54,805 bases of DNA. Origin: a virus. The notes under the pieces were generated by a model. It had not been told where the DNA came from. It did no database searches and saw only the letters and a program-made list of their open reading frames with translations. The DNA is taken from positions 1 through 54,805 of IMG/VR virus record IMGVR_UViG_3300029826_000003; one strand, 5' to 3'. A program made the translations under genes and the position numbers. Positions 1 through 54,805 of this stretch are shown here, one piece after another. The stretch's first letter is position 1, and every line of letters begins with the position of its first letter.

Positions 1-68
1 ATACCCGGCCGCGGAGGCGTGGCCGCGATTCCCGGCGGCGGAGGCGTGGCCGCCATCCCCGGCCGCGT
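1..68. repeat. 27-bp tandem repeat, left end of window
   Basis: GGAGGCGTGG recurs at 13 and 40, exactly 27 bp (nine codons) apart. On the minus strand each unit encodes A-A-G-x-x-G-H-A-S. The same repeat continues at the right end (54734-54805), so the window ends lie inside one repeat array within one gene. Confidence 0.9.
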
Positions 69-465
69 ACTGACCATTCCCTTGCTGCTTCGCCATATCG
101 GCTACCCACTGGACAGCGCGCCGCGTCAGATCGCCGATCGAAATCTCGAACTTGACCGTCAGAACGCTTGATGCGCCCTTGCTGTCACCGGCCGGATCAC
201 GGGCGATGTCTCCAGATGCCTCGACTAGCGTGTAGCGGCTCGTGGCCGGACCGTAATAGGTGAACGCGTCCTGGGGCATTTCGACCCAATGGAATCCGCC
301 GTCGCCACAGCGAACAACCTTCTGGCCGCCGTTGTCGTAGGTTTTGCCGATCTCGTACTGGAATTGCCTCCCGCCGGGAGAGCAGCACAGGTTCTTGTCG
401 TATCCCTTGATGGCGGTGACGAGATCCTGCTTTGGTTCGACCTTCCTCTTCACGGTCTTAGCCAT
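1..465 (-). CDS. DUF7666-like repeat protein, N-terminal part (runs off the window)
   Basis: ATG at 465 follows a strong GGGGAGG. The first ~130 residues match the phage DUF7666 pattern as I know it: KGYDKNLCC, FQYEIGKTY, then FHWVEMPQDAFTYYGPATSR and an SGDI..D.SK.AS.V segment. From about residue 137 the chain becomes nine-residue repeats ending GHAS. Codon 155 is the window edge and the frame continues into the gene at 54805-54530, giving about 246 residues or more. The repeats resemble the beta-roll repeats that follow DUF7666 domains in other phages; the function of the family is unknown to me. It is part of the leftward early operon. Confidence 0.85.
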   Translation of the reverse strand, partial: MAKTVKRKVEPKQDLVTAIKGYDKNLCCSPGGRQFQYEIGKTYDNGGQKVVRCGDGGFHWVEMPQDAFTYYGPATSRYTLVEASGDIARDPAGDSKGASSVLTVKFEISIGDLTRRAVQWVADMAKQQGNGQYAAGDGGHASAAGNRGHASAAGY

Positions 466-468
466 CGA

Positions 469-780
469 TCAGATCCTCCCCGCCATATCGGCGTAGTACT
501 CGCGCCGGACCGCACTTTCGCTCGGTGCGTCGTCCTCGGCATCGCGGCGGTCGCCAAAGGCATGCCAGATGCCGTCGATCACCGCGTCCTCCTGGTCGAG
601 GTAATCGCTGTCCGCTTCGAGGTTTCCGAGCAGTTCGCGCATCGCGCCGAACCACTGGCGGGCGAATGCGCTCACGGCTTTTTCGTCGAGCCGGCAATCC
701 TTGCCGTTGGAGTGAAGCATGGTCTCGAGTGCGTCTGCCGCAGCCCGGAATTCTTCGCATCGCTTGCTGATCTTGGTCAT
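469..780 (-). CDS. small acidic phage protein, unknown function
   Basis: 103 residues, start ATG at 780 with GGAGAG about 8 bp upstream; an in-frame ATG at 792 precedes that ribosome site and is less likely. The sequence is rich in charged residues and looks helical, with no transmembrane segment and no family I recognise. The stop lies 3 bp before the start of the DUF7666-like gene, so the two are probably translated together. Confidence 0.75.
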   Translation of the reverse strand: MTKISKRCEEFRAAADALETMLHSNGKDCRLDEKAVSAFARQWFGAMRELLGNLEADSDYLDQEDAVIDGIWHAFGDRRDAEDDAPSESAVRREYYADMAGRI

Positions 781-817
781 CGTGCTCTCCATTGCACCGG
801 CTTTGAGCGGTGGGGGA

Positions 818-1024
818 TTAGCTTTCGGAGAACGTGATCACGTCAGCCGCGACTGGCCGCTTGGCCTGATGCGCGACGCGAAGCTGCGTGTTCGTCGTCC
901 GAAGGATTTCGCGGGCCTGAGAGGCGACGGAGTCAGCGTGTCCCGGCTCCATCTTGCCGTCCTTGACCAAGTTCAAGGTTTCCCAGAGGGCCGATTTCAG
1001 GTTCTTTGCGGTCAAGTCGCGCAT
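818..1024 (-). CDS. conserved small phage protein, unknown function
   Basis: 68 residues beginning MRDLTAKNLKSALWETLN, with AAGGAAAC upstream. The pattern (NLKSALW.TL..V..G...P..AD..ASQAREILRTT.TQL) is one I recognise from Mu-like and lambda-like phages as an uncharacterised family, often next to the Cys-rich protein found here just upstream. It overlaps the end of that gene by 92 bp in another frame. Confidence 0.8.
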   Translation of the reverse strand: MRDLTAKNLKSALWETLNLVKDGKMEPGHADSVASQAREILRTTNTQLRVAHQAKRPVAADVITFSES

Positions 1025-1517
1025 AGTCTCGTTTCCTTCTTTGAGCTTTTGCTACGCCGTCTTTTGACAGGCGGATTTCGTAATCGGACATCTGGCTCAA
1101 GCACTCGTCCCTGATGTCCATGACCAGCAGGAAGCACTCGGCCAGATCGCCGTACTCCTTCTCGGCGCGATAACGCCGGTCATACTGTTTCTTCCACTCG
1201 CGATACTCTGGACGCCTGCAATACTCGACGTGGTAAGGCATGCGCTTCTTGCGATGGACAGCCGCAGACAGCGGGTCGTATGTCCGCTTGTGGTAGGCTG
1301 CCTTCTTTGCCTTCAGGAGCGCCCTGTTCTTGCGGCGGTAATCGATATCGTAGAGCCGCTTCTCGGCCTTCTTCTCAGTCGTCGTCTCCTCGCTCCTGCG
1401 CCCAACGAACGAGCATTCCTTGCTGCAATAGACATTCAATCCGAGACGACGCGCACGGTTGACGTGACCAGCCGGCCTGTCCGCCAGTGTTCCGCAATGT
1501 GCGCATCGAAACTCCAT
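933..1517 (-). CDS. Cys-rich zinc-finger-like phage protein
   Basis: About 194 residues. The N-terminus has a CAHCG ... YCSKEC pair that could bind one zinc ion (residues 4-35), followed by a long basic helix-forming region with YCRRPEYREWKKQYD. This arrangement is typical of an uncharacterised phage protein family. I chose ATG 1517, which has GGAG six bases upstream; ATG 1520 is also possible. The C-terminal 30 residues overlap the next gene, but QRRKRDYARL...GPLGNLE also fits the family, so the overlap is probably real. Confidence 0.75.
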   Translation of the reverse strand: MEFRCAHCGTLADRPAGHVNRARRLGLNVYCSKECSFVGRRSEETTTEKKAEKRLYDIDYRRKNRALLKAKKAAYHKRTYDPLSAAVHRKKRMPYHVEYCRRPEYREWKKQYDRRYRAEKEYGDLAECFLLVMDIRDECLSQMSDYEIRLSKDGVAKAQRRKRDYARLDRKEPEIGPLGNLELGQGRQDGAGTR

Positions 1518-1576
1518 CATCTTCTCCATCGCTTGGCTGTCGGCGAGAGGCGTTTGCTTCTCCGCCTTGAATTGGG

Positions 1577-1825
1577 TTAGGCGACCATCTTGCGGAGCTT
1601 CTCGACGTGACGCTCGCATTCATCACGATCGAGCATGCCCATGATGGACACGTGATCGGTGTTCACGAGCTTCGGGTTGTTGTTGAGGAGGCCGGCTTCG
1701 CGGATCAGATCCTCACGGGAGGGGGCGTTAGCGAGCGCATCGGCTGCGATTGCGGCCATGCTAACGTTGCCTTCCGCCGCGTAGTGTTCCAGGGCCTTGG
1801 CTGCGAAGTTGGTGTTGTAGGCCAT
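1577..1825 (-). CDS. first gene of the leftward early operon, unknown
   Basis: 82 residues starting MAYNTNFAAKALEHYAAEG, with GGAGAGG upstream. Mostly helical and soluble, no recognised family. It lies about 58 bp downstream of the predicted start of transcription of the strong leftward promoter at 1890-1917, so it should be the first leftward gene made, a position often used for takeover or regulatory functions. Confidence 0.75.
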   Translation of the reverse strand: MAYNTNFAAKALEHYAAEGNVSMAAIAADALANAPSREDLIREAGLLNNNPKLVNTDHVSIMGMLDRDECERHVEKLRKMVA

Positions 1826-1889
1826 CTGTCCTCTCCGTGTGGTCAGGCGAGATCGGCCCTGCGGCTTCTTCGTCGCCTTTGATGGATTG

Positions 1890-1917
1890 ATTATAGCACC
1901 ACTACAGTTTAGCGCAA
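1890..1917 (-). promoter_or_regulatory. leftward early promoter (PL-like)
   Basis: Read leftward: -35 TTGCGC (1917-1912), 16-bp spacer, perfect -10 TATAAT (1895-1890). Drives the operon beginning at 1825. An 11-bp operator overlaps the first two bases of the -10, and a second sits 9 bp upstream of the -35. Confidence 0.8.
1894..1904 (-). promoter_or_regulatory. operator O1 (TAGTGGTGCTA)
   Basis: Imperfect palindrome whose final TA is the first TA of the leftward -10 box. One of four copies of TAGTGNNRCTA in 1894-2566. Confidence 0.7.
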
Positions 1918-1926
1918 CTATTTTTT

Positions 1927-1937
1927 TAGTGACACTA
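1927..1937. promoter_or_regulatory. operator O2 (TAGTGACACTA)
   Basis: Perfect 11-bp palindrome, 9 bp upstream of the leftward -35 and 33 bp centre-to-centre from O1. Confidence 0.7.
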
Positions 1938-1964
1938 CGGGCGCACGGATGCTAGAACCAACGC

Positions 1965-2276
1965 ATGCTCAAGCGCAACGACAATGGTGAGGCCGCTGCT
2001 GAATTTTACGACAGGCGAAGACGGTGGGCTTCGTACGTCTGCGTACACCCGGACGTGAGCGACAGGGGGTTCCGTGTCGGCTTCTGGCTGTCGCAGCGAA
2101 TGAACGGAGACGATCAATGCTGCTGGTATTCCAAGGCCAGAATCGCCAAGGAAATGGATCGCAGCATTCGCTATGTGCAATATGCAATTGCCGAATTAAG
2201 AGACGCTGGCGTGCTGTCGGTGATTGAGGAAAAAGGGAAGCCGAGTACCTACAAAATCAAGGCTCCTTTTTTTTGA
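1965..2276 (+). CDS. winged-helix replication-type protein
   Basis: 103 residues. The core (GFRVGFWLSQRMNGDDQCCW, then a helix-turn-helix IAKEMDRSIRYVQYAIAELRDAG and the wing VLSVIEEKGKPSTYKI) matches the helix-turn-helix replication or regulatory proteins of proteobacterial phages and plasmids. There is no clear Shine-Dalgarno sequence. The frame ends in a T8 run (2267-2274) followed by TGA, and both other frames stay open across two 24-bp repeats just downstream. Relatives often carry short C-terminal peptide repeats of the PSTKLS type, so the real product may be longer through frameshifting, or there may be a homopolymer sequencing error. It probably acts in replication start or its control. 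Confidence 0.75.
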   Translation: MLKRNDNGEAAAEFYDRRRRWASYVCVHPDVSDRGFRVGFWLSQRMNGDDQCCWYSKARIAKEMDRSIRYVQYAIAELRDAGVLSVIEEKGKPSTYKIKAPFF

Positions 2277-2318
2277 CCCTAGCACGATCTTGCTGGGGTA
2301 CCCTAGCACGATCTTGCT
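2276..2318 (+). repeat. two direct repeats of 19 bp, period 24
   Basis: ACCCTAGCACGATCTTGCT occurs at 2276-2294 and 2300-2318. The 24-bp period equals eight codons, so the repeats preserve reading frame and could be coding (DPSTILLGYPSTILLPN in one frame). They could also be two iterons beside a replication-type gene. Confidence 0.8.
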
Positions 2319-2520
2319 CCCGAATATATAAAGGCTAATTCCTAAATAGGTTATTCTCTATAGATATAAGGCTCTGAGGGGGAGTATTATAACTCTCGTC
2401 GATAGTGCCGATTTTGCGGATGGTTCGGCAACCTTCTCTATCCACTCTCGCTACGCAGTCCCAAGCGCAAGGAGCACGTCAGTTTGAGGTTTGGCGCATT
2501 AACCGTTTCGATCGCCAAGA
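2319..2520. other. gene-free AT-richer spacer of the switch region
   Basis: No credible coding sequence or strong terminator seen. It holds AT-rich stretches (2320-2365) and a near-palindrome around 2382-2393. A replication origin is possible but nothing here proves it. Confidence 0.4.
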
Positions 2521-2531
2521 TAGTGATGCTA
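2521..2531 (+). promoter_or_regulatory. operator O3 (TAGTGATGCTA)
   Basis: Differs from O1 only at the central base. It ends 9 bp upstream of the rightward -35, the same offset as O2 from the leftward -35. Confidence 0.7.
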
Positions 2532-2540
2532 AAAAACCTC

Positions 2541-2570
2541 TTGACCTGTGAACCGTAGTGAAGCTAAATT
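2541..2570 (+). promoter_or_regulatory. rightward promoter giving a leaderless mRNA
   Basis: -35 TTGACC (2541-2546), 18-bp spacer, -10 TAAATT (2565-2570). The expected +1, seven bases beyond the -10, is 2577, the A of the ATG of the Cro/YdaS-like gene. Operator O4 overlaps the -10. Confidence 0.7.
2556..2566 (+). promoter_or_regulatory. operator O4 (TAGTGAAGCTA)
   Basis: Its final TA is the first TA of the rightward -10, the same geometry as O1 at the leftward promoter. A protein bound here would block the promoter of the gene that follows. Confidence 0.7.
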
Positions 2571-2576
2571 CATCAC

Positions 2577-2777
2577 ATGAAAACTCTCATGTCATGGATC
2601 AAGGCCGAACGCGGAAGGCTTTCAAGCCTGGCAAAGGCACTGGAAATCACCCCAGCGGCGATCACGCAGTGGCATGTCGTCCCCGCCGAGCGCATGCGGA
2701 AGATTTCGGACTTCACCGGAATTCCGATGATGGAGCTTCGCCCCGACATATTCGATGATATGGATGGTGCGGCATGA
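2577..2777 (+). CDS. Cro/YdaS-like repressor
   Basis: 66 residues with a single helix-turn-helix (SLAKALEITPAAITQWHVVP, residues ~16-35), followed by AERMRKISDFTGIPMMELRPDIF. This is the layout of small Cro/YdaS-type phage repressors. The gene has no Shine-Dalgarno sequence and its ATG coincides with the predicted transcription start, so it is probably leaderless, as lambda cI is from PRM. The TAGTGNNRCTA sites at its own promoter and at the leftward promoter make it the best candidate to bind them. ATGA overlap with the next gene. Confidence 0.8.
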   Translation: MKTLMSWIKAERGRLSSLAKALEITPAAITQWHVVPAERMRKISDFTGIPMMELRPDIFDDMDGAA

Positions 2778-3022
2778 AGGCTCCGCACCCAAAGGGACCG
2801 TTCCACGTCGGCAAGATCGGCGAAGTGACGCGAGTTCTCGACGAGAAGGGACGCGACGTGATGACCCTTCCGGGCGGACCCGAACGTCTTGCGGCGTGTG
2901 CCAACTCAATCAGAAACGATGTCTGGTTTCCTGAAAATCACGTTTCTGCTCTAGAGCGCGACGTAAAGCGGCTTGAGGAACTTCGGAAGAGCGCTTGGGC
3001 CACGCATCAAGGTGCGGCATGA
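2774..3022 (+). CDS. unknown protein coupled to the repressor
   Basis: 82 residues, start overlapping the previous stop (ATGA). It begins MKAPHPKGPFHVGKIGEVTR; the middle (VLDEKGRDVMTLPGGPERLAACAN) resembles small phage proteins of unknown function, and the C-terminus is a charged helix. No catalytic motif seen. Confidence 0.75.
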   Translation: MKAPHPKGPFHVGKIGEVTRVLDEKGRDVMTLPGGPERLAACANSIRNDVWFPENHVSALERDVKRLEELRKSAWATHQGAA

Positions 3023-3486
3023 GCATTTATTCATTCCCACGATGCGCTGGCTATCTCAAGGCAATGCGCGTCCGGCTCGATGATCCAGACATGACGGATT
3101 ATTGGTTCGCCGCGATCCTATCGGAAGGGTTCACGGACGAGGAATTGACCAAGGCTGGAACAATCGATTTTTCGCGAATGACGGGTGACGAATTGTTATC
3201 GGCTTTCGAGCAGATGCTGGTCGACAAGAGATCTGCGCATCCGAAACTTCCGAAGCACGATATGGAAAGCCTCAAGGCATTCTTCGGATCGCGCGGAGTC
3301 AAGGCGTCTCGCCTTCAAAGCGATGATGATTTTTGGATATGCGCCGGACTTATGTGGGGAGGAGTGGTCAAACGCTCAGATGGTGCTCCTCTTTCCGAAC
3401 TTCTTTTCCAGCTTCGCCATATGTCCAAGTCTCAGCGCCGTCGTGCCGATATTCGCCGCGTTCCGGCGAAATGGAGGTCACAATGA
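3019..3486 (+). CDS. unknown protein
   Basis: 155 residues from ATG 3019 (ATGA overlap); a longer in-frame ATG at 2995 lies inside the previous gene. Soluble, mixed composition, with a basic C-terminus (SKSQRRRADIRRVPAKWRSQ). No family recognised. It belongs to the coupled early rightward operon. Confidence 0.7.
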   Translation: MSIYSFPRCAGYLKAMRVRLDDPDMTDYWFAAILSEGFTDEELTKAGTIDFSRMTGDELLSAFEQMLVDKRSAHPKLPKHDMESLKAFFGSRGVKASRLQSDDDFWICAGLMWGGVVKRSDGAPLSELLFQLRHMSKSQRRRADIRRVPAKWRSQ

Positions 3487-3689
3487 CCGCTTCGGTCCAA
3501 TCCCGTCATGCACTCCGCACAATCGACGATTTCCGCTATGATCTTCCGCGGGCTGTTGATCGCGATGCGGTTAGCGGATCCGTCCAGAATTCCCAACGCT
3601 GCGTATCATCCTCCCGCGCGGCGCAACTAGCGCCGGAGACTGCAGAACGATGTGTCTCCGGCGCTTTTTATTTTTCGGTGGCACCATGA
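3483..3689 (+). CDS. small protein with a terminator hairpin inside its gene
   Basis: 68 residues; GGAGGT lies 6 bp before the ATG, which overlaps the previous stop, and its own TGA overlaps the next ATG (3686). These two couplings argue that it is translated. Its last third is an intrinsic terminator (3630-3675), so the peptide end may simply be what that RNA encodes. Translation through the hairpin would prevent it forming, which suggests attenuation. No family recognised. Confidence 0.55.
   Translation: MTASVQSRHALRTIDDFRYDLPRAVDRDAVSGSVQNSQRCVSSSRAAQLAPETAERCVSGAFYFSVAP
3630..3675 (+). terminator. intrinsic terminator or attenuator
   Basis: Perfect 11-bp stem: GCGCCGGAGAC (3630-3640) with GTCTCCGGCGC (3654-3664), 13-nt loop, then TTTTTATTTTT. 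A small upstream hairpin, GGCGC-AACTA-GCGCC (3620-3634), uses the same 5' arm and would compete with it. Confidence 0.85.
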
Positions 3690-3910
3690 AGCACGAGGAC
3701 AGATGGTATGCCGTCTGTCTCGACGGCGACGGATGCCCTGGGCTTGAGACGGGGACGGTCTATCGCGTGATTGGATTCGGCATCATGCCTGGCGGCTTCG
3801 AGGTCGCAATCCTGGAAGGCCATCGGTGCCCATATCTCGCCAAACGATTCAAGCTTCTTAGCAAGCAACGGATTGCGTCACTTCGCAGGTTTCTGGAGTC
3901 GGCGGAATAG
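3686..3910 (+). CDS. small protein with SH3-like pattern
   Basis: 74 residues starting MKHEDRWYAVCLDGDG at ATG 3686, overlapping the previous stop. The pattern GLETGTVYRVIGFGIMPGGFEVAIL looks like a small beta-barrel as seen in many phage proteins (inference). Expression depends on read-through of the terminator just upstream. Confidence 0.7.
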   Translation: MKHEDRWYAVCLDGDGCPGLETGTVYRVIGFGIMPGGFEVAILEGHRCPYLAKRFKLLSKQRIASLRRFLESAE

Positions 3911-3912
3911 AA

Positions 3913-3957
3913 ATGTTCAGAGGAATTCAGCCCATGCAAAATGGATATCTGCAATGA
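3913..3957 (+). CDS. 14-codon micro-ORF leading into the methyltransferase
   Basis: Reads MFRGIQPMQNGYLQ and stops with a TGA that overlaps the methyltransferase ATG. An inner ATG at 3934 has AGAGGAATT upstream, whereas the methyltransferase lacks a good site of its own. It may serve only to deliver ribosomes. Confidence 0.4.
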   Translation: MFRGIQPMQNGYLQ

Positions 3958-4529
3958 CGGTCGTGGCGTCGAATTTCGAGCGCAAGACAAACGATCTTTA
4001 TGAGACCGAAGCATGGGCGACGGAGGCGCTTCTGCGCCACTTCCCGGTAAAGGATCTTTTCGTCTGGGAACCAGCAGCGGGAAATCATAAAATCTCGGAT
4101 ATCCTGCACCTACACGGTGCCGATGATGTAGCGACGACGGATATTATGACCTACGACCGCGAGCATAGCAGAATGGTTGATTTTCTTGATTCGTCTGCAT
4201 GGCCTTATTTTTGTGACGCGATCATCACCAATCCTCCCTACGGCAAAGGAAATCGGCAGGCGGTTCGATTTGCCGAGCTGGCGCTCGAGCGCTGTGACGG
4301 ACTTGTCGCGCTTCTGCTGACGGCGAAATTCGATTTCGGAAAGACGCGCACACATCTGTTTCGTGACAATCCACGGTTTGCGGCCAAGATCGCGCTGGTA
4401 GATCGAATTCAATGGTTTCCGGGAGATAATTCTGGAACAGAGGATCATGCCTGGTACGTATGGGATAATGGAAATGAATGCGGACGCGCCAAGCTTTTTT
4501 ACGAGGGTCGCGACGCGTCATTTTCCTAG
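3954..4529 (+). CDS. SAM-dependent adenine-type DNA methyltransferase
   Basis: 191 residues. FVWEPAAGNHKISDIL (residues ~42-57) is the SAM-binding motif I region and TNPPY (NPPY at 93-96) is the amino-methyltransferase catalytic motif. After it comes FAELALERCDGLVALLLTAKFDF, common in phage stand-alone methyltransferases. There is no target-recognition domain. Start ATG 3954 overlaps the stop of a micro-ORF; in-frame ATGs farther upstream lie inside other genes. Likely role: methylating phage DNA against host restriction. Confidence 0.85.
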   Translation: MTVVASNFERKTNDLYETEAWATEALLRHFPVKDLFVWEPAAGNHKISDILHLHGADDVATTDIMTYDREHSRMVDFLDSSAWPYFCDAIITNPPYGKGNRQAVRFAELALERCDGLVALLLTAKFDFGKTRTHLFRDNPRFAAKIALVDRIQWFPGDNSGTEDHAWYVWDNGNECGRAKLFYEGRDASFS

Positions 4530-4573
4530 GATTGGGTGCTTACACGGATATCAACTCACACTGGAGAAATTGC

Positions 4574-4975
4574 ATGAGTATTCTTGCTGCGTATTCAGCA
4601 ACCGAGCGGGGAATTCTCGCCATAAAGAGAGCTAGAGCCATTGAGGAAGATCGCATTCGTCAAGAGGCCGAAGAGACGCCTTCGCCGAAATGGGTCTCGG
4701 TAAATTTTTCGTCACAGCCTGTTCGCAGGATAGAGACGATCGCATGCCGTGTCTTTGGCGTCTCGCGTGCGGAAGTCAGGTCCAGGTCTCGCAAGAAGGA
4801 CCTCGTATTCGCCCGGCAGTTCATAGCGTATTGGGCCTGCCGCCGCACGAATCATTCCCTGCCGACTCTTGGCAGGCTCATGGGTAATTTTGACCATACG
4901 ACGGTGCTCCACAATCACAAGAAATACGTCGAGAAGCGAGCGGCCATGGGACGCATGTTGAGGCCGGCGAGGTAA
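4574..4975 (+). CDS. DnaA domain IV-like protein
   Basis: 133 residues with GGAGAAA before ATG 4574. The C-terminal half matches the DNA-binding domain IV of the host initiator DnaA: IACRVFGVSRAEVRSRSR, then VFARQFIAYWACRRT, the LGRLMG turn and the signature DHTTVLH (107-113). The AAA+ domain is absent. Such proteins could bind DnaA boxes at a phage origin or titrate host initiation (inference). It sits between a methyltransferase and a nuclease of the replication operon. Confidence 0.85.
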   Translation: MSILAAYSATERGILAIKRARAIEEDRIRQEAEETPSPKWVSVNFSSQPVRRIETIACRVFGVSRAEVRSRSRKKDLVFARQFIAYWACRRTNHSLPTLGRLMGNFDHTTVLHNHKKYVEKRAAMGRMLRPAR

Positions 4976-4979
4976 AGAA

Positions 4980-5303
4980 TTGACCGAGGCACAAATCACT
5001 GATGCTGTCATTTCGCATTGGCGTCAATGCGGTCTCAAGGGAACGCTGGTTGCGTCAATTCCGAACATGGGAGCTCGGGGCCAGCATGGTCTCACCAAGG
5101 GGCTTCCTGATCTGATCGTTCTGAGCCCGGAGCTTCCAGTTGGATTTATCGAACTGAAGACTGACAAGGGGCGTATTCGTCCGGAGCAGGAAGCCTTTGC
5201 AGCGTTATGCGATTCGCTCGAGATACATCACGCAATTACGCGAGGCCGGGATGAGCCAATCAGAATCCTTGAGCAATGGGGCGTTATGAGGAGGACTTCA
5301 TGA
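4980..5303 (+). CDS. VRR-NUC nuclease
   Basis: 107 residues, TTG start at 4980 with AGGTAAAG upstream. Single-domain VRR-NUC nuclease of the PD-(D/E)xK class: PNMGARGQHGL, then GLPDLIVLSP and the catalytic FIELKTDKGRIRPEQ (D, E and K visible), then Q..F...L. Stand-alone phage members are Holliday-junction-type resolvases or structure-specific nucleases. Here it probably handles replication or recombination intermediates before packaging. Confidence 0.9.
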   Translation: MTEAQITDAVISHWRQCGLKGTLVASIPNMGARGQHGLTKGLPDLIVLSPELPVGFIELKTDKGRIRPEQEAFAALCDSLEIHHAITRGRDEPIRILEQWGVMRRTS

Positions 5304-5710
5304 GCCGAGCCGTTATTGACGCATTGATGACATGCCTCGACGAGGATCATGCCATAGCGATAGAGGAGCACAGGCGCAAGACGGTTAAGAAGCCTCTCAC
5401 GGCCTATGCAGCCAAGCTTCTCGCCAAGCGCTTTTCTGAGTGGCGAGATCCGAATGAGGCGGCCGACATCATGATCGAACGATGCTGGCAAGGATTCAAG
5501 GCCGAATGGGTGAGGGACAGGACGCCTAATTCCGGCAGGCGAAATTTCGCAGACGTGGCATTCGACAGGATTAATCAGCATGGATCAGAAAGCGTATTTG
5601 TCGATCGCGACATTGATGAACGCTTTTCCGCAGGGAACGCAGAACGTCGATTTGACCATGAAGACCTTCGAGACGATTTGCGCGGACTTCCCGTCCCAAG
5701 TCGTCATTGA
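5300..5710 (+). CDS. unknown replication-operon protein
   Basis: 136 residues from ATG 5300, with GGAGG upstream and an ATGA overlap. The central part (KKPLTAYAAKLLAKRFSEW, then AADIMIERCWQGFKAEWV) is the pattern of phage proteins that sit beside the helicase loader. The last ~44 residues overlap the next gene by 131 bp in another frame, so the true C-terminus is uncertain; a frameshift near 5580-5700 cannot be excluded. Confidence 0.7.
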   Translation: MSRAVIDALMTCLDEDHAIAIEEHRRKTVKKPLTAYAAKLLAKRFSEWRDPNEAADIMIERCWQGFKAEWVRDRTPNSGRRNFADVAFDRINQHGSESVFVDRDIDERFSAGNAERRFDHEDLRDDLRGLPVPSRH

Positions 5711-6059
5711 CGTTGCGCAGCGGTTCTCTGCTGGAATGGTCGAGGGACAATCGAAGCGTTTTGCGCCATCGGTTGCGGAGTTTGTCAGCGAGGTAAGACG
5801 CGTCAACGATATGCGGATAGCGATAAGCAAGAAGAAGTCGCTTTCCGCGCCGGGCCAGAGATTCGGTCCATGCCCATGGGAAATCAATGTGGGGAAGGCA
5901 AGGACCAGGTTTGCAGGATGGACGTGTCTCGCAACCGGTCTTTCGCACCTGGAATGGCTTGGAAATCGGAGAGAATTTCCAGTCGGCTCTGAGTACATCG
6001 CCACGCTCAACGCCGTGATGATGCCGCCAGAGGACGAAAGAATTGGGGACGCTCAATGA
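5580..6059 (+). CDS. helicase-loader-like protein (tentative)
   Basis: 159 residues. The first 75 (LATLMNAFP-like helix, TICADFPSQVVIDVAQRF, then FAPSVAEFVSEVRRVND) have the helical spacing of phage helicase-loader or G39P-type proteins, in which a short helical domain precedes FPPT..E. I infer this from pattern and position only. An ATGA overlap leads into the next gene. Confidence 0.6.
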   Translation: MDQKAYLSIATLMNAFPQGTQNVDLTMKTFETICADFPSQVVIDVAQRFSAGMVEGQSKRFAPSVAEFVSEVRRVNDMRIAISKKKSLSAPGQRFGPCPWEINVGKARTRFAGWTCLATGLSHLEWLGNRREFPVGSEYIATLNAVMMPPEDERIGDAQ

Positions 6060-6385
6060 GGTGTCCATGTTGCGGAGCGGAGTGGGATATAATCCCGGTC
6101 GATCGGCTTCCGAAGTTCATGAGCCGAGGCACCGTTGTCGAACGTGTTGTCGTAATCCTTGCTGAGATTTATCCCGGATCGATTACGCGTACGGAGATCG
6201 CAGCACGGATCTATGGATCGAATTTCCCGAAGAGCGAGTTCGCGACGGTGTCCAAGATGGTGGGCGATGCGAGAAAGATGCTGGAGAGACTGGGCTGGAC
6301 GATTCCGAGACAGACAAGCAGCGGGCCAGTTCCAGGGCATTATCGCCTCGTCCGTCTCGATGAGGTGAAGGAGGCAGCGGAATGA
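6056..6385 (+). CDS. zinc-finger winged-helix DNA-binding protein
   Basis: 109 residues. CPCCGAEW at the N-terminus suggests half a zinc site. Residues ~20-95 form a winged-helix pattern (RGTVVERVVVILAEIYPGSI, TRTEIAARIYG, VSKMVGDARKMLERLGW) like the C-terminal DNA-binding domain of response regulators. Joined by ATGA overlaps on both sides. Probably a phage transcription regulator. Confidence 0.75.
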   Translation: MRCPCCGAEWDIIPVDRLPKFMSRGTVVERVVVILAEIYPGSITRTEIAARIYGSNFPKSEFATVSKMVGDARKMLERLGWTIPRQTSSGPVPGHYRLVRLDEVKEAAE

Positions 6386-7734
6386 ATGTTCTTGCGCGTC
6401 AAAGCACTGTTTCCGATCTTATCGAAGAGTATGACCAGAAGGTGTCTGCTATTGCCGAGGAGGTCGCCACGTTCGAATCCGCATATCTGCGCTTGGAAAT
6501 GGCCGCATGCATTCAGGGAAAATTCGTCGCTCCCGTTTCTAGGAATAGGCCCTATGTCAATGTCGAGGAGCTGAAACGGAACCTGTGCAAATCCGGCTGG
6601 AAAGCGGTCTACGACAGATTGCAAATCGACCGCATCGCTAGTGCCAATGACAGACGCAAATTTGATCGGGCGATCGAAGACCCTCCGGATCTGACGTTTG
6701 ACAATGCCAAGGCAACGTTCGGTGATTACCTGGAACGGCCGCGCTATCATATCCTGCGCGGGCTTGCAGAAGTGTTTGCTGATCTTGACCCGGCATACCG
6801 GTCCCACTCAAAGGTGAGGATTGGAGTCAAGGGATTGCCCAAGCGCGTGATCATTTCGAGCTTTGGCAGCTTCTATGGCACATATGGGCGTGACAAGCTC
6901 CGTGACATTGTGAACGCGCTGGCTTCCTACCGTGGCCAGCCGCTCATGGAACATCACGAATACAGGTTGATTGATGATGCCCACAAGCGTGGCAACGATG
7001 CGGTTCTTGATGGCAGCCCAGCGCCGGTGCAACGCGGCGACCGTGATGAGCCAGCGCAGCTTCCTGACCGGGGCATCTGGATTCGCAAATTCGGCAACGG
7101 AAATGCGCATATCTTTTTTGCGCCTGATACGCTAAAGGATATCAACCGCGCATTGGCAGAATTCTACGGCGAAGTACTCCCTGATGTCGAAGACGAAGAA
7201 GCGAGGCCACGGTCTGGAACGTCGGTTTCGAATGATCTGCAATTTTACTGGTCTCCAAAGCCAGTTATCGACCGTCTTGTCGAGTTCTCAGGCCTATACA
7301 ACCTCAAGGAATGGCGTCACAATCCGCCGGATCCATCGCACGTTCTAGAGCCGTCGTGCGGAGATGGTCGCATAATGGATGTGATCCGCGATCTTGGACA
7401 CCGTGTCTTCGGCATTGAGTACCATGCCGGACGAGCAGCCGACGCGCGAGCGAAGGGCCATAATATTCTGACCGCCAATTTCCTCGAACAGCCGCCGCAG
7501 CCGATCTATGACAGGATTATCATGAACCCACCATTTTACGGCAGGCATTACGTCAAACACGTTCGCCATGCCGTGCGCTTCTTGAAGCCGGGAGGCTCGC
7601 TGGTTTCGGTCCTACCTGCGACCGCCCATTATGATCACAAGGAACTTGATGGCGAATGGCGCGACCTGCCAGTCGGAAGCTTTTCGGAAGCAGGGACGAA
7701 TGTTCCTACAGGAATGCTGAAAATATGTAGGTAA
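6382..7734 (+). CDS. DUF4942 protein with N6-adenine methyltransferase domain
   Basis: 450 residues. The N-terminal ~270 follow the DUF4942 pattern (VYDRLQIDRIAS, FDNAKATFGDYL, FVDLDPAYRSH-type stretch, GTYGRDKLRDIVNAL, ...NGNAHIFF). The C-terminal third is a methyltransferase: SHVLEPSCGDGRIMDVI (about 318-334) for SAM binding and MNPPF (381-385) for catalysis. ATGA overlap with the previous gene. This is the second adenine-type methyltransferase of the operon. DUF4942 may guide target choice (inference). Confidence 0.88.
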   Translation: MNVLARQSTVSDLIEEYDQKVSAIAEEVATFESAYLRLEMAACIQGKFVAPVSRNRPYVNVEELKRNLCKSGWKAVYDRLQIDRIASANDRRKFDRAIEDPPDLTFDNAKATFGDYLERPRYHILRGLAEVFADLDPAYRSHSKVRIGVKGLPKRVIISSFGSFYGTYGRDKLRDIVNALASYRGQPLMEHHEYRLIDDAHKRGNDAVLDGSPAPVQRGDRDEPAQLPDRGIWIRKFGNGNAHIFFAPDTLKDINRALAEFYGEVLPDVEDEEARPRSGTSVSNDLQFYWSPKPVIDRLVEFSGLYNLKEWRHNPPDPSHVLEPSCGDGRIMDVIRDLGHRVFGIEYHAGRAADARAKGHNILTANFLEQPPQPIYDRIIMNPPFYGRHYVKHVRHAVRFLKPGGSLVSVLPATAHYDHKELDGEWRDLPVGSFSEAGTNVPTGMLKICR

Positions 7735-7780
7735 GCTGAATGAACTGCTTCTTACATCGTATCAGAACGGACACAATTTA

Positions 7781-8404
7781 ATGGCATCGAAAGCCGAAAA
7801 GCTCAGAGCAAAAAGACAGAGATCCGCCCAACGAGGCCGTCCTGAACTATACGCTTCTTCTGACGACAGGGAGCATAACGGCCGTCAAAGCCGCCGCAAG
7901 ATGGCCGTACAATCACGCAGGATGGAAAACGAACGCCAAGTGAAGGACACGGTTATATCGGCTCGCCAACGCGTTCACGGGATCGATGAGACGGTTTGCG
8001 ATGGACAGGATGCCGGGTCGGTTCTAGGACGTCTGTATCTCGCCGGCATGATCAAGCTGCACCACAAACGCGCTGGACTACGATTCGAAGAGGACGCGAT
8101 CCGGTATTGCGCGCTGACAGGTATTCCATTCCCGAATCCGAGGGCTATTGACCTGGGAAAGGTCAGGGGCCTTGGCCATGATGCAAATCCATCCGATGCA
8201 AGGGCTGCGAAGGACAAATTCATGAGGCTGGAAAGATGCCTCAGTGACGTTGATGTTTCTGGACGTCCCGTCACGACAATTGTCAAGCGTGTCTGCCTCA
8301 GTGACAATGACGACGGGATTTATGCGACGCATATGATTCAGCATCTTTGGCGCGGTCTGGATGCATTGGTGGACTACTACGAGATTTCGCGATCCGATGA
8401 TTGA
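7781..8404 (+). CDS. DUF6456/RinA-like candidate late regulator
   Basis: 207 residues. It has a very basic N-terminus (KAEKLRAKRQRSAQRGRP), a middle LYLAGMIKLHHKRAGLRFEEDAIRY and a C-terminal helical part VKRVCLSDND ... LWRGLDALVDYYEI. This spacing (aged filament-like helix, VC, GL..L..YY) matches the DUF6456/RinA-like proteins that precede packaging genes in alphaproteobacterial phages. Its place as the last gene before the RNA-rich region and late genes supports a role in late transcription. A 13-codon ORF (7740-7781) overlaps its start and may couple translation. Confidence 0.6.
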   Translation: MASKAEKLRAKRQRSAQRGRPELYASSDDREHNGRQSRRKMAVQSRRMENERQVKDTVISARQRVHGIDETVCDGQDAGSVLGRLYLAGMIKLHHKRAGLRFEEDAIRYCALTGIPFPNPRAIDLGKVRGLGHDANPSDARAAKDKFMRLERCLSDVDVSGRPVTTIVKRVCLSDNDDGIYATHMIQHLWRGLDALVDYYEISRSDD

Positions 8405-8427
8405 CTGACGTGGCAAATCACTTTAAT
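8401..8427 (+). promoter_or_regulatory. possible late/ncRNA promoter
   Basis: TTGACT (8401-8406) and TTTAAT (8422-8427) are separated by only 15 bp, which is short. It stands at the end of the early operon and directly upstream of the structured RNA region. Confidence 0.35.
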
Positions 8428-8444
8428 TGTCAACGCCAACAGGA

Positions 8445-8482
8445 TGGCGCTTTGCGCCAGATGAATTAGCGCCAAATGGCGC
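8445..8482. repeat. paired inverted repeats TGGCGC/GCGCCA
   Basis: Order of arms: TGGCGC (8445), GCGCCA (8454), GCGCCA (8469), TGGCGC (8477). The four arms can pair in two alternative ways, as in a switch or a protein-binding array. Confidence 0.75.
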
Positions 8483-8600
8483 GACGAGTTGCGCATAGGG
8501 CTACGTCCTGCGAGACCTGAGCCTGAACTGGATGTCGCAGCATCCATCCCCACCATACCTAGGGGCGCGCATTCATTCCCCAGCCAGTAGCTGGGAACAG

Positions 8601-8727
8601 ATCTGGACGGCGGCGTGGAAAGCGGACACGCATAGACCGCGAGAGGCTGTGGGTCTCGCACCGCAAGGCAACCAGTGCCTGACTGGCAAAGACAGCTGAG
8701 CAGGGATAGCGTCCTGCCCGTCCAGAT
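8601..8727 (+). ncRNA. multibranch RNA closed by a perfect 10-bp stem
   Basis: ATCTGGACGG (8601-8610) pairs with CCGTCCAGAT (8718-8727). Inside are four hairpins: GCGTG/CACGC (8613-8631), GCGAGA/TCTCGC (8639-8659), CCAGT/ACTGG (8672-8686) and GCAGG/CCTGC (8700-8717). It has the outline of an enlarged cloverleaf but no TTCGA loop. No known RNA class recognised. Confidence 0.6.
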
Positions 8728-8779
8728 ACGAAATATGTTTTCGTGGGTGCCGACTTTCAGGGAGAGGCTCACGGAAATC

Positions 8780-8866
8780 GGGACGGTTGGAACGGCAGCC
8801 ACTCTCTAGTCGCCATAGGATCATGCCAGCGAGGAGAAAGTACCGGTTCGACTCCGGCCCGTCCCG
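8780..8866 (+). tRNA. tRNA-like element (possibly degenerate)
   Basis: Acceptor stem GGGACGG (8780-8786) pairs fully with CCGTCCC (8859-8865), followed by discriminator G and ACA rather than CCA. The T arm is ACCGG-TTCGACT-CCGGC (one mismatch). The D region has GGAAC.GGCAG as in class II tRNAs. The anticodon arm CTCTA-GTCGCCA-TAGGA pairs poorly; its loop would give anticodon CGC with an unusual C at position 37. About 87 nt in all. It could be a decayed tRNA or a tRNA mimic. Confidence 0.45.
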
Positions 8867-8982
8867 ACACCCAAGCCGCACTGGCGGCAAACAGGAGCGG
8901 TCAGAACCGTACACGAGCCGCTGTGGGGCCTTGGCTGACCAAACGCGAACGGTGACGGGCGGAGAGAGTGCCGCACAAGTTT

Positions 8983-9014
8983 AGCGCTCGTTGGTCTCAC
9001 GATCAGCGGGCGCT
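8983..9014 (+). terminator. terminator-like hairpin
   Basis: AGCGCTCG (8983-8990) pairs with CGGGCGCT (9007-9014), one G-T pair, 16-nt loop, followed by a weak T-rich stretch. It could end the ncRNA or only partly block transcription into the late genes. Confidence 0.5.
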
Positions 9015-9053
9015 TCTCATTTCCCGGCATACTGGCATCAGAAGGAACGCGGC

Positions 9054-9218
9054 ATGATCAACCAGAGCCTCAAGCACGCATCCGGCATCAGCGGCACGAT
9101 CGATGCCGTCGCTGTCCATCCCGATGGAATGGCGCTCGTGCGGATTTCCGATCGCTGGTTCCTGGCGGCCGAATGCGGCCAGCGTTCCAACGTGCTGCCT
9201 GCATGGATCAGGGTCTAA
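9054..9218 (+). CDS. small protein at the start of the late region
   Basis: 54 residues beginning MINQSLKHASGISGTIDAVA, with AAGGAAC upstream. Short beta-strand pattern (IDAVAVHPDGMALVRISDRWFLA), perhaps a small barrel. No family recognised. Confidence 0.6.
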   Translation: MINQSLKHASGISGTIDAVAVHPDGMALVRISDRWFLAAECGQRSNVLPAWIRV

Positions 9219-9282
9219 AGAGCCAACCGCTCTCTAACCGGAACCCTTAAAAGAAAGACCGCGACATGCTTAGGACAACGCA

Positions 9283-10620
9283 TTGCCGATAGTGTCTTCC
9301 AGCAGGAGCGCTTTGCGATCGGCCCTGTTTTCGCCAACGGCGTACAAATGGGAAAACGCTGTCTCTCTCGTGGCGCTGAACGTTGCCGGCGGAATGTATC
9401 CGCTGGCCCAGATGCGCGCCGCTGGTCTGGTGGGCGAGAGCTCGCAACGCCAGTATACGAACCGGTCGGGGTACGATCTCACCTATGTCGAGGTCGACTT
9501 CGCCAACTATCTCCTGAACGGCACCAACGAGACGTTGACCGGACTGGCCCCGTTCGATGCCGAGGCGGCCATTCGTGATCCGCAGGGGACATCGTATCCC
9601 CTGAACGATCCCGTGACGGGCGCGGCGCGGATAACGGTCAATCCGGGCGACGTGCTCCAGCTCGGAGGCGGCGGCTTCACGATCCCTGCTGGCGCGCAGC
9701 CTTGGGTGCAGTGGGATATCCAGGGCACGGCATGGCCAGCCGGTCAGGTCGGGGCTCCGTCGCAGACCACGACATCACGCATTTCGCTGCGCTATACCTC
9801 CAACCCGCAATGGTACGCACGCGCCGGGACCGATCTTTCCACTGTCGGGGCGACAAATCAGTACTGCTACGATGTATCTTCGATCCGGGCGAGGACAATG
9901 AATCGCTTCGCTCTCGCGGTGCTGGGCGACAGTTGGGTGCAAGGCGCAGGCGACGGCAACAATGAAGGCGATCGGATGACCGGCTTCGTGCCGGCCGCGT
10001 GCACCTATGCCAATGGCGGGGTCGGTGTCCCCTATATGCCGCTGGGCTATACGGGAACCAAGCTTCTGGACAGCAACACGGCAGCCAAGGTGCAGCACCG
10101 TCTCGACGTGGCTGCGGCGGCATGCACTGATGTCCTGATCGAGTTTGGCACCAACGACCTGGTTGCCGCCGGCGTCTCGCTCGCCAGCATGCAGGCGAAC
10201 TACGTGGCGCTGGCGCAGGCGATCGTCGACCGCGGCATGCGGGCACACGGCTTCACAGTCGGCCCCCGGACCACATCGACGGATAGCTGGGCGACGACGG
10301 CCAACCAGACCGTCTCGACCGGATACGTGGCCGACAGTAATGGCAACAGCGGTTCGGCTTCGCTGATCCTGAACGAGTTCAACGACTGGCTGCGCACGGT
10401 GCCCGCACCGCTGACAGATGTGGTCGAGGCGGCCGACACGGTCATGAGCGCCCACAATTCGCGGATCTGGAACGTCGGAGACGGGACGTACACGAATCCG
10501 GCATTTACATCGGATGGTGTCCATCCGCGTCCCGACAATATCGGTAGCAGGAGGGGTGCCGTGTTCCAGATTGCCAACGCTGTAGCGGCGAAGATCGACG
10601 CGTGGCGTCTGGTATCGTGA
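9283..10620 (+). CDS. SGNH-family hydrolase, virion-associated
   Basis: 445 residues, TTG start with AGGA upstream. The N-terminal ~200 residues are beta-rich. The C-terminal part is an SGNH hydrolase/esterase: GDSW (Ser217), GTND (289-292) and DGVHP (Asp411, His414). In phages such enzymes remove acyl groups from surface polysaccharide or peptidoglycan. It lies among head-decoration genes rather than tail fibres, which is unusual and may mean that it is a head-borne or adsorption protein. No signal peptide. Confidence 0.8.
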   Translation: MPIVSSSRSALRSALFSPTAYKWENAVSLVALNVAGGMYPLAQMRAAGLVGESSQRQYTNRSGYDLTYVEVDFANYLLNGTNETLTGLAPFDAEAAIRDPQGTSYPLNDPVTGAARITVNPGDVLQLGGGGFTIPAGAQPWVQWDIQGTAWPAGQVGAPSQTTTSRISLRYTSNPQWYARAGTDLSTVGATNQYCYDVSSIRARTMNRFALAVLGDSWVQGAGDGNNEGDRMTGFVPAACTYANGGVGVPYMPLGYTGTKLLDSNTAAKVQHRLDVAAAACTDVLIEFGTNDLVAAGVSLASMQANYVALAQAIVDRGMRAHGFTVGPRTTSTDSWATTANQTVSTGYVADSNGNSGSASLILNEFNDWLRTVPAPLTDVVEAADTVMSAHNSRIWNVGDGTYTNPAFTSDGVHPRPDNIGSRRGAVFQIANAVAAKIDAWRLVS

Positions 10621-10654
10621 CCGCAACCGGCGCGATCTGAAAGGACCAAATCAC

Positions 10655-10960
10655 ATGGCTTCAATCAGGCAGACAGTCAGCGGCACATTCGGGGCCACGG
10701 GAACGTCGGCTGAGATCGTCGGGGACTACATATCGATCATTCTCGATTTCGGTGCGTCGCCATCGGCCTCTGTCGACCTCGAGGAACAATTGCCCGATGG
10801 AACGTGGGTGAAGAACCCCGATGCGACGGCCGTCATAGCGGATTACCGCAAGGTATGGCAGACGCCGGAGGAATCACGCCTTCGCCTGAACTGCACCGCT
10901 CATACGAACGACGTGAAATACGTGATGAATTCCGTCTATGATCCCAAGACTGTCCGCTAG
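10655..10960 (+). CDS. small beta-rich structural-type protein
   Basis: 101 residues, GAAAGGA upstream. Strand-rich (QTVSGTFGATGTSAEIVGDY; ASVDLEEQLPDGTWVKNPD), like a carbohydrate-binding or head-decoration fold. It belongs to the run of small genes using the same GAAAGGAC ribosome site. No named family recognised. Confidence 0.65.
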   Translation: MASIRQTVSGTFGATGTSAEIVGDYISIILDFGASPSASVDLEEQLPDGTWVKNPDATAVIADYRKVWQTPEESRLRLNCTAHTNDVKYVMNSVYDPKTVR

Positions 10961-10974
10961 GAAAGGACCGCGTC

Positions 10975-11262
10975 ATGGCTGAGTTGACCACCCGCGCCCG
11001 CAAGGCGATGCCGAAATCCAGGTTCGGGCTTCCTTCGAAGAAGGGAAAAGGAGGGGAGAACGAGGCAGGACATGGTGCTTATCCCATGCCGGACAAGGCC
11101 CATGCCGCGAACGCGAAGGCTCGGGCCTCGCAGCAGTTCGACAAGGGCAACCTGTCGGCCTCGGCCAAGGCGAAGATCGATGCGAAGGCCAACAAGGTCC
11201 TTCAAGCCGGAAAGCACCTTCACCACGAATCGACGACCCATCACCTCGCGAAAGGCAAATAG
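10975..11262 (+). CDS. small basic conserved protein
   Basis: 95 residues, GAAAGGAC upstream. Contains LTTRARKAMPKSRFGLP, then YPMPDKAHAANAKARASQQF and KAKIDAKANKVL. This matches the widespread short proteins with 'LP...F..P....YP..D..HA.NA..R' found near phage head genes. Highly basic, probably DNA- or virion-associated; function unknown. Confidence 0.75.
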   Translation: MAELTTRARKAMPKSRFGLPSKKGKGGENEAGHGAYPMPDKAHAANAKARASQQFDKGNLSASAKAKIDAKANKVLQAGKHLHHESTTHHLAKGK

Positions 11263-11264
11263 CG

Positions 11265-11435
11265 ATGGACAAGGAATCTTATACGAGGGTTGCTCCGGGA
11301 AAGCCGGAAATGCCTGTAGTCAAGTCTGGCCGCAAGTCGGAAACCAGACAGCACGCTCCCGATGCGACGAAGCATCTGGAAAGCCAGGTCACGCGCCATC
11401 CTCTCGCGCGTGGCGAGAAACGTCACTGCGAATAA
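11265..11435 (+). CDS. very small basic protein
   Basis: 56 residues starting MDKESYTRVAPGKPEMPVVK; AAGG lies upstream and it begins 2 bp after the previous stop. Rich in Lys, Arg and His (RHPLARGEKRHCE). No family recognised. Confidence 0.6.
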   Translation: MDKESYTRVAPGKPEMPVVKSGRKSETRQHAPDATKHLESQVTRHPLARGEKRHCE

Positions 11436-11473
11436 GCGGGACGGCCAACAGCCTGACTTGAAAGGACAACACA

Positions 11474-12049
11474 ATGGCTGGTATTCTGACAGATGGAGTC
11501 CCGAACTACGCTATGTTCTCGGGCTCCGAAACTCTTCCCATCGACACGCATCGCGCGATCGGCATGAATCCGCAGAGCGCGGCGCCAAGCATTCAGCAGC
11601 TGGCCACGTTCATGGACTTCCTGACGAACAAGGCAGACATCACCACGGTTGCCGGTACGCGATACTATTCCTCGCTCATCCTCGGCAATGCGGACCAGTT
11701 GACCGGCATCGCCGTGCTGGTCGGCGGGACTGGCGGCACGGACAAGTTCATCGTCGAGCTGCATGATGCCAGCGGCGTTCTGGTAGCGACTTCCGCTCTT
11801 GCCGGCGTCACGGCTGGCACTGCGGGAACCTACCAGCAGATCCCGTTCACCGCGGCGTACAGCGCGGCTGCCGGGACGTACTATCTCGCGGTGCAGTCCA
11901 ACGGCACCACGGCGAAGGTCTCGGCCTACAATGCCCCCGCCATGCCGATCACGACCGGCTCGGCGGCCGGGACGTTCGGAACGAGTGCCGCGATCACAGC
12001 GCCGACGACCTATACTGCGGGTGTCGGTCCGGTCGCTGTGATTTACTGA
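11474..12049 (+). CDS. beta-rich virion protein, possible decoration protein
   Basis: 191 residues, GAAAGGAC upstream. Composition dominated by Gly, Ala, Thr and Ser, with repeated beta segments (GTYYLAVQSNGTTAKVSAY). No cysteine-rich or catalytic motif. Place and composition suggest a head-fibre or decoration protein. Confidence 0.65.
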   Translation: MAGILTDGVPNYAMFSGSETLPIDTHRAIGMNPQSAAPSIQQLATFMDFLTNKADITTVAGTRYYSSLILGNADQLTGIAVLVGGTGGTDKFIVELHDASGVLVATSALAGVTAGTAGTYQQIPFTAAYSAAAGTYYLAVQSNGTTAKVSAYNAPAMPITTGSAAGTFGTSAAITAPTTYTAGVGPVAVIY

Positions 12050-12207
12050 TCTAGCGCCGCATTACCTCGAATCGAGATTGCCGGTTCTTGGACCAAGCCG
12101 TCCTATCGTCCTCGTAGAGAGGCTCGCGTGCGGCGCGTCCCGATTTAGTCGGGATCTGATCGCGTGAGAAATAGCGGAAACCGGTACCATCACGAAAGGA
12201 AGCTGAA

Positions 12208-12372
12208 ATGCCTCGCAAAATGACGATGAAGGGGTGGGAAAAGTCCTCGATGGATAAGAAGATGGATGCATCGGGCCGATACGGCAAGGAAGGATCGGCG
12301 AAGGACAGGGCCGCGGACAAGCGCATGCTCAAGGCGCGCAATGCCAAGGCGACGAAGAAGGGCGGAAAGTAG
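12208..12372 (+). CDS. very small basic protein before terminase
   Basis: 54 residues starting MPRKMTMKGWEKSSMDKKMD, with GAAAGGA upstream. About a third of residues are Lys or Arg. The 158 bp before it hold no gene, only a short hairpin, TCCCGA-TTTAG-TCGGGA (12138-12154). Confidence 0.6.
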   Translation: MPRKMTMKGWEKSSMDKKMDASGRYGKEGSAKDRAADKRMLKARNAKATKKGGK

Positions 12373-12375
12373 ACC

Positions 12376-12738
12376 GTGGCCAGAGTTGCAAACGGACGTC
12401 CCACCAAATATCGGCCCGAGTATTGCGAGCAGGTAATTGCGGTGGCCGACGAAGGTCTGTCGCTTACCGCATTCGCGGGCAAGATCCGCGTGGCCCGATC
12501 GACCATCAATGTCTGGATGGAGCAGTTTCCCGAGTTCGGCGAGGCGGTCGAGGTGCACAAGGCCGTCAGGATGCTGTATCTGGAATCGACGCTCCTGAAA
12601 GGCGAGAGCAGCCCGAAGGTGACGGCCTGCATCTTCGCGCTCAAGAACGCATCCGATGAATGGCGCGAGAAAGTCGACCATGCCCATTCCGGAGCGGTTA
12701 ACGTCAATATCTCCGGCGACGACAAGGCGCTGCTGTGA
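12376..12738 (+). CDS. terS: terminase small subunit
   Basis: 120 residues, GTG start. It opens with NGRPTKYRPEYCEQVI, then a helix-turn-helix (LTAFAGKIRVARSTINVWMEQ) that would bind the packaging site, and a helical ALKNASDEWREK segment typical of the small subunits paired with this kind of large subunit. GTGA overlap with the large-subunit gene. Confidence 0.88.
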   Translation: MARVANGRPTKYRPEYCEQVIAVADEGLSLTAFAGKIRVARSTINVWMEQFPEFGEAVEVHKAVRMLYLESTLLKGESSPKVTACIFALKNASDEWREKVDHAHSGAVNVNISGDDKALL

Positions 12739-14075
12739 GCTTCAGGCTGACCGAGCGCCAGAACGAGGCGAACCGGCTTCTAGGTTCCGATGCGCTCCAC
12801 GTGATGCTCTATGGAGGTTCACGAAGCGGCAAGACGCTGCTCATCCTAAGGGCGATTCTGATACGGGCTTTGGCCTACGAAAGCCGCCATGTCGTGATGC
12901 GCTACAGGTTCAATCACCTGAAAGGGTCCATTATCTACGATACGCTTCCCAAGGTGATGGATCGGTGCTTTCCAGGAGTTGCGGCAAAGTCGAAGCTGGA
13001 CAAATCGGACTGGTTCTATACGCTTCCCAATGGCTCGGAAATCTGGTTCGGTGGGCTTGACGACAAGCAGCGCACGGAAAAGATCCTTGGATCGGAATTC
13101 GCCACGGTATTCCTGAATGAATGCAGCCAGATCAGTTGGGCATCGCGCAACATGATGATGACGCGCCTTGCGCAGAAAACGCCGTTGCGGCTCAAAGCGA
13201 TATATGATTGCAATCCGCCCTCGAATGCGCACTGGACCGCGCGAGCATTCATCGACAAGGTAGATCCTGATACAAGAACGCCGCTGGCCGATCCGGAGCG
13301 CTATGCGGCGATGATGATGAATCCGGTAGACAATCGGGAGAATCTTCCCGAGGACTACATGAGGGAACTGGAATCGCTTCCCGACAGGATGCGCCGTCGC
13401 TTTCTTCTCGGCCAATTCCAGGCCGCGGTGGAAAACGCGTTGTGGACCATGGAATCCCTCGACGATGGACGCATTCTCGACGGTCGGATACCGGACATGC
13501 AGCGCATTGTAATCGCGGTCGATCCATCGGGATGCTCAGGGCCGGAGGACGAACGTTCTGACGAGGTCGGAATCGTCGTCGTCGGTCTTGGTGTGGATGG
13601 ACGCGGATATGTGCTGGAGGATCTGTCTGGCAGGTTTGCTCCCGGTGGTCAGTCTGGTTGGGGAAATCAGGTCGCTTCGGCCTTCGACAGGCATGACGCG
13701 GATTGCGTCGTTGGAGAAATCAATTACGGTGGCGCAATGGTTCGCCAGACCATTCGGGCAGCACGGCCCGGAACGCCGTTCAAGGAAGTTCATGCAAGCC
13801 GTGGAAAGGCCGTCAGGGCGGAGCCGGTTTCCATACTGTTTGACCAGAACAAGATATCGATCGTAGGCCATCTTCCGAAGCTCGAGGATCAACTCTGTTC
13901 GTTCACCACGGCTGGATATATGGGAGATCGCTCCCCGGACCGGGCCGACGCTGCGATCTGGGGAATTACCGAACTGTTCCCGGCGATCGTTCGGAAGAAG
14001 AAAGAGTTCACGTTGCCCGAGGAACTGCTACGGCCTGTTCCTGATGCGGGCGACCTGTCATGGATGCTGCGATAG
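12735..14075 (+). CDS. terL: terminase large subunit
   Basis: 446 residues, GTG start overlapping the small-subunit stop. ATPase: Walker A GGSRSGKT (27-34), Walker B TVFLNE (124-129). Nuclease: IVIAVDPSG (around 256-264), DADCVVGEINYGG and SPDRADAAIWG supply the expected acidic residues. Full length for the family. It packages DNA into the prohead. With P22-like head genes, headful packaging and circular permutation are likely, which would fit a contig that closes on itself. Confidence 0.95.
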   Translation: MSFRLTERQNEANRLLGSDALHVMLYGGSRSGKTLLILRAILIRALAYESRHVVMRYRFNHLKGSIIYDTLPKVMDRCFPGVAAKSKLDKSDWFYTLPNGSEIWFGGLDDKQRTEKILGSEFATVFLNECSQISWASRNMMMTRLAQKTPLRLKAIYDCNPPSNAHWTARAFIDKVDPDTRTPLADPERYAAMMMNPVDNRENLPEDYMRELESLPDRMRRRFLLGQFQAAVENALWTMESLDDGRILDGRIPDMQRIVIAVDPSGCSGPEDERSDEVGIVVVGLGVDGRGYVLEDLSGRFAPGGQSGWGNQVASAFDRHDADCVVGEINYGGAMVRQTIRAARPGTPFKEVHASRGKAVRAEPVSILFDQNKISIVGHLPKLEDQLCSFTTAGYMGDRSPDRADAAIWGITELFPAIVRKKKEFTLPEELLRPVPDAGDLSWMLR

Positions 14076-14315
14076 ATGGAAAACAAGATGTTCAATGGCC
14101 GCAGGCTTTATCAATTCGATTCAGCTTCATGGACCGGAACGCCGCTGTTCGGCTCATTCAATATCCGCATTCCTCTGGTGTTGTTCGACATCACAGTCCG
14201 TGCGCGGGAACGGATTGATGGATTGCGCGCGATCTGGGAATTGACGGTCACGTTCAAGACCAGCGGCATCTATCTGGCCCATGAGCATTACACGCTCCTC
14301 TCGCGCAAGGCATAG
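14076..14315 (+). CDS. unknown small protein between terminase and portal
   Basis: 79 residues; the ATG directly follows the terminase stop. Begins MENKMFNGRRLYQFDSASWT. The segment FDSASWTGT recalls FDSTQWTGR at the start of the gene at 16801, a possible distant paralogue. No family recognised. Confidence 0.6.
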   Translation: MENKMFNGRRLYQFDSASWTGTPLFGSFNIRIPLVLFDITVRARERIDGLRAIWELTVTFKTSGIYLAHEHYTLLSRKA

Positions 14316-14324
14316 GATACCGGT

Positions 14325-16475
14325 TTGACAGATGGAAATGATATGAGCGACGAGATCGAAGACGAGCGCGAAGGCAATTCCGACCGTGCCCTCGTTCGCC
14401 GCGCTCGTGATCGTTTTCGCCGATGCGTCGAATGGGAAGCAGATGCCCGTGCCAAGTTCGTATCCGATCTCAGGTTTGCCAATGCCGATCCGGATAATGG
14501 TTGGCAATGGCCGCAGGCGCTTTGGTCGACGCGACAGGATGACCCGAAAGGATACACGCCGAAGCTGACCATCAACAAGGTTCGGCAGCACAATCTTCAG
14601 ATCATCAACGACGCGAAGCAGAACAAGCCCGGAATCGTAATCCGTCCCGTTTCGGACGATGCTTCGTTCAAGGCGGCGCAGGTATTCGAGGACATCGTCC
14701 GCGACATCGAACGGCAGTCCCGCGCGGAACAGGCATACGATACGGCGACCCAATTCCAGGTCCAGTGCGGCCTCGGCTATATTCGTGTCGTGACCGATTA
14801 TGCGGGACCGAATACGTTCGATCAGGAGATATTCATTCGCAGGGTGAAAAACCCCCTGAATGTCTACCTCGATCCCGATATCAATGAGGTCGACGGTTCC
14901 GATGCTCGTTTCGGGTTTGTCTATGATGACGTGCCGAAGGACGAGTTTTTAAGCGAATACCCTGAAATGAAAGGAAAAATCGGCCAAGGAGCGCCACTGG
15001 ACGAAGGCGCTACATCGCTCGACGACAAACATGTCAGGGTTTTAGAATATTTCGAGAAGGAAATGGTGCGCGACGAGTTGTGGCTCATGCGCGATCCGGA
15101 CAGCGGTCAAACCGGCATTGCCCGCAAGAGCGAAATCCCGGCTGAGGTGCGCAAGCGCATCGCCAAGGACGATATTCTCAAGCGCCGCGAGATCCTTGAT
15201 CCGCAAATCAAGTGGTACAAGATCGCTGACGATGAAGTGCTGGACGTAAAGGACTGGCCCGGACGCTATATCCCTATCGTGCCTGTCGTGGGCGAGCAGA
15301 CCATTGTCGAGAAGAAGCTCGATCGCAAGGGCCACACGAGGGCGATGAAGGACGCCCAGCGTATGTATAACTTCTGGTCCTCGAGCGCGACGGAACAAGC
15401 CGCGCTACAGACCAAGACGCGCTGGTTCGTGCCGGTTGGGGCCACGGAAAACCTCGAAACCTATTTCGCCAAGATCAACACGACAAACCTGCCCTTCATT
15501 CCGTACAATTCGGTCAATTCCGAAGGAGAGGCGCTTCCTCCTCCCACTCCGATCAATCCGCCCGTTCTTGCGCCGGCCTATGTCCAGTTGCTCCAGATCA
15601 GCCAGAACGAGCTCATGATGGCGTCGGGGCAATACCAGTCCCAGTTCGGTCAGAACGAAAACGCAACGTCGGGCAAAGCCATTGCGGAGCGCCAGAGACA
15701 GGGTGACAACGCGACGTACCATTTCATTGACGGCCTCGCCATTGCCATCAGGCAGGTCGGAAACATCGTGGTAGACCTCATTCCCAAGATCTATGACACG
15801 GCGCGCGTCAAACAGATCATGGGAAAGGACGGCACGCAACGGATGGTGAGGATAGATCCGGCCGCATCGCAGTCCTATGCCGAGGAACAGATGGAAGAGC
15901 AGGAGGCGATATACTCCGTGTTCAATCCGAACGTGGGGCGCTACCAGGTCGAAAGCGATATCGGTCCTTCCTATTCGACACGCAGACAGGAAGCATGGAA
16001 CGCCTTTGTGCAGATCACGTCGCAGAACCGCGAATTGACCAATGTCATCGGCGACCTGATGTTCCGTTATGCCGATTTCCCCGGTGCGGACGATATCGCG
16101 GAAAGACTGGCCAGAATCGTCCCGCCGAATGTCAAGGGAGAAGCGCCTGATCCGGCTTTGCAGCAGGCCATTGCGCAGAACGCCAATCTGCAAAAGCTCT
16201 ATGCGGAATCTCTGGAAAAAATCGCGACGATGGACCGGCAGGCCAAGGACAAGGAAGACCAGAAGGAAATTAATCTGTATGATGCCGAAAGCCGCCGTCT
16301 GAAGGAAATCGGTAACGCTACGGGCAATCTCGGTCCAGACGTCTTAAAGCCGCTTATTCAGGAGCTTTTGCAGGAAATGCTTGATCCTGCGAACGTGCCC
16401 GTCATCAATGACGAAGCGGTATCGGATCAGACGCCGGATGCTTCATCTGCCCAACCAGAGGAAAATGCAGCATGA
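14325..16475 (+). CDS. portal protein, P22 type
   Basis: 716 residues, close to P22 gp1 in length. N-terminal part: RARDRFRRCVEWEADARAKF and ...WSTRQDDPKGYTPKLTINKV. Then the conserved VRQHNLQIINDAKQNKPGI, the FQVQCGLGYIRVVTDY segment and EIFIRRVKNPLNVYLDPDI, followed by a long C-terminal helical barrel. TTG 14325 has AGGAT six bases upstream; ATG 14343 is an alternative. Dodecameric DNA gate of the head; attachment point for the tail accessory factors encoded downstream. Confidence 0.93.
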   Translation: MTDGNDMSDEIEDEREGNSDRALVRRARDRFRRCVEWEADARAKFVSDLRFANADPDNGWQWPQALWSTRQDDPKGYTPKLTINKVRQHNLQIINDAKQNKPGIVIRPVSDDASFKAAQVFEDIVRDIERQSRAEQAYDTATQFQVQCGLGYIRVVTDYAGPNTFDQEIFIRRVKNPLNVYLDPDINEVDGSDARFGFVYDDVPKDEFLSEYPEMKGKIGQGAPLDEGATSLDDKHVRVLEYFEKEMVRDELWLMRDPDSGQTGIARKSEIPAEVRKRIAKDDILKRREILDPQIKWYKIADDEVLDVKDWPGRYIPIVPVVGEQTIVEKKLDRKGHTRAMKDAQRMYNFWSSSATEQAALQTKTRWFVPVGATENLETYFAKINTTNLPFIPYNSVNSEGEALPPPTPINPPVLAPAYVQLLQISQNELMMASGQYQSQFGQNENATSGKAIAERQRQGDNATYHFIDGLAIAIRQVGNIVVDLIPKIYDTARVKQIMGKDGTQRMVRIDPAASQSYAEEQMEEQEAIYSVFNPNVGRYQVESDIGPSYSTRRQEAWNAFVQITSQNRELTNVIGDLMFRYADFPGADDIAERLARIVPPNVKGEAPDPALQQAIAQNANLQKLYAESLEKIATMDRQAKDKEDQKEINLYDAESRRLKEIGNATGNLGPDVLKPLIQELLQEMLDPANVPVINDEAVSDQTPDASSAQPEENAA

Positions 16476-16804
16476 CCGTATCGCTTGTTCGCAAAACCGC
16501 CAAGGAACTGGCCGGAGCGTTCTACGAAGACAATCATTCGGATCGGTTTCGCAAGTTCTGGCCTAGTCAGAAAGTGTTTATCGCGCGCAACTGGCCGTCA
16601 TTCGTCGAGATCGCCCGCGTTACCTTGACCGAATTGCTTCGATGCGATGGAACGCCTGAATATCAAAAAACGGAGATCTACGAAGCGCTTTGCGAGGACA
16701 ACGAGCGCCAGATCCGCGGCAGGCACACCGATGTCGGAAAGGGAAGAATGACGCTCAATCCCGATCGTCCCGGCGCGATGGAACGAAAGATGTTTTATCA
16801 ATGA
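16472..16804 (+). CDS. unknown protein after portal
   Basis: 110 residues, ATGA overlap with the portal. Helical N-terminal half (LVRKTAKELAGAFYEDNHSD), basic C-terminus. No family recognised. Confidence 0.65.
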   Translation: MTVSLVRKTAKELAGAFYEDNHSDRFRKFWPSQKVFIARNWPSFVEIARVTLTELLRCDGTPEYQKTEIYEALCEDNERQIRGRHTDVGKGRMTLNPDRPGAMERKMFYQ

Positions 16805-17070
16805 CGAAGTCACATACATTTGATTCGACCCAATGGACAGGTCGGTGTTTCCGTCCGACATATCCAGTTGGGGCCTTCGTTCAGATGTTTCGTCGTGATT
16901 TGCAACGATATTATCTCGACCAACCTCCAAGCCGCTATCTGATCGGTAAGAGAGGGTGCCTTGGACCTAGATATTTCAGAACAATAATTGACGTGATTCG
17001 AGATGAGTTAGACAATATACGTTCAAGCACTAGAAATTGCAGGTATTATGAATCATATTTAAATGATTAA
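16801..17070 (+). CDS. unknown protein, AT-rich coding end
   Basis: 89 residues from ATG 16801 (ATGA overlap). Begins MTKSHTFDSTQWTGRCFRPT. The 3' half is clearly richer in A and T than its neighbours, a hint of separate origin. Rich in Arg and Tyr (RRDLQRYYLDQPPSRYL). No family recognised. Confidence 0.55.
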   Translation: MTKSHTFDSTQWTGRCFRPTYPVGAFVQMFRRDLQRYYLDQPPSRYLIGKRGCLGPRYFRTIIDVIRDELDNIRSSTRNCRYYESYLND

Positions 17071-17100
17071 CTCAGTAACACACAGGGAAATCGATATCCA

Positions 17101-17286
17101 ATGACGCAGGACGGATTGTCTCTCATCATCGTCGAATATGAGAACGAATTCATCCTTGCCGTTCATACTGGCGATACCAAAATACGGTGTTCGCTGACAG
17201 TTCCGAAGCAGTGCGGGAAGCGTGATATCTCACTCGCATTGCGCAATTTGGCCAAGATGGTTGAAAACCGCGAGGATTGGCGATGA
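17101..17286 (+). CDS. small unknown protein
   Basis: 61 residues; CAGGGAAA upstream. Beta-strand pattern (LSLIIVEYENEFILAVHTGD) with a helical end. ATGA overlap with the next gene. Confidence 0.55.
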   Translation: MTQDGLSLIIVEYENEFILAVHTGDTKIRCSLTVPKQCGKRDISLALRNLAKMVENREDWR

Positions 17287-17480
17287 CGACGAACAAGCTC
17301 TTGACGCTGGCGCGCATCCCCGCGCCGTCCGATGATCGACGCTGGAAAGCCGAGGACGCTCTCCATGTCCTTACCAAGGCCGATGAATATCGCAAGGACA
17401 GAGGTCTTATGGCAGATGTCAGGAAACTTGCTCAAAAGAAGCTGAAGCAACTCAACGGAGTTGCGCTGAAAAGGCGCTGA
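17283..17480 (+). CDS. small helical basic protein
   Basis: 65 residues from ATG 17283, coupled to the previous stop. WKAEDALHVLTKADEYRKD and the Lys-rich end match short phage proteins found just before scaffold genes; function unknown. Confidence 0.65.
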   Translation: MTTNKLLTLARIPAPSDDRRWKAEDALHVLTKADEYRKDRGLMADVRKLAQKKLKQLNGVALKRR

Positions 17481-17485
17481 AGCTG

Positions 17486-17656
17486 ATGCACGAAAACGCT
17501 GAAATCTGGCGTTCTGCGATGATCCGAGCCAAGGAAGAACGCATCAGGCAGGCCGAAAAGCTCGGCCTTGCATCGGATGGCGCCTATGTTACAGAATATC
17601 TGAAGAAGCTGATGGCCGACGCAAAGACGCGTGCGGGCCATGAAATCGAAATCTAG
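17486..17656 (+). CDS. very small helical protein
   Basis: 56 residues, MHENAEIWRSAMIRAKEERI, almost entirely helix-forming and charged. Weak AAGG upstream, 5 bp after the previous stop. Confidence 0.55.
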   Translation: MHENAEIWRSAMIRAKEERIRQAEKLGLASDGAYVTEYLKKLMADAKTRAGHEIEI

Positions 17657-17668
17657 CCGGAGGCCATG

Positions 17669-18577
17669 ATGTCCGAACGAGAACTTGCCGACCCGCTCGC
17701 CGACCTGAAAGCCGAAATCGCGGCACAGGAAGACGCCAGCGGGAAGGAAGAGAATGACGCGTTGTCCGATACGTCCGCGCATGGAGACGGCGCTCCTGAC
17801 GAAGATGCGGTCGAAAGAGATGCGCAGGAAGAAGACACCGATGCCGGCGATGAGGGCGAAGGCGAGGAAAAGAACGCCAAGGACGACAAGCCGGACGGAA
17901 AGGGCAAGCGCGGCAAGCCTGTTCCTCCGGAGCGCTTCAATGAGGTCTATGGCAAGTATCACGCCGAACGGCAGAGAGCCGAGGCCGCGGAAGCCGAGAA
18001 GGAACGCCTCGAAGCGCTGGTAAAGGAATTGAGCGCCTCCAGAAAGTCCGACGAACAGCAGCAGGACGACAAGCCTCAGAAGACCGAAGCCGAGATCCGC
18101 GCCGAGGTCGAGAAGCAGGTCAGGCAGCAGTTCGAGGAAGAGGCCCGCGCGAAGGAATTCAACGACGCGTCGAACCAGGCTTACGAAAATGGCATCAAGA
18201 AATTCGGGCAGGCCGAATTCGAGGAATCGCTTCAGGACCTGCAACGCGTCGGTCTGTCCAGCCGCGTTGATGTGGTTCAGACCGCGCTTGAGACTGGTAA
18301 TGCCGAACAGGTCCTGTTCCTGATGGGTCAGGACGTGGCTGAGGCGGAACGCATCATGTCGCTTTCGCCGGTCAAGATGGCGATCGAGATGGCGAAGCTT
18401 GCGGCTTCGCGTCCCCGTGCTCCAAAGACAGAAACCGCTGTCTCGAAGGCAACTGATCCGATCAGGCCCGTACGTGGTGGCAATGCATCGAACGAATTCG
18501 ATCTTGCCGACCCGAATACGGACATGAACGATTGGGTGCGCAATTTTGACAAGATGATGGAAAAGCGCGCATCCTGA
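17669..18577 (+). CDS. scaffolding protein
   Basis: About 302 residues. Extremely acidic low-complexity N-terminal third, a long coiled coil (ERQRAEAAEAEKERLEALVK, residues ~90-165), then a compact C-terminal helical domain with basic residues, the part that in P22 gp8 binds coat protein. Lies between portal and coat as in P22. GGAGG is spaced for ATG 17669 rather than 17666. Guides prohead assembly and then leaves. Confidence 0.85.
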   Translation: MSERELADPLADLKAEIAAQEDASGKEENDALSDTSAHGDGAPDEDAVERDAQEEDTDAGDEGEGEEKNAKDDKPDGKGKRGKPVPPERFNEVYGKYHAERQRAEAAEAEKERLEALVKELSASRKSDEQQQDDKPQKTEAEIRAEVEKQVRQQFEEEARAKEFNDASNQAYENGIKKFGQAEFEESLQDLQRVGLSSRVDVVQTALETGNAEQVLFLMGQDVAEAERIMSLSPVKMAIEMAKLAASRPRAPKTETAVSKATDPIRPVRGGNASNEFDLADPNTDMNDWVRNFDKMMEKRAS

Positions 18578-18831
18578 ATTTCGGCTTCGGCCGGCTCGCC
18601 CATGATCCTACGGCGTAATGCAGGATCCCCGTCTTTGCCGGGTAATGCAATGTCCGCCATGGTCAAGGCGCTATCAGGACCGCTATTCCTGACGATGGAT
18701 GTTCTGCCCGTCAATCGGGTGTGACCCTCTCATTTTCCTTCCGATCCGTCAGTTCCAATGCCGCACAAGAAAGGAGCGGCTAACCGAAACATGCGGGCAT
18801 TCGCATGCACCGCACAGATTGGATGGATCCA

Positions 18832-20046
18832 ATGGCTAACGCAATTCTCACTACCGACCAGATCACGCGTGCTGCGGTTCGCATCTGGAAGAACACGAAC
18901 GCGTTCATTCAGCAGATGCCGACGCAGTACGACAACCAGTTCGCCGTCACCGGTGCCAAGATCGGCACCACGCTTCGCATTCGCCTGCCGAACGAATATA
19001 CCGTTCGCGACGGTCCGGCTGCGCAGGTGCAGGACACGGCGGAACAGCGTGTCGTGATGACTCTCGCCACGCAGAAGGGCGTGGACGTGTCGTTCTCGAC
19101 GCTGGAGCGCACGATGCAGCTGGACGATTATGTGGAGCGCATCCTTGCTCCCAAGATCGCCTTCCTGACTGCAAACGTCGCTCTCACCATCATGCAGGCC
19201 ACCGAAGGCGGGATCTGCAATATGGTGTCGAACGTCGATGGATCGGGCAACATTACCCATCCGACGCAGCAGACCGCGCTTCTCGCGCGCGCCAATCTGC
19301 TCAATAATTCGGCTCCTCCCGGACAGCGCAAGCTGGTCGCGGATCCGAATACGATGGCAAACATGGTCTCCACCCTTTCGGGCCTCTTCAACCCGGCCCC
19401 GGTGATCTCGCGCCAGTACATGGAAGGAACCATGTATGATGCGCTTGGCTTCCGGTGGTTCGAGGACCAGACCATCATCAAGCATACGACGGGAACGTTC
19501 TCGGCCGGAACGGTCAATGGAGCGGGCCAGACCGGGACCTCGACGCTCGTGGTGAACGCCATCACCGGGACCCTGAACAAGGGCGACATCATCACGATCG
19601 CGAACGTCAATGCCGTCAACCGTCTGACCCGTCAGACGCTCGGCACCGCCCGTCAGTTCGTGGTGACTTCCGATGTTGCGTCCGGCGCGACCTCGATTCC
19701 GATCTATCCGGCAATCGTGGCTCCGTCTGGCGGTTCCGATGTGCAGTATCAGACCGTGGATTCGTCTCCGGCAAACGGTGCGGCGATTTCGCTCTACAAC
19801 AAGGCGAGCGAAACCTACGTACGCAACGTGGCGTTCTCGCCGGATGCGTTCACCATGGCAACCGCCGATCTGGAATTGCCGGAAGGGGTCTGGGAGCGTT
19901 CTCGGGCCATGTACGACAATGTCTCGATGCGTTCCGTGGTTGCCTACAATCCCGGCACTGATCAGGCCATCGATCGTCTCGATGTCCTGTTCGGATTCCT
20001 CGCCGTCCGTCCCGAATTCGGCGTCATCGTTCCGGATTCGGTCTGA
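18832..20046 (+). CDS. major coat protein, P22 gp5-like
   Basis: About 404 residues from ATG 18832 (MANAILTTDQ); ATG 18823 or 18805 would add 3 or 9 residues. Pattern of the P22 coat family: AVRIWKNTNAFIQQMP, IGTTLRIRLPNEY, QKGVDVSFSTLERTMQLDDY, ALGFRWFEDQTI and the late AFSPDAFTMATADLELP-type segment. HK97-fold shell protein. The 254 bp before it hold no convincing gene (a 40-codon ORF at 18602-18724 is weak). A strong hairpin follows it. Confidence 0.9.
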   Translation: MANAILTTDQITRAAVRIWKNTNAFIQQMPTQYDNQFAVTGAKIGTTLRIRLPNEYTVRDGPAAQVQDTAEQRVVMTLATQKGVDVSFSTLERTMQLDDYVERILAPKIAFLTANVALTIMQATEGGICNMVSNVDGSGNITHPTQQTALLARANLLNNSAPPGQRKLVADPNTMANMVSTLSGLFNPAPVISRQYMEGTMYDALGFRWFEDQTIIKHTTGTFSAGTVNGAGQTGTSTLVVNAITGTLNKGDIITIANVNAVNRLTRQTLGTARQFVVTSDVASGATSIPIYPAIVAPSGGSDVQYQTVDSSPANGAAISLYNKASETYVRNVAFSPDAFTMATADLELPEGVWERSRAMYDNVSMRSVVAYNPGTDQAIDRLDVLFGFLAVRPEFGVIVPDSV

Positions 20047-20063
20047 CAGGTTCCATTAACGAT

Positions 20064-20090
20064 ACCGGGCGCTTGAATTGAGCGCCCGGT
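20064..20090 (+). promoter_or_regulatory. stable hairpin after the coat gene
   Basis: Perfect 10-bp stem, ACCGGGCGCT/AGCGCCCGGT, seven-base loop, without a T tract. More likely a 3' stabiliser, processing site or partial terminator that keeps coat mRNA in excess than a full terminator. Confidence 0.65.
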
Positions 20091-20110
20091 CAACCTCAAG
20101 GAGACATGAC

Positions 20111-20821
20111 TTGTCGCTTCCAGAACGTTTCACGCAGGATGATCTGTCACAGATTTCCGCATTTCTGGCCGAGCAGCGCCGCGCTTCTCAGCAAAAGCCG
20201 CTCAACGGCCTCATTCCGCCCGAGCATATCAGGGGGAACGATCCGAACTATCGCTACAAGTTCCGCGAATATCCGAAGGCGCTCACGCCGCCAGCGGAAC
20301 ATATTTCCGATGCTGATGCGGAGCGCCGGTTCCGGGTGAAGTACAACGATCGGCTTCCCTATCAGGGCGATGACGCACCGGCGATGATTGCCGAGTATTA
20401 TGCGCTTGCGACCTATCCGAAAAATATGACGCCGCCCCAGGTGATCGTGAATACGATCCAGGAGGAAGAGGCTGTCCTTGCGGGTTGGAACGCGACGATG
20501 CCGAAACGAAGCGATCGCATTACCTATCCGCGCTGGATGTTCCATGGAAGCAAGGAGCCGGTTCTCGTGTCCAATATCGGACAGGAACAGGCGCTCGGAG
20601 CGGATTGGTATCCGACTGCGGCCGAAGCCGTAAAATCAGTACGTGACGCCATGATTTCGACGCAGAAGGCCGACGAGAACGATGAACGCAGCATTCTTCT
20701 CGGCGAGATCGAAGCCCGTGGCGGGAAGGCAGACCGGCGCTGGAGCACAGACAGGCTTCGCGCCGAGCTCGACAATCTCGATCGCCGTAACGCGGCCGAT
20801 ACAGAGAGCGATGCGGCCTGA
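20111..20821 (+). CDS. structural-type protein with C-terminal SAP/HeH-like motif
   Basis: 236 residues from TTG 20111 (GGAG seven bases upstream). The central motif YPRWMFHGSKEPVLVSNIGQ, followed by EQALGADWYP, recurs in phage head and accessory proteins. The last ~35 residues (LLGEIEARGGKADRRWSTDR, then LRAELDNL) look like a HeH/SAP-like helix-extension-helix. Lies between coat and the gp4-like protein. Function unknown; DNA contact inside the head is possible. Confidence 0.7.
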   Translation: MSLPERFTQDDLSQISAFLAEQRRASQQKPLNGLIPPEHIRGNDPNYRYKFREYPKALTPPAEHISDADAERRFRVKYNDRLPYQGDDAPAMIAEYYALATYPKNMTPPQVIVNTIQEEEAVLAGWNATMPKRSDRITYPRWMFHGSKEPVLVSNIGQEQALGADWYPTAAEAVKSVRDAMISTQKADENDERSILLGEIEARGGKADRRWSTDRLRAELDNLDRRNAADTESDAA

Positions 20822-21537
20822 TGACGACGGCGCGTGACATCATCGAAATGGACCTCCGTGAAGCGGGGGTCATCGGCGTGGGCCAGACACCGAACGCCAT
20901 CGACATCAATGATAGCCTCACGCGCCTCAACGACATGCTTGCGCAGTGGCAGCGCAAGCGCTGGCTGATCTATCACCTGATCGATGTCTCTATTCCATGT
21001 ACCGGCGCGACGTCATACTCAATCGGAACGGGACAGACGATCGATACGCCGCGCCCTGACAGGCTCGAAGCTGCCTTCATCAGGCAAATCAGTCCGGGCG
21101 CCCAGAACCAGCCAGACTGGCCGCTTCAGATCGTCGAAAGCCGGGAACGCTACAACGATATCGTTCTGAAGCAGTTACAGTCATTTCCGAGGTTCGTCTT
21201 TTATGATGCCGGGTATCCGTATGGGTCGGTCTATGCATGGCCGGTTCCAACAAGCCTATACGAACTACATCTCACGCTGAAGGCACAGATCTCCAGTTTT
21301 CCGACACTGGAAACGGTTTTCGACATGCCGGCCGAATATGCGGAGGCCATACGCTACAATCTCAGGCTTCGGACATATGCGGCCTATCCCGGTCTTGATG
21401 TCAGCCCGATCATTCCCGGCCTTGCAAAAGCAGCGCTCGAGACGATCAAGAACGCCAATGCGCAAATCCCGACACTCAAGATGCCTGATGGTCTTGTCCA
21501 CGCCCGGCCGTACAACATCTTCAGCGACGGATATTGA
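20821..21537 (+). CDS. tail accessory factor, P22 gp4-like
   Basis: 238 residues. N-terminus TTARDIIEMDLREAGVIGVG, then QTPNAIDINDSLTRLNDMLA and QWQRKRWLIYHLID, the signature of gp4-like packaged-DNA stabilisation proteins. TGATG overlap with the previous stop. Binds under the portal to close the head after packaging. Confidence 0.9.
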   Translation: MTTARDIIEMDLREAGVIGVGQTPNAIDINDSLTRLNDMLAQWQRKRWLIYHLIDVSIPCTGATSYSIGTGQTIDTPRPDRLEAAFIRQISPGAQNQPDWPLQIVESRERYNDIVLKQLQSFPRFVFYDAGYPYGSVYAWPVPTSLYELHLTLKAQISSFPTLETVFDMPAEYAEAIRYNLRLRTYAAYPGLDVSPIIPGLAKAALETIKNANAQIPTLKMPDGLVHARPYNIFSDGY

Positions 21538-21544
21538 GCTATAG

Positions 21545-23260
21545 ATGGGAACAGTTCCATTCCGCGTCCCGCTTCTCGGAGGTGCCTATCAGGCCCGTTC
21601 GCTCATTGCGTCGGCGCAACGCTCGGTCAACCTGTATCCGGAGCGTAACGCGCCCGAAGGGCAGCCACCGGTGCCAGTGACGCATTACCAGACCCCAGGA
21701 TTGCGCAAGGTTATGCAATCCGCGTCGGTCGAGCGTGTCCGCGCACTCTATCGAGCCACCAATGGCGATCTGTATTCCGTCGTGGGTCAGAAAGTTTATT
21801 ACGTCTCGAATACCTACGTCGAGACGGAGATAGGAACCATCGCAGCGGGGCCGAATCCGGTAGTGTTTACCGACAATGGGCTCTGCATAGTCATGGTTGA
21901 TGGATCGGCGACGGGATACGCCATCGACATGGCAACACGGTCATATGGAGCGATCACAGATCCCGCGTTCTATGGCGGTACCGGCGTCACATATCTCGAT
22001 ACGTATTTCGTGTTCAATCGGCCAGCCACGGCGCAATTCTATATCTCCCTGTCCAATGTGACCTACGATATGTTGACCGGCACCACTGGCCGCGTCCTCA
22101 CGTTAATCCTGACCACCGGCGGAAGCGGCTATGTCGATGGGACATATACGAACGTTCCATTGACCGGAGGAACGGGAACCGGTGCACAGGCGACATTCGT
22201 CGTCTCGGGCGGCATCATCACTTCGACCACGCTCACCGCAGCCGGATCGGGATACACGTTGAACGACACGTTCACGGTGAGCAACACTTATCTCGGAGGC
22301 ACAGGATCGGGTTACGCCGGATCGGCAGCATCCGTCGCTACTGCGTTCGATCCTCTGGACATCGCGGCAAAGAGCGGATCGGGAGACAATATCCAGACCG
22401 TGGCTTCGATCCATGGAGAGCTTTGGCTCATCGGGGAACTGACGTCGGAAATATGGTACAACAGCGGCGCGACCGATTTCACATTCCAGCGTGTGCAGGG
22501 CGCATTCATCGACCATGGCGACGCTGCTCCGTATTCGCTGGCACAGGCAGACATTTCACTGTTCTGGCTCTTGCAGGATCGGCAGGGCAACGGCGTCGTC
22601 GTTCGCACGAACGGATATCAGGTCAAGCGTATCTCCACCCATGCGATCGAGCAGGATATCCAGTCCTACGCCAAGATCAGCGATGCCATAGGCTACTGCC
22701 ACCAGATACAGGGCCACGCTTTCTACGTCCTGACATTCCCCGAAGCCGGGAAGACATGGGCATATGAGATAGCCACCGAACAATGGCACGAACGGGCGTC
22801 GCTGGGGCCAAACGGCGAACTCGATCGACACCGCGGCAATTCCTATGCATTCGCTTACGGATACGAACATGTGGGCGACTATCAGAACGGGTCATTGTAC
22901 GTTTACGACCAATCGTTCCATTACGACGGTGACGTTCCGATACCTCGAATTCGCTCCTTTCCGCATCTCCTCGCCGAAGGCGACAGGGTCGAATATCTCC
23001 GCTTCATAGCCGATATGGAGGTCGGTCAGCCCAGCGATGACAATGATCCGAAGATCTCCCTCAGGTGGTCCGATACGCGTGGCGCGACATATGGCAATCC
23101 GGTCATTCAGGAACTGGGTGATCCGGGCCAGTTTCAGACTTCTATCCAGTGGCGCAGACTCGGCATGGCACGCGATCGTGTATTCGAGATTTCGTGGTCT
23201 TCACCTGTGACCACGGCGCTCAATGGCGCTTTCGTTGAAGTAATGAGAGTCGGCTCTTGA
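21545..23260 (+). CDS. tail hub protein, P22 gp10-like, with a beta insertion
   Basis: 571 residues, longer than the ~470 of P22 gp10. N-terminal GTVPFRVPLLGGAYQARSLI and SAQRSVNLYPERN are diagnostic. Later IHGELWLIGELTSEIWYNSG and GNGVVVRTNGYQVKRIS also fit. Residues ~185-265 are an added Gly/Thr-rich beta segment (VPLTGGTGTGAQATFVVSGG), a repeat seen in many phage surface proteins, apparently inserted into the hub. It stabilises packaged DNA and carries the tail needle and spikes. Confidence 0.92.
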   Translation: MGTVPFRVPLLGGAYQARSLIASAQRSVNLYPERNAPEGQPPVPVTHYQTPGLRKVMQSASVERVRALYRATNGDLYSVVGQKVYYVSNTYVETEIGTIAAGPNPVVFTDNGLCIVMVDGSATGYAIDMATRSYGAITDPAFYGGTGVTYLDTYFVFNRPATAQFYISLSNVTYDMLTGTTGRVLTLILTTGGSGYVDGTYTNVPLTGGTGTGAQATFVVSGGIITSTTLTAAGSGYTLNDTFTVSNTYLGGTGSGYAGSAASVATAFDPLDIAAKSGSGDNIQTVASIHGELWLIGELTSEIWYNSGATDFTFQRVQGAFIDHGDAAPYSLAQADISLFWLLQDRQGNGVVVRTNGYQVKRISTHAIEQDIQSYAKISDAIGYCHQIQGHAFYVLTFPEAGKTWAYEIATEQWHERASLGPNGELDRHRGNSYAFAYGYEHVGDYQNGSLYVYDQSFHYDGDVPIPRIRSFPHLLAEGDRVEYLRFIADMEVGQPSDDNDPKISLRWSDTRGATYGNPVIQELGDPGQFQTSIQWRRLGMARDRVFEISWSSPVTTALNGAFVEVMRVGS

Positions 23261-23736
23261 CACTTCCGCCAAAAGTGATCGTTCCGCAATCCGGGGAGAA
23301 GGTCGTCAACGAAGACGGAACGCCGACGCAGATCCTGACGCGGTTCTTCAATGCTCTTGTCGGGGGTCAATCCGATCTCTCGAATACGCATTACCTCTAC
23401 GACAACGTAGATGCCAATCTGACGGCGGGATATACCGATACGGCGGTCGATGACGGAACATGGTCAAGCGGAACCTACACCCCGTCGCCGGCCGGGGCCA
23501 ACATCAGGACCGTTACGAACAATGGAGCCCATACTCTCGCGGCTCCCGTGGCGAGCAATTCGTTCACCATGGCGGTTCTCTATACCAATGGAGCTAGTGC
23601 GGGGACAATCACGGACTCCGGGTTCACGTTCTTTGACGGAGACCTCTTTGATACCACGAGCGGACATCAATTCCTCGTATCGATCGTCAAGATCGGTTCC
23701 GTTATTTACGGCAATGTGAAGGCTCTCCAGCTTTGA
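23257..23736 (+). CDS. virion protein with beta-rich C-terminus
   Basis: 159 residues, TTG start overlapping the hub stop. The first ~35 residues (PQSGEKVVNEDGTPTQILTR FF) match short N-termini of phage tail-associated proteins that dock on the tail; the rest is beta-rich. Likely a small tail-fibre-like or decoration protein. Confidence 0.65.
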   Translation: MTLPPKVIVPQSGEKVVNEDGTPTQILTRFFNALVGGQSDLSNTHYLYDNVDANLTAGYTDTAVDDGTWSSGTYTPSPAGANIRTVTNNGAHTLAAPVASNSFTMAVLYTNGASAGTITDSGFTFFDGDLFDTTSGHQFLVSIVKIGSVIYGNVKALQL

Positions 23737-24551
23737 CGTTTCCGATGCCGCAATTGCCGATATGGGGAACTGACAAGTCGTTCTATGGCGATATCGTTTC
23801 GCTCGGTCTTGGACCTACACTGAAGCTCTGCCTCGACGCCGGATGCAGCCGAAGTTACATCGGATCAGGACAGAATTTCGCCAATCTTGTTCCAAGCGGC
23901 GGTGCCAATTTCACGAGAGGATCCGGAGGCGGGACAGGGCCTGACGATCCGACATTCCATGGCACACCGAATGCGGAAACATCGAACGAATATTTTTCGG
24001 TCAACGGATCGCAGTTTTTCACGATAAGCGGGTCGAATCCGTCGTGGATCAACGCATTGCACAAGAACAATGCGACGGCGACATACGTGATGTGGATGCA
24101 GATGGGTTACAACGACCTGTCGAATCCGCACAACTTCATGGGCGACGCAAATCTTGCATTCGCGAATGTCGGGATTACGCACTACATCATCGGCAACGGC
24201 CTACGGTTCACGATGTCGCATGGATCGAGTCCGGTGCAAATTCTCGCAACGGTTACCACCGTTCCGTTCGGATCATGGTTCATGTACTCCTGTTCCCATG
24301 ACGAGGCAGGCGGTGCAGGTGCGAGCTTCCTCCAGATCAATGACGGGGCACCGGTGACGTTCGATGGGGCCTATACGAGCCCTAGTTCATCGTCGGCGAC
24401 TTACCGGTTTCAGATACTTGCGGGAGGAAACGACGGAACGCCGACCGTCAGTGGATCACAAGTAGCACGTGTTGCGATATGGAACAGCGCGCTTTCGCAG
24501 ACCGACATTGCGGCGGTATTCAACAAGACGCGCGGGATTTACGGTGTTTAA
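23733..24551 (+). CDS. LamG/concanavalin-like virion protein
   Basis: 272 residues, TTG start overlapping the previous stop. The C-terminal ~200 residues follow a jelly-roll (LamG-like) pattern, ending RVAIWNSALSQTDIAAVFNK, the typical closing of such domains. Probably a sugar-binding tail or capsid appendage. Confidence 0.75.
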   Translation: MTFPMPQLPIWGTDKSFYGDIVSLGLGPTLKLCLDAGCSRSYIGSGQNFANLVPSGGANFTRGSGGGTGPDDPTFHGTPNAETSNEYFSVNGSQFFTISGSNPSWINALHKNNATATYVMWMQMGYNDLSNPHNFMGDANLAFANVGITHYIIGNGLRFTMSHGSSPVQILATVTTVPFGSWFMYSCSHDEAGGAGASFLQINDGAPVTFDGAYTSPSSSSATYRFQILAGGNDGTPTVSGSQVARVAIWNSALSQTDIAAVFNKTRGIYGV

Positions 24552-24557
24552 GGAAAG

Positions 24558-25115
24558 ATGAAATATTTCCAGCAGCTTGCAGCCGGCATGAATGTCGCTC
24601 CAATGATGAATGCGATCATGCGGAGCCCGGAATTGTGGAATGCCAATCCGATCAGGACCAGGCATCCCGGGACAGCGCATTCGGAAGTGAGCGACATCTT
24701 GCTGCGCTTCAACGACGTGTCGGAATTCGAGCGAACCGGCGATCCGACGACGATCACGGACGACAAGGAGTGCATCGCATATCCGGCATGGGAAAAGCTG
24801 CCGCAGGTCAGACCGATCATTTTCGATCTTATGCGGACCGTGGAAGCGACCAGGCTCGGTCGCGTCATCATCACGAAATTGCCTATGGGCAAGACCATCG
24901 CGCCGCATGTCGATGGCGGAGCGCCAGCAACGTACTACGAACGATACCAGATAGCGCTTCAATCTCTGCCCGGCGCATTGTTCCATATCGGCGACGAGAC
25001 CGTCAATTTCAGGACTGGCGATGTGTGGTGGATCGATAATTCGGTCGAACATAGCGTCGTCAATAATGCGGCAGACGACAGAGTGGTGATGGTCGTAGAT
25101 TTGAGGTGCATGTAA
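24558..25115 (+). CDS. Asp/Asn beta-hydroxylase-like 2-oxoglutarate dioxygenase
   Basis: 185 residues. A double-stranded beta-helix oxygenase: HVD (His117, Asp119) and His165 form the Fe(II) site; Arg in ADDRVVMVVDLR is placed to bind 2-oxoglutarate. GDETVNFRTGDVWWIDNSVE is typical of aspartyl/asparaginyl beta-hydroxylases. It sits among virion genes, with a GNAT-like gene directly after it. It could hydroxylate a virion protein or a host target; the substrate is unknown. Confidence 0.85.
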   Translation: MKYFQQLAAGMNVAPMMNAIMRSPELWNANPIRTRHPGTAHSEVSDILLRFNDVSEFERTGDPTTITDDKECIAYPAWEKLPQVRPIIFDLMRTVEATRLGRVIITKLPMGKTIAPHVDGGAPATYYERYQIALQSLPGALFHIGDETVNFRTGDVWWIDNSVEHSVVNNAADDRVVMVVDLRCM

Positions 25116-25612
25116 TGCTGACCGTCCAGATCGAAGATGTAACTCCCGCGATTATCGAGGAAATGCGACCGTTATTTCCGGAGCATTACGACGAGCTTGC
25201 AGAACACAAGATCGCTGGAATCCCGCTCGATCCGCAATACGAGATATATCTCGCGAGGGCACAGATGGGACAAACGCTTCTGGTCACGCTTCGGGAGGCC
25301 GGAAAGCTGGTCGGGTATCTCGTATCGTTCGTCGCGCCGGGACTGCACTACCGGTCGTGCCTGACCGCAACGGGCGACATCTTCTTCGTCTACCCCGACA
25401 AGCGTGGTCTTGCGGGCGGCGTCATGCTTTTCGAGGGATGGATCAAGGAATGCCAGCGGCGCGGCGTCGATCTCGCACAGATCGGGCTCAAGTCTCGCCA
25501 TGTCAAATATGCGCGTCCGCTTCTCGAGGCGATCGGCTTCGTGGAGACCGAAATCATGTTCTGGAAATTTCTGGAGAAGGCATCTCGCCCTGATATGGAG
25601 GGTAAGCCATGA
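25115..25612 (+). CDS. GNAT-like acetyltransferase
   Basis: 165 residues from ATG 25115 (TAATG overlap, GAGGTG upstream). LREAGKLVGYLVSFVAPGLH, then GDIFFVYPDKRGLAGGVML (the acyl-CoA loop in the altered form common in phages), and ARPLLEAIGFVETEIMFWK. Forms a pair with the dioxygenase before it. Substrate unknown. Confidence 0.8.
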   Translation: MLTVQIEDVTPAIIEEMRPLFPEHYDELAEHKIAGIPLDPQYEIYLARAQMGQTLLVTLREAGKLVGYLVSFVAPGLHYRSCLTATGDIFFVYPDKRGLAGGVMLFEGWIKECQRRGVDLAQIGLKSRHVKYARPLLEAIGFVETEIMFWKFLEKASRPDMEGKP

Positions 25613-26346
25613 ATGTTTTCGAGCCTGAGGATTTTTTTGAGCAACATATGATTTGCAGCGTCGCCACAGCAGTCATAGGGAGCGCCGTCGTCGGAGCGGG
25701 AGCGTCGCTTGCCGGGTCATCCATGCAGGCCAATGCCACGAAGCAGGCCTCGGCCCAACAGATGGCGATGTATCAGCAGACCCGCAAGGACCTGCTACCA
25801 TACAATCAGGCCGGTCAGTACGCGACGAACATGCTGACCGGACAGTTGGCGGATCTCACTTCTCCGATCAAGATGGATCAGGCTACGCTGGAGCAGACCC
25901 CTGGATATCAGTTCAATCTGAATCAGGGTCTGAAAAGCGTACAGAATTCGGCAGCGGCGCGAGGTCTTGGAACATCCGGGGCAGCACTCAAAGGTGCGGC
26001 GTCCTATGCCACTGGTCTCGCCGATTCTACCTATCAGCAGCAGTTCGCCAATGAACTAGCGAGCAGGCAGAATACGTACAACATGCTGACCGGAGTATCG
26101 CAGCTCGGCGAAAATGCTGCGGCCCAGACCGGAGCATATGGAACACAGACCGCACAATCGATCGGCTCCAATACGATTCAGGGAGCCAATGCCTCGGCTG
26201 CGGGCCTGATGGGCGCAGCAAACTCCTTGAGCGGCGGCCTGAATTCGTATCTCACCTATAACATGCTCATGGGTGGCGGCCTCTATGGATCCTCATCCGG
26301 GTTCTCGCCGACTACTTCCTATGGTTCATTGATCGGGGCTCTCTGA
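25609..26346 (+). CDS. DNA ejection protein (gp7-like role)
   Basis: 245 residues. Ala/Gly-rich N-terminal stretch (AVIGSAVVGAGASLAGSSMQ), then TPGYQFNLNQGLKSVQNSAA and ARGLGTSGAALKGAASYATG, the pattern of phage DNA-transfer proteins. Highly Gln/Ala-rich, no Cys after residue 16. Expected in the head and injected to build the channel through the cell envelope. Confidence 0.82.
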   Translation: MNVFEPEDFFEQHMICSVATAVIGSAVVGAGASLAGSSMQANATKQASAQQMAMYQQTRKDLLPYNQAGQYATNMLTGQLADLTSPIKMDQATLEQTPGYQFNLNQGLKSVQNSAAARGLGTSGAALKGAASYATGLADSTYQQQFANELASRQNTYNMLTGVSQLGENAAAQTGAYGTQTAQSIGSNTIQGANASAAGLMGAANSLSGGLNSYLTYNMLMGGGLYGSSSGFSPTTSYGSLIGAL

Positions 26347-27728
26347 TGCCTGACGGTACCGTCGATACTTCCATTTACAGGAACCCGCAGCAGAACAATG
26401 CGCTGCAAACGTTCGGCTCCGCTGTAGATCTTGCAAACGGACTGATCCAGAATCGCATTCTTCAGGCCAAGAAGTCTGTCGGCAATGCGATCATGGGATC
26501 CATCGATCCGGCAACAGGGCTTCCGCAGGTCAGCAAGATCATGCGCGCCAATCAGGATCCGTATGCGGCGGCCGATCTCGCCAATTTCACGATTGATCAG
26601 GCGCAGAAACAAACCAGTCTGGCGGCGGGACAACTCGACAAGTTTTATTCGGGACTTGGCCCCATGGCTACGGGGGGGCCTGTTTCCTATACGGATTTCG
26701 CCTCTTATGCCGGTGACATGCTCAAGATGGGCATGATCAATCCGACCGAGTACCAGACTCTCGTTCGCGGCGCTCCTACAGACCCACAGAGGCTCAAGTC
26801 TTATGTTCAGGGTCTCTATACCCGTGGGATTTCGCCGGAAACCCTCATGCAGCCGCAGGAAATGGGTGTTGTCCCCGCAGGCCAGCCGAATGCGGGAGCA
26901 CCTATTCGTGGAACGGCCATGCAAGGGCTTCAAAAGGCCACAGGAACGGCTCCCGTCGCACCGGTGCAAAGTGGAGGCGCTTTGCCGTCTGCCGCTCCTG
27001 CTAACGCTGTGGGGCAAACGCAGGCCGATCAGCAGCCGCAGCAGGTCGCCGATAGCGGAGGCTATATTTCCGGGCTTGCTCCGGGGCAGTCCGAGGCCAT
27101 GACTGCATCGAACGTATTTTCGGCCAAGCAAGGCAACGATCTTCAGGCGCAGGCCGATCTCGTTCCGTCGCGCAAGACCATGCTGAACGAAATGCTTGCG
27201 AGTTCCGAAAAGTTTACCGGTGGCCCGATGTCTGAACGCATTGCCTATCTCAAGAAGATGGGAAATGAACTCGGCATCACGAATATCGATCTGGAAGGCG
27301 TTGCGGCTCAGGAGCAGTTCGCAAAGCTGGCCAAGCAGATCGCCCTTGCACAGACCCAGGCCCTTGGCGCTTCGACGGATGAGAAGCTGCTTACTTCTCT
27401 CGGGGCAAACCCGAATACGAGCCTGTCAAATCTCGGCAATCGGCAGATCATTCATCTGCTTCTCGGAAATGAAGATGCGATCACCGCGAAGAACATGGCG
27501 TGGCAGCCGTACAAGGCACAGAACGGAGAGGGCAGCTATGGGCAGTTCTCGACGGAATTCAACAAGAATTTCGACCCGAGAGCGTTTCAGGCCGCTTATA
27601 TGGATCCGAAGGAGCGCGCCGATCTGGTGAGCAATCTCAAGACGCCCGCTGCCAAGGCAAAGTTCGCTAAGACGCTGAGGCTTGGGATAAGCCTTGGTCT
27701 GATCCAGATGCCGGGAGCACAGCAATGA
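26346..27728 (+). CDS. internal virion/ejection protein
   Basis: 460 residues. Begins PDGTVDTSIYRN, a motif shared with the start of the large ejection protein at 28193. Rest is helical and Gln/Ala-rich, with a low-complexity linker (residues ~190-240). By place it corresponds to the gp20-type ejection proteins of P22-like phages; no direct similarity is claimed. Confidence 0.75.
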   Translation: MPDGTVDTSIYRNPQQNNALQTFGSAVDLANGLIQNRILQAKKSVGNAIMGSIDPATGLPQVSKIMRANQDPYAAADLANFTIDQAQKQTSLAAGQLDKFYSGLGPMATGGPVSYTDFASYAGDMLKMGMINPTEYQTLVRGAPTDPQRLKSYVQGLYTRGISPETLMQPQEMGVVPAGQPNAGAPIRGTAMQGLQKATGTAPVAPVQSGGALPSAAPANAVGQTQADQQPQQVADSGGYISGLAPGQSEAMTASNVFSAKQGNDLQAQADLVPSRKTMLNEMLASSEKFTGGPMSERIAYLKKMGNELGITNIDLEGVAAQEQFAKLAKQIALAQTQALGASTDEKLLTSLGANPNTSLSNLGNRQIIHLLLGNEDAITAKNMAWQPYKAQNGEGSYGQFSTEFNKNFDPRAFQAAYMDPKERADLVSNLKTPAAKAKFAKTLRLGISLGLIQMPGAQQ

Positions 27729-28192
27729 ATTCGCTTATGGGCGGTCGCCCCATGCCCGGGCCTGACATGCAGCCCTCGCAGGAAAACATGTTGCAGCAGA
27801 CCGGAAGCGTTCCGCAACAGGAGCAGCCGAATCTTTCGGACGTTCAGGACATGATGGTCAAGCAATCTCACCTTGACGCGATGATGAGGGAACTTCTCCA
27901 GACAGAAGGTGGTCCATCGCGAAAGGACGTGGTCAATGCTGCGGTGCAAGTGATCGATTCCGGCATCATGTCTCCCGTTACCATGGCCCAGATGCTTTCC
28001 GACCTTCCCGAGGACAAGCTCGATATTCGCAAGTGGCTGACGACGCACGCCACGGCGATCGAGCAGGGAATGAATGCTGGAGCGATGTGGCTCTATGGAA
28101 AGGGACAGGATCAGTCCATGCAGGAGCCGACAGAACAGATGCAGGTAGCGCAGGAAGCAAATGCGCCAGCGAATACGCTGACGGGGCGATAA
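27725..28192 (+). CDS. small ejection-module protein
   Basis: 155 residues, ATGA overlap. Met/Gln/Pro-rich N-terminus (GGRPMPGPDMQPSQENMLQQ) and a helical core. Probably a minor internal virion protein; no family recognised. Confidence 0.65.
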   Translation: MNSLMGGRPMPGPDMQPSQENMLQQTGSVPQQEQPNLSDVQDMMVKQSHLDAMMRELLQTEGGPSRKDVVNAAVQVIDSGIMSPVTMAQMLSDLPEDKLDIRKWLTTHATAIEQGMNAGAMWLYGKGQDQSMQEPTEQMQVAQEANAPANTLTGR

Positions 28193-31063
28193 ATGGCGAC
28201 TGTAGACACCTCCATATACCAGAACACCCCGGATATCTCCGGATCGATTCTGTCGCTTGTCATGATGAACAAGCTGATGGGTCGCAATCGTGACGGGCAG
28301 CCGAATTCTAATCCGTTCGGTGTGCAGGTTGATAACAATCTCGCAACAGATGCCTCGACTGAATCGCAGCAGTCCGAACCGCCTGCCGCTGCTCCGCAGA
28401 ACGGCATCAAGATTTACCAGAAGCTTCTTCAGCGTGGCATTGCGCCGGTGCAGGCCGCTGCCCTTGCGGGAAACTGGCAACAGGAATCCGGTTTTGATCC
28501 AGGGGCATGGAATGCCAAGGAAGGTGCTGGCGGAATGGGACAATGGCGTCTTGATCGTCTTGATGCGCTCAAGAAATACGCTGCGTCCAAGGGGACGAAC
28601 TGGACCGATCCCGATACGCAGATCGATTTTGCCCTGAACGAACTCCATGGGTCTGAAAAGACGGCTGGTGCTAAGTTCTTTTCCGCAAAGGACGTCGCAT
28701 CGGCCAACGCAGCGTTGAAGAGCTATATCCGCTATGGCGATAACAGTGAAGGAACTCGCCTTGGATATGCGAAAGCATTTGCGGCGCAACCGACCGAGGT
28801 CGCTTCCAATGATGGAGGCTATGTTCCGACCCAAACCCAGGTTTCCTCGCCGTCGTCTCCCGATGTACCCGTTCCGACACCGCGCCCCGATACGATGATG
28901 ACCAACGCGACCACGACGGCGGGGCAGACCGACATGTCATCAATGTCCGATGACGATCTGCTCAATGCGTATTCGAAACCGGCGCAGGAAGGCACCCCGG
29001 CCACAACGGGAGGAGAAGCAGCTTCGCCTTCTGCCGATATGAGCGATGATAGCCTTCTCAAGGCGTTCACCGGCACTCCGGAAGAAACGAAACCACCCTC
29101 TTCCACGGCCAAGGCCATTCCGGCGAATATTGCCGCCGCATCTACCTCGGAACAAAACGCCGAAGGCGGTGTAGGGACTGCTACGGCTGTGTCTGGTGGT
29201 ATCGTTTCCGGTATTCCTGTCGTCGGTCCGCTTCTCGAGGGCGGAGCACAGAGAGCTGCCGCCGCGATCCGTTCCTATCTTTACGACACTCCGTATCAGG
29301 ATGAACTCAAGGCGGTTCAGGAATACGATACGCAGGCCCGCGCGGCTCATCCGGTCGTTGAAACAGGAGGAAAGATCGCAGGTGCAATTCTCGGTACGGC
29401 TCCGCTTGTTGCCGCGGCTCCCGGTGCATTCGGTCTTGGTGCAGGATCGCTTGCCGCACGAAGCGGAGCGGCTGCGATGTCAGGTGGCGCGCTCGGAGCT
29501 GCCGATTCCGCAATGCGGTCCAAGGGCACCATTCGATCGAGAGCAGAACAGACCATTGCCGGAGGCTTTCTGGGAGGCGTTCTAGGTGCGGCTGCTCCGG
29601 GGGCTGGACAGGCCATGGGATGGGTTGGAAACAAGCTCATTGGTCTTGTCCGCAGTCCGTCACCGACTGCATCGGCGGCGCGAAACATGATCAGCGGCGT
29701 CGAGATGGCCGGCCAGACGCCGCAGGAAATCGGTGCGCGTCTTGCGCAAAACCCTTCGCTTGCGCCGATGGACGTTTCTGATCCACTCCTCGTGCGCGGA
29801 CTTGGAATAGCCACGCAGCCGAATCAGACCGGGCGACAGATCCTTTCCGATGCGGTCAAGGCCCGTGTCGAGAGCGCCCCGCTGGCTGTACAGACTTCAT
29901 ACGATGCAGCTCTTGGCAAAGTTCCCAATGTCAAGACCTTGGTCGATGATCTCGCGAATACGGCAAAGATCAATGCGCGCCGTGGATTTTCTGAAGCGCT
30001 CGATAATGCAAAGCCGGTCGACGTTTCCAATGTCATTTCCAGGATCGACGAAATCGTGAACCCCGGCATCACGGGGAAAGTCACCAATCCAGGGTCTGCG
30101 CTTCCTCCTTCGCGTGGAGAACAAATGCTGTTGCGACTCAAGCAGCAGATTACGAATGGAAAGGAGCAATTGACCGATCCGCAGAAATTGCACCAGATCC
30201 AGACCAGGCTCAGGGTACAGGCCGATACGCTCGCCAAGAGCGCAAATGGAGAGGATCGCCTGATCGCATCCGATCTTCGCGATGTACGCCAGAGCCTCAT
30301 TGACTCGATCGACGCGGCAAGCGGCGGCAAATATCGGCCAGCACAGGCTCAGTATGCCGATGACATGAGCATTCGAAGCGCCTTCGACAAAGGTCTTTCC
30401 ATCTTCAAGAACAGGAGCGGAGAGACCGGAATCGAGGACCGTCCCGAATTCTGGCAGTCATGGTTGCAGGAGCATCAATCCCCGGAGGAGTTGCAGGCGC
30501 TCAAGCAGGGCGTTCGCGTTGCCGTGGACCAGAGCATGCAGTCGGTTCGCAATGCGGCGCTCAAGGGTGAGACGCTGCCCGAAATAGGCTTCAACAAGGA
30601 CAAGCTTGCGCTCATCGTGGGAAATGAACAAGCCGAAAAGATTGCGCAGCAAATGGCCGATTTCCGCCAGATGTCGCAATCCAATGCCCTGCTCATGTCG
30701 AACTCGAAAACGGCACTCGCTCAGGAATCGCGCAAGGCAGTCGAAATGCCGCAACCTCCCAGTTTCGGAAATCTCAGCAGAAATACGGCTGTAGGCATGG
30801 CAACTGCGCTTCCAATGAAAGCCGGTGGTGCTGGAATCAATCGTGTCATGCAGGCTTATGCAAATGCCCGCAATGCGACGATCGCACGGGCTATTTCCGA
30901 AGGTGGTGGAGGCCAGTTCAACCAGCTCATGCAGAACGTGGCTAGAGAACGCGCCTTGCGCGCTGCTGCGGCACGAGGGCTGGAAGTCGGCACAAACATG
31001 CTCGTATCGCGAGGTGTCCCGCGATACGTCTATGACAAATATATCGATCAGTCGAAGCGATAG
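28193..31063 (+). CDS. large ejection protein with phage tail lysozyme domain
   Basis: 956 residues. Residues ~75-205 are a phage lysozyme/transglycosylase-like domain: YQKLLQRGIAPVQAAALAGN, WQQESGFDPGAWN, GGMGQWRLDRLDALKKYA. A Thr/Pro/Ser-rich linker with two DDxLLxAx-type repeats follows (around 245-300), then a hydrophobic Ala/Gly-rich segment (~395-445) that could enter membranes, and a long helical C-terminal half. Likely injected protein that opens peptidoglycan during DNA entry. Its start shares TVDTSIY with the protein at 26346. Confidence 0.85.
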   Translation: MATVDTSIYQNTPDISGSILSLVMMNKLMGRNRDGQPNSNPFGVQVDNNLATDASTESQQSEPPAAAPQNGIKIYQKLLQRGIAPVQAAALAGNWQQESGFDPGAWNAKEGAGGMGQWRLDRLDALKKYAASKGTNWTDPDTQIDFALNELHGSEKTAGAKFFSAKDVASANAALKSYIRYGDNSEGTRLGYAKAFAAQPTEVASNDGGYVPTQTQVSSPSSPDVPVPTPRPDTMMTNATTTAGQTDMSSMSDDDLLNAYSKPAQEGTPATTGGEAASPSADMSDDSLLKAFTGTPEETKPPSSTAKAIPANIAAASTSEQNAEGGVGTATAVSGGIVSGIPVVGPLLEGGAQRAAAAIRSYLYDTPYQDELKAVQEYDTQARAAHPVVETGGKIAGAILGTAPLVAAAPGAFGLGAGSLAARSGAAAMSGGALGAADSAMRSKGTIRSRAEQTIAGGFLGGVLGAAAPGAGQAMGWVGNKLIGLVRSPSPTASAARNMISGVEMAGQTPQEIGARLAQNPSLAPMDVSDPLLVRGLGIATQPNQTGRQILSDAVKARVESAPLAVQTSYDAALGKVPNVKTLVDDLANTAKINARRGFSEALDNAKPVDVSNVISRIDEIVNPGITGKVTNPGSALPPSRGEQMLLRLKQQITNGKEQLTDPQKLHQIQTRLRVQADTLAKSANGEDRLIASDLRDVRQSLIDSIDAASGGKYRPAQAQYADDMSIRSAFDKGLSIFKNRSGETGIEDRPEFWQSWLQEHQSPEELQALKQGVRVAVDQSMQSVRNAALKGETLPEIGFNKDKLALIVGNEQAEKIAQQMADFRQMSQSNALLMSNSKTALAQESRKAVEMPQPPSFGNLSRNTAVGMATALPMKAGGAGINRVMQAYANARNATIARAISEGGGGQFNQLMQNVARERALRAAAARGLEVGTNMLVSRGVPRYVYDKYIDQSKR

Positions 31064-31452
31064 TAGACCTTGTCCTGCTCGGCCTGTTCCTGTTTTTCCT
31101 TCCTCTCGAAATAGAGTCCGATGGACAAAATCGAGTACATGAAGGCAAAGGAAGCGCCGACACCCCAAAGGGTGTGCCATGTCACGCCATTCTGGGTGAT
31201 TACCAGAAAAACGAGACTGCACATCGCGCCGAAGACGAACAAGACCCATCCGAACAGGCCACGGCTCATCGTCGCCAGTTCCTTGGGGAAACCGATGGCG
31301 ATGAACGCCATGACCGTTCCGAAGAATACCCCGATGGCAAAGTCAAAATCGACCCCGTACACGAGATAATTCGCGATGAGATATATCCCGACGAAGACGG
31401 CAATGCTGAATACCGTCATGAACGCGGTAACCAGAAACCTTAGAATTATCAT
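31048..31452 (-). CDS. four-helix membrane protein, opposite to late genes
   Basis: 134 residues from ATG 31452 with AGGGGAAG upstream. Four predicted membrane segments (FLVTAFMTVFSIAVFVGIYL; AIGVFFGTVMAFIAIGF; LFGWVLFVFGAMCSLVFLVI; LWGVGASFAFMYSILSIGL) and a charged tail (ERKEKQEQAEQDK). It is convergent with the ejection gene (16-bp overlap) and transcribed alone. This isolated reverse position is typical of accessory 'moron' genes such as superinfection exclusion. Function unproven. Confidence 0.8.
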   Translation of the reverse strand: MIILRFLVTAFMTVFSIAVFVGIYLIANYLVYGVDFDFAIGVFFGTVMAFIAIGFPKELATMSRGLFGWVLFVFGAMCSLVFLVITQNGVTWHTLWGVGASFAFMYSILSIGLYFERKEKQEQAEQDKVYYRFD

Positions 31453-31481
31453 CCTGCTTCCCCTCACTTGAGATTGATGAA

Positions 31482-32672
31482 ATGGCAACGATTCTTCCCG
31501 AAGGCATGTCATCGTTTTACGACAACAACGGAAATCCGCTCTCCGGTGGAACCATCGACTTCTATATTCCGAACACCACGACGCGGAAGGATACGTACAA
31601 GGATTCTGGACAAACAATCGTCAATTCCAATCCCATAGTCCTCGATTCCGCAGGCCGCGCCGTGATCTACGGAACCGGATCGTACCGCGAGGTTCTCAAG
31701 GATTCCAGCGGAAATCTGATTTTTGATGTCGTTACGTCCGAAGCCGTTGTTTCGAGCCTTTCGGCAGGTGGAACGAGCACCGGCACAGAAGACGCACAGG
31801 TTGTTTCCGCAGGCGTCTTTTCCTTTCTCGATGGGCAGACGATCGTCTTTACCGCCGGCTTTACGAATACGGGTGCAATGACGATCCAGGTGGGTAGCGC
31901 CACCCCGGTCGCTCTTCTGAAAAACAGCGCTGGCGGCCCTGTCAATCTCGCTGCTGGCGACATCGTTGCGGGCAACATCTATCTCATTGCCTATTCGCTC
32001 TCCAATGGCAATTTCCAGCTCCTCCAGTCCATCCCGCCCGTCATTACCATCGCATCGCAGGCCGAAGCAGAGGCCGGGACGAACAACACGAACATGATGA
32101 CGCCGTTGCGCACCGCGCAGGCGCTCACTTACCAGCTTCCCGCCGCGGCCGTCGCTGCTTCCCTCGTTACGACGACGGATCTCCAGAACGCACAGGCGCT
32201 CTTTCATGTACGGGAGGAACAATCGAACGGCGTATCAAGTTCTGGTGGTGGAATTTCTGTATCGACATGGTCAACGAGGGTCCTGAATACCGTTGTAACG
32301 GCCGGCATAAGCGGGGCTTCTCTGGCAAGCAACGCTATCATTCTTCCGGCCGGAACATATTACATAGACGCCACGTCGCCCGTAGGGATAACCGGGACAT
32401 CGACGATTGCTCTTTATTGCCGTCTTAGTATCTATAATACGACGGCGGCATCCACGATCATCTCCGGATCATCCTCCTATGGATTTGACAATTCTGGAAT
32501 CAGCGGTGCGGTTGCGTTCTGTCGCGGGGAATTCACGTTGGCCGCAACAAGCTCGCTTTATCTTCGGGTCTTCGTAACCAAATCAGGAAGCCCGTCGCTC
32601 AATTCTGGAAGGCCGTCCAACAGCGGTCTCAACGAAGTCTATTCCGAAGCCCTGATCTGGCAGCGCGCCTGA
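31482..32672 (+). CDS. tail fibre with P22-style head-binding N-terminus
   Basis: 396 residues. The first ~90 (FYDNNGNPLSGGTIDFYIPN, DTYKDSGQTIVNSNPIVLDS, GRAVIYGTGSYREVLKD) are the conserved adaptor domain joining fibres to the hub. The middle (ASQAEAEAGTNNTNMMTPLR) is the shaft-type motif of phage fibres. The C-terminal ~130 residues have a TNF/C1q-like beta pattern. Host recognition. Confidence 0.88.
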   Translation: MATILPEGMSSFYDNNGNPLSGGTIDFYIPNTTTRKDTYKDSGQTIVNSNPIVLDSAGRAVIYGTGSYREVLKDSSGNLIFDVVTSEAVVSSLSAGGTSTGTEDAQVVSAGVFSFLDGQTIVFTAGFTNTGAMTIQVGSATPVALLKNSAGGPVNLAAGDIVAGNIYLIAYSLSNGNFQLLQSIPPVITIASQAEAEAGTNNTNMMTPLRTAQALTYQLPAAAVAASLVTTTDLQNAQALFHVREEQSNGVSSSGGGISVSTWSTRVLNTVVTAGISGASLASNAIILPAGTYYIDATSPVGITGTSTIALYCRLSIYNTTAASTIISGSSSYGFDNSGISGAVAFCRGEFTLAATSSLYLRVFVTKSGSPSLNSGRPSNSGLNEVYSEALIWQRA

Positions 32673-32689
32673 ACACAAGGAATCATTGA

Positions 32690-34987
32690 ATGCCCGATAT
32701 TGCCTCCCCCTACTGGCGTGAAATGGATCTGGAGAACGATCAGATCCAGCCCAACGGATTTCCGCCCGGCATGCCGGCTTATATCGACCAGTCCGGCCGA
32801 ATGGTCATGGGGGCGATTAAACGATCATGGGACAGGTCGAATCCTCTCTACGAAACGACCGGCGTTTCCGATACCTATATCGTGACGCCCGCAGCGGATA
32901 CGCTTTCGCTCAATCTGTACGAAATCATCCGTGTTCGGGCTCATGCTTCCAATACGACCACGACGCCGACGCTTCAGTTTTCGAAGACTGCAGCGGCCGT
33001 CATCATCAAGGTCGGCTCAGCGGGTACGACAGCGCTCGTTGCGGGCGATATTCTCGCCGGAGCCGATCATTCGTTCTGGTGGAACGGCACGAACTGGATT
33101 CTTTCCAATCCAGCCAGCGGAACGCTCGGAGACGTCGAAGGTCCGGCATCTGCCGTAGACGGAAATTTTGCGGCATTCGATGGGACGACTGGAAAGCTCA
33201 TCAAGGATAGCGGGTCTGCCGCTGCATCCTTTGCTACCGCTGCGCAGGGCGCGTTGGCTGACACGTCGCTTCAGTCTGGTGATATCGGATCGACGGTACA
33301 GCCGTATAGTCCCAACCTCGATGCATGGGCCTTGACGACGACGGCGGAAAAGCTGTCGACAGCATCCAATCTGGGCGATCTTGCCGATGTCGGTCAGGCC
33401 AATCTCAATCTAGGTCTTTCGACACGTGTCGGCAAATATGCGGTCGCGCCATCCACGGCGGCGCTGCAGGCGGCTATCGATGCGATAGCCGCTGATCTCG
33501 CAACCGGCGATCCGACTCGTCACGCCTATCTTGATATCGGTCCCGGCAGCTTTTCGCTTGGCCAGATCGTACTCAAGGATCGCGTCATTTTGCGTGGTGC
33601 GGGACCTCAGGCAACTGAGATCAAGCTGGCAAACGGAACCAACATTGACCTGATCCAGAGCGTCAATTTCAATACTCTTACCGGCACCAATAAATGGCTT
33701 GCCGCCGATGGCGTCCCGTCCTTCATCGGACTTGAGAAACTGCGACTCAACGGCAACAAGGTCAACCAGACGGCGGGCCGCTGCATGTCGCTCTATGCCA
33801 AAGGCCTCTATTTTGACAACGTCATCATCACTGACGCCTTCAGCGACGGCATTTACAGCGAATGCGGCGAAAACCCCGGCGTCAGCACCTGGGATACGCT
33901 GCCGGAGGGCTGTACAGGCCTGCTGCAAATCCTGCAGTGCGGTGGCCACGGCTGGTTCATGCGCGGGCCGCACGATCTCTTCGTCAAGAAGGTTACCAGC
34001 CTCATCAACGATGGCAGCGGCATGGTCGTGCAGAGCGCAGCCGGATCCTATATGGCATCGGTCGACCTCGACATGATCCATTGCTACGCCAATGGCGGCT
34101 ACGGCCTGCAAACGATCGGGTCCGAGGTAAGGGCCTCGATCGCGCGCCTTGAGGACAATTACGGTCCGGGCTTCTATTCGCAGGGCGCGAAGAACTGCAT
34201 GTTCGGCCTGATGAGCCTCTTCGATAATTGTCGCACAAACGGGGATTATCAGGCGGTTCTCGACGCGAACAGCAGCTACAACACGCTCAACGTCCGCGCA
34301 CGGACCGTCGGCCGCGCGGCCGCCGGCGGGATCCAGATCGCCGGCGGAAACAACTCGCTCAGCGGCCGCATCGGTGGCGACGTCAGCGGAGGCGGAAACT
34401 CCACCGGAATCGGTCTCGACATCAACAACTGCGGCTTCAACAACGTTGACATCGTTATCCACGATTTCAGCGGAGCAGGCGGAATCGGCCTGCGTACCCA
34501 GTCGGCGGCACAGATCTTCTGGTCCCGTGTCGCGGCCATCATCCAGAACTGCGATACGCTTTGGAGCAACGGCGTCGCGGGAACCAACAATCACTTCGAC
34601 ATAGTTGGTGACTGCACTGCGGCGCAGACACGATTTGCAGGCGTCGGTCCAAACACTGGAGATCCACGCGAACAAATCAATGCACATCTCTACAAGACCG
34701 GTACCGGCGTTCTCGCATCAAGGGCAAAGATCTCTGCTGACATCGATCTCAATTCTACGGCGGAGCAGGCGATCTCCGTCAATCCCAAACTGTTGGCCGC
34801 ACCGAAGAAAGAGGACGTGAAGGTCTCTATCTCGACGTCCGCCTATGCAGGAACTGCCGCGGCTATCCAGTACCTCTATGTCCGCGAGGACCTGCTGACA
34901 GCGACCAACATCACCGTGATGGCCAAGCTATCGACCGCGCTCGGAACTGCCTTCACCGGAAAAATCAACATTGATGTCTCGCTCTAG
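32690..34987 (+). CDS. tailspike with right-handed beta-helix
   Basis: 765 residues. An N-terminal module (WNGTNWILSNPASG at ~140-150) is a common fibre linker. From ~255 a pectate-lyase-like beta-helix: LDIGPGSFSLGQIVLKDRVI, LRGAGPQATEIKLANGTN, many Asn/Gly turns such as NNCGFNNVDIVIHD. C-terminal beta cap. Probably degrades or binds a surface polysaccharide; catalytic residues cannot be named from sequence alone. Confidence 0.85.
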   Translation: MPDIASPYWREMDLENDQIQPNGFPPGMPAYIDQSGRMVMGAIKRSWDRSNPLYETTGVSDTYIVTPAADTLSLNLYEIIRVRAHASNTTTTPTLQFSKTAAAVIIKVGSAGTTALVAGDILAGADHSFWWNGTNWILSNPASGTLGDVEGPASAVDGNFAAFDGTTGKLIKDSGSAAASFATAAQGALADTSLQSGDIGSTVQPYSPNLDAWALTTTAEKLSTASNLGDLADVGQANLNLGLSTRVGKYAVAPSTAALQAAIDAIAADLATGDPTRHAYLDIGPGSFSLGQIVLKDRVILRGAGPQATEIKLANGTNIDLIQSVNFNTLTGTNKWLAADGVPSFIGLEKLRLNGNKVNQTAGRCMSLYAKGLYFDNVIITDAFSDGIYSECGENPGVSTWDTLPEGCTGLLQILQCGGHGWFMRGPHDLFVKKVTSLINDGSGMVVQSAAGSYMASVDLDMIHCYANGGYGLQTIGSEVRASIARLEDNYGPGFYSQGAKNCMFGLMSLFDNCRTNGDYQAVLDANSSYNTLNVRARTVGRAAAGGIQIAGGNNSLSGRIGGDVSGGGNSTGIGLDINNCGFNNVDIVIHDFSGAGGIGLRTQSAAQIFWSRVAAIIQNCDTLWSNGVAGTNNHFDIVGDCTAAQTRFAGVGPNTGDPREQINAHLYKTGTGVLASRAKISADIDLNSTAEQAISVNPKLLAAPKKEDVKVSISTSAYAGTAAAIQYLYVREDLLTATNITVMAKLSTALGTAFTGKINIDVSL

Positions 34988-34997
34988 GAGCGCCACC

Positions 34998-35675
34998 ATG
35001 CAGGGAAATTTTGCCGCCGCTTTGAAAACGGTCCTCGGCTTCGAGGGAGGCTATGTGAACAATCCAAAAGATCCCGGCGGCAAGACGAACATGGGAATCA
35101 CGCAACGCGTATATACCGCGTGGCGGCAAGCACGTGGACTTCCTGCGCAAGAGGTGCGGCAGATTTCTTCCGGAGAAGTCGCGACGATCTATCGGAATGA
35201 ATACGCCAATCCTGTGCGCTTCGATGATCTTCCGTCCGGAGTGGATCTGATCGTCTTTGACGGGGCGGTCAATTCCGGCGTCTCGCGCTCATCGAAGTGG
35301 CTCCAGAAGGCCGTCCGAGTCACGCAGGACGGACAGGTCGGCCCGCTGACATTGTCGGTGGTTTCGGCGCGCGCCCCGTCCACCGTCATCAACGCCATCG
35401 CCGACATGCGGCTTTCGTTCCTGCAGGGTCTCAGGACATGGTCTACCTTCCGCCGGGGCTGGAAGAGCCGCGTCGCGCAAGTGCGCGGCATGGCGTTGAT
35501 GCAGGCCCACCTCTCCGTCGATGCGAGAGCGCCTGCGAGCGCCGCTTCAATGACGGTCGCTGACATCGTCGCCAAACATGCTTCCGTGACCCGTAGAGGC
35601 CCGCTGAGAGCGATTTTTGATTTTCTGCTCCGAATGTCCGGACAGCGCAACGGCACTTCTCTGGCCAAAGCATAG
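34998..35675 (+). CDS. GH108-type endolysin
   Basis: 225 residues from ATG 34998 (AGGAGC upstream). Catalytic motif FEGGYVNNPKDPGGKTNMGI with Glu16 as the presumed acid; then VRFDDLPSGVDLIVFDGAVN and a peptidoglycan-binding part WLQKAVRVTQDGQVGPLTL. Glycosyl hydrolase family 108 N-acetylmuramidase. No signal peptide, so it needs a holin; a holin-like gene follows. Confidence 0.93.
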   Translation: MQGNFAAALKTVLGFEGGYVNNPKDPGGKTNMGITQRVYTAWRQARGLPAQEVRQISSGEVATIYRNEYANPVRFDDLPSGVDLIVFDGAVNSGVSRSSKWLQKAVRVTQDGQVGPLTLSVVSARAPSTVINAIADMRLSFLQGLRTWSTFRRGWKSRVAQVRGMALMQAHLSVDARAPASAASMTVADIVAKHASVTRRGPLRAIFDFLLRMSGQRNGTSLAKA

Positions 35676-35697
35676 AAACCCTGAAAGGAAAATACCC

Positions 35698-36222
35698 ATG
35701 TTCCCTATTCGAATCATTCTGGCGCTGGCGCTGGTATCTCTCGCTATCGAACCTGCCTTTGCGCAGACCGCGTCCACGGTCCAGAGCTATACTATCGATT
35801 TCACGCAGATCGTTGTGGCCGTGCTTTCTCTCGTCGGCACGGTAGGCGCTGCGATCGCGACGGCATGGATCGCCAAGCTTTCCAAGTCGGCAGGGCTCAC
35901 GCTCGACCAGCAGCAACGCGATGCCATTGAAGGCGGCGCGGAAAGCGTTGCCAACATGATGATAGGCCGCATCAAGGACGGATCGATCAAACTGACGACG
36001 AAGAATGCGGCCATCGCCGAATTCACCAATCTCCTGCTGACCCACTATCCCGACGCGCTGGCTTATTTCGGTCTTGACAAGGACCCGGCGAAACTCGCCA
36101 ACCTGATCGAGGCAAGGCTGGAGAAATATGGCATCATCCCGGCCATCGCCAATGATGCAAGTGCGCCTGCCGCGGCTGCTGCTCCGGCCCCCGTTGCCGG
36201 CGTTCCTGTGGCTGGCGCATGA
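35698..36222 (+). CDS. holin-like protein with signal peptide
   Basis: 174 residues, AAAGGAA upstream. An N-terminal hydrophobic segment ending FAQ looks like a signal sequence; a second hydrophobic stretch (IVVAVLSLVGTVGAAIATAW) follows at ~36-55. Then an amphipathic region with AIAEFTNLLLTHYPDALAYF, and an Ala/Pro-rich tail. Resembles LLH-type holins. ATGA overlap with the next gene. Confidence 0.65.
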   Translation: MFPIRIILALALVSLAIEPAFAQTASTVQSYTIDFTQIVVAVLSLVGTVGAAIATAWIAKLSKSAGLTLDQQQRDAIEGGAESVANMMIGRIKDGSIKLTTKNAAIAEFTNLLLTHYPDALAYFGLDKDPAKLANLIEARLEKYGIIPAIANDASAPAAAAAPAPVAGVPVAGA

Positions 36223-36449
36223 GCACAGTCGCGAGTGCCCTTGTGTCGGCCGTTCTGGCCGGCATTACAGCGCTCATCAAAATGTGGATGACGCAACGTC
36301 AGAACGCTACGAATGCCCAGGACGTGGGACGATTCGCAGCGGAACGCGATGCGGCGATCAAGGCAGCGGAGACGATAGATGCAATGGCACAAGCCGATTC
36401 CGGTTATGGCAATGATGCTTCTGGCAGGCTGCGTTCAGGTACCTTCTGA
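36219..36449 (+). CDS. candidate inner-membrane spanin
   Basis: 76 residues: an N-terminal membrane segment (ASALVSAVLAGITALIKMW) then a charged helix (DVGRFAAERDAAIKAAETID). The next gene, a lipoprotein, starts inside it in another frame, as Rz1 does in Rz. Short for an i-spanin, so the role is an inference from layout. Confidence 0.55.
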   Translation: MSTVASALVSAVLAGITALIKMWMTQRQNATNAQDVGRFAAERDAAIKAAETIDAMAQADSGYGNDASGRLRSGTF

Positions 36450-36633
36450 GGCCATTGTCCGGCCGGCATGTCCAACGATCAAGACCTATACGGCAGCGGA
36501 ACAGAAACAGGTTTCCGACGAAATCGTCTCATTGCCGCAGGATGCAGAAACACGTGTGTTCATCCGTGACTATGGCGCGCTTCGTGATCAGGTCAGGGCA
36601 TGCCGGTCGATTGGAACGAATACCTCGAAATGA
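36379..36633 (+). CDS. outer-membrane spanin-like lipoprotein
   Basis: 84 residues. A short signal peptide ends in the lipobox LLAGC (Cys18). Mature part is soluble and contains RPACPTIKTYTAAEQKQVSD. Starts 71 bp before the previous gene ends. Expected to join the inner-membrane spanin and fuse the membranes at lysis. Confidence 0.75.
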   Translation: MQWHKPIPVMAMMLLAGCVQVPSEAIVRPACPTIKTYTAAEQKQVSDEIVSLPQDAETRVFIRDYGALRDQVRACRSIGTNTSK

Positions 36634-37010
36634 GCCCGAAAGACCTTCTTGATACGGCGTCGCGACGGCTGGAGCCGATTGCCGAAAGCGTCTATCTGCG
36701 CTTTGTCGGTCGAGCCGTCATGGTTGCCGTAGTTCCCGTAGGAATCTTCCTGTGGGGATATCAGCTATCCACGAGCCGCGACATGCAGAAGGAAGCAAAC
36801 GATCAGGCCGTCGCGATAGGACGTCTCACAGTTCTAACTGAGCAGCTACGGGAGGACGTCAACAACCGTAGCTCAGACCGATATACAGGCGCTCAGGCCG
36901 CGCGTGACTGGCGTGAGCAGCACGATCGGGACCAGCGACAGGATTCTCGAATAGACTTACTGGAGAATCGTCTCCACAATCTGGAAGTCTCAGATCGCAA
37001 CCATCGCTAA
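36630..37010 (+). CDS. membrane-anchored coiled-coil protein
   Basis: 126 residues from ATG 36630 (ATGA overlap); ATG 36600 (MPVDWNEYLE) would give 136. One membrane segment (AVMVAVVPVGIFLWGYQL), then a coiled coil ending RIDLLENRLHNLE. An alternative i-spanin candidate. Confidence 0.65.
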   Translation: MSPKDLLDTASRRLEPIAESVYLRFVGRAVMVAVVPVGIFLWGYQLSTSRDMQKEANDQAVAIGRLTVLTEQLREDVNNRSSDRYTGAQAARDWREQHDRDQRQDSRIDLLENRLHNLEVSDRNHR

Positions 37011-37025
37011 CAGAAAGGACCACGC

Positions 37026-37367
37026 ATGCCAACGCAACACGAAATCGTACAGGCAGGTATCAAGAAATACGCCGTCATCGAAATGCGGCTCGAGCAGGCC
37101 ACGCGGACGATTCTCCAGATGGAGAAGGATTACCGCAATGCCTACAGCGAAGGCTTGTTCACGTCCGATGAATACGTCGATGCGATCAACAGAACGCGCA
37201 TGATCGCGGGCCAGATCGCGGCAGTGACTGCATCGGTCTATTCGGCCCATCGCAGTGACACCGAAATTGTCAAGAAAGCGGGCGCGGATATCGCGGAACC
37301 ATATGCCGTCGTGAAATCCATCCCAACGAATTTCGTGCGCCCCATGGACGGCGGAGGATCGCGCTGA
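37026..37367 (+). CDS. unknown small helical protein
   Basis: 113 residues, GAAAGGAC upstream. Soluble, helical (IEMRLEQATRTILQMEKDYR), no family recognised. Between lysis-region membrane proteins. Confidence 0.65.
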   Translation: MPTQHEIVQAGIKKYAVIEMRLEQATRTILQMEKDYRNAYSEGLFTSDEYVDAINRTRMIAGQIAAVTASVYSAHRSDTEIVKKAGADIAEPYAVVKSIPTNFVRPMDGGGSR

Positions 37368-37368
37368 A

Positions 37369-37857
37369 ATGAGTTGGTATTGGACGGCACTAGGCGCTTT
37401 CGCGCTCTTCGTCGTCGCGTTCTCGTGGAAGGTTCCGAGAGCGTGGCTATGGATAGGATTGGGGGCGGTTTCGTTCGTCGCTTCTTCCATATGGTGGGAC
37501 AATGGACTCCCCTATGGAGCATGGTTTGGCGGCATAACGGACCTCGTCATATGCCTCCTGATCACCGAAACAGCGCGATACAGGTGGGAACTGTGGTTCT
37601 CCTACGCCTTCGGCCTCATGATGCTCGTCGATGCGCTCAATCTCATGGGGGCGGTGCCAAGTCATTACGTTTTCGCCGTCACCCTCGAATTGCTTAACTG
37701 GGCCGCGCTCTTCGTCATTTTCATTACGGCACTATTGCAATGGATCGGGCAGGATGTCGTTTTTTCTGGGTGGGCTTCTCATCTTGGGGCTGGTCGTCTT
37801 TATCGTGCGCTCCACACGAAAAGGCGAGCGCCTGCGTGGTGGCGAATCAAAGGATGA
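37369..37857 (+). CDS. polytopic membrane protein
   Basis: 162 residues with about five hydrophobic segments, such as ALGAFALFVVAFSWKV and LELLNWAALFVIFITALLQW. Rich in Trp. Basic C-terminus. Could be a second holin or pinholin; unproven. ATGA overlap with the next gene. Confidence 0.65.
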   Translation: MSWYWTALGAFALFVVAFSWKVPRAWLWIGLGAVSFVASSIWWDNGLPYGAWFGGITDLVICLLITETARYRWELWFSYAFGLMMLVDALNLMGAVPSHYVFAVTLELLNWAALFVIFITALLQWIGQDVVFSGWASHLGAGRLYRALHTKRRAPAWWRIKG

Positions 37858-38174
37858 CGCCAGATCCAGGCGCAGACCTTCTTGAAAAGATTATCGGAGC
37901 GTCCAGCGGCAGTCTGCTAGCCGTTATCCTGATCCCTCCGAGATCTCGCAAGGAGTTCGGGCGTCGCATCATATCCAGTATCATCGGCGGCATCGTCTTC
38001 GCTTCACCGGCTCGCGATATGGTTTCCTTTGCCAAAGACGGCGATGGGCTTCTTGCCGGCGCTTGTCTCGCTGGATTCAGCATATGGTGGGCAGGTGGCG
38101 CCTTGATCCGTATCATTCAGACGTGGAAGCCTCCCGTTCCGAATCCGGAGGAAGAGAAAGAAGCCGCTGAGTAA
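37854..38174 (+). CDS. DUF6107-like membrane protein
   Basis: 106 residues from ATG 37854. Pattern KIIGASSGSLLAVILIPPRS, RKEFGRRIISSIIGGIVFAS, AGFSIWWAGGALIRII with two or three membrane segments, as in the DUF6107 family of alphaproteobacterial phages. Last gene before the late terminator. Confidence 0.75.
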   Translation: MTPDPGADLLEKIIGASSGSLLAVILIPPRSRKEFGRRIISSIIGGIVFASPARDMVSFAKDGDGLLAGACLAGFSIWWAGGALIRIIQTWKPPVPNPEEEKEAAE

Positions 38175-38379
38175 CCCGATCTCCTCTCGAGCGGAGAGGT
38201 TCATGACCACTGATCCTGTTCAAATTTCCCTGCTTGGCTTCGGCCGGCAGGGGATTTTTTCTATTTTTGCCTCCGAGAAGATCGAAGACGGTCATCACGG
38301 TGATCATGACAAGCAAGCACCCGATCGGCCAGACGATAGCGCCAATGGGACTCGCCAGGAAAAGGATGAAATTGAGCAT
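38113..38379 (-). CDS. possible small membrane protein across the terminator
   Basis: 88 residues from ATG 38379 with AGGATG upstream. One or two N-terminal membrane segments (FILFLASPIGAIVWPIG; CLLVMITVMTVFDLL), then a basic tail that reads through the late terminator and overlaps the end of the DUF6107-like gene. The N-terminal half looks real; the tail may be accidental. Confidence 0.5.
   Translation of the reverse strand: MLNFILFLASPIGAIVWPIGCLLVMITVMTVFDLLGGKNRKNPLPAEAKQGNLNRISGHEPLRSRGDRVTQRLLSLPPDSEREASTSE
38228..38270 (+). terminator. late operon terminator with TTCG loop
   Basis: CCCTGC-T-TGGC / TTCG / GCCG-GCAGGG, about ten pairs with one bulge, then GATTTTTTCTATTTTT. Ends the rightward late transcript. 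Confidence 0.9.
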
Positions 38380-38388
38380 CTGAGCATC

Positions 38389-38745
38389 CTATCTGGAATT
38401 GATTATATTGCCATACTCTGCCATCCAATCGGGGTGACTTGCTCGCCAATCTGACCAGCTCTCGTCAGTTAGCTTCCAGTCAATCCATTCTTGGATGTCA
38501 GGCTTCGGCGTAAACGGAGCGGCATTCGGATCGGCGCAGCGTTCGCACACGCCATTCCTTTCGCCATCCAGGTAGTTTGCTCGATGTTCGTCGCAGAAAA
38601 ACAGTCCGCAATATTCCATCGGATCTCCGCCACAAGCGTAATAAATCCCGCGATGGATACGTTTGTTGCAACTAGGGTGATCGCAAATCGCCGGAACGCA
38701 GTATCCCTGATCGCGTCTATTGTGCTCGTAACATGCGTATCCCAT
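38389..38745 (-). CDS. Cys/His-rich zinc-binding phage protein
   Basis: 118 residues. Cys and His pairs: CDHPSCNKRIHRG, YYACGG, YCGLFFCDEH, CERC. Likely two zinc sites. Same pattern as an uncharacterised phage family. Last gene of the leftward cassette array. Confidence 0.78.
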   Translation of the reverse strand: MGYACYEHNRRDQGYCVPAICDHPSCNKRIHRGIYYACGGDPMEYCGLFFCDEHRANYLDGERNGVCERCADPNAAPFTPKPDIQEWIDWKLTDESWSDWRASHPDWMAEYGNIINSR

Positions 38746-38766
38746 GTCGGCCTCCTGTTCGGAATG

Positions 38767-39039
38767 CTAAAATCCGGTGTCAATTAGCAACCCTGGCGGC
38801 ATCCCCCATCCGCTTACGACCCAACCATGCTTTTCGCTTGACCACTCCATGTCATAGCAGTGATAAGTCGAATAGTCAGTAAGATCTGGCCATGAGCCAT
38901 CGTCTTCCTGATATGGGAATCGCCAGTCTACACCGATAAATAGACCACGCGAGCTGTCAATGCTGCCTATCTCGTCGGAAACCCCGCGCATGAATACCTT
39001 ATCACCAATCTGTGGTGTTCGAAGATCATCGTGATCCAT
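38767..39039 (-). CDS. unknown cassette gene
   Basis: 90 residues from ATG 39039, 1 bp after the previous stop. Acidic, Trp-rich (SWPDLTDYSTYHCYDMEWSS). No family recognised. Confidence 0.65.
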   Translation of the reverse strand: MDHDDLRTPQIGDKVFMRGVSDEIGSIDSSRGLFIGVDWRFPYQEDDGSWPDLTDYSTYHCYDMEWSSEKHGWVVSGWGMPPGLLIDTGF

Positions 39040-39040
39040 C

Positions 39041-39313
39041 TCAGTAGCACAAAGCACTCGTGATGTGCTGGTAGGCGTTCTTGAGATCGGATATCGCCTC
39101 TGCCAGTTCTTGTTTAGTCTCGGGGTAGTCCTCGATCGGAAAAAACTCGATATCGTCTATGACACGGCTGATGAGTGCGCGGATGTCCCTGAGTGCGTCG
39201 CGGCGAAAGTTGTTCATCTTTTTCCTCCTGCTCAGATCAAATTTCGCTTCAATCCACTCACGACAAAACGCCGCTCGCTCTTCGGGTGTAAGCCCGTCTT
39301 CATCGTTAGTCAT
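39041..39313 (-). CDS. unknown cassette gene
   Basis: 90 residues. N-terminus TNDEDGLTPEERAAFCREW; the rest is helical (RDALRDIRALISRVIDDIEF). No family recognised. Confidence 0.65.
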   Translation of the reverse strand: MTNDEDGLTPEERAAFCREWIEAKFDLSRRKKMNNFRRDALRDIRALISRVIDDIEFFPIEDYPETKQELAEAISDLKNAYQHITSALCY

Positions 39314-39315
39314 GG

Positions 39316-39537
39316 CTAATCTCCTTCGACAATAATGCCGAGCCGTCGTACGAGGTCTTCAGCGCTGCATCCGTCATCGAATGCGAAATCCTGACAATGA
39401 CCGCTCTCGTCATCCTCTCCAGTGATCTCGCGGGCACATCTGGCGATGTCATAGAGCATTTTCAGGTGCTGCATAACGAGCGCATGCAGGCCATGCAGAG
39501 CGAGCATTTCCGTCCTACTGATAGACTTCTTCAACAT
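39316..39537 (-). CDS. unknown cassette gene
   Basis: 73 residues from ATG 39537. It follows CTGAATAGGAG (39555-39545), one copy of the shared start module. The tract continues upstream in frame to 39561, but that would skip the ribosome site. Helical, rich in Leu and His. Confidence 0.65.
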   Translation of the reverse strand: MLKKSISRTEMLALHGLHALVMQHLKMLYDIARCAREITGEDDESGHCQDFAFDDGCSAEDLVRRLGIIVEGD

Positions 39538-39557
39538 CGTTACACTCCTATTCAGAT

Positions 39558-39857
39558 TCAATTGTCCCGCAGCGCGTCAAGACCGAGCATCTCCCGGCAC
39601 TGGGCGGCCGCCCACGGTAGATAGCGCTCGAACGCATCCACGAGGTCGCGGTGTCCATTTTCGTCGGTGCAAGCCATGAGAATGCCCAAGAGCGCCACTG
39701 TCATCCCGGCCATCGTCGCTTCCGCGTTATCCGCCGTGATAACGAAATTTCCATCCGCGAAGGCATCGACGACGCGACGGCGTATCTCTTCGGCTCTGGC
39801 GTCGAATGGCGATTCCGGGTTGAAATCCGGCATGTCTTTGAAACTCGGGAACTTCAT
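39558..39857 (-). CDS. unknown cassette gene
   Basis: 99 residues starting MKFPSFKDMPDFNPESPFD, after the module CTGGAATAGGAG. Helical centre with AEATMAGMTVALLGILMACT. Pattern typical of a conserved phage family of unknown role. Confidence 0.68.
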   Translation of the reverse strand: MKFPSFKDMPDFNPESPFDARAEEIRRRVVDAFADGNFVITADNAEATMAGMTVALLGILMACTDENGHRDLVDAFERYLPWAAAQCREMLGLDALRDN

Positions 39858-39865
39858 GCCGGCTC

Positions 39866-40108
39866 CTATTCCAGAACACGCTCGAAGCGTCCGTCAAGAA
39901 ATTCCGATGCAGGGCGAACCCAGCACGTCCCGACCTTGCTATCGCGATATATGACGAGGGGCTCACCATCTTCCTCGCGGATACCGACGGCCTGTACCCA
40001 ATAGCGAGAACCACGATTTTTGTGCCGCCAATGGCTATTGATCGGTGCTGCGGTCCGCGTGGCTGCGACGCGCATCCGCGCTTTCTTCAAATCAAGTTCT
40101 GTATGCAT
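39866..40108 (-). CDS. DUF1653-like small protein
   Basis: 80 residues. WRHKNRGSRYWVQAVGI, then YRDSKVGTCWVRPASEFLDG match the DUF1653 pattern (H..RG..Y.V....Y.D...W.RP..EF.DG.F). Small beta domain of unknown function. Preceded by the module CTGAATAGGAGG (40128-40117). Confidence 0.75.
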   Translation of the reverse strand: MHTELDLKKARMRVAATRTAAPINSHWRHKNRGSRYWVQAVGIREEDGEPLVIYRDSKVGTCWVRPASEFLDGRFERVLE

Positions 40109-40120
40109 CTAACGTCCCTC

Positions 40121-40513
40121 CTATTCAGAATCCCGTGAAGCGCGCATCGCGGCGACTTTTTTGAGTGCTTCTTCCTTTATCTTCCGCATCTCGCGCCGCT
40201 GCTCTTCGACCGCAGCCCAATAGTGCGACTTGGCATACTCTCCATCAAAAGTGACGGGCATTTCGGGGTCATTAAGAAGCGCCTGTTTGACCGAAAGCGT
40301 ATGTATTACAACCTTCTTTCCAGTCGCTCGATATTCGGCCCCGATCATGTTGTAGTATTCGTTCGTAGGGTCTCGTTTCAGCACCTGAAGGCATCCGTCC
40401 CAATATGCGGGTTCGACATCAACAAAGTGGATATCCGTATTGCCGACGGAGACTTCTTTATCTCCGCTCGGGTCGGCCTCCTGCAGGGCCGCAATCAAAT
40501 CCCGTGTTTTCAC
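40121..40513 (-). CDS. unknown cassette gene
   Basis: 130 residues. The N-terminus TRDLIAALQEADPSGDKEVS resembles phage proteins beginning 'LIAxLQxxDPxGxxEV'. Basic coiled C-terminus. Ends in S-E-TAG? The last residues are SRDSE, as in several rightward cassettes. Confidence 0.68.
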   Translation of the reverse strand: MKTRDLIAALQEADPSGDKEVSVGNTDIHFVDVEPAYWDGCLQVLKRDPTNEYYNMIGAEYRATGKKVVIHTLSVKQALLNDPEMPVTFDGEYAKSHYWAAVEEQRREMRKIKEEALKKVAAMRASRDSE

Positions 40514-40525
40514 GTTTGTCTCCCT

Positions 40526-40966
40526 TCAGGAATCGTCTGTCACTTCTGCCGGCTTGATCAGCCGGCGGTTGTCCTTCACCCCGGCATAGAGGGTCGCCAG
40601 CGCGATCGGCCGCATAGCCTCTTCCACGGTCATGCCGGCGATCATCTCGTTGTACATCTCAGCCTTTTTGCATGCGAGCTCGTAGGCTCCCGGACGAAGA
40701 TGAGCGCTGTACTGCCGATGCCTGCGCTTGTAACGGATCGTGTTGAAGAGAGGGTTCTCTGACTGGATAGCCTTCTTCTCTGCCTTCAGCGCCTCGGCAT
40801 GTGTGTCGAATTCGGTTGTTTCAGTTCGTGAGATACGATCTTTCCACGGCGAAAACGACGTGTGTTCGTAGGTTCGACGCGGCATATTTATGGTGCAACC
40901 CACGTATAGAAGAACGCCGTTCGCATCGAAATGGCGATAGAGGGTCGCCCTAACCTTGATCGGCAT
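40526..40966 (-). CDS. GIY-YIG-like nuclease domain protein
   Basis: 146 residues. TLYRHFDANGVLLYVGCTIN is the GIY-YIG entry in a degenerate form (LYR / LYVG), then RRTYEH for the catalytic Arg region and HAEALKAEKKAIQSENPLFN, where the Glu residues of such nucleases occur. Single domain followed by a helical tail. Could cut host DNA or act as a free-standing homing-type enzyme. Confidence 0.75.
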   Translation of the reverse strand: MPIKVRATLYRHFDANGVLLYVGCTINMPRRTYEHTSFSPWKDRISRTETTEFDTHAEALKAEKKAIQSENPLFNTIRYKRRHRQYSAHLRPGAYELACKKAEMYNEMIAGMTVEEAMRPIALATLYAGVKDNRRLIKPAEVTDDS

Positions 40967-41126
40967 TCCGCTTGATCCTCTTCAGGCAACGTGACTTCAA
41001 CCGCTTGGTCAATTCACGCAGATTTTCAGCTGTTGCGTCTCGTGCTTTTTCGACCAGCTCAAGCTCTCGCCTTTCATTGTCATACAAGACTGAACGCCAT
41101 GCGGCGTGGATGCGTTTTTTCGTCAT
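40950..41126 (-). CDS. small basic helical protein
   Basis: 58 residues, MTKKRIHAAWRSVLYDNERR; AAGGATC upstream. Nearly all helix, highly basic. Overlaps the next gene's start by 17 bp. First gene of the leftward array. Confidence 0.65.
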   Translation of the reverse strand: MTKKRIHAAWRSVLYDNERRELELVEKARDATAENLRELTKRLKSRCLKRIKRNADQG

Positions 41127-41183
41127 GATCCTTGTTTATCAAATTGGTTCCCCTTCGTCTACCGAAAAAAGGTAGAACGTACT

Positions 41184-41258
41184 ATGGACAAGCGCAAGCG
41201 GATGCCGTATGTTTTCTCGAAATTCAGTCTGAAAACCGCCGGAAGATATAAAAGATGA
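41184..41258 (+). CDS. 24-residue basic peptide, first of the rightward array
   Basis: Reads MDKRKRMPYVFSKFSLKTAG then RYKR; its TGA overlaps the next ATG. A TACTAT box overlaps its own ATG, so it may be a leader or an artefact. Confidence 0.4.
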   Translation: MDKRKRMPYVFSKFSLKTAGRYKR

Positions 41259-41554
41259 CAAATAGAGATTTATTGATAGGAACAATCGCGCAAATGCTGG
41301 CTCCTCGCCTTTTCGTCTTAAGTGGCGATAATCCTAGCGATATGGGCTTTCCGTTCGCCGACGACGAAGATGCATTCAAAGAAAGAATGTCTCGCCAGTT
41401 TGACCCAATCACCTTCTGGACAGAGAAGGCAACGGAGATTGCCGCGGCAATCGTCGACGTCATTTATGCAGAAGGAGACATCCCTGAAATAACTGATTCG
41501 CTGATCGAACGATCAGCGGCATTTGCCAAGAAATGGCAACCCGTCAGCGCCTGA
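41255..41554 (+). CDS. unknown cassette gene
   Basis: 99 residues. MTNRDLLIGTIAQMLAPRLF start; helical C-terminal half (TEKATEIAAAIVDVIYAEGD). No family recognised. Confidence 0.68.
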   Translation: MTNRDLLIGTIAQMLAPRLFVLSGDNPSDMGFPFADDEDAFKERMSRQFDPITFWTEKATEIAAAIVDVIYAEGDIPEITDSLIERSAAFAKKWQPVSA

Positions 41555-41577
41555 TTCCAGAACCCGCCGAGGTCGAG

Positions 41578-41868
41578 ATGATATTCAGCGCAGAAGAACT
41601 CGAAAAGTGCAGATCAGCGATGGACAAACCGGCTCCGATAGAGGCTCTAAAGCTCATCGCCAGCGGCAGCGTTATTGTCGAACTCACGCACGACAAGCGC
41701 GATCTTTATCTCGACAGTGTCAATGGACGGCGCGTTCGAGACCCGGAATTTCCGAATCGCAAGATGCTGCTGAGCGGTGGATGGCCGCTATACCGCGCTG
41801 GAATGATCGATGATTTTTGTGTCGTGACAGATGCGGGCCGCAAAGTCCTCGCCGAATACGAGTCCTAG
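41578..41868 (+). CDS. winged-helix-like cassette gene
   Basis: 96 residues from ATG 41578, set by the module CCAGAACCCGCCGAGGT just before it. Ends FCVVTDAGRKVLAEYES; the TDAGR end is typical of small winged-helix proteins and is shared with the next gene. Confidence 0.65.
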   Translation: MIFSAEELEKCRSAMDKPAPIEALKLIASGSVIVELTHDKRDLYLDSVNGRRVRDPEFPNRKMLLSGGWPLYRAGMIDDFCVVTDAGRKVLAEYES

Positions 41869-41892
41869 AACCGCCCCGACCAGGAGACAACG

Positions 41893-42114
41893 ATGAAACT
41901 GACCGATGAACAACGCGATGAACTTGCAGCTCTCGCCAAGACGAACGACGCACTTGGCCACGCCTCGTTTCAGCATAAGCTAAATCGCGATTTCTACACG
42001 CCTCTAGCCGATGCTGGATTTGTCGAGATCGTGCACCCACCGCAGGGATTCGGCCGCGATGCATTCTTCGGTGTGACGATCACCGATGCTGGTCGCGCAG
42101 CGATTTCTAGATAA
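41893..42114 (+). CDS. small winged-helix-like protein
   Basis: 73 residues. Helices LTDEQRDELAALAKTNDALG, then PLADAGFVEI and a closing GVTITDAGRAAIS. Possible DNA-binding regulator. CAGGAG upstream. Confidence 0.65.
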   Translation: MKLTDEQRDELAALAKTNDALGHASFQHKLNRDFYTPLADAGFVEIVHPPQGFGRDAFFGVTITDAGRAAISR

Positions 42115-42128
42115 TCCCCGGAGGCACC

Positions 42129-42479
42129 ATGAATAACGCCGAATTCCGCAATGAACTCACGAAGATCATGCCGGGATACAAATGGACGGTTCACAAGACA
42201 TCGAACCCGGAAAGGCTGAAAGCGACCGGCATCCAGTCGAGCGGGTTCAACCGGCTCTCCACACTGCAGGTGACCCGGACGAAAAAGGGAAATGCAGCTT
42301 GGTATGATGTCAGATCTGCTCCGCATGGCACGAAATCGCCATGGGCGGCCGAGATCGGCAACGTGACCCTCGCCCGTGCCATGCGTGACCTTCAGACCCA
42401 CTACCAGCGGAAAGCGGCGAACTACCGCAAGCTGGCCGAACGACTCCAAAACGGACGCTCGACAGAGCAATCCAGCTAA
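42129..42479 (+). CDS. unknown cassette gene
   Basis: 116 residues. KIMPGYKWTVHKTSNPERLK, then GIQSSGFNRLSTLQVTR and a charged helical tail. Recognisable as a conserved phage family of unknown role. GGAGGCACC upstream. Confidence 0.68.
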   Translation: MNNAEFRNELTKIMPGYKWTVHKTSNPERLKATGIQSSGFNRLSTLQVTRTKKGNAAWYDVRSAPHGTKSPWAAEIGNVTLARAMRDLQTHYQRKAANYRKLAERLQNGRSTEQSS

Positions 42480-42499
42480 CTCACGGACAGGAGATCACC

Positions 42500-42799
42500 A
42501 TGAGTGGAATTGACGAGATCGCCGCCGAACGCCGCCGGCAGATCGAGGCCGAGGGGTGGACGCCGGAGCACGATGACGAGCACCGCAGCGGCGAGCTTGC
42601 GCAAGCCGCAGCCGCTTATGCACTCAATTGTTGTGACGACAGCGACGGACCGGATCTGAGATTGATGGGCGCTGAGATCTGGCCGTTCAATGATCTCTGG
42701 TGGAAGCCGAGGGACAGGCGCTACGACCTGGTTCGGGCCGGCGCCCTCATCGCCGCCGAGATCGACCGGCTCGATCGTCTCGAAGCAGGCAAGTCCTGA
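42500..42799 (+). CDS. conserved phage protein with 'ERRRQIEAEGWTPEHDDEH' motif
   Basis: 99 residues. IAAERRRQIEAEGWTPEHDD, HRSGELAQAAAAYAL, WPFNDLWWKPRDRRYDLVRA and GALIAAEIDRLDRLE match a very common phage family whose function I do not know. Its last ~25 codons plus the following spacer are repeated at 45004-45077. Confidence 0.82.
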   Translation: MSGIDEIAAERRRQIEAEGWTPEHDDEHRSGELAQAAAAYALNCCDDSDGPDLRLMGAEIWPFNDLWWKPRDRRYDLVRAGALIAAEIDRLDRLEAGKS

Positions 42800-42810
42800 T
42801 TTTCAAGAAA
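42737..42810 (+). repeat. 74-bp duplicated gene end, copy 1
   Basis: 3' end of the 42500 gene and the start of its spacer. Matches 45004-45077 at 69 of 74 positions by eye; four of the five differences are third-base or Ala/Val changes. Confidence 0.85.
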
Positions 42811-42825
42811 CCACAGGAGGCCACG

Positions 42826-43038
42826 ATGCTGACCGTAAATATCGAGAAACGTGGCGACTTCTACATGGCTTGGCATGAGGATGCCCGCGACATCAAAAAG
42901 GCGCTTGGCGATATCGTTTTGACGACCGTCGGGGGTGCCGACACGATCGGCATTCCAGCCCATGCGTTGGAGAGCCATGTGGCTGCGCTTAATGCCGCTG
43001 GCATCAGCGTGAAGATCAACAGCAAAATCGATTCTTGA
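42826..43038 (+). CDS. unknown cassette gene
   Basis: 70 residues from ATG 42826 (CAGGAGG upstream). Beta-rich N-terminus, then IPAHALESHVAALNAAGISV. No family recognised. Confidence 0.65.
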   Translation: MLTVNIEKRGDFYMAWHEDARDIKKALGDIVLTTVGGADTIGIPAHALESHVAALNAAGISVKINSKIDS

Positions 43039-43054
43039 AACCGCCGAGGTCAAT

Positions 43055-43723
43055 ATGCGCCAATTGAAAGTGCTGATAGGCGGGGAAGCAACACGCACGA
43101 TTGCGGCGGCATTCGAAGCGCACGGGCACTATGCCATGACGGCGGATTTCCGTCCCGCACAGCGTCCGGGACCGCACCATAAGGGCGACTGGGCCGACAT
43201 CGAGAACGACGGATGGGATCTGGCGATATTCCATCGCACGTGCACTTTCATGGCCAATTCGGGCGCCAAGCACATCTACGTTGACATGAAGAAAGCCAAC
43301 GGGCTCAACGAACAGCGCTGGCTTGAGCTGGGACGTCATGCGTGGTCTTTCTGGAACCACATGCAGACCTGTCCGGTTCGCTTCGCGGCATGGGAAAATC
43401 CCGTGATGATAGGCTATGCGCAATTGATGATCGGCAAGCCGGATCAGATCGTTCAGCCGTGGTGGTTTGCCGTAGATCCGAATGGGCCTGACAACGTCAA
43501 GAAAGCTACCGCGTGGTGGACACGGGGCGATCTTCCGAAGTTGAAACCGACAGGCATCCTTGACGGATCTACCGCGCGCGACGAGGTCTTCCGCATGGCG
43601 CCAACCGCCGATCCGGAAGTCAGACGCATGCAGCGATCGAACTTCACGCCGGGCCACGCTGAGGCAATTGCGGATCAGTGGGGCTCATTCGTTCAACAGC
43701 AGATCGCCGCCGAAGCTGCTTAG
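43055..43723 (+). CDS. cytosine-methyltransferase-like protein with altered motif
   Basis: 222 residues. Matches the short phage DNA (cytosine) methyltransferase family along its length: LKVLIGGEATRTIAAAFEAH, GPHHKGDWADIENDGWDL, NSGAKHIYV, ENPVMIGYAQLMIG, QPWWF, ADQWG. In family members I recall, the catalytic stretch reads HPPCTYLANSG; here it is FHRTCTFMANSG, so the Pro of the Pro-Cys pair is lost while the Cys remains. It may be inactive or changed in function. Confidence 0.8.
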   Translation: MRQLKVLIGGEATRTIAAAFEAHGHYAMTADFRPAQRPGPHHKGDWADIENDGWDLAIFHRTCTFMANSGAKHIYVDMKKANGLNEQRWLELGRHAWSFWNHMQTCPVRFAAWENPVMIGYAQLMIGKPDQIVQPWWFAVDPNGPDNVKKATAWWTRGDLPKLKPTGILDGSTARDEVFRMAPTADPEVRRMQRSNFTPGHAEAIADQWGSFVQQQIAAEAA

Positions 43724-43745
43724 TCCAGAAACCGCCGAGGTTGAG

Positions 43746-44153
43746 ATGCAGGTGAACCGATACATCAGAGACAAGGCAATGGATCATGTCGATCATGCCC
43801 TTGGCCGCCCTGTCGACCCGACGGTCGAGAGCTATCGAAATTATTTTGCGACCAGTGTCGACGGCAACATAGCCGCTGAGTTTCGCGCTTCGCCAAATTG
43901 GATCGAAGGCATCCGTCAGGGTGACATGGTCTGGTTTCACGTTAGCGACCAGGGGCGCGCTGCGCTTCGCGATCATCTACGCGAGATCGGCGACGAGCAC
44001 CAACTGTTCACCGTTTCATGGGGCGGATACGACATGCCGCAGGTTGCTGCCAGCGCCAGCAAAGCGCGTTACGCCAGATGGAGCGCCTTGTGCGACGTCA
44101 TTGACGTTCCGTTCATGACGTTCGCGGCGACTGCGCGCGTGCGCCTCGCCTAA
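43746..44153 (+). CDS. conserved two-part cassette protein
   Basis: 135 residues from ATG 43746, set by CCAGAAACCGCCGAGGT. N-terminal part HALGRPVDPTVESYRNYFAT and FRASPNW; a central VSDQGRAALRDHL winged-helix-like end; C-terminal AASASKARYARWSALCDV. Pattern known from other phages without assigned function. Confidence 0.7.
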   Translation: MQVNRYIRDKAMDHVDHALGRPVDPTVESYRNYFATSVDGNIAAEFRASPNWIEGIRQGDMVWFHVSDQGRAALRDHLREIGDEHQLFTVSWGGYDMPQVAASASKARYARWSALCDVIDVPFMTFAATARVRLA

Positions 44154-44183
44154 TTCCGCAAACCCACCCGCCAGGAGACCGAC

Positions 44184-44393
44184 ATAACCGATAGCTTGGG
44201 CGAAGCCCTTCCCAAAAAAATGCAAGAAATCCGCGAGACCTACATTCCGGCCTACCAGAGCATCGGTCCGGCTGGAGGTTTTGCAATTGCCATGATGAAT
44301 CAGGCGTTGACGCGCGCGGAAAAGGCGATGATCGAAGGCGATATAGCCGCGATGATCTGTGCCTATAAAGATCTCTGCGAGTTCAAACTATGA
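44184..44393 (+). CDS. conserved cassette gene with ATA at the start position
   Basis: 69 residues if initiation is at ATA 44184, which lies 7 bp after CAGGAG, where the neighbours have ATG. From there it reads TDSLGEALPKKMQEIRETYI, and relatives as I recall them begin M-x-D-x-L-x-E-x-L-P, supporting this start. TTG 44196 is in frame but too far from the ribosome site. C-terminus: MMNQALTRAEKAMIEGDIAA. Confidence 0.65.
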   Translation: MTDSLGEALPKKMQEIRETYIPAYQSIGPAGGFAIAMMNQALTRAEKAMIEGDIAAMICAYKDLCEFKL

Positions 44394-44510
44394 CTTTTCC
44401 AGAAACCGCCGCACCAATACGAGCACCATCCATGCGGCACCAATCTGCTCGACGCCAACCAGGCATATGAGATGGTGTGCTACATGCTCGCCGGACTTCC
44501 GGCCGAGTGA
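44394..44510 (+). pseudogene. decayed cassette without start
   Basis: Begins with the module CCAGAAACCGCCG (44399-44411) but lacks its Shine-Dalgarno and ATG. An open frame then gives HPCGTNLLDANQAYEMVCYM followed by LAGLPAE and stop at 44510. Looks like a gene whose 5' part was deleted. Confidence 0.45.
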
Positions 44511-44538
44511 TCCAGAAACCGCCGACTAGGAGGCTCCC

Positions 44539-44835
44539 ATGCGTTTGTCAGTTCCCACCAAGTTGGATGAACATCATCGCCGATGGCTCAAAGCGTACTG
44601 TCCATGCGACAACGGTGTGCATGTATTTGATCCGGACGACGATGAGTTTGGCGGCCGGACCGTGCAGAACTTTCCGGGCACGGATCTTACTGTTTTCAAT
44701 GAACTTTCCTCTGCCGGGGATGGCGATGATTTCGACCTAATCTGTGACCTCATGGTCAACGGGGACTTGGTCGATACCGCGCTCATTCGCCGCCAGGACT
44801 TGGCGCTTATCGAACGTCGCCTGCAATCTGTCTGA
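44539..44835 (+). CDS. unknown acidic cassette gene
   Basis: 98 residues. Very acidic (FDPDDDEFGG; SSAGDGDDFDLICDL). CCAGAAACCGCCG and AGGAGG upstream. Acidic small phage proteins can mimic DNA, but nothing here proves that. Confidence 0.65.
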   Translation: MRLSVPTKLDEHHRRWLKAYCPCDNGVHVFDPDDDEFGGRTVQNFPGTDLTVFNELSSAGDGDDFDLICDLMVNGDLVDTALIRRQDLALIERRLQSV

Positions 44836-44853
44836 AAACAGCCGGAGGTGAGC

Positions 44854-45066
44854 ATGTGGCCTTATGACCAACAAGACAAAGACCTGCACCGTCTGGTCGT
44901 TGAGCGTATCACGGACGCGATCGAGAGAGTGACGCAACTTGCCGAAACGCCGGAGCAACATGCCATGATCATCATGGCTGCTTTGTGTCGATGTGCCGGC
45001 ATGGCCGGTGCTCTCATCGCTGTCGAGATCGACCGGCTCGATCGTCTCGAAGCAAGCAAGTCCTGA
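44854..45066 (+). CDS. chimeric cassette gene
   Basis: 70 residues from ATG 44854 (GGAGGT upstream). The N-terminal ~48 residues are unlike anything else here. The last ~22 (GALIAVEIDRLDRLEASKS) and the DNA after the stop are a copy of the 42500 gene's end. Evidently formed by recombination. Confidence 0.68.
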   Translation: MWPYDQQDKDLHRLVVERITDAIERVTQLAETPEQHAMIIMAALCRCAGMAGALIAVEIDRLDRLEASKS

Positions 45067-45077
45067 TTTTCAAGAAA
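45004..45077 (+). repeat. 74-bp duplicated gene end, copy 2
   Basis: See 42737-42810. It includes the stop codon and TTTTCAAGAAAC after it, so the copied unit covers gene end plus spacer. Confidence 0.85.
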
Positions 45078-45092
45078 CGGTCGGAGGGCAAT

Positions 45093-45332
45093 ATGCGAGA
45101 TCTTCAAACTGACCACGATCCGAGCCACCCGCTCACCCGGGCGCTGCGCGAGGTCGTTCAGAAGAACGGGCTGACCGGAGCCGTTATGCTGACGTTCACG
45201 AAGGATCGCGTTGGCGTGAATTCCTCGTCTCCGGGCGTCGAATTCGGCGCGATCATGCAGCGGTTGGCTGACGCTATTCTGTTCGCCTTTGATCGCGGTG
45301 ACTTCGATAGCGTGTTGCCGCCAGAACAGTGA
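45093..45332 (+). CDS. unknown cassette gene
   Basis: 79 residues from ATG 45093. HPLTRALREVVQKNGLTGAV, then MQRLADAILFAFDRGDFDSV. Helical; no family recognised. Confidence 0.65.
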   Translation: MRDLQTDHDPSHPLTRALREVVQKNGLTGAVMLTFTKDRVGVNSSSPGVEFGAIMQRLADAILFAFDRGDFDSVLPPEQ

Positions 45333-45364
45333 CTTTTCTCACAACCGCCGACCAGGAGGCAAAG

Positions 45365-45622
45365 ATGATCACAGACCAGCAGATCGATCGACTGAGCGCA
45401 TGCACTTGCGGCGGAACTGCCGAACCGGCCTCGCGTCGAATTTCATCGCTGCCGAATGCTACGCGGGTGGATGAAGCGAAATTTGATCTGAAGAGGAGCC
45501 ATCAAATGCCGACGATTGTGCAGGGAACCCGCGTCTATCCAGAACCTGACGGCTGGCTTGATCCAGCAAAGATTAACAAACCAGCCTGCTATGGACGCCG
45601 ATGCGACTGGCTATGTGTCTGA
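45365..45622 (+). CDS. cassette gene, possibly frameshifted
   Basis: 85 residues from ATG 45365 (CAGGAGG upstream). One CTC pair near the N-terminus. An inner ATG at 45506 has its own AAGAGGAG. Just before the stop, another frame opens (45591-45668) that ends SIKRSE-TAG, the usual cassette ending, so the present C-terminus may come from a frameshift. Confidence 0.5.
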   Translation: MITDQQIDRLSACTCGGTAEPASRRISSLPNATRVDEAKFDLKRSHQMPTIVQGTRVYPEPDGWLDPAKINKPACYGRRCDWLCV

Positions 45623-45660
45623 CGTCGGCCGGCCCGACCTTCCGAATTCAATCAAGCGCT

Positions 45661-45672
45661 CTGAATAGGAGG
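45661..45672 (+). promoter_or_regulatory. stop/Shine-Dalgarno module CTGAATAGGAGG
   Basis: The stop TAG of the upstream frame is the first part of the ribosome site for the gene at 45678. Copies or near-copies: 45991, 46199 and 46397 on the plus strand; 39545, 39863 and 40117 on the minus strand. Confidence 0.75.
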
Positions 45673-45677
45673 CCAGA

Positions 45678-45998
45678 ATGGCTAATGACGAACCCTTGAA
45701 GGTCGGATTTCATCCACCACTGCAATGTGCCCGCGGCCGAACCGACTGCCGTTCTCTGGCGCAGCTTATTTCGAGCCGCGATGAGCCTACATTCGTCTGT
45801 TGTGGGGAAGTTGACGAAGGCAAAACACCTGTTCCGGAGGACCGCTGGTCATTCTGTATCAACACGATGAACGCCGGTCACGGCAAGGGCTACAATTTCA
45901 GGGCATTCGTCGACCGACGCGACATGTCGCACATGAGCGCCGTGCTTAGCATGGCGCTCGCGATGGTCATCCCGCTCGACTATGACGATTCTGAATAG
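45678..45998 (+). CDS. unknown cassette gene
   Basis: 106 residues. Cys-containing (LQCARGRTDC; FVCCGE), ends DYDDSE-TAG within the next module. No family recognised. Confidence 0.68.
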   Translation: MANDEPLKVGFHPPLQCARGRTDCRSLAQLISSRDEPTFVCCGEVDEGKTPVPEDRWSFCINTMNAGHGKGYNFRAFVDRRDMSHMSAVLSMALAMVIPLDYDDSE

Positions 45999-46008
45999 GA
46001 AGACTTTA

Positions 46009-46206
46009 ATGCCGCGCACTTGCGTTCGATCTATAGCGACTTTTCGGCTTTCGAGCACGAACACCGACGAGCTGCGTCTTGAATTCTCGTGCTCCACTGA
46101 CGCATACAAATTGGCCAGGCGCATTTTGCAGGAAGCATTAAATCACGAAGCCGGCGGTGCATTTTCCGTTCGTCCGATCTACGGCCGTGCCGATTTTTCC
46201 GAATAG
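46009..46206 (+). CDS. unknown cassette gene
   Basis: 65 residues from ATG 46009. STDAYKLARRILQEALNHEA in the middle; ends DFSE-TAG within the next module. Confidence 0.65.
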   Translation: MPRTCVRSIATFRLSSTNTDELRLEFSCSTDAYKLARRILQEALNHEAGGAFSVRPIYGRADFSE

Positions 46207-46215
46207 GAGGTCAGC

Positions 46216-46404
46216 GTGACCGAGCAATGCCACGACTGCAATTTCTACCGTGTTCGCACCGACGAGCCAGGGCGCAACAGTCAAGGATGGTTCGGCTACT
46301 GCGTTCGCTTCCCACCCATTTTCAAGGAAGACCGCGCCATCAACGATGGTTGGCCGAACGTTCATGGTCAGTCGTGGTGCGGCGAGTTTAAACGTTCTGA
46401 ATAG
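46216..46404 (+). CDS. small Cys-rich cassette gene
   Basis: 62 residues, GTG start after GAATAGGAGG. CHDCNFYR, YCVRFPP and WCGEFKRSE suggest one four-Cys zinc or iron-sulphur site. Matches the short 'CxxCxFxR...GxC...P' phage proteins. Last gene of the rightward array. Confidence 0.72.
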   Translation: MTEQCHDCNFYRVRTDEPGRNSQGWFGYCVRFPPIFKEDRAINDGWPNVHGQSWCGEFKRSE

Positions 46405-46483
46405 GAGGATGTGGAGATTTTCCGGCCTGAATGATCCCCCATGTTGCGCGCGCCATTCGCATGATTTCGTCTCTGTCACTCAT
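46388..46483 (-). CDS. truncated end gene of the leftward operon
   Basis: 31 residues, MSDRDEIMRMARATWGIIQA. Relatives beginning MSDRDEI..MAR are longer. Here the frame runs into the last rightward cassette module and stops, as if cut by the joining of the two operons. Overlaps the upstream stop. Confidence 0.5.
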   Translation of the reverse strand: MSDRDEIMRMARATWGIIQAGKSPHPPIQNV

Positions 46484-47030
46484 GGCCAGATCCCTTCTGT
46501 CCGATACGGGCGAGGAAGATGCGGATATCAGCAATCAATGCTTCTCCACCAGCCATAATCTTTTCCTGACGCCGAGCCGATCCGCCCTCCCGTTCTTCGA
46601 TTCCAGCATAAAAATACTGATGCAAAGAACCTGGAACTACGCGTAAGAGACAGGCTGCCTCCTCTAGCAGTGCGGTTAGGCGAGAGAGTTCAGCATTCTT
46701 TTCTTTGATTATGGACAGATGTGCATCTTTGCCAGATGCTTCCCCGATCTCCGCACGTTCTGCTCGCTCGCTAAAAGCGGTGAGGGTGGAGACAGAATAG
46801 ACCGGCTCTATTTCGAATTCCAGGAAATTGCTCCGAGGGTTCATCTGTTTTTCGCCATACTCCCATGATGACCATTCCGTTGAGCCACCAACTCCAGGTT
46901 TGCACCGATGACGAATGCGCCATGCTACTGGCACACCGATATCATCTTGCAGTGCGACGGAGAGAGTGAATTCCTTCCGTTCTTCCCGATCACGTTCGAT
47001 GGCGTATTGGTCTTTGGCTTCCTGGTTCAT
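46476..47030 (-). CDS. unknown early protein
   Basis: 184 residues, GGAGAAGCCGGA upstream. N-terminal beta part (GVPVAWRIRHRCKPG), then a coiled coil (KEKNAELSRLTALLEEAACL). The 'VPVAWR' type start is common in phage proteins of unknown role. Ends leftward operon but for a fragment. Confidence 0.7.
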   Translation of the reverse strand: MNQEAKDQYAIERDREERKEFTLSVALQDDIGVPVAWRIRHRCKPGVGGSTEWSSWEYGEKQMNPRSNFLEFEIEPVYSVSTLTAFSERAERAEIGEASGKDAHLSIIKEKNAELSRLTALLEEAACLLRVVPGSLHQYFYAGIEEREGGSARRQEKIMAGGEALIADIRIFLARIGQKGSGHE

Positions 47031-47070
47031 TCCGGCTTCTCCATGTAGAACTGGTACGGAGGAAATCGTC

Positions 47071-47250
47071 TCATGCTTTTCTAGAAAGCGTCTGTTCGAT
47101 GAAAGCGCGTAAAAATATGATCCCTATTTTCGGGCCTCTCCAACCCTTCGTCGGATGGCGACGTGCGTCGCACATTTTCTTGACTATTTCGTTGGCACGC
47201 TTTCCTTTATAGCCGTTCGATTCTACGAACTTCATGAACGGATGGATCAT
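47071..47250 (-). CDS. small basic protein
   Basis: 59 residues from ATG 47250 (AGGAGATAGAGGA upstream, ATGA overlap). Begins MIHPFMKFVESNGYKGKRAN; basic, helical. No family recognised. Confidence 0.62.
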   Translation of the reverse strand: MIHPFMKFVESNGYKGKRANEIVKKMCDARRHPTKGWRGPKIGIIFLRAFIEQTLSRKA

Positions 47251-47336
47251 TCCTCTATCTCCTTGAACATCGGCCTCGGCGGAAACGGCTTCCATTCGCG
47301 CACCTTGTTGCGCATTGTCAGTGGCCATTCGGCCAT
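47247..47336 (-). CDS. 29-residue coupled micro-protein
   Basis: Reads MAEWPLTMRNKVREWKPFPP then RPMFKEIEE. It starts inside the end of the DUF5131 gene and its TGA overlaps the next ATG. Coupling on both sides supports translation. Confidence 0.5.
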   Translation of the reverse strand: MAEWPLTMRNKVREWKPFPPRPMFKEIEE

Positions 47337-48097
47337 TGGCGGATCATCAGATCTGACGGAATCATATCGTCGGTCGGCCGGAAGGCAGCGACCTGCTTCA
47401 TGAAGAATGCCACGTCGTAGAGCTCGCACTCGTGCGCCGTATGCCGGGCCCATTCGATCGAGAATTGCCTGTCGTTCCACTTCGGTCCGCTCTTGCCGCC
47501 GAAGATGATCCAGTCCAGCCCGCCATTCCCCATCCAGCGGAAGAACTCGACGCGCTCCTGTGCCGGCTCATAACTGATTCCGATCCAAGGGATGCCGAAA
47601 CGGTGCTTCATATCTACAAGACGCGGAATGTCGCGATCGGCTTCGGCCTGTGTCACGATGGTGACAAGCACGCCAACATGCTGCGGCCATGACGTTTCCC
47701 AAACGGGGGAAACCATCTTGGGGAGATTGCTGATGCGCTTGGTGCAGACCTGCCACTCCAAGCGGTCGCAGGCTTCCATCGTAGCCATGTGATCCGAGCG
47801 CCACCGTTCGTCTATTTCATTGTCGAACAGGTCGCCCATGGAAAGTGTGAAGACGCGCCGGTTCCGGCCATTCTCGGCGAAGAACTTGTCGGCCTGCTTC
47901 TGCCAGCGATATGGCTCATTGCGGGCGTGCTCGGAAAGCAGCCGCCGCGGTGCACCATGGCCCCAATGTCCACCGCCAAATCCACGGTCATCAACACTCT
48001 CGGCATAGCAATGATCGCAAGCCGGACCGACCTTCGTGCATCCGACCCATGAATTAAAAGTAGAATCGGTCCAAGCAATCCCTGTCGTCCTACCCAT
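47318..48097 (-). CDS. DUF5131 (phage Gp37/Gp68) radical-SAM-like protein
   Basis: 259 residues from ATG 48097. GIAWTDSTFNSWVGCTKVGP, then ACDHCYAE gives Cys20, Cys27 and Cys30, a probable Fe-S cluster site. Later RVFTLSMGDLFDNEI, WQVCTKR, WIGISYEPAQERVEF, WIIFGGKSGP and FFMKQ are family hallmarks. Reaction unknown. Common in phages beside recombination genes. Confidence 0.92.
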   Translation of the reverse strand: MGRTTGIAWTDSTFNSWVGCTKVGPACDHCYAESVDDRGFGGGHWGHGAPRRLLSEHARNEPYRWQKQADKFFAENGRNRRVFTLSMGDLFDNEIDERWRSDHMATMEACDRLEWQVCTKRISNLPKMVSPVWETSWPQHVGVLVTIVTQAEADRDIPRLVDMKHRFGIPWIGISYEPAQERVEFFRWMGNGGLDWIIFGGKSGPKWNDRQFSIEWARHTAHECELYDVAFFMKQVAAFRPTDDMIPSDLMIRQWPNGH

Positions 48098-48539
48098 TTT
48101 CGCGCCTCTTTTGGCGGTATGCCCGCCACCATGCGGCATCACGTATTTGTCTTTTCCTGTCCCTCCTGCACGACCGGCATTCGCGAGTTCCGTTTGGTCT
48201 AATCAGCGTGTTTTCAGGCGTGAAAGGATGCCCATGAATGCAGTTCGTCTGTGCTTTTTTCTTGCTGTCACGTGTGGCGTGGCAGACACTGCAGACGGGT
48301 TGCACGTCATAGTGATGTTGCGCCGAATAACCGAGATAATGATCATAGGAATGTCTCGGCTCACCTTCTCTCCAAATATGCCCGCAGTCTGAGCACGGCA
48401 GGGAATTCGGATGCGGGCGTCTTCCGCTCCTGACCTCGACGTTAATACGTTGTCGCGCCTGGATTTTGTCGCCAGCGCGAGGTTGGTTTGGTCTTGGCCC
48501 TGGCCTATCGGTCCACTTGATTCCAGTCTCCTTGCCCAT
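48090..48539 (-). CDS. HNH endonuclease with DUF5131-like first residues
   Basis: 149 residues. Central HNH/zinc part: CSDCGHIWREGEPRHSYDHY, then VQPVCSVCHA; a second zinc module CIHGHPFTPENTLIRPNGTR with ECRSCRRDR. The first 11 residues (MGKETGIKWTD) match the start of the neighbouring DUF5131 protein (MGRTTGIAWTD), although HNH proteins do not need it. Suggests invasion of, or recombination with, a DUF5131 gene. Confidence 0.82.
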   Translation of the reverse strand: MGKETGIKWTDRPGPRPNQPRAGDKIQARQRINVEVRSGRRPHPNSLPCSDCGHIWREGEPRHSYDHYLGYSAQHHYDVQPVCSVCHATRDSKKKAQTNCIHGHPFTPENTLIRPNGTRECRSCRRDRKRQIRDAAWWRAYRQKRRENG

Positions 48540-48928
48540 CAGTTTTTCTTTCCCTCATAGATCGCTCTAGGTGGCAACGGCGTCTTCGGCCTACGTTCCT
48601 TGCGATCGAAGCCGCGGGATTTCATCGTCGGCGGCTTGCGGATTCCAAGCGCTTTTGCCTTTTTGCGGTTCGACGTGGAACGCTCCGTCGCTTCCTTATT
48701 CGTCTTCACGTCATGAGCGAGCTTTAGAACTGCCTGGAGATTGCTTTCACGGTTCTCGCCGCCTTTCCAAAGCGCCTTGATGTGGTCGAATTCTATCCTG
48801 TCTCCGTCCTTGAATTCAATGCCGGTTATGGCGCATCGGTTGTTCTGGCGATCGATGATACGCAGCTTGCAGGACCGCGGAGGTTTGCTGTCATCCGTCT
48901 TGCCAATCCATTCCTTGACGGATCTCAT
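48539..48928 (-). CDS. HNH endonuclease
   Basis: 129 residues from ATG 48928 (GGGAGG eight bases upstream). HNH core: NNRCAITGIEFKDGDRIEFD HI, then NLQAVLKLAHDVKTNKE. Very basic C-terminus. Phage HNH proteins of this size often assist packaging or recombination, but this one lies far from terminase. Confidence 0.82.
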   Translation of the reverse strand: MRSVKEWIGKTDDSKPPRSCKLRIIDRQNNRCAITGIEFKDGDRIEFDHIKALWKGGENRESNLQAVLKLAHDVKTNKEATERSTSNRKKAKALGIRKPPTMKSRGFDRKERRPKTPLPPRAIYEGKKN

Positions 48929-49152
48929 GGCCATTTCCTCCCAAGGCTCGCTGCCAATGCCCGATTTGTATTTTCGCGCAGTTCACCTTCGAGATGACGA
49001 TAGGCGTGATGGGCCTTCTTCTCCCGGTCGCGCCTGGCAATAAGTGCCTTGCGGCGCTCCTCGTATCGTCTAGCGACCGGTGCAAACTTCCTGCGGTCCA
49101 TGAACCGTGTGTAGGCTCCGAGGATTTCTCGGAGGATATGGTCAAGGGTCAT
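48925..49152 (-). CDS. small basic coiled protein
   Basis: 75 residues, ATGA overlaps on both sides. Arg/Lys-rich helix RYEERRKALIARRDREKKAH. No family recognised. Confidence 0.68.
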   Translation of the reverse strand: MTLDHILREILGAYTRFMDRRKFAPVARRYEERRKALIARRDREKKAHHAYRHLEGELRENTNRALAASLGRKWP

Positions 49153-50045
49153 GACAGAACACGGAAGCCAGCCGCATTGCGATGGCCGCCTCCTCCGTTT
49201 GCCTTGGCAATCTCCGACACGTCGACGCGGTCATCGGTGCTTCGGAGTGAATAGGTGATGCCCTCTCTATTTTGGATCACCGCGACAGCGAACGGCGCGT
49301 CCGGGTACATCGCCAAAAGCGTGTTGCACGTGTCCGACACGAAGTCGTAAGGGCATGCGTAGGTAACGGCGACCCCTTGGTGTCCATGGAATTCCTGGCG
49401 CCCTGCGGTCTCACAGATCGCCTTGATGCGCTGATCGTAGAAGCGCTTGATCGCCGCGGCTTCTCCGAGAAACCGTTCCGGATCTTCGCTATAGAGAGAG
49501 GCCGCTGCGTCCCATTGGCTGAAATCACGGTCAAGTGATCGAAGGTACATGCTGACGAGCTTTGTATCCGGTCGATCAAAGCGCCATAGATCGCGGTCCT
49601 CGACGGCGAGGATGAGTGGCGGAATGCTTTCGCCGGGGAACGCAAAATCCCAAAGCATCCTGGCACCGGAACGGTTCATATCGAACTCGACCAGGACGCG
49701 TTCGCGCCAAGTCCCCGCCATACGGGCGAAGCATCGTTCGATGTTGTCGACCGTCGGCCTGACGATCTGGTGAAGACCTGAGAGCTTTTCCTGCGCCGTC
49801 TTGTGATGATCGAGCATTACGATGCGACCGCCGCGATCGACGACGTCTTCGCATTGCTCTGGCGAGATCGAGAAGTCCGCGATCAGGATGTCCCTTCCGC
49901 TCGGGTCAAACACCGAAATTTCCCGGCCATAATTGCTCGGCAGGTATTCGAGTGCGTTGCCCCATTTCTTGTGCGCGGCCCACGCCGCAGCGAAACCGTC
50001 GTCGCAGTTGTCGTGGTAGATCAGGACGTCGGGTTGATATGGCAT
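49149..50045 (-). CDS. DHH-family phosphoesterase
   Basis: 298 residues; ATG 50045 is favoured over GTG 50048 (TGATG overlap). YHDNCDDGFAAAWAAHKKWG supplies the first metal motif, ILIADFSIS the second, VMLDHHKTAQ the DHH motif, and C-terminal ANGGGGHRNAAGF the DHHA1 substrate motif. Related to nanoRNase/oligoribonuclease-type enzymes. May recycle short oligonucleotides or cyclic dinucleotides; the substrate is not determined. Confidence 0.9.
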   Translation of the reverse strand: MPYQPDVLIYHDNCDDGFAAAWAAHKKWGNALEYLPSNYGREISVFDPSGRDILIADFSISPEQCEDVVDRGGRIVMLDHHKTAQEKLSGLHQIVRPTVDNIERCFARMAGTWRERVLVEFDMNRSGARMLWDFAFPGESIPPLILAVEDRDLWRFDRPDTKLVSMYLRSLDRDFSQWDAAASLYSEDPERFLGEAAAIKRFYDQRIKAICETAGRQEFHGHQGVAVTYACPYDFVSDTCNTLLAMYPDAPFAVAVIQNREGITYSLRSTDDRVDVSEIAKANGGGGHRNAAGFRVLS

Positions 50046-50122
50046 CACAGTCTCCTCATCCGATACAATTCAGCCTTGGCATCCTCTGCCGTGGCATCGC
50101 CCTTGATGACTTTGCGTGTCAT
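50045..50122 (-). CDS. 25-residue coupled micro-protein
   Basis: Reads MTRKVIKGDATAEDAKAELY then RMRRL. Starts by ATGA overlap and ends by TGATG overlap with its neighbours. Short proteins of this look ('K.IKG.A...A.A.L..LR') occur in other phages. Confidence 0.6.
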   Translation of the reverse strand: MTRKVIKGDATAEDAKAELYRMRRL

Positions 50123-50538
50123 GCTGCCTCCAGGAATGCGAGCGGATCAAAGCCAATGGCATCTGCCAGCTTTTCCATGGCGCGGTCCATATATGCCTTG
50201 AATGCATCACCATCCATCGCGTCAAAAGCCGTACTATCTGTTGTGACGAACGGCTTTCCGTCGAGGCCATATGTGACCGTTATGTAGCCGCAAGCACGCT
50301 TCAATGCGTCATGCAAATGTTCCGCTGTAGGCCACTTGTCTGTCGCGTTCACGACTTCCGTCAGAGCTTTCCAATATGTGCGATGCTGCGGAAGACTTCT
50401 CTTCGACATCTTCGTGACGCGGAACTCTGAGCCCATCGGCGCATTGATCAGAAGCTCGGCATCAAACGACGACACCGGTTGCAGTCCTTTCGGCGTCTTG
50501 CGGACGATGATTGCCAGTGTTCCGCGCTTCTTGCTCAT
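50119..50538 (-). CDS. DUF1367-like recombination-associated protein
   Basis: 139 residues. RSLPQHRTYWKALTEVVNAT, WPTAEHLHDALKRACGYIT, STAFDAMDGDAFKAYMDRAM fit the DUF1367 pattern, usually next to single-strand annealing genes as here. Biochemical role unknown. Confidence 0.85.
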   Translation of the reverse strand: MSKKRGTLAIIVRKTPKGLQPVSSFDAELLINAPMGSEFRVTKMSKRSLPQHRTYWKALTEVVNATDKWPTAEHLHDALKRACGYITVTYGLDGKPFVTTDSTAFDAMDGDAFKAYMDRAMEKLADAIGFDPLAFLEAA

Positions 50539-51254
50539 GCAGCGTCCAACGTGCTTTCTGGCAGACGAGAGAGGCGATCGGCAAAAGCATCCTTGAACGC
50601 GTAGTATTCGTTATCCGGCAGGCTCTCGATCTGCGTTTTCTGATTGCCGGCCCATTTCAGAAGGTCTCCCTTCGTCAAAAGGCGCTGCATGTTCTCGTAG
50701 AGCGCCGCATAGACGTGTTCGATGTCTTTTGTGTCTGTCAAGCGTTCTCCAGAAGCGCGCGGTTTACGGGGCTTCTGTGCGGGCTTCGAAGCCGGTTCTT
50801 CGATACCATCAGAAACATTCGCCTGAGCCTTGTCATAGAGGGCGAGACCAAACTGGTTTCCGAAGGTCATCAATGCCCGCTTTCGCGCATCGGATTCGGC
50901 TTCCTTGATAGCGCTTTCGTGGGCGAGGCCAAGATCCACATCAATGCCGTGGCCAGATCCCATGCCTTCACGCTCAATGCCTCCGACCTTGACGCATACC
51001 TTTGCGATGTAGGTCACCCCCCATCCATCGCGTTCGTACTGGCCGCGGCCGATCTTGCGTTCATGTTCCGCCACACATCTGCATTCGACCGTGTGGCTGT
51101 CCCATGCATCGAAGCCGAATATACGGTTCGCTTCGGCGATCGCGTGCCAGCTCTCGATATAGCTCAGCGTTGATTTGCCCTGTTCGCGCGTCTTGACATG
51201 GATACGATTGAGCGGCTTTGCGAGTTCTGCTTTCTGATCTTCCGTAAACATCAT
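50535..51254 (-). CDS. RAD52-family single-strand annealing protein
   Basis: 239 residues. LNRIHVKTREQGKSTLSYIE, SWHAIAEANRIFGFDAWDSH, YERDGWGVTYIAKVCVKVGG, ESDARKRALMTFGNQFGLAL are the RAD52/22 signature. C-terminal third is Pro/Lys-rich and variable. Anneals complementary strands in phage recombination. Starts by ATGA overlap with Gp157. Confidence 0.93.
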   Translation of the reverse strand: MMFTEDQKAELAKPLNRIHVKTREQGKSTLSYIESWHAIAEANRIFGFDAWDSHTVECRCVAEHERKIGRGQYERDGWGVTYIAKVCVKVGGIEREGMGSGHGIDVDLGLAHESAIKEAESDARKRALMTFGNQFGLALYDKAQANVSDGIEEPASKPAQKPRKPRASGERLTDTKDIEHVYAALYENMQRLLTKGDLLKWAGNQKTQIESLPDNEYYAFKDAFADRLSRLPESTLDAA

Positions 51255-51754
51255 TTCACCCTGATCGTTAGCGTTTCTTCACCAAGCGACAGTTCGGCAC
51301 CGGGGACTTTTTCACCGGCCTCAAGCGCCTTCTTCAGCGCCGTCTTGTCGGCTTCCTTCTTGAGCCGATAAAATCCCTGCGGAAGTTCATCGACATTCAG
51401 GACGTTGACAGATGCACGGGGCTTGCTGATCGAAAGTGTCGCTCCGGTAAACATGAGCTTGTCCAGATCGGCGGAAAGCATGATCGACCGTATGAGCGAT
51501 TTCATGGCCGCTTCCTTGCGCTCGAAACGTCCGCGTCTGGCGTGAATGTCAGCCTCATAATCCTTCAGTCCAGAGGCAAATGCTTTTGCTGTCTGCGCCT
51601 CTTCCAGAGCCTTTCCGATCACTTTCATGATGTCGGTTTGACCCTCTAAAACATCCAGGCGCAGAAGTTCATCTTCGGCAAGATCCGGGTTGTCGGAAAT
51701 GAGTTTCGCGATTTCTGCCTTCAGGAATCCTGCGTTCATGTAAAGACTGCTCAT
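51251..51754 (-). CDS. Siphovirus Gp157-like protein
   Basis: 167 residues. DVLEGQTDIMKVIGKALEEA, RRGRFERKEAAMKSLIRSIM and ATLSISKPRASVNV..ELP match Gp157, a phage family linked to recombination modules and resistance. Coiled N-terminal half, beta C-terminal part. Confidence 0.88.
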   Translation of the reverse strand: MSSLYMNAGFLKAEIAKLISDNPDLAEDELLRLDVLEGQTDIMKVIGKALEEAQTAKAFASGLKDYEADIHARRGRFERKEAAMKSLIRSIMLSADLDKLMFTGATLSISKPRASVNVLNVDELPQGFYRLKKEADKTALKKALEAGEKVPGAELSLGEETLTIRVK

Positions 51755-51984
51755 GAGACCATCCTCGCCTTTGCACGTCTAGCCCATTTCAAGGCCGTCT
51801 TGGCATTCGTCCATTGCTGGTCAGACCACGCGCGATATCTGCGATATCTGTCCGTCTTTCCGAGCAGTTCCGCCTCGATTGCCATGCGCTTGTATTCATG
51901 GGCGCGGCGCTTGCTTCCGAACAGATGCTCGAGCCACGCGTCCAGTTCATTCCTGGAATCAAACGATGCAGTACGTTCATTCAT
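51751..51984 (-). CDS. small helical protein
   Basis: 77 residues from ATG 51984 (GAGGTGG upstream, TGATG overlap). SRNELDAWLEHLFGSKRRAH and a basic tail. No family recognised. Confidence 0.68.
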   Translation of the reverse strand: MNERTASFDSRNELDAWLEHLFGSKRRAHEYKRMAIEAELLGKTDRYRRYRAWSDQQWTNAKTALKWARRAKARMVS

Positions 51985-52175
51985 CACCACCACCTCAGAT
52001 TTGCACCGGCAATATAGCCAGCAAGGAAAAGGAAAACAGCGTGACTTCCGAATGCCACAGCGAACACACTGACACGCCAGCGACCGATCTTGAACACCTT
52101 GTCCACAGTGCCGAAGTCGGGATGGCATTCGTATCTGCGGAAACCATCCTCTGGATCGGTGAGGTTGATAGTCAT
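51984..52175 (-). CDS. small single-span membrane protein
   Basis: 63 residues. Soluble first half, then VSVFAVAFGSHAVFLFLAGY as a membrane segment and IAGANLRWW at the end. Overlaps its neighbours by a few bases. Confidence 0.65.
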   Translation of the reverse strand: MTINLTDPEDGFRRYECHPDFGTVDKVFKIGRWRVSVFAVAFGSHAVFLFLAGYIAGANLRWW

Positions 52176-52864
52176 GATGCTGCCTCAGCAGAAATACGCT
52201 TGTGTTCGCCATCGAGCATCTGCTCAAGAATGGTATTAAATTCGTTGATCTTGGGGGCACTCCTGGCAGCAATCATAGCGGCACTAGCGGCATCTCTCTC
52301 TGCGGCACTCACGGACTCCCATGCTGCAGCACTCGCGGCAGATCTCGCGGCGGCCAATGCAGCGTCCCACCCTGCGTCCAATGTGGCATTCCACGCTACA
52401 GCGCCTGCGGCCCTCGCGGCGCAACTCGCGACGGCATTCGTGGTTCTCCTCGCGGCGCTCCACGCGGCTTCCTTCGCGGTCATCCTTAGTGCCTCATTTC
52501 CTGTTTCTAGGTACTCGCGAACGATTGCCGGTGCGTCCCAAAGATCGATGACGGAAAGCGCGGTCTTGCGAGCGAAAGCTCGCAAAACATCATCTGCATT
52601 CTCAATTCGCCAATCGATCCTACGCTCCCAACAGACGAGCTTATCGTTCTTCTCCTCCTCAACGATCCGTTTGCAAGAGACACGACAAACTGTTGATCCC
52701 GGTGCATATTGAAGCGCATCGATGACACGGCGCGAGGCATGCAGACCACTTTCGCACATGATGACTTTGGGACCATCATGGACAATCCATTCACCATCAG
52801 CCGGAATGTCTCGGCCGTCGCGAAGCTTCTTTCCGCAGAAGTGCCATGCCTTCACGATAGCCAT
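52172..52864 (-). CDS. DUF7666-related protein with Ala-rich repeats
   Basis: 230 residues from ATG 52864 (GGAGGTGG upstream). N-terminal ~60 residues: WHFCGKKLRDGRDIPADGEW, HDGPKVIMCESGLHASRRVI, DALQYAPGSTVCRV, like the recognition part of DUF7666-type phage proteins. Then WDAPAIVREYLETGNEALR and a run of Ala/Trp/Arg helical repeats (about 128-210). I recall the same design in other proteobacterial phages. Second protein in this operon with such a head plus repeats. Confidence 0.8.
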   Translation of the reverse strand: MAIVKAWHFCGKKLRDGRDIPADGEWIVHDGPKVIMCESGLHASRRVIDALQYAPGSTVCRVSCKRIVEEEKNDKLVCWERRIDWRIENADDVLRAFARKTALSVIDLWDAPAIVREYLETGNEALRMTAKEAAWSAARRTTNAVASCAARAAGAVAWNATLDAGWDAALAAARSAASAAAWESVSAAERDAASAAMIAARSAPKINEFNTILEQMLDGEHKRISAEAAS

Positions 52865-52938
52865 CACACCACCTCCATCCGTTCCCGCTCAATGAGCCGG
52901 TCAAGAAAATCCCGATCGGCCATGCCGAGAACGATCAT
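52864..52938 (-). CDS. 24-residue coupled micro-protein
   Basis: Reads MIVLGMADRDFLDRLIERER then MEVV. Coupled by ATGA before and TGATG after. Its 3' end contains the ribosome site of the next gene. Confidence 0.5.
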   Translation of the reverse strand: MIVLGMADRDFLDRLIERERMEVV

Positions 52939-53162
52939 GATTCCGTCTCCTCCAGCATCTTCCTGCCGGCTTCTGTTGCTCGCCAATTCCTTGCCGCAAT
53001 GTCGTAACTGACAGAAGCGAGCCCAAGTCGTTGCAGTGCGAACAATGTCGCTGTTGTACGAACGCCTTTCGGCAATGACGTTATCAACCTATCTCCCCAT
53101 ACAGAGTAGGAGAACGGCATAGCGGCGAGTGCTCGCCTTTGTGCGTCGGTAATCTTTGGCAT
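52935..53162 (-). CDS. small winged-helix-like protein
   Basis: 75 residues from ATG 53162 (TGATG overlap). ITDAQRRALAAMPFSYSVWG, a middle TLFALQRLGLASV, and WRATEAGRKMLEE form the small winged-helix pattern of many phage proteins. Possible regulator. Confidence 0.7.
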   Translation of the reverse strand: MPKITDAQRRALAAMPFSYSVWGDRLITSLPKGVRTTATLFALQRLGLASVSYDIAARNWRATEAGRKMLEETES

Positions 53163-53482
53163 CACTCTGTTTCCTTCTTTGCGGCGAGGAGAGCAGCGCG
53201 AACCATCGACTGGACGACGCGCGCATCGCGATCTGTGACCAGCGCTGTACCGCTCACGTTGATCAATGCTTTTCCGACTGTCTCCAGCGCTTCCAGCATC
53301 TGTTCCCTGATAGGGTCCACCCGACTGGCGTATTCCTTTATGCCGGCAAGAGCGTCCTGCACCGCGTGTGAGCTGTCATAAAATCCAGCACGCATCACAT
53401 CGGCGGTATCTGAAAATCCGGCAGTATCGCGGCGCTTCGCCGCTGCCTCCCGCGCGCATTCGAGCATCAATTTCTCGTCCAT
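53162..53482 (-). CDS. unknown helical early protein
   Basis: 106 residues. Helical throughout (MLECAREAAAKRRDTAGFSD; IREQMLEALETVGKALINVS). No family recognised. Confidence 0.68.
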   Translation of the reverse strand: MDEKLMLECAREAAAKRRDTAGFSDTADVMRAGFYDSSHAVQDALAGIKEYASRVDPIREQMLEALETVGKALINVSGTALVTDRDARVVQSMVRAALLAAKKETE

Positions 53483-53492
53483 GTCGGTATCC

Positions 53493-53900
53493 TCACTCTT
53501 CCGCTTCGTGAGCCCGCTGATCAGTGATCGCGTTCTCGCTCAGGCGTTTCATCGTGTCGGTGAGGGGATTGAGATAGTCGACGTCTATGCCGTGCTTCTT
53601 GCCAATATCGATGACGGAGCCGAGCGCGGCCATGAAGTCGTTGAGCTTGGCCTCGTCCGCATTGGGCTGTGAGAAAATAAAGTCTGCAGCCTTATCGAGT
53701 ACTTCCAATGCGTTTCCATCGAAGAACTTCCATTTTTCATCGCCGAGAATTCCGCGATTGATGCCGCTCTTCCACCAAAGATAGACATTCTGGTCTTTGT
53801 GATTTTCGATGCTGAACTTCGCGCTCGGCTCGCGCATTCCTTTCTCCAGCATCGCCTTCACGATCCCGTCCACGCGCGTCTGAATTTCATTGATGTCCAT
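53493..53900 (-). CDS. unknown early protein
   Basis: 135 residues from ATG 53900 (GAGGAAAG upstream); the in-frame ATG at 53930 lies in an inverted repeat (AGATGGCCATCTTCTCA type) and is less likely. N-terminal DINEIQTRVDGIVKAMLEKG, then a Trp/Tyr-rich strand VYLWWKSGINRG. No family recognised. Confidence 0.7.
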   Translation of the reverse strand: MDINEIQTRVDGIVKAMLEKGMREPSAKFSIENHKDQNVYLWWKSGINRGILGDEKWKFFDGNALEVLDKAADFIFSQPNADEAKLNDFMAALGSVIDIGKKHGIDVDYLNPLTDTMKRLSENAITDQRAHEAEE

Positions 53901-53910
53901 GATTCTTTCC

Positions 53911-54156
53911 TCACTTGAGAAGATGGCCACGCCCGGCGGCTTTCATATCGCGGCGATAGGTAGAGTCGTCCGGGCCACCGCTCTCCATCAGGGATTCCTG
54001 ATGCCGTTCATATGCGGCCTCGTTCCGGTTCTGAATAATTGCCTGGCATTCTACTGAAATGTCCTTGGCGATATGCGTGATCTGCTCCTGCGTCAATTTC
54101 CATTCGTCGAGAAGAATCTCGCAGATTTCTGTCAGCGCTTCATTCGGATAGGTCAT
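53911..54156 (-). CDS. unknown early protein
   Basis: 81 residues. EICEILLDEWKLTQEQITHI, then ECQAIIQNRNEAAYERHQES, helical and acidic. GAGGAAAG upstream. Confidence 0.68.
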   Translation of the reverse strand: MTYPNEALTEICEILLDEWKLTQEQITHIAKDISVECQAIIQNRNEAAYERHQESLMESGGPDDSTYRRDMKAAGRGHLLK

Positions 54157-54168
54157 AATGCTTTCCTC

Positions 54169-54354
54169 TCATCCCATATGGAGAACGTACGATGCGGCGA
54201 TCCATCCAACGGCGATGCTGCTCAGAATCAGGATAGCCAATGCGATTTCGAAGGCGATCGGGCGAGACAGCCATACCGGTCCCGTGTCCGCCTCGTCGTC
54301 GAAATCGGTTGACCCTTCGGAGCGCCGATAAGCGTCATCAAGGTTCGGGATCAT
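54169..54354 (-). CDS. small membrane protein
   Basis: 61 residues from ATG 54354 (ATGA overlap). Acidic first half, then a C-terminal membrane segment (IALAILILSSIAVGWIAASY). Confidence 0.65.
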   Translation of the reverse strand: MIPNLDDAYRRSEGSTDFDDEADTGPVWLSRPIAFEIALAILILSSIAVGWIAASYVLHMG

Positions 54355-54530
54355 CGGACACCCCAGACGATCGCAAGGGTACACCAAAGGATGCCGGTGA
54401 AGAGCACGATCGCCGCTCCGCGCAGCATGTCGTCGACCATCTCTCGCATGGCGAATTCGACGCAGGTTTCCGGTTCGACGCGACCACGCGCGATCAGGTT
54501 TTCGCCAGGAAATGTTCCGAGATCCTGCAT
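54351..54530 (-). CDS. small membrane protein
   Basis: 59 residues from ATG 54530 (GAGGAGG upstream, TGATG overlap with the DUF7666-like gene). C-terminal membrane segment (GAAIVLFTGILWCTLAIVWG). Paired with the similar-sized membrane protein after it. Confidence 0.68.
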   Translation of the reverse strand: MQDLGTFPGENLIARGRVEPETCVEFAMREMVDDMLRGAAIVLFTGILWCTLAIVWGVR

Positions 54531-54805
54531 CACTCGACCTCCTCGAATTCACCATCGACCGTCAGGCGATAGGTCTTGCCGGCCTCGACACCGTTTTGTC
54601 CGACGAGAGACGCCCGCACGGCGACGAGATTTTGATCCTCGTCATATGCAGCGAGGCTAATCGCTCCGCCTTCACGGGCCGTAGCAGTTCCATTTATGCC
54701 AGCAGCGTGAGCGATGGCATTTTTGCCTTTGACGGAGGCGTGGCCGCGATTCCCGGCCGCGGAGGCGTGGCCGCCATACCCGTCGGCGGAGGCGTGGCCG
54801 TAATC
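54530..54805 (-). CDS. DUF7666-like repeat protein, C-terminal part
   Basis: Continuation of the gene at 1-465 through the window ends, in frame. Starts inside the GHAS repeats, then two or three degenerate units (NAIAHAAGINGTATA) and the closing domain EGGAISLAAYDEDQNLVAVR, LVGQNGVEAGKTYRLTVDGE, typical of the family's C-terminus. The join makes one repeat ten residues long instead of nine. Confidence 0.85.
   Translation of the reverse strand, partial: DYGHASADGYGGHASAAGNRGHASVKGKNAIAHAAGINGTATAREGGAISLAAYDEDQNLVAVRASLVGQNGVEAGKTYRLTVDGEFEEVE
54734..54805. repeat. 27-bp tandem repeat, right end of window
   Basis: Units start at 54734, 54761 and 54788 (exact 27-bp period). Across the join the next unit is 30 bp away instead of 27. 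Confidence 0.9.

What the first reader, a model, noticed from the sequence alone, without database searches (positions are those of the whole stretch)
8405..9053. A 650-bp noncoding region dense in RNA structure between early and late genes
No convincing gene lies here, but it holds at least eight stable inverted repeats. The most striking is a perfect 10-bp stem (8601-8610 with 8718-8727) enclosing four hairpins in a row. I know of no phage RNA class with this outline. It could be a regulatory or packaging RNA, or an RNA acting on the host. It follows the candidate late regulator and precedes the first late gene.
Basis: partly seen in the sequence, partly recalled or inferred. Interest (0 to 1): 0.78.

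Follow-up and report, generated by a model that had tools for sequence, protein, structure and literature searches.

The report
Widespread new phage RNA family
The 650-base gap between two gene blocks of this phage holds a small structured RNA that belongs to a large RNA family found in phages of many bacteria and matched by no family in the Rfam library; its fold is supported by compensating base changes across more than 100 relatives, but what it does is unknown.

Summary
In detail: the perfect 10-bp stem (8601-8610/8718-8727) is there, the region folds better than shuffles, and it has no supported gene or Rfam match. The stem closes "element A" (8601-8727), a member of a new RNA family: closing stem P1, CG, hairpin P2 (GCGUG[GAAAGCRGA]CACGC), a variable insert of 33-236 nt, A, then hairpin P4 (GCCGG[NGUAGCGN]CCGGC) abutting P1'. 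I found 135 non-redundant copies in viral contigs and phages (lists truncated) and about 40 loci in bacterial genomes; cultured phages POI1126, Persinger, PotUPM1, D14H and Orimi01 carry it. Covariation is decisive (18 of 20 pairs have two-sided changes; score 0.553 against 0.133 shuffled). Copies selected on P2 alone also have P4 and P1 (97/117, control 0), and vice versa (72/128, control 0). Neighbouring genes vary; tRNA genes are enriched nearby. The region also holds a tRNA-like element B sharing P1 with A at 9 of 10 bases, and element C, a second recurrent RNA shared with P1-like phage D6, before a terminator-like hairpin. Best reading: a co-transcribed island of trans-acting structured RNAs, A having a tRNA-like layout. 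The family is shown; transcription, trans action and mechanism are inferred.

The parts
8601..8727 (+). Element A: member of the new RNA family (CM R1, 79.7 bits). P1 8601-8610/8718-8727, linker CG 8611-8612, P2 8613-8617/8627-8631 with loop GAAAGCGGA 8618-8626, variable insert 8632-8699, P4 8700-8704/8713-8717 with loop GATAGCGT 8705-8712
8601..8610 (+). P1 5' strand (10 bp with 8718-8727)
   Evidence: covariation
8718..8727 (+). P1 3' strand, directly abuts P4
8777..8867 (+). Element B: tRNA-like, not called by ARAGORN. P1 TCGGGACGG/CCGTCCCGA (8778-8786/8859-8867), T-arm ACCGG[TTCGACT]CCGGC 8842-8858 abutting P1'. 5' strand ATCGGGACGG is 9/10 identical to P1 of element A
   Evidence: tRNA-Sec 16 bits; I4, I6
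8887..8979 (+). Element C: second recurrent RNA, core GACGGGCGGAGAGAGTGCCGCA at 8954-8975; 86-88% identical over about 90-100 nt to L294 and L305, core shared with phage D6
8983..9024 (+). Terminator-like hairpin: 14 bp, 4-nt loop, tail TCTCATTTCC; would end the RNA island before the next gene
8405..8600 (+). Upstream part of the noncoding region; short hairpins (e.g. 8445-8482, 8579-8595); no relatives found, status open
   Evidence: (z -1.9)
7781..8404 (+). Gene upstream of the island, phrog_15385, unknown function; distant homologues lie upstream of element A in five other loci

Best explanation
Shown: 8601-8727 is a member of a large, phage-borne RNA family with a conserved frame (P1, P2 with loop GAAAGCRGA, P4 with loop NGUAGCGN abutting P1') around a variable insert. 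It sits in a small island of noncoding RNA elements (A, tRNA-like B, C) that ends in a terminator-like hairpin. Inferred: the island is transcribed with the upstream operon, as phage tRNAs are, and the RNAs act in trans. The frame has the connectivity of a tRNA (P1 as acceptor stem, 2-nt linker, P2 as D-arm, insert in place of the anticodon arm, P4 as T-arm stacked on P1 with no spacer). I think it is a tRNA-like scaffold that presents a phage-specific insert and is bound by, or competes for, a tRNA-handling or translation factor of the host during infection. Confidence: RNA family real about 0.97; transcribed and acting in trans about 0.7; tRNA-like mechanism about 0.3. The single figure given here is for the statement as a whole.
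For: Covariation: 63 copies, 18 of 20 pairs with two-sided changes, 93.3% of cells paired, score 0.553 against 0.133 shuffled (0/500) and 0.07-0.11 when slid. Non-circular tests: copies chosen by P2 alone have P4 plus P1 in 97/117 (0 with a shuffled P1 strand), with P4 loops near-invariant although not selected; copies chosen by P4 alone have P2 plus P1 in 72/128 (0 control), loops GAAAGCRGA or close to it. P1 pairs 4 and 5, not required by the scan, are 95-98% paired with all four Watson-Crick types. Flanks carry no conservation beyond P1. Diverse neighbour genes, no dominant family. Upstream gene on the same strand in 46/55, downstream in 39/55. tRNA genes within 1 kb in 14/135 against 2/207 control windows, p = 7e-5, all same strand; T-arm hairpins 0.21-0.38 per kb in or beside the element against 0.0015 per kb further away. 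Element B has the same P1-P4 layout with a canonical T-loop and nearly the same P1. Sporadic in bacterial genomes, as expected for prophages.
Against: No expression data exist for any copy here; no promoter was found next to the region and terminator enrichment after copies is weak, 7.5% against 4.2%. No CCA end, the P4 loop is not a T-loop, and no Rfam tRNA, tmRNA or YrlA model matches element A. tRNA linkage holds for a minority of copies (about 10%). D-loop/T-loop contact is not tested: the two loops hardly vary. Copies in one subfamily have a conserved insert, so the insert is not simply free cargo.
Confidence: 0.4

Rival explanations
1. Cis-acting leader or RNA antiterminator: the element sits in the untranslated start of a phage operon and lets RNA polymerase or ribosomes go on into late or tRNA operons (in the manner of HK022 put RNA or lambda Q control).
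For: In this window it lies between an early operon and the first late gene. A transcription antiterminator (phrog_6386) lies upstream of the element in L057 and related genes in L131 and L038; phrog_15385 relatives recur upstream. Most neighbours are co-directional.
Against: The downstream gene is on the other strand in 16/55 called contexts, and convergent arrangements (11) outnumber divergent ones (4), the reverse of what a leader predicts. No downstream gene family recurs. Persinger carries it after the integrase gene, just before a terminator.
Confidence: 0.2
2. Mobile or tRNA-derived element: a selfish RNA or DNA sequence that spreads among phages by landing in noncoding stretches and tRNA arrays, and picks up tRNA fragments.
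For: Sharp borders at P1 with no flanking conservation; tRNA T-arms inside 8 of 135 inserts; varied genomic sites; some loci hold two copies.
Against: No enzyme, target-site duplication or consistent target was seen; strong conservation of two loops and of pairing argues for function as RNA.
Confidence: 0.12
3. DNA-level element (recombination, replication or packaging site) whose palindromes matter as DNA.
For: Inverted repeats would also form in DNA.
Against: At the P1 pairs 4 and 5, which the scan did not constrain, G-U is more frequent than A-C (9 against 1, read); loops are conserved on one strand only and element orientation follows transcription; position in the genome is not fixed.
Confidence: 0.05
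4. Chance structure in GC-rich noncoding DNA.
Against: Covariation and two-way motif recovery with zero controls.
Confidence: 0.01

Closest known systems
GOLLD RNA (Rfam RF01998)
   Same: Structured noncoding RNA of phages and prophages, often near tRNA islands, tRNAs sometimes inside a variable linker (PMC12286853); function unknown.
   Different: GOLLD often exceeds 800 nt; this element is about 95-295 nt with 20 core pairs, and has no covariance-model match. Oligomer formation not testable here.
ROOL RNA
   Same: Phage and prophage RNA, often near tRNA islands, unknown function (PMC12286853).
   Different: ROOL has a complex fold with multiple pseudoknots; no model match to any copy scanned.
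tRNA, tmRNA and bacterial Y RNA (YrlA) tRNA-like modules
   Same: Connectivity: closing stem, 2-nt linker, D-arm-like hairpin, insert, T-arm-like hairpin with no spacer before the closing stem. tmRNA also replaces the anticodon arm with a large insert (from established knowledge).
   Different: P4 loop is NGUAGCGN, not a T-loop; no CCA; no match to RF00005, tmRNA or YrlA models for element A; no conserved tag frame, and inserts as short as 33 nt.
HK022 put RNA (phage cis-acting antitermination RNA; from memory, a lead only)
   Same: Small phage RNA with two hairpins near operon starts.
   Different: Context here is often at operon ends; not compared by sequence.

Membership tests
GOLLD / ROOL | Match to the Rfam covariance model | tested here: not met
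   No GOLLD or ROOL hit in the window or in the relative loci scanned
GOLLD / ROOL | Encoded by phages or prophages, often near tRNA islands | tested here: met
   tRNA within 1 kb in 14/135 against 2/207 control windows; rare in bacterial genomes
GOLLD / ROOL | Homo-oligomeric RNA cage | not testable with these tools
   needs biochemistry or cryo-EM
tRNA | Match to RF00005 or ARAGORN call | tested here: not met
   none for element A; element B only 16 bits to tRNA-Sec
tRNA | Canonical T-loop TTCRANY and 3' CCA | tested here: not met
   P4 loop NGUAGCGN, no conserved CCA after P1'. Element B has TTCGACT but ends GACACC
tmRNA | Covariance-model match and tag reading frame | tested here: not met
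   no model match to element A; variable inserts down to 33 nt
Y RNA (YrlA) | Match to RF02553 and conserved Rsr-binding stem | tested here: not met
   no RF02553 hit on element A; P1 sequence varies freely
Cis-acting leader / antiterminator RNA | Consistent place upstream of a co-directional gene or operon | tested here: not met
   downstream gene same strand in 39/55 only; convergent 11, divergent 4 (own rough gene caller); no recurring gene family
New family described here (element A) | P1, P2 loop GAAAGCRGA, P4 loop NGUAGCGN abutting P1', with covariation | tested here: met
   window copy 79.7 bits (the window copy was among the sequences the model was built from); covariation

The most novel reading that the evidence does not exclude
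A widespread phage RNA class that mimics tRNA shape while carrying a phage-specific insert in place of the anticodon arm, made from phage tRNA and RNA islands and acting in trans on host translation or tRNA-based defence.
Probability: 0.25. Interest if true: 0.92.

Novelty: categorically new. Interest (0 to 1): 0.8.

Why it matters
An RNA family with this strong covariation, this many phage carriers and no Rfam entry is unusual. It is small and sits in cultured phages of Pseudomonas and Ochrobactrum, so it can be tested directly: is it made during infection, is it processed like a tRNA, what binds it. It also suggests that phage tRNA arrays hold other noncoding RNAs (at least elements A and C here), which bears on the open question of what such arrays are for.

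Tried and rejected
One single 650-nt RNA: relatives share A or C separately, with sharp borders. Packaging or attachment site: position not fixed. Protein-coding: no family match; long frames through a few copies are not conserved, and where they match a family the match lies outside the element. Complementarity of element C (GUGACGGGCGG) to the 16S decoding region: noticed from memory, but its GU is explained by a covarying hairpin, so not pursued. Common fold of the insert: span of the outermost helix is no different from shuffles. Loop-loop kissing G22C23/G41C42: positions nearly invariant, cannot be tested by covariation. TAGCTC enrichment in inserts as tRNA D-arms: mostly one subfamily. 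Rfam and literature searches, including searches for the motif letters, found no prior description; the library holds open-access papers only.

Full report
Where it is. The window is a virus record of 54,805 bases with terminase, P22-type portal and head genes from about 12.7 kb on, and an early region with replication and repressor-like genes before 8.4 kb. The finding lies between the gene at 7781-8404 (phrog_15385, unknown function) and a small frame at 9054, in a stretch without any supported gene.

The observation. The perfect 10-bp stem at 8601-8610/8718-8727 exists. Inverted repeats with long arms are clearly above shuffled expectation, short hairpins moderately so; the whole region folds with z about -3. 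Folding alone would not have carried the claim. Rfam gives nothing at threshold and nothing meaningful below it for the stem.

Relatives. A lax nucleotide search with 1 kb gave four short, unannotated matches, two phages with duplicate records: Ochrobactrum phage POI1126 with 8598-8631 and Escherichia phage D6 with 8947-8979. In POI1126 the matching piece lies between two tRNA genes and has the same closing stem layout, the same first hairpin and the same last hairpin. A search with that part added Pseudomonas phages Persinger, PotUPM1, D14H and Orimi01.

The family. A scan for the frame gave 135 non-redundant copies. Consensus: P1 of about 8-10 bp; CG; P2 GCGUG[GAAAGCRGA]CACGC; insert of 33-236 nt starting often with AG and ending with A (90%); P4 GCCGG[NGUAGCGN]CCGGC; P1' at once. 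No conservation is seen outside P1. A covariance model finds the window copy (one of its own training sequences) with 79.7 bits and most of the bacterial genome loci, which were not used to build it, with 40-90 bits.

Is the structure real? On 63 aligned copies 93.3% of cells pair, 18 of 20 pairs show changes on both sides, and the covariation score is 0.553 against 0.133 in shuffles and 0.07-0.11 when partners are slid. Mutual information ranks the proposed pairs first. Because the scan demanded some pairing, I repeated the test without circularity: copies chosen by P2 alone show a P4-type hairpin with any loop, abutting at least 7 bp of P1, in 97 of 117 cases, and 0 of 117 when the P1 strand is shuffled; the unselected P4 loops are NGUAGCGN-like. 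Copies chosen by P4 alone show P2 and P1 in 72 of 128 cases, control 0, and the unselected loops are GAAAGCRGA with few changes.

Who carries it. Cultured phages of Pseudomonas and Ochrobactrum, and prophage-like loci in bacterial genomes, mostly Alpha-, Beta- and Gammaproteobacteria, with single loci assigned to other phyla. In bacterial genomes it is sporadic: 1 of 79 genomes of the genus of L267 (Pseudomonas; the one being the starting genome) and 2 of 81 in the family of L272 (Salipiger), one of them the starting genome. I conclude that it is phage-borne; that the genome loci are prophages was not tested locus by locus.

Context. Neighbour genes are diverse, no family dominating on either side. 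With a codon-position gene caller of my own, among 55 copies not overlapped by a called frame the upstream gene is on the same strand in 46 and the downstream gene in 39; both in 35; convergent 11, divergent 4. This caller is rough, and 73 of 135 copies were set aside because it placed a frame over them. tRNA genes occur within 1 kb in 14 of 135 loci against 2 of 207 control windows, all on the same strand, and T-arm hairpins are about 100-fold enriched inside and beside the element.

The rest of the island. Element B (8777-8867) has a 9-bp closing stem and a T-arm with loop TTCGACT that abuts it; its stem's 5' strand is 9/10 identical to that of element A (pair I6). ARAGORN does not call it. 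I read it as a tRNA-like relative of element A or a decayed tRNA; this is inference. Element C (8887-8979) is 86-88% identical to stretches in L294 and L305. Its core GACGGGCGGAGAGAGUGCCG is found in phage D6 and its relatives (97 E. coli genomes hold at least 80% of the D6 stretch) and in about 25 distinct loci, and is preceded directly by a hairpin of changing sequence with at least 5 bp in 19 of 25 against at most 7 of 25 at other offsets. A 14-bp terminator-like hairpin follows at 8983-9014.

Inside the insert. In general it is not alignable. One subfamily from Pseudomonas and other loci keeps a conserved, structured insert with some compensatory changes and, by direct reading, a possible pseudoknot CTCCG/CGGAG that becomes CTCAC/GTGAG in L240.

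Mechanism. Shown: RNA family, frame, variable insert, phage carriage, link with tRNAs. Inferred: transcription with the operon, trans action, tRNA-like shape and target. The context statistics make a cis-acting leader unlikely as the general role but not impossible in this window, where it lies between early and late genes.

Known or new. The nearest kind is GOLLD and ROOL, phage RNAs near tRNA islands of unknown function (PMC12286853). Element A matches neither, nor tRNA, tmRNA or YrlA models. No prior description was found in the open-access library; subscription papers were not searchable, so a prior report cannot be ruled out.

Noticed in passing
window 8887-8979; L002:2998-3034; L294, L305, L288, L295, L296, L300, L307, and most of L323-L354: Element C: a second recurrent phage RNA with core GACGGGCGGAGAGAGUGCCGCA preceded by a covarying hairpin; no Rfam match in the loci scanned; present in P1-like phage D6 and its E. 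coli plasmid relatives.
   Followed up: partly
L003:2840-2920, L294 and L305 upstream of element C: A third shared noncoding motif (GAGGC..GCCTCAAC-GAATGCGAG..GGGAGACA..CTACGGATAGGCTCGCACAGA-TGCGAGGCG), in POI1126 between a tRNA and element A.
   Followed up: no
L331:2101-2479 and 2636: A phage contig of 112 kb with a permuted alphaproteobacterial tmRNA about 160 nt before an element C core.
   Followed up: no
L186:1351-1469: Rfam RNA Betaproteobacteria-1 lies about 580 nt after a copy of element A.
   Followed up: no
L261, L103, L117, L016, L041, L236: Two copies or partial copies of element A in one locus, some diverged, as if the family also occurs in arrays.
   Followed up: partly
window 7781-8404; L039, L050, L165, L264, L296: Distant homologues of the upstream gene (phrog_15385) recur upstream of element A; in L057, L131 and L038 another gene (phrog_6386 in L057, antiterminator) takes that place.
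   Followed up: partly
L101:7383-8057: A GapR-like DNA-binding gene whose open frame runs on through element A without a stop.
   Followed up: no
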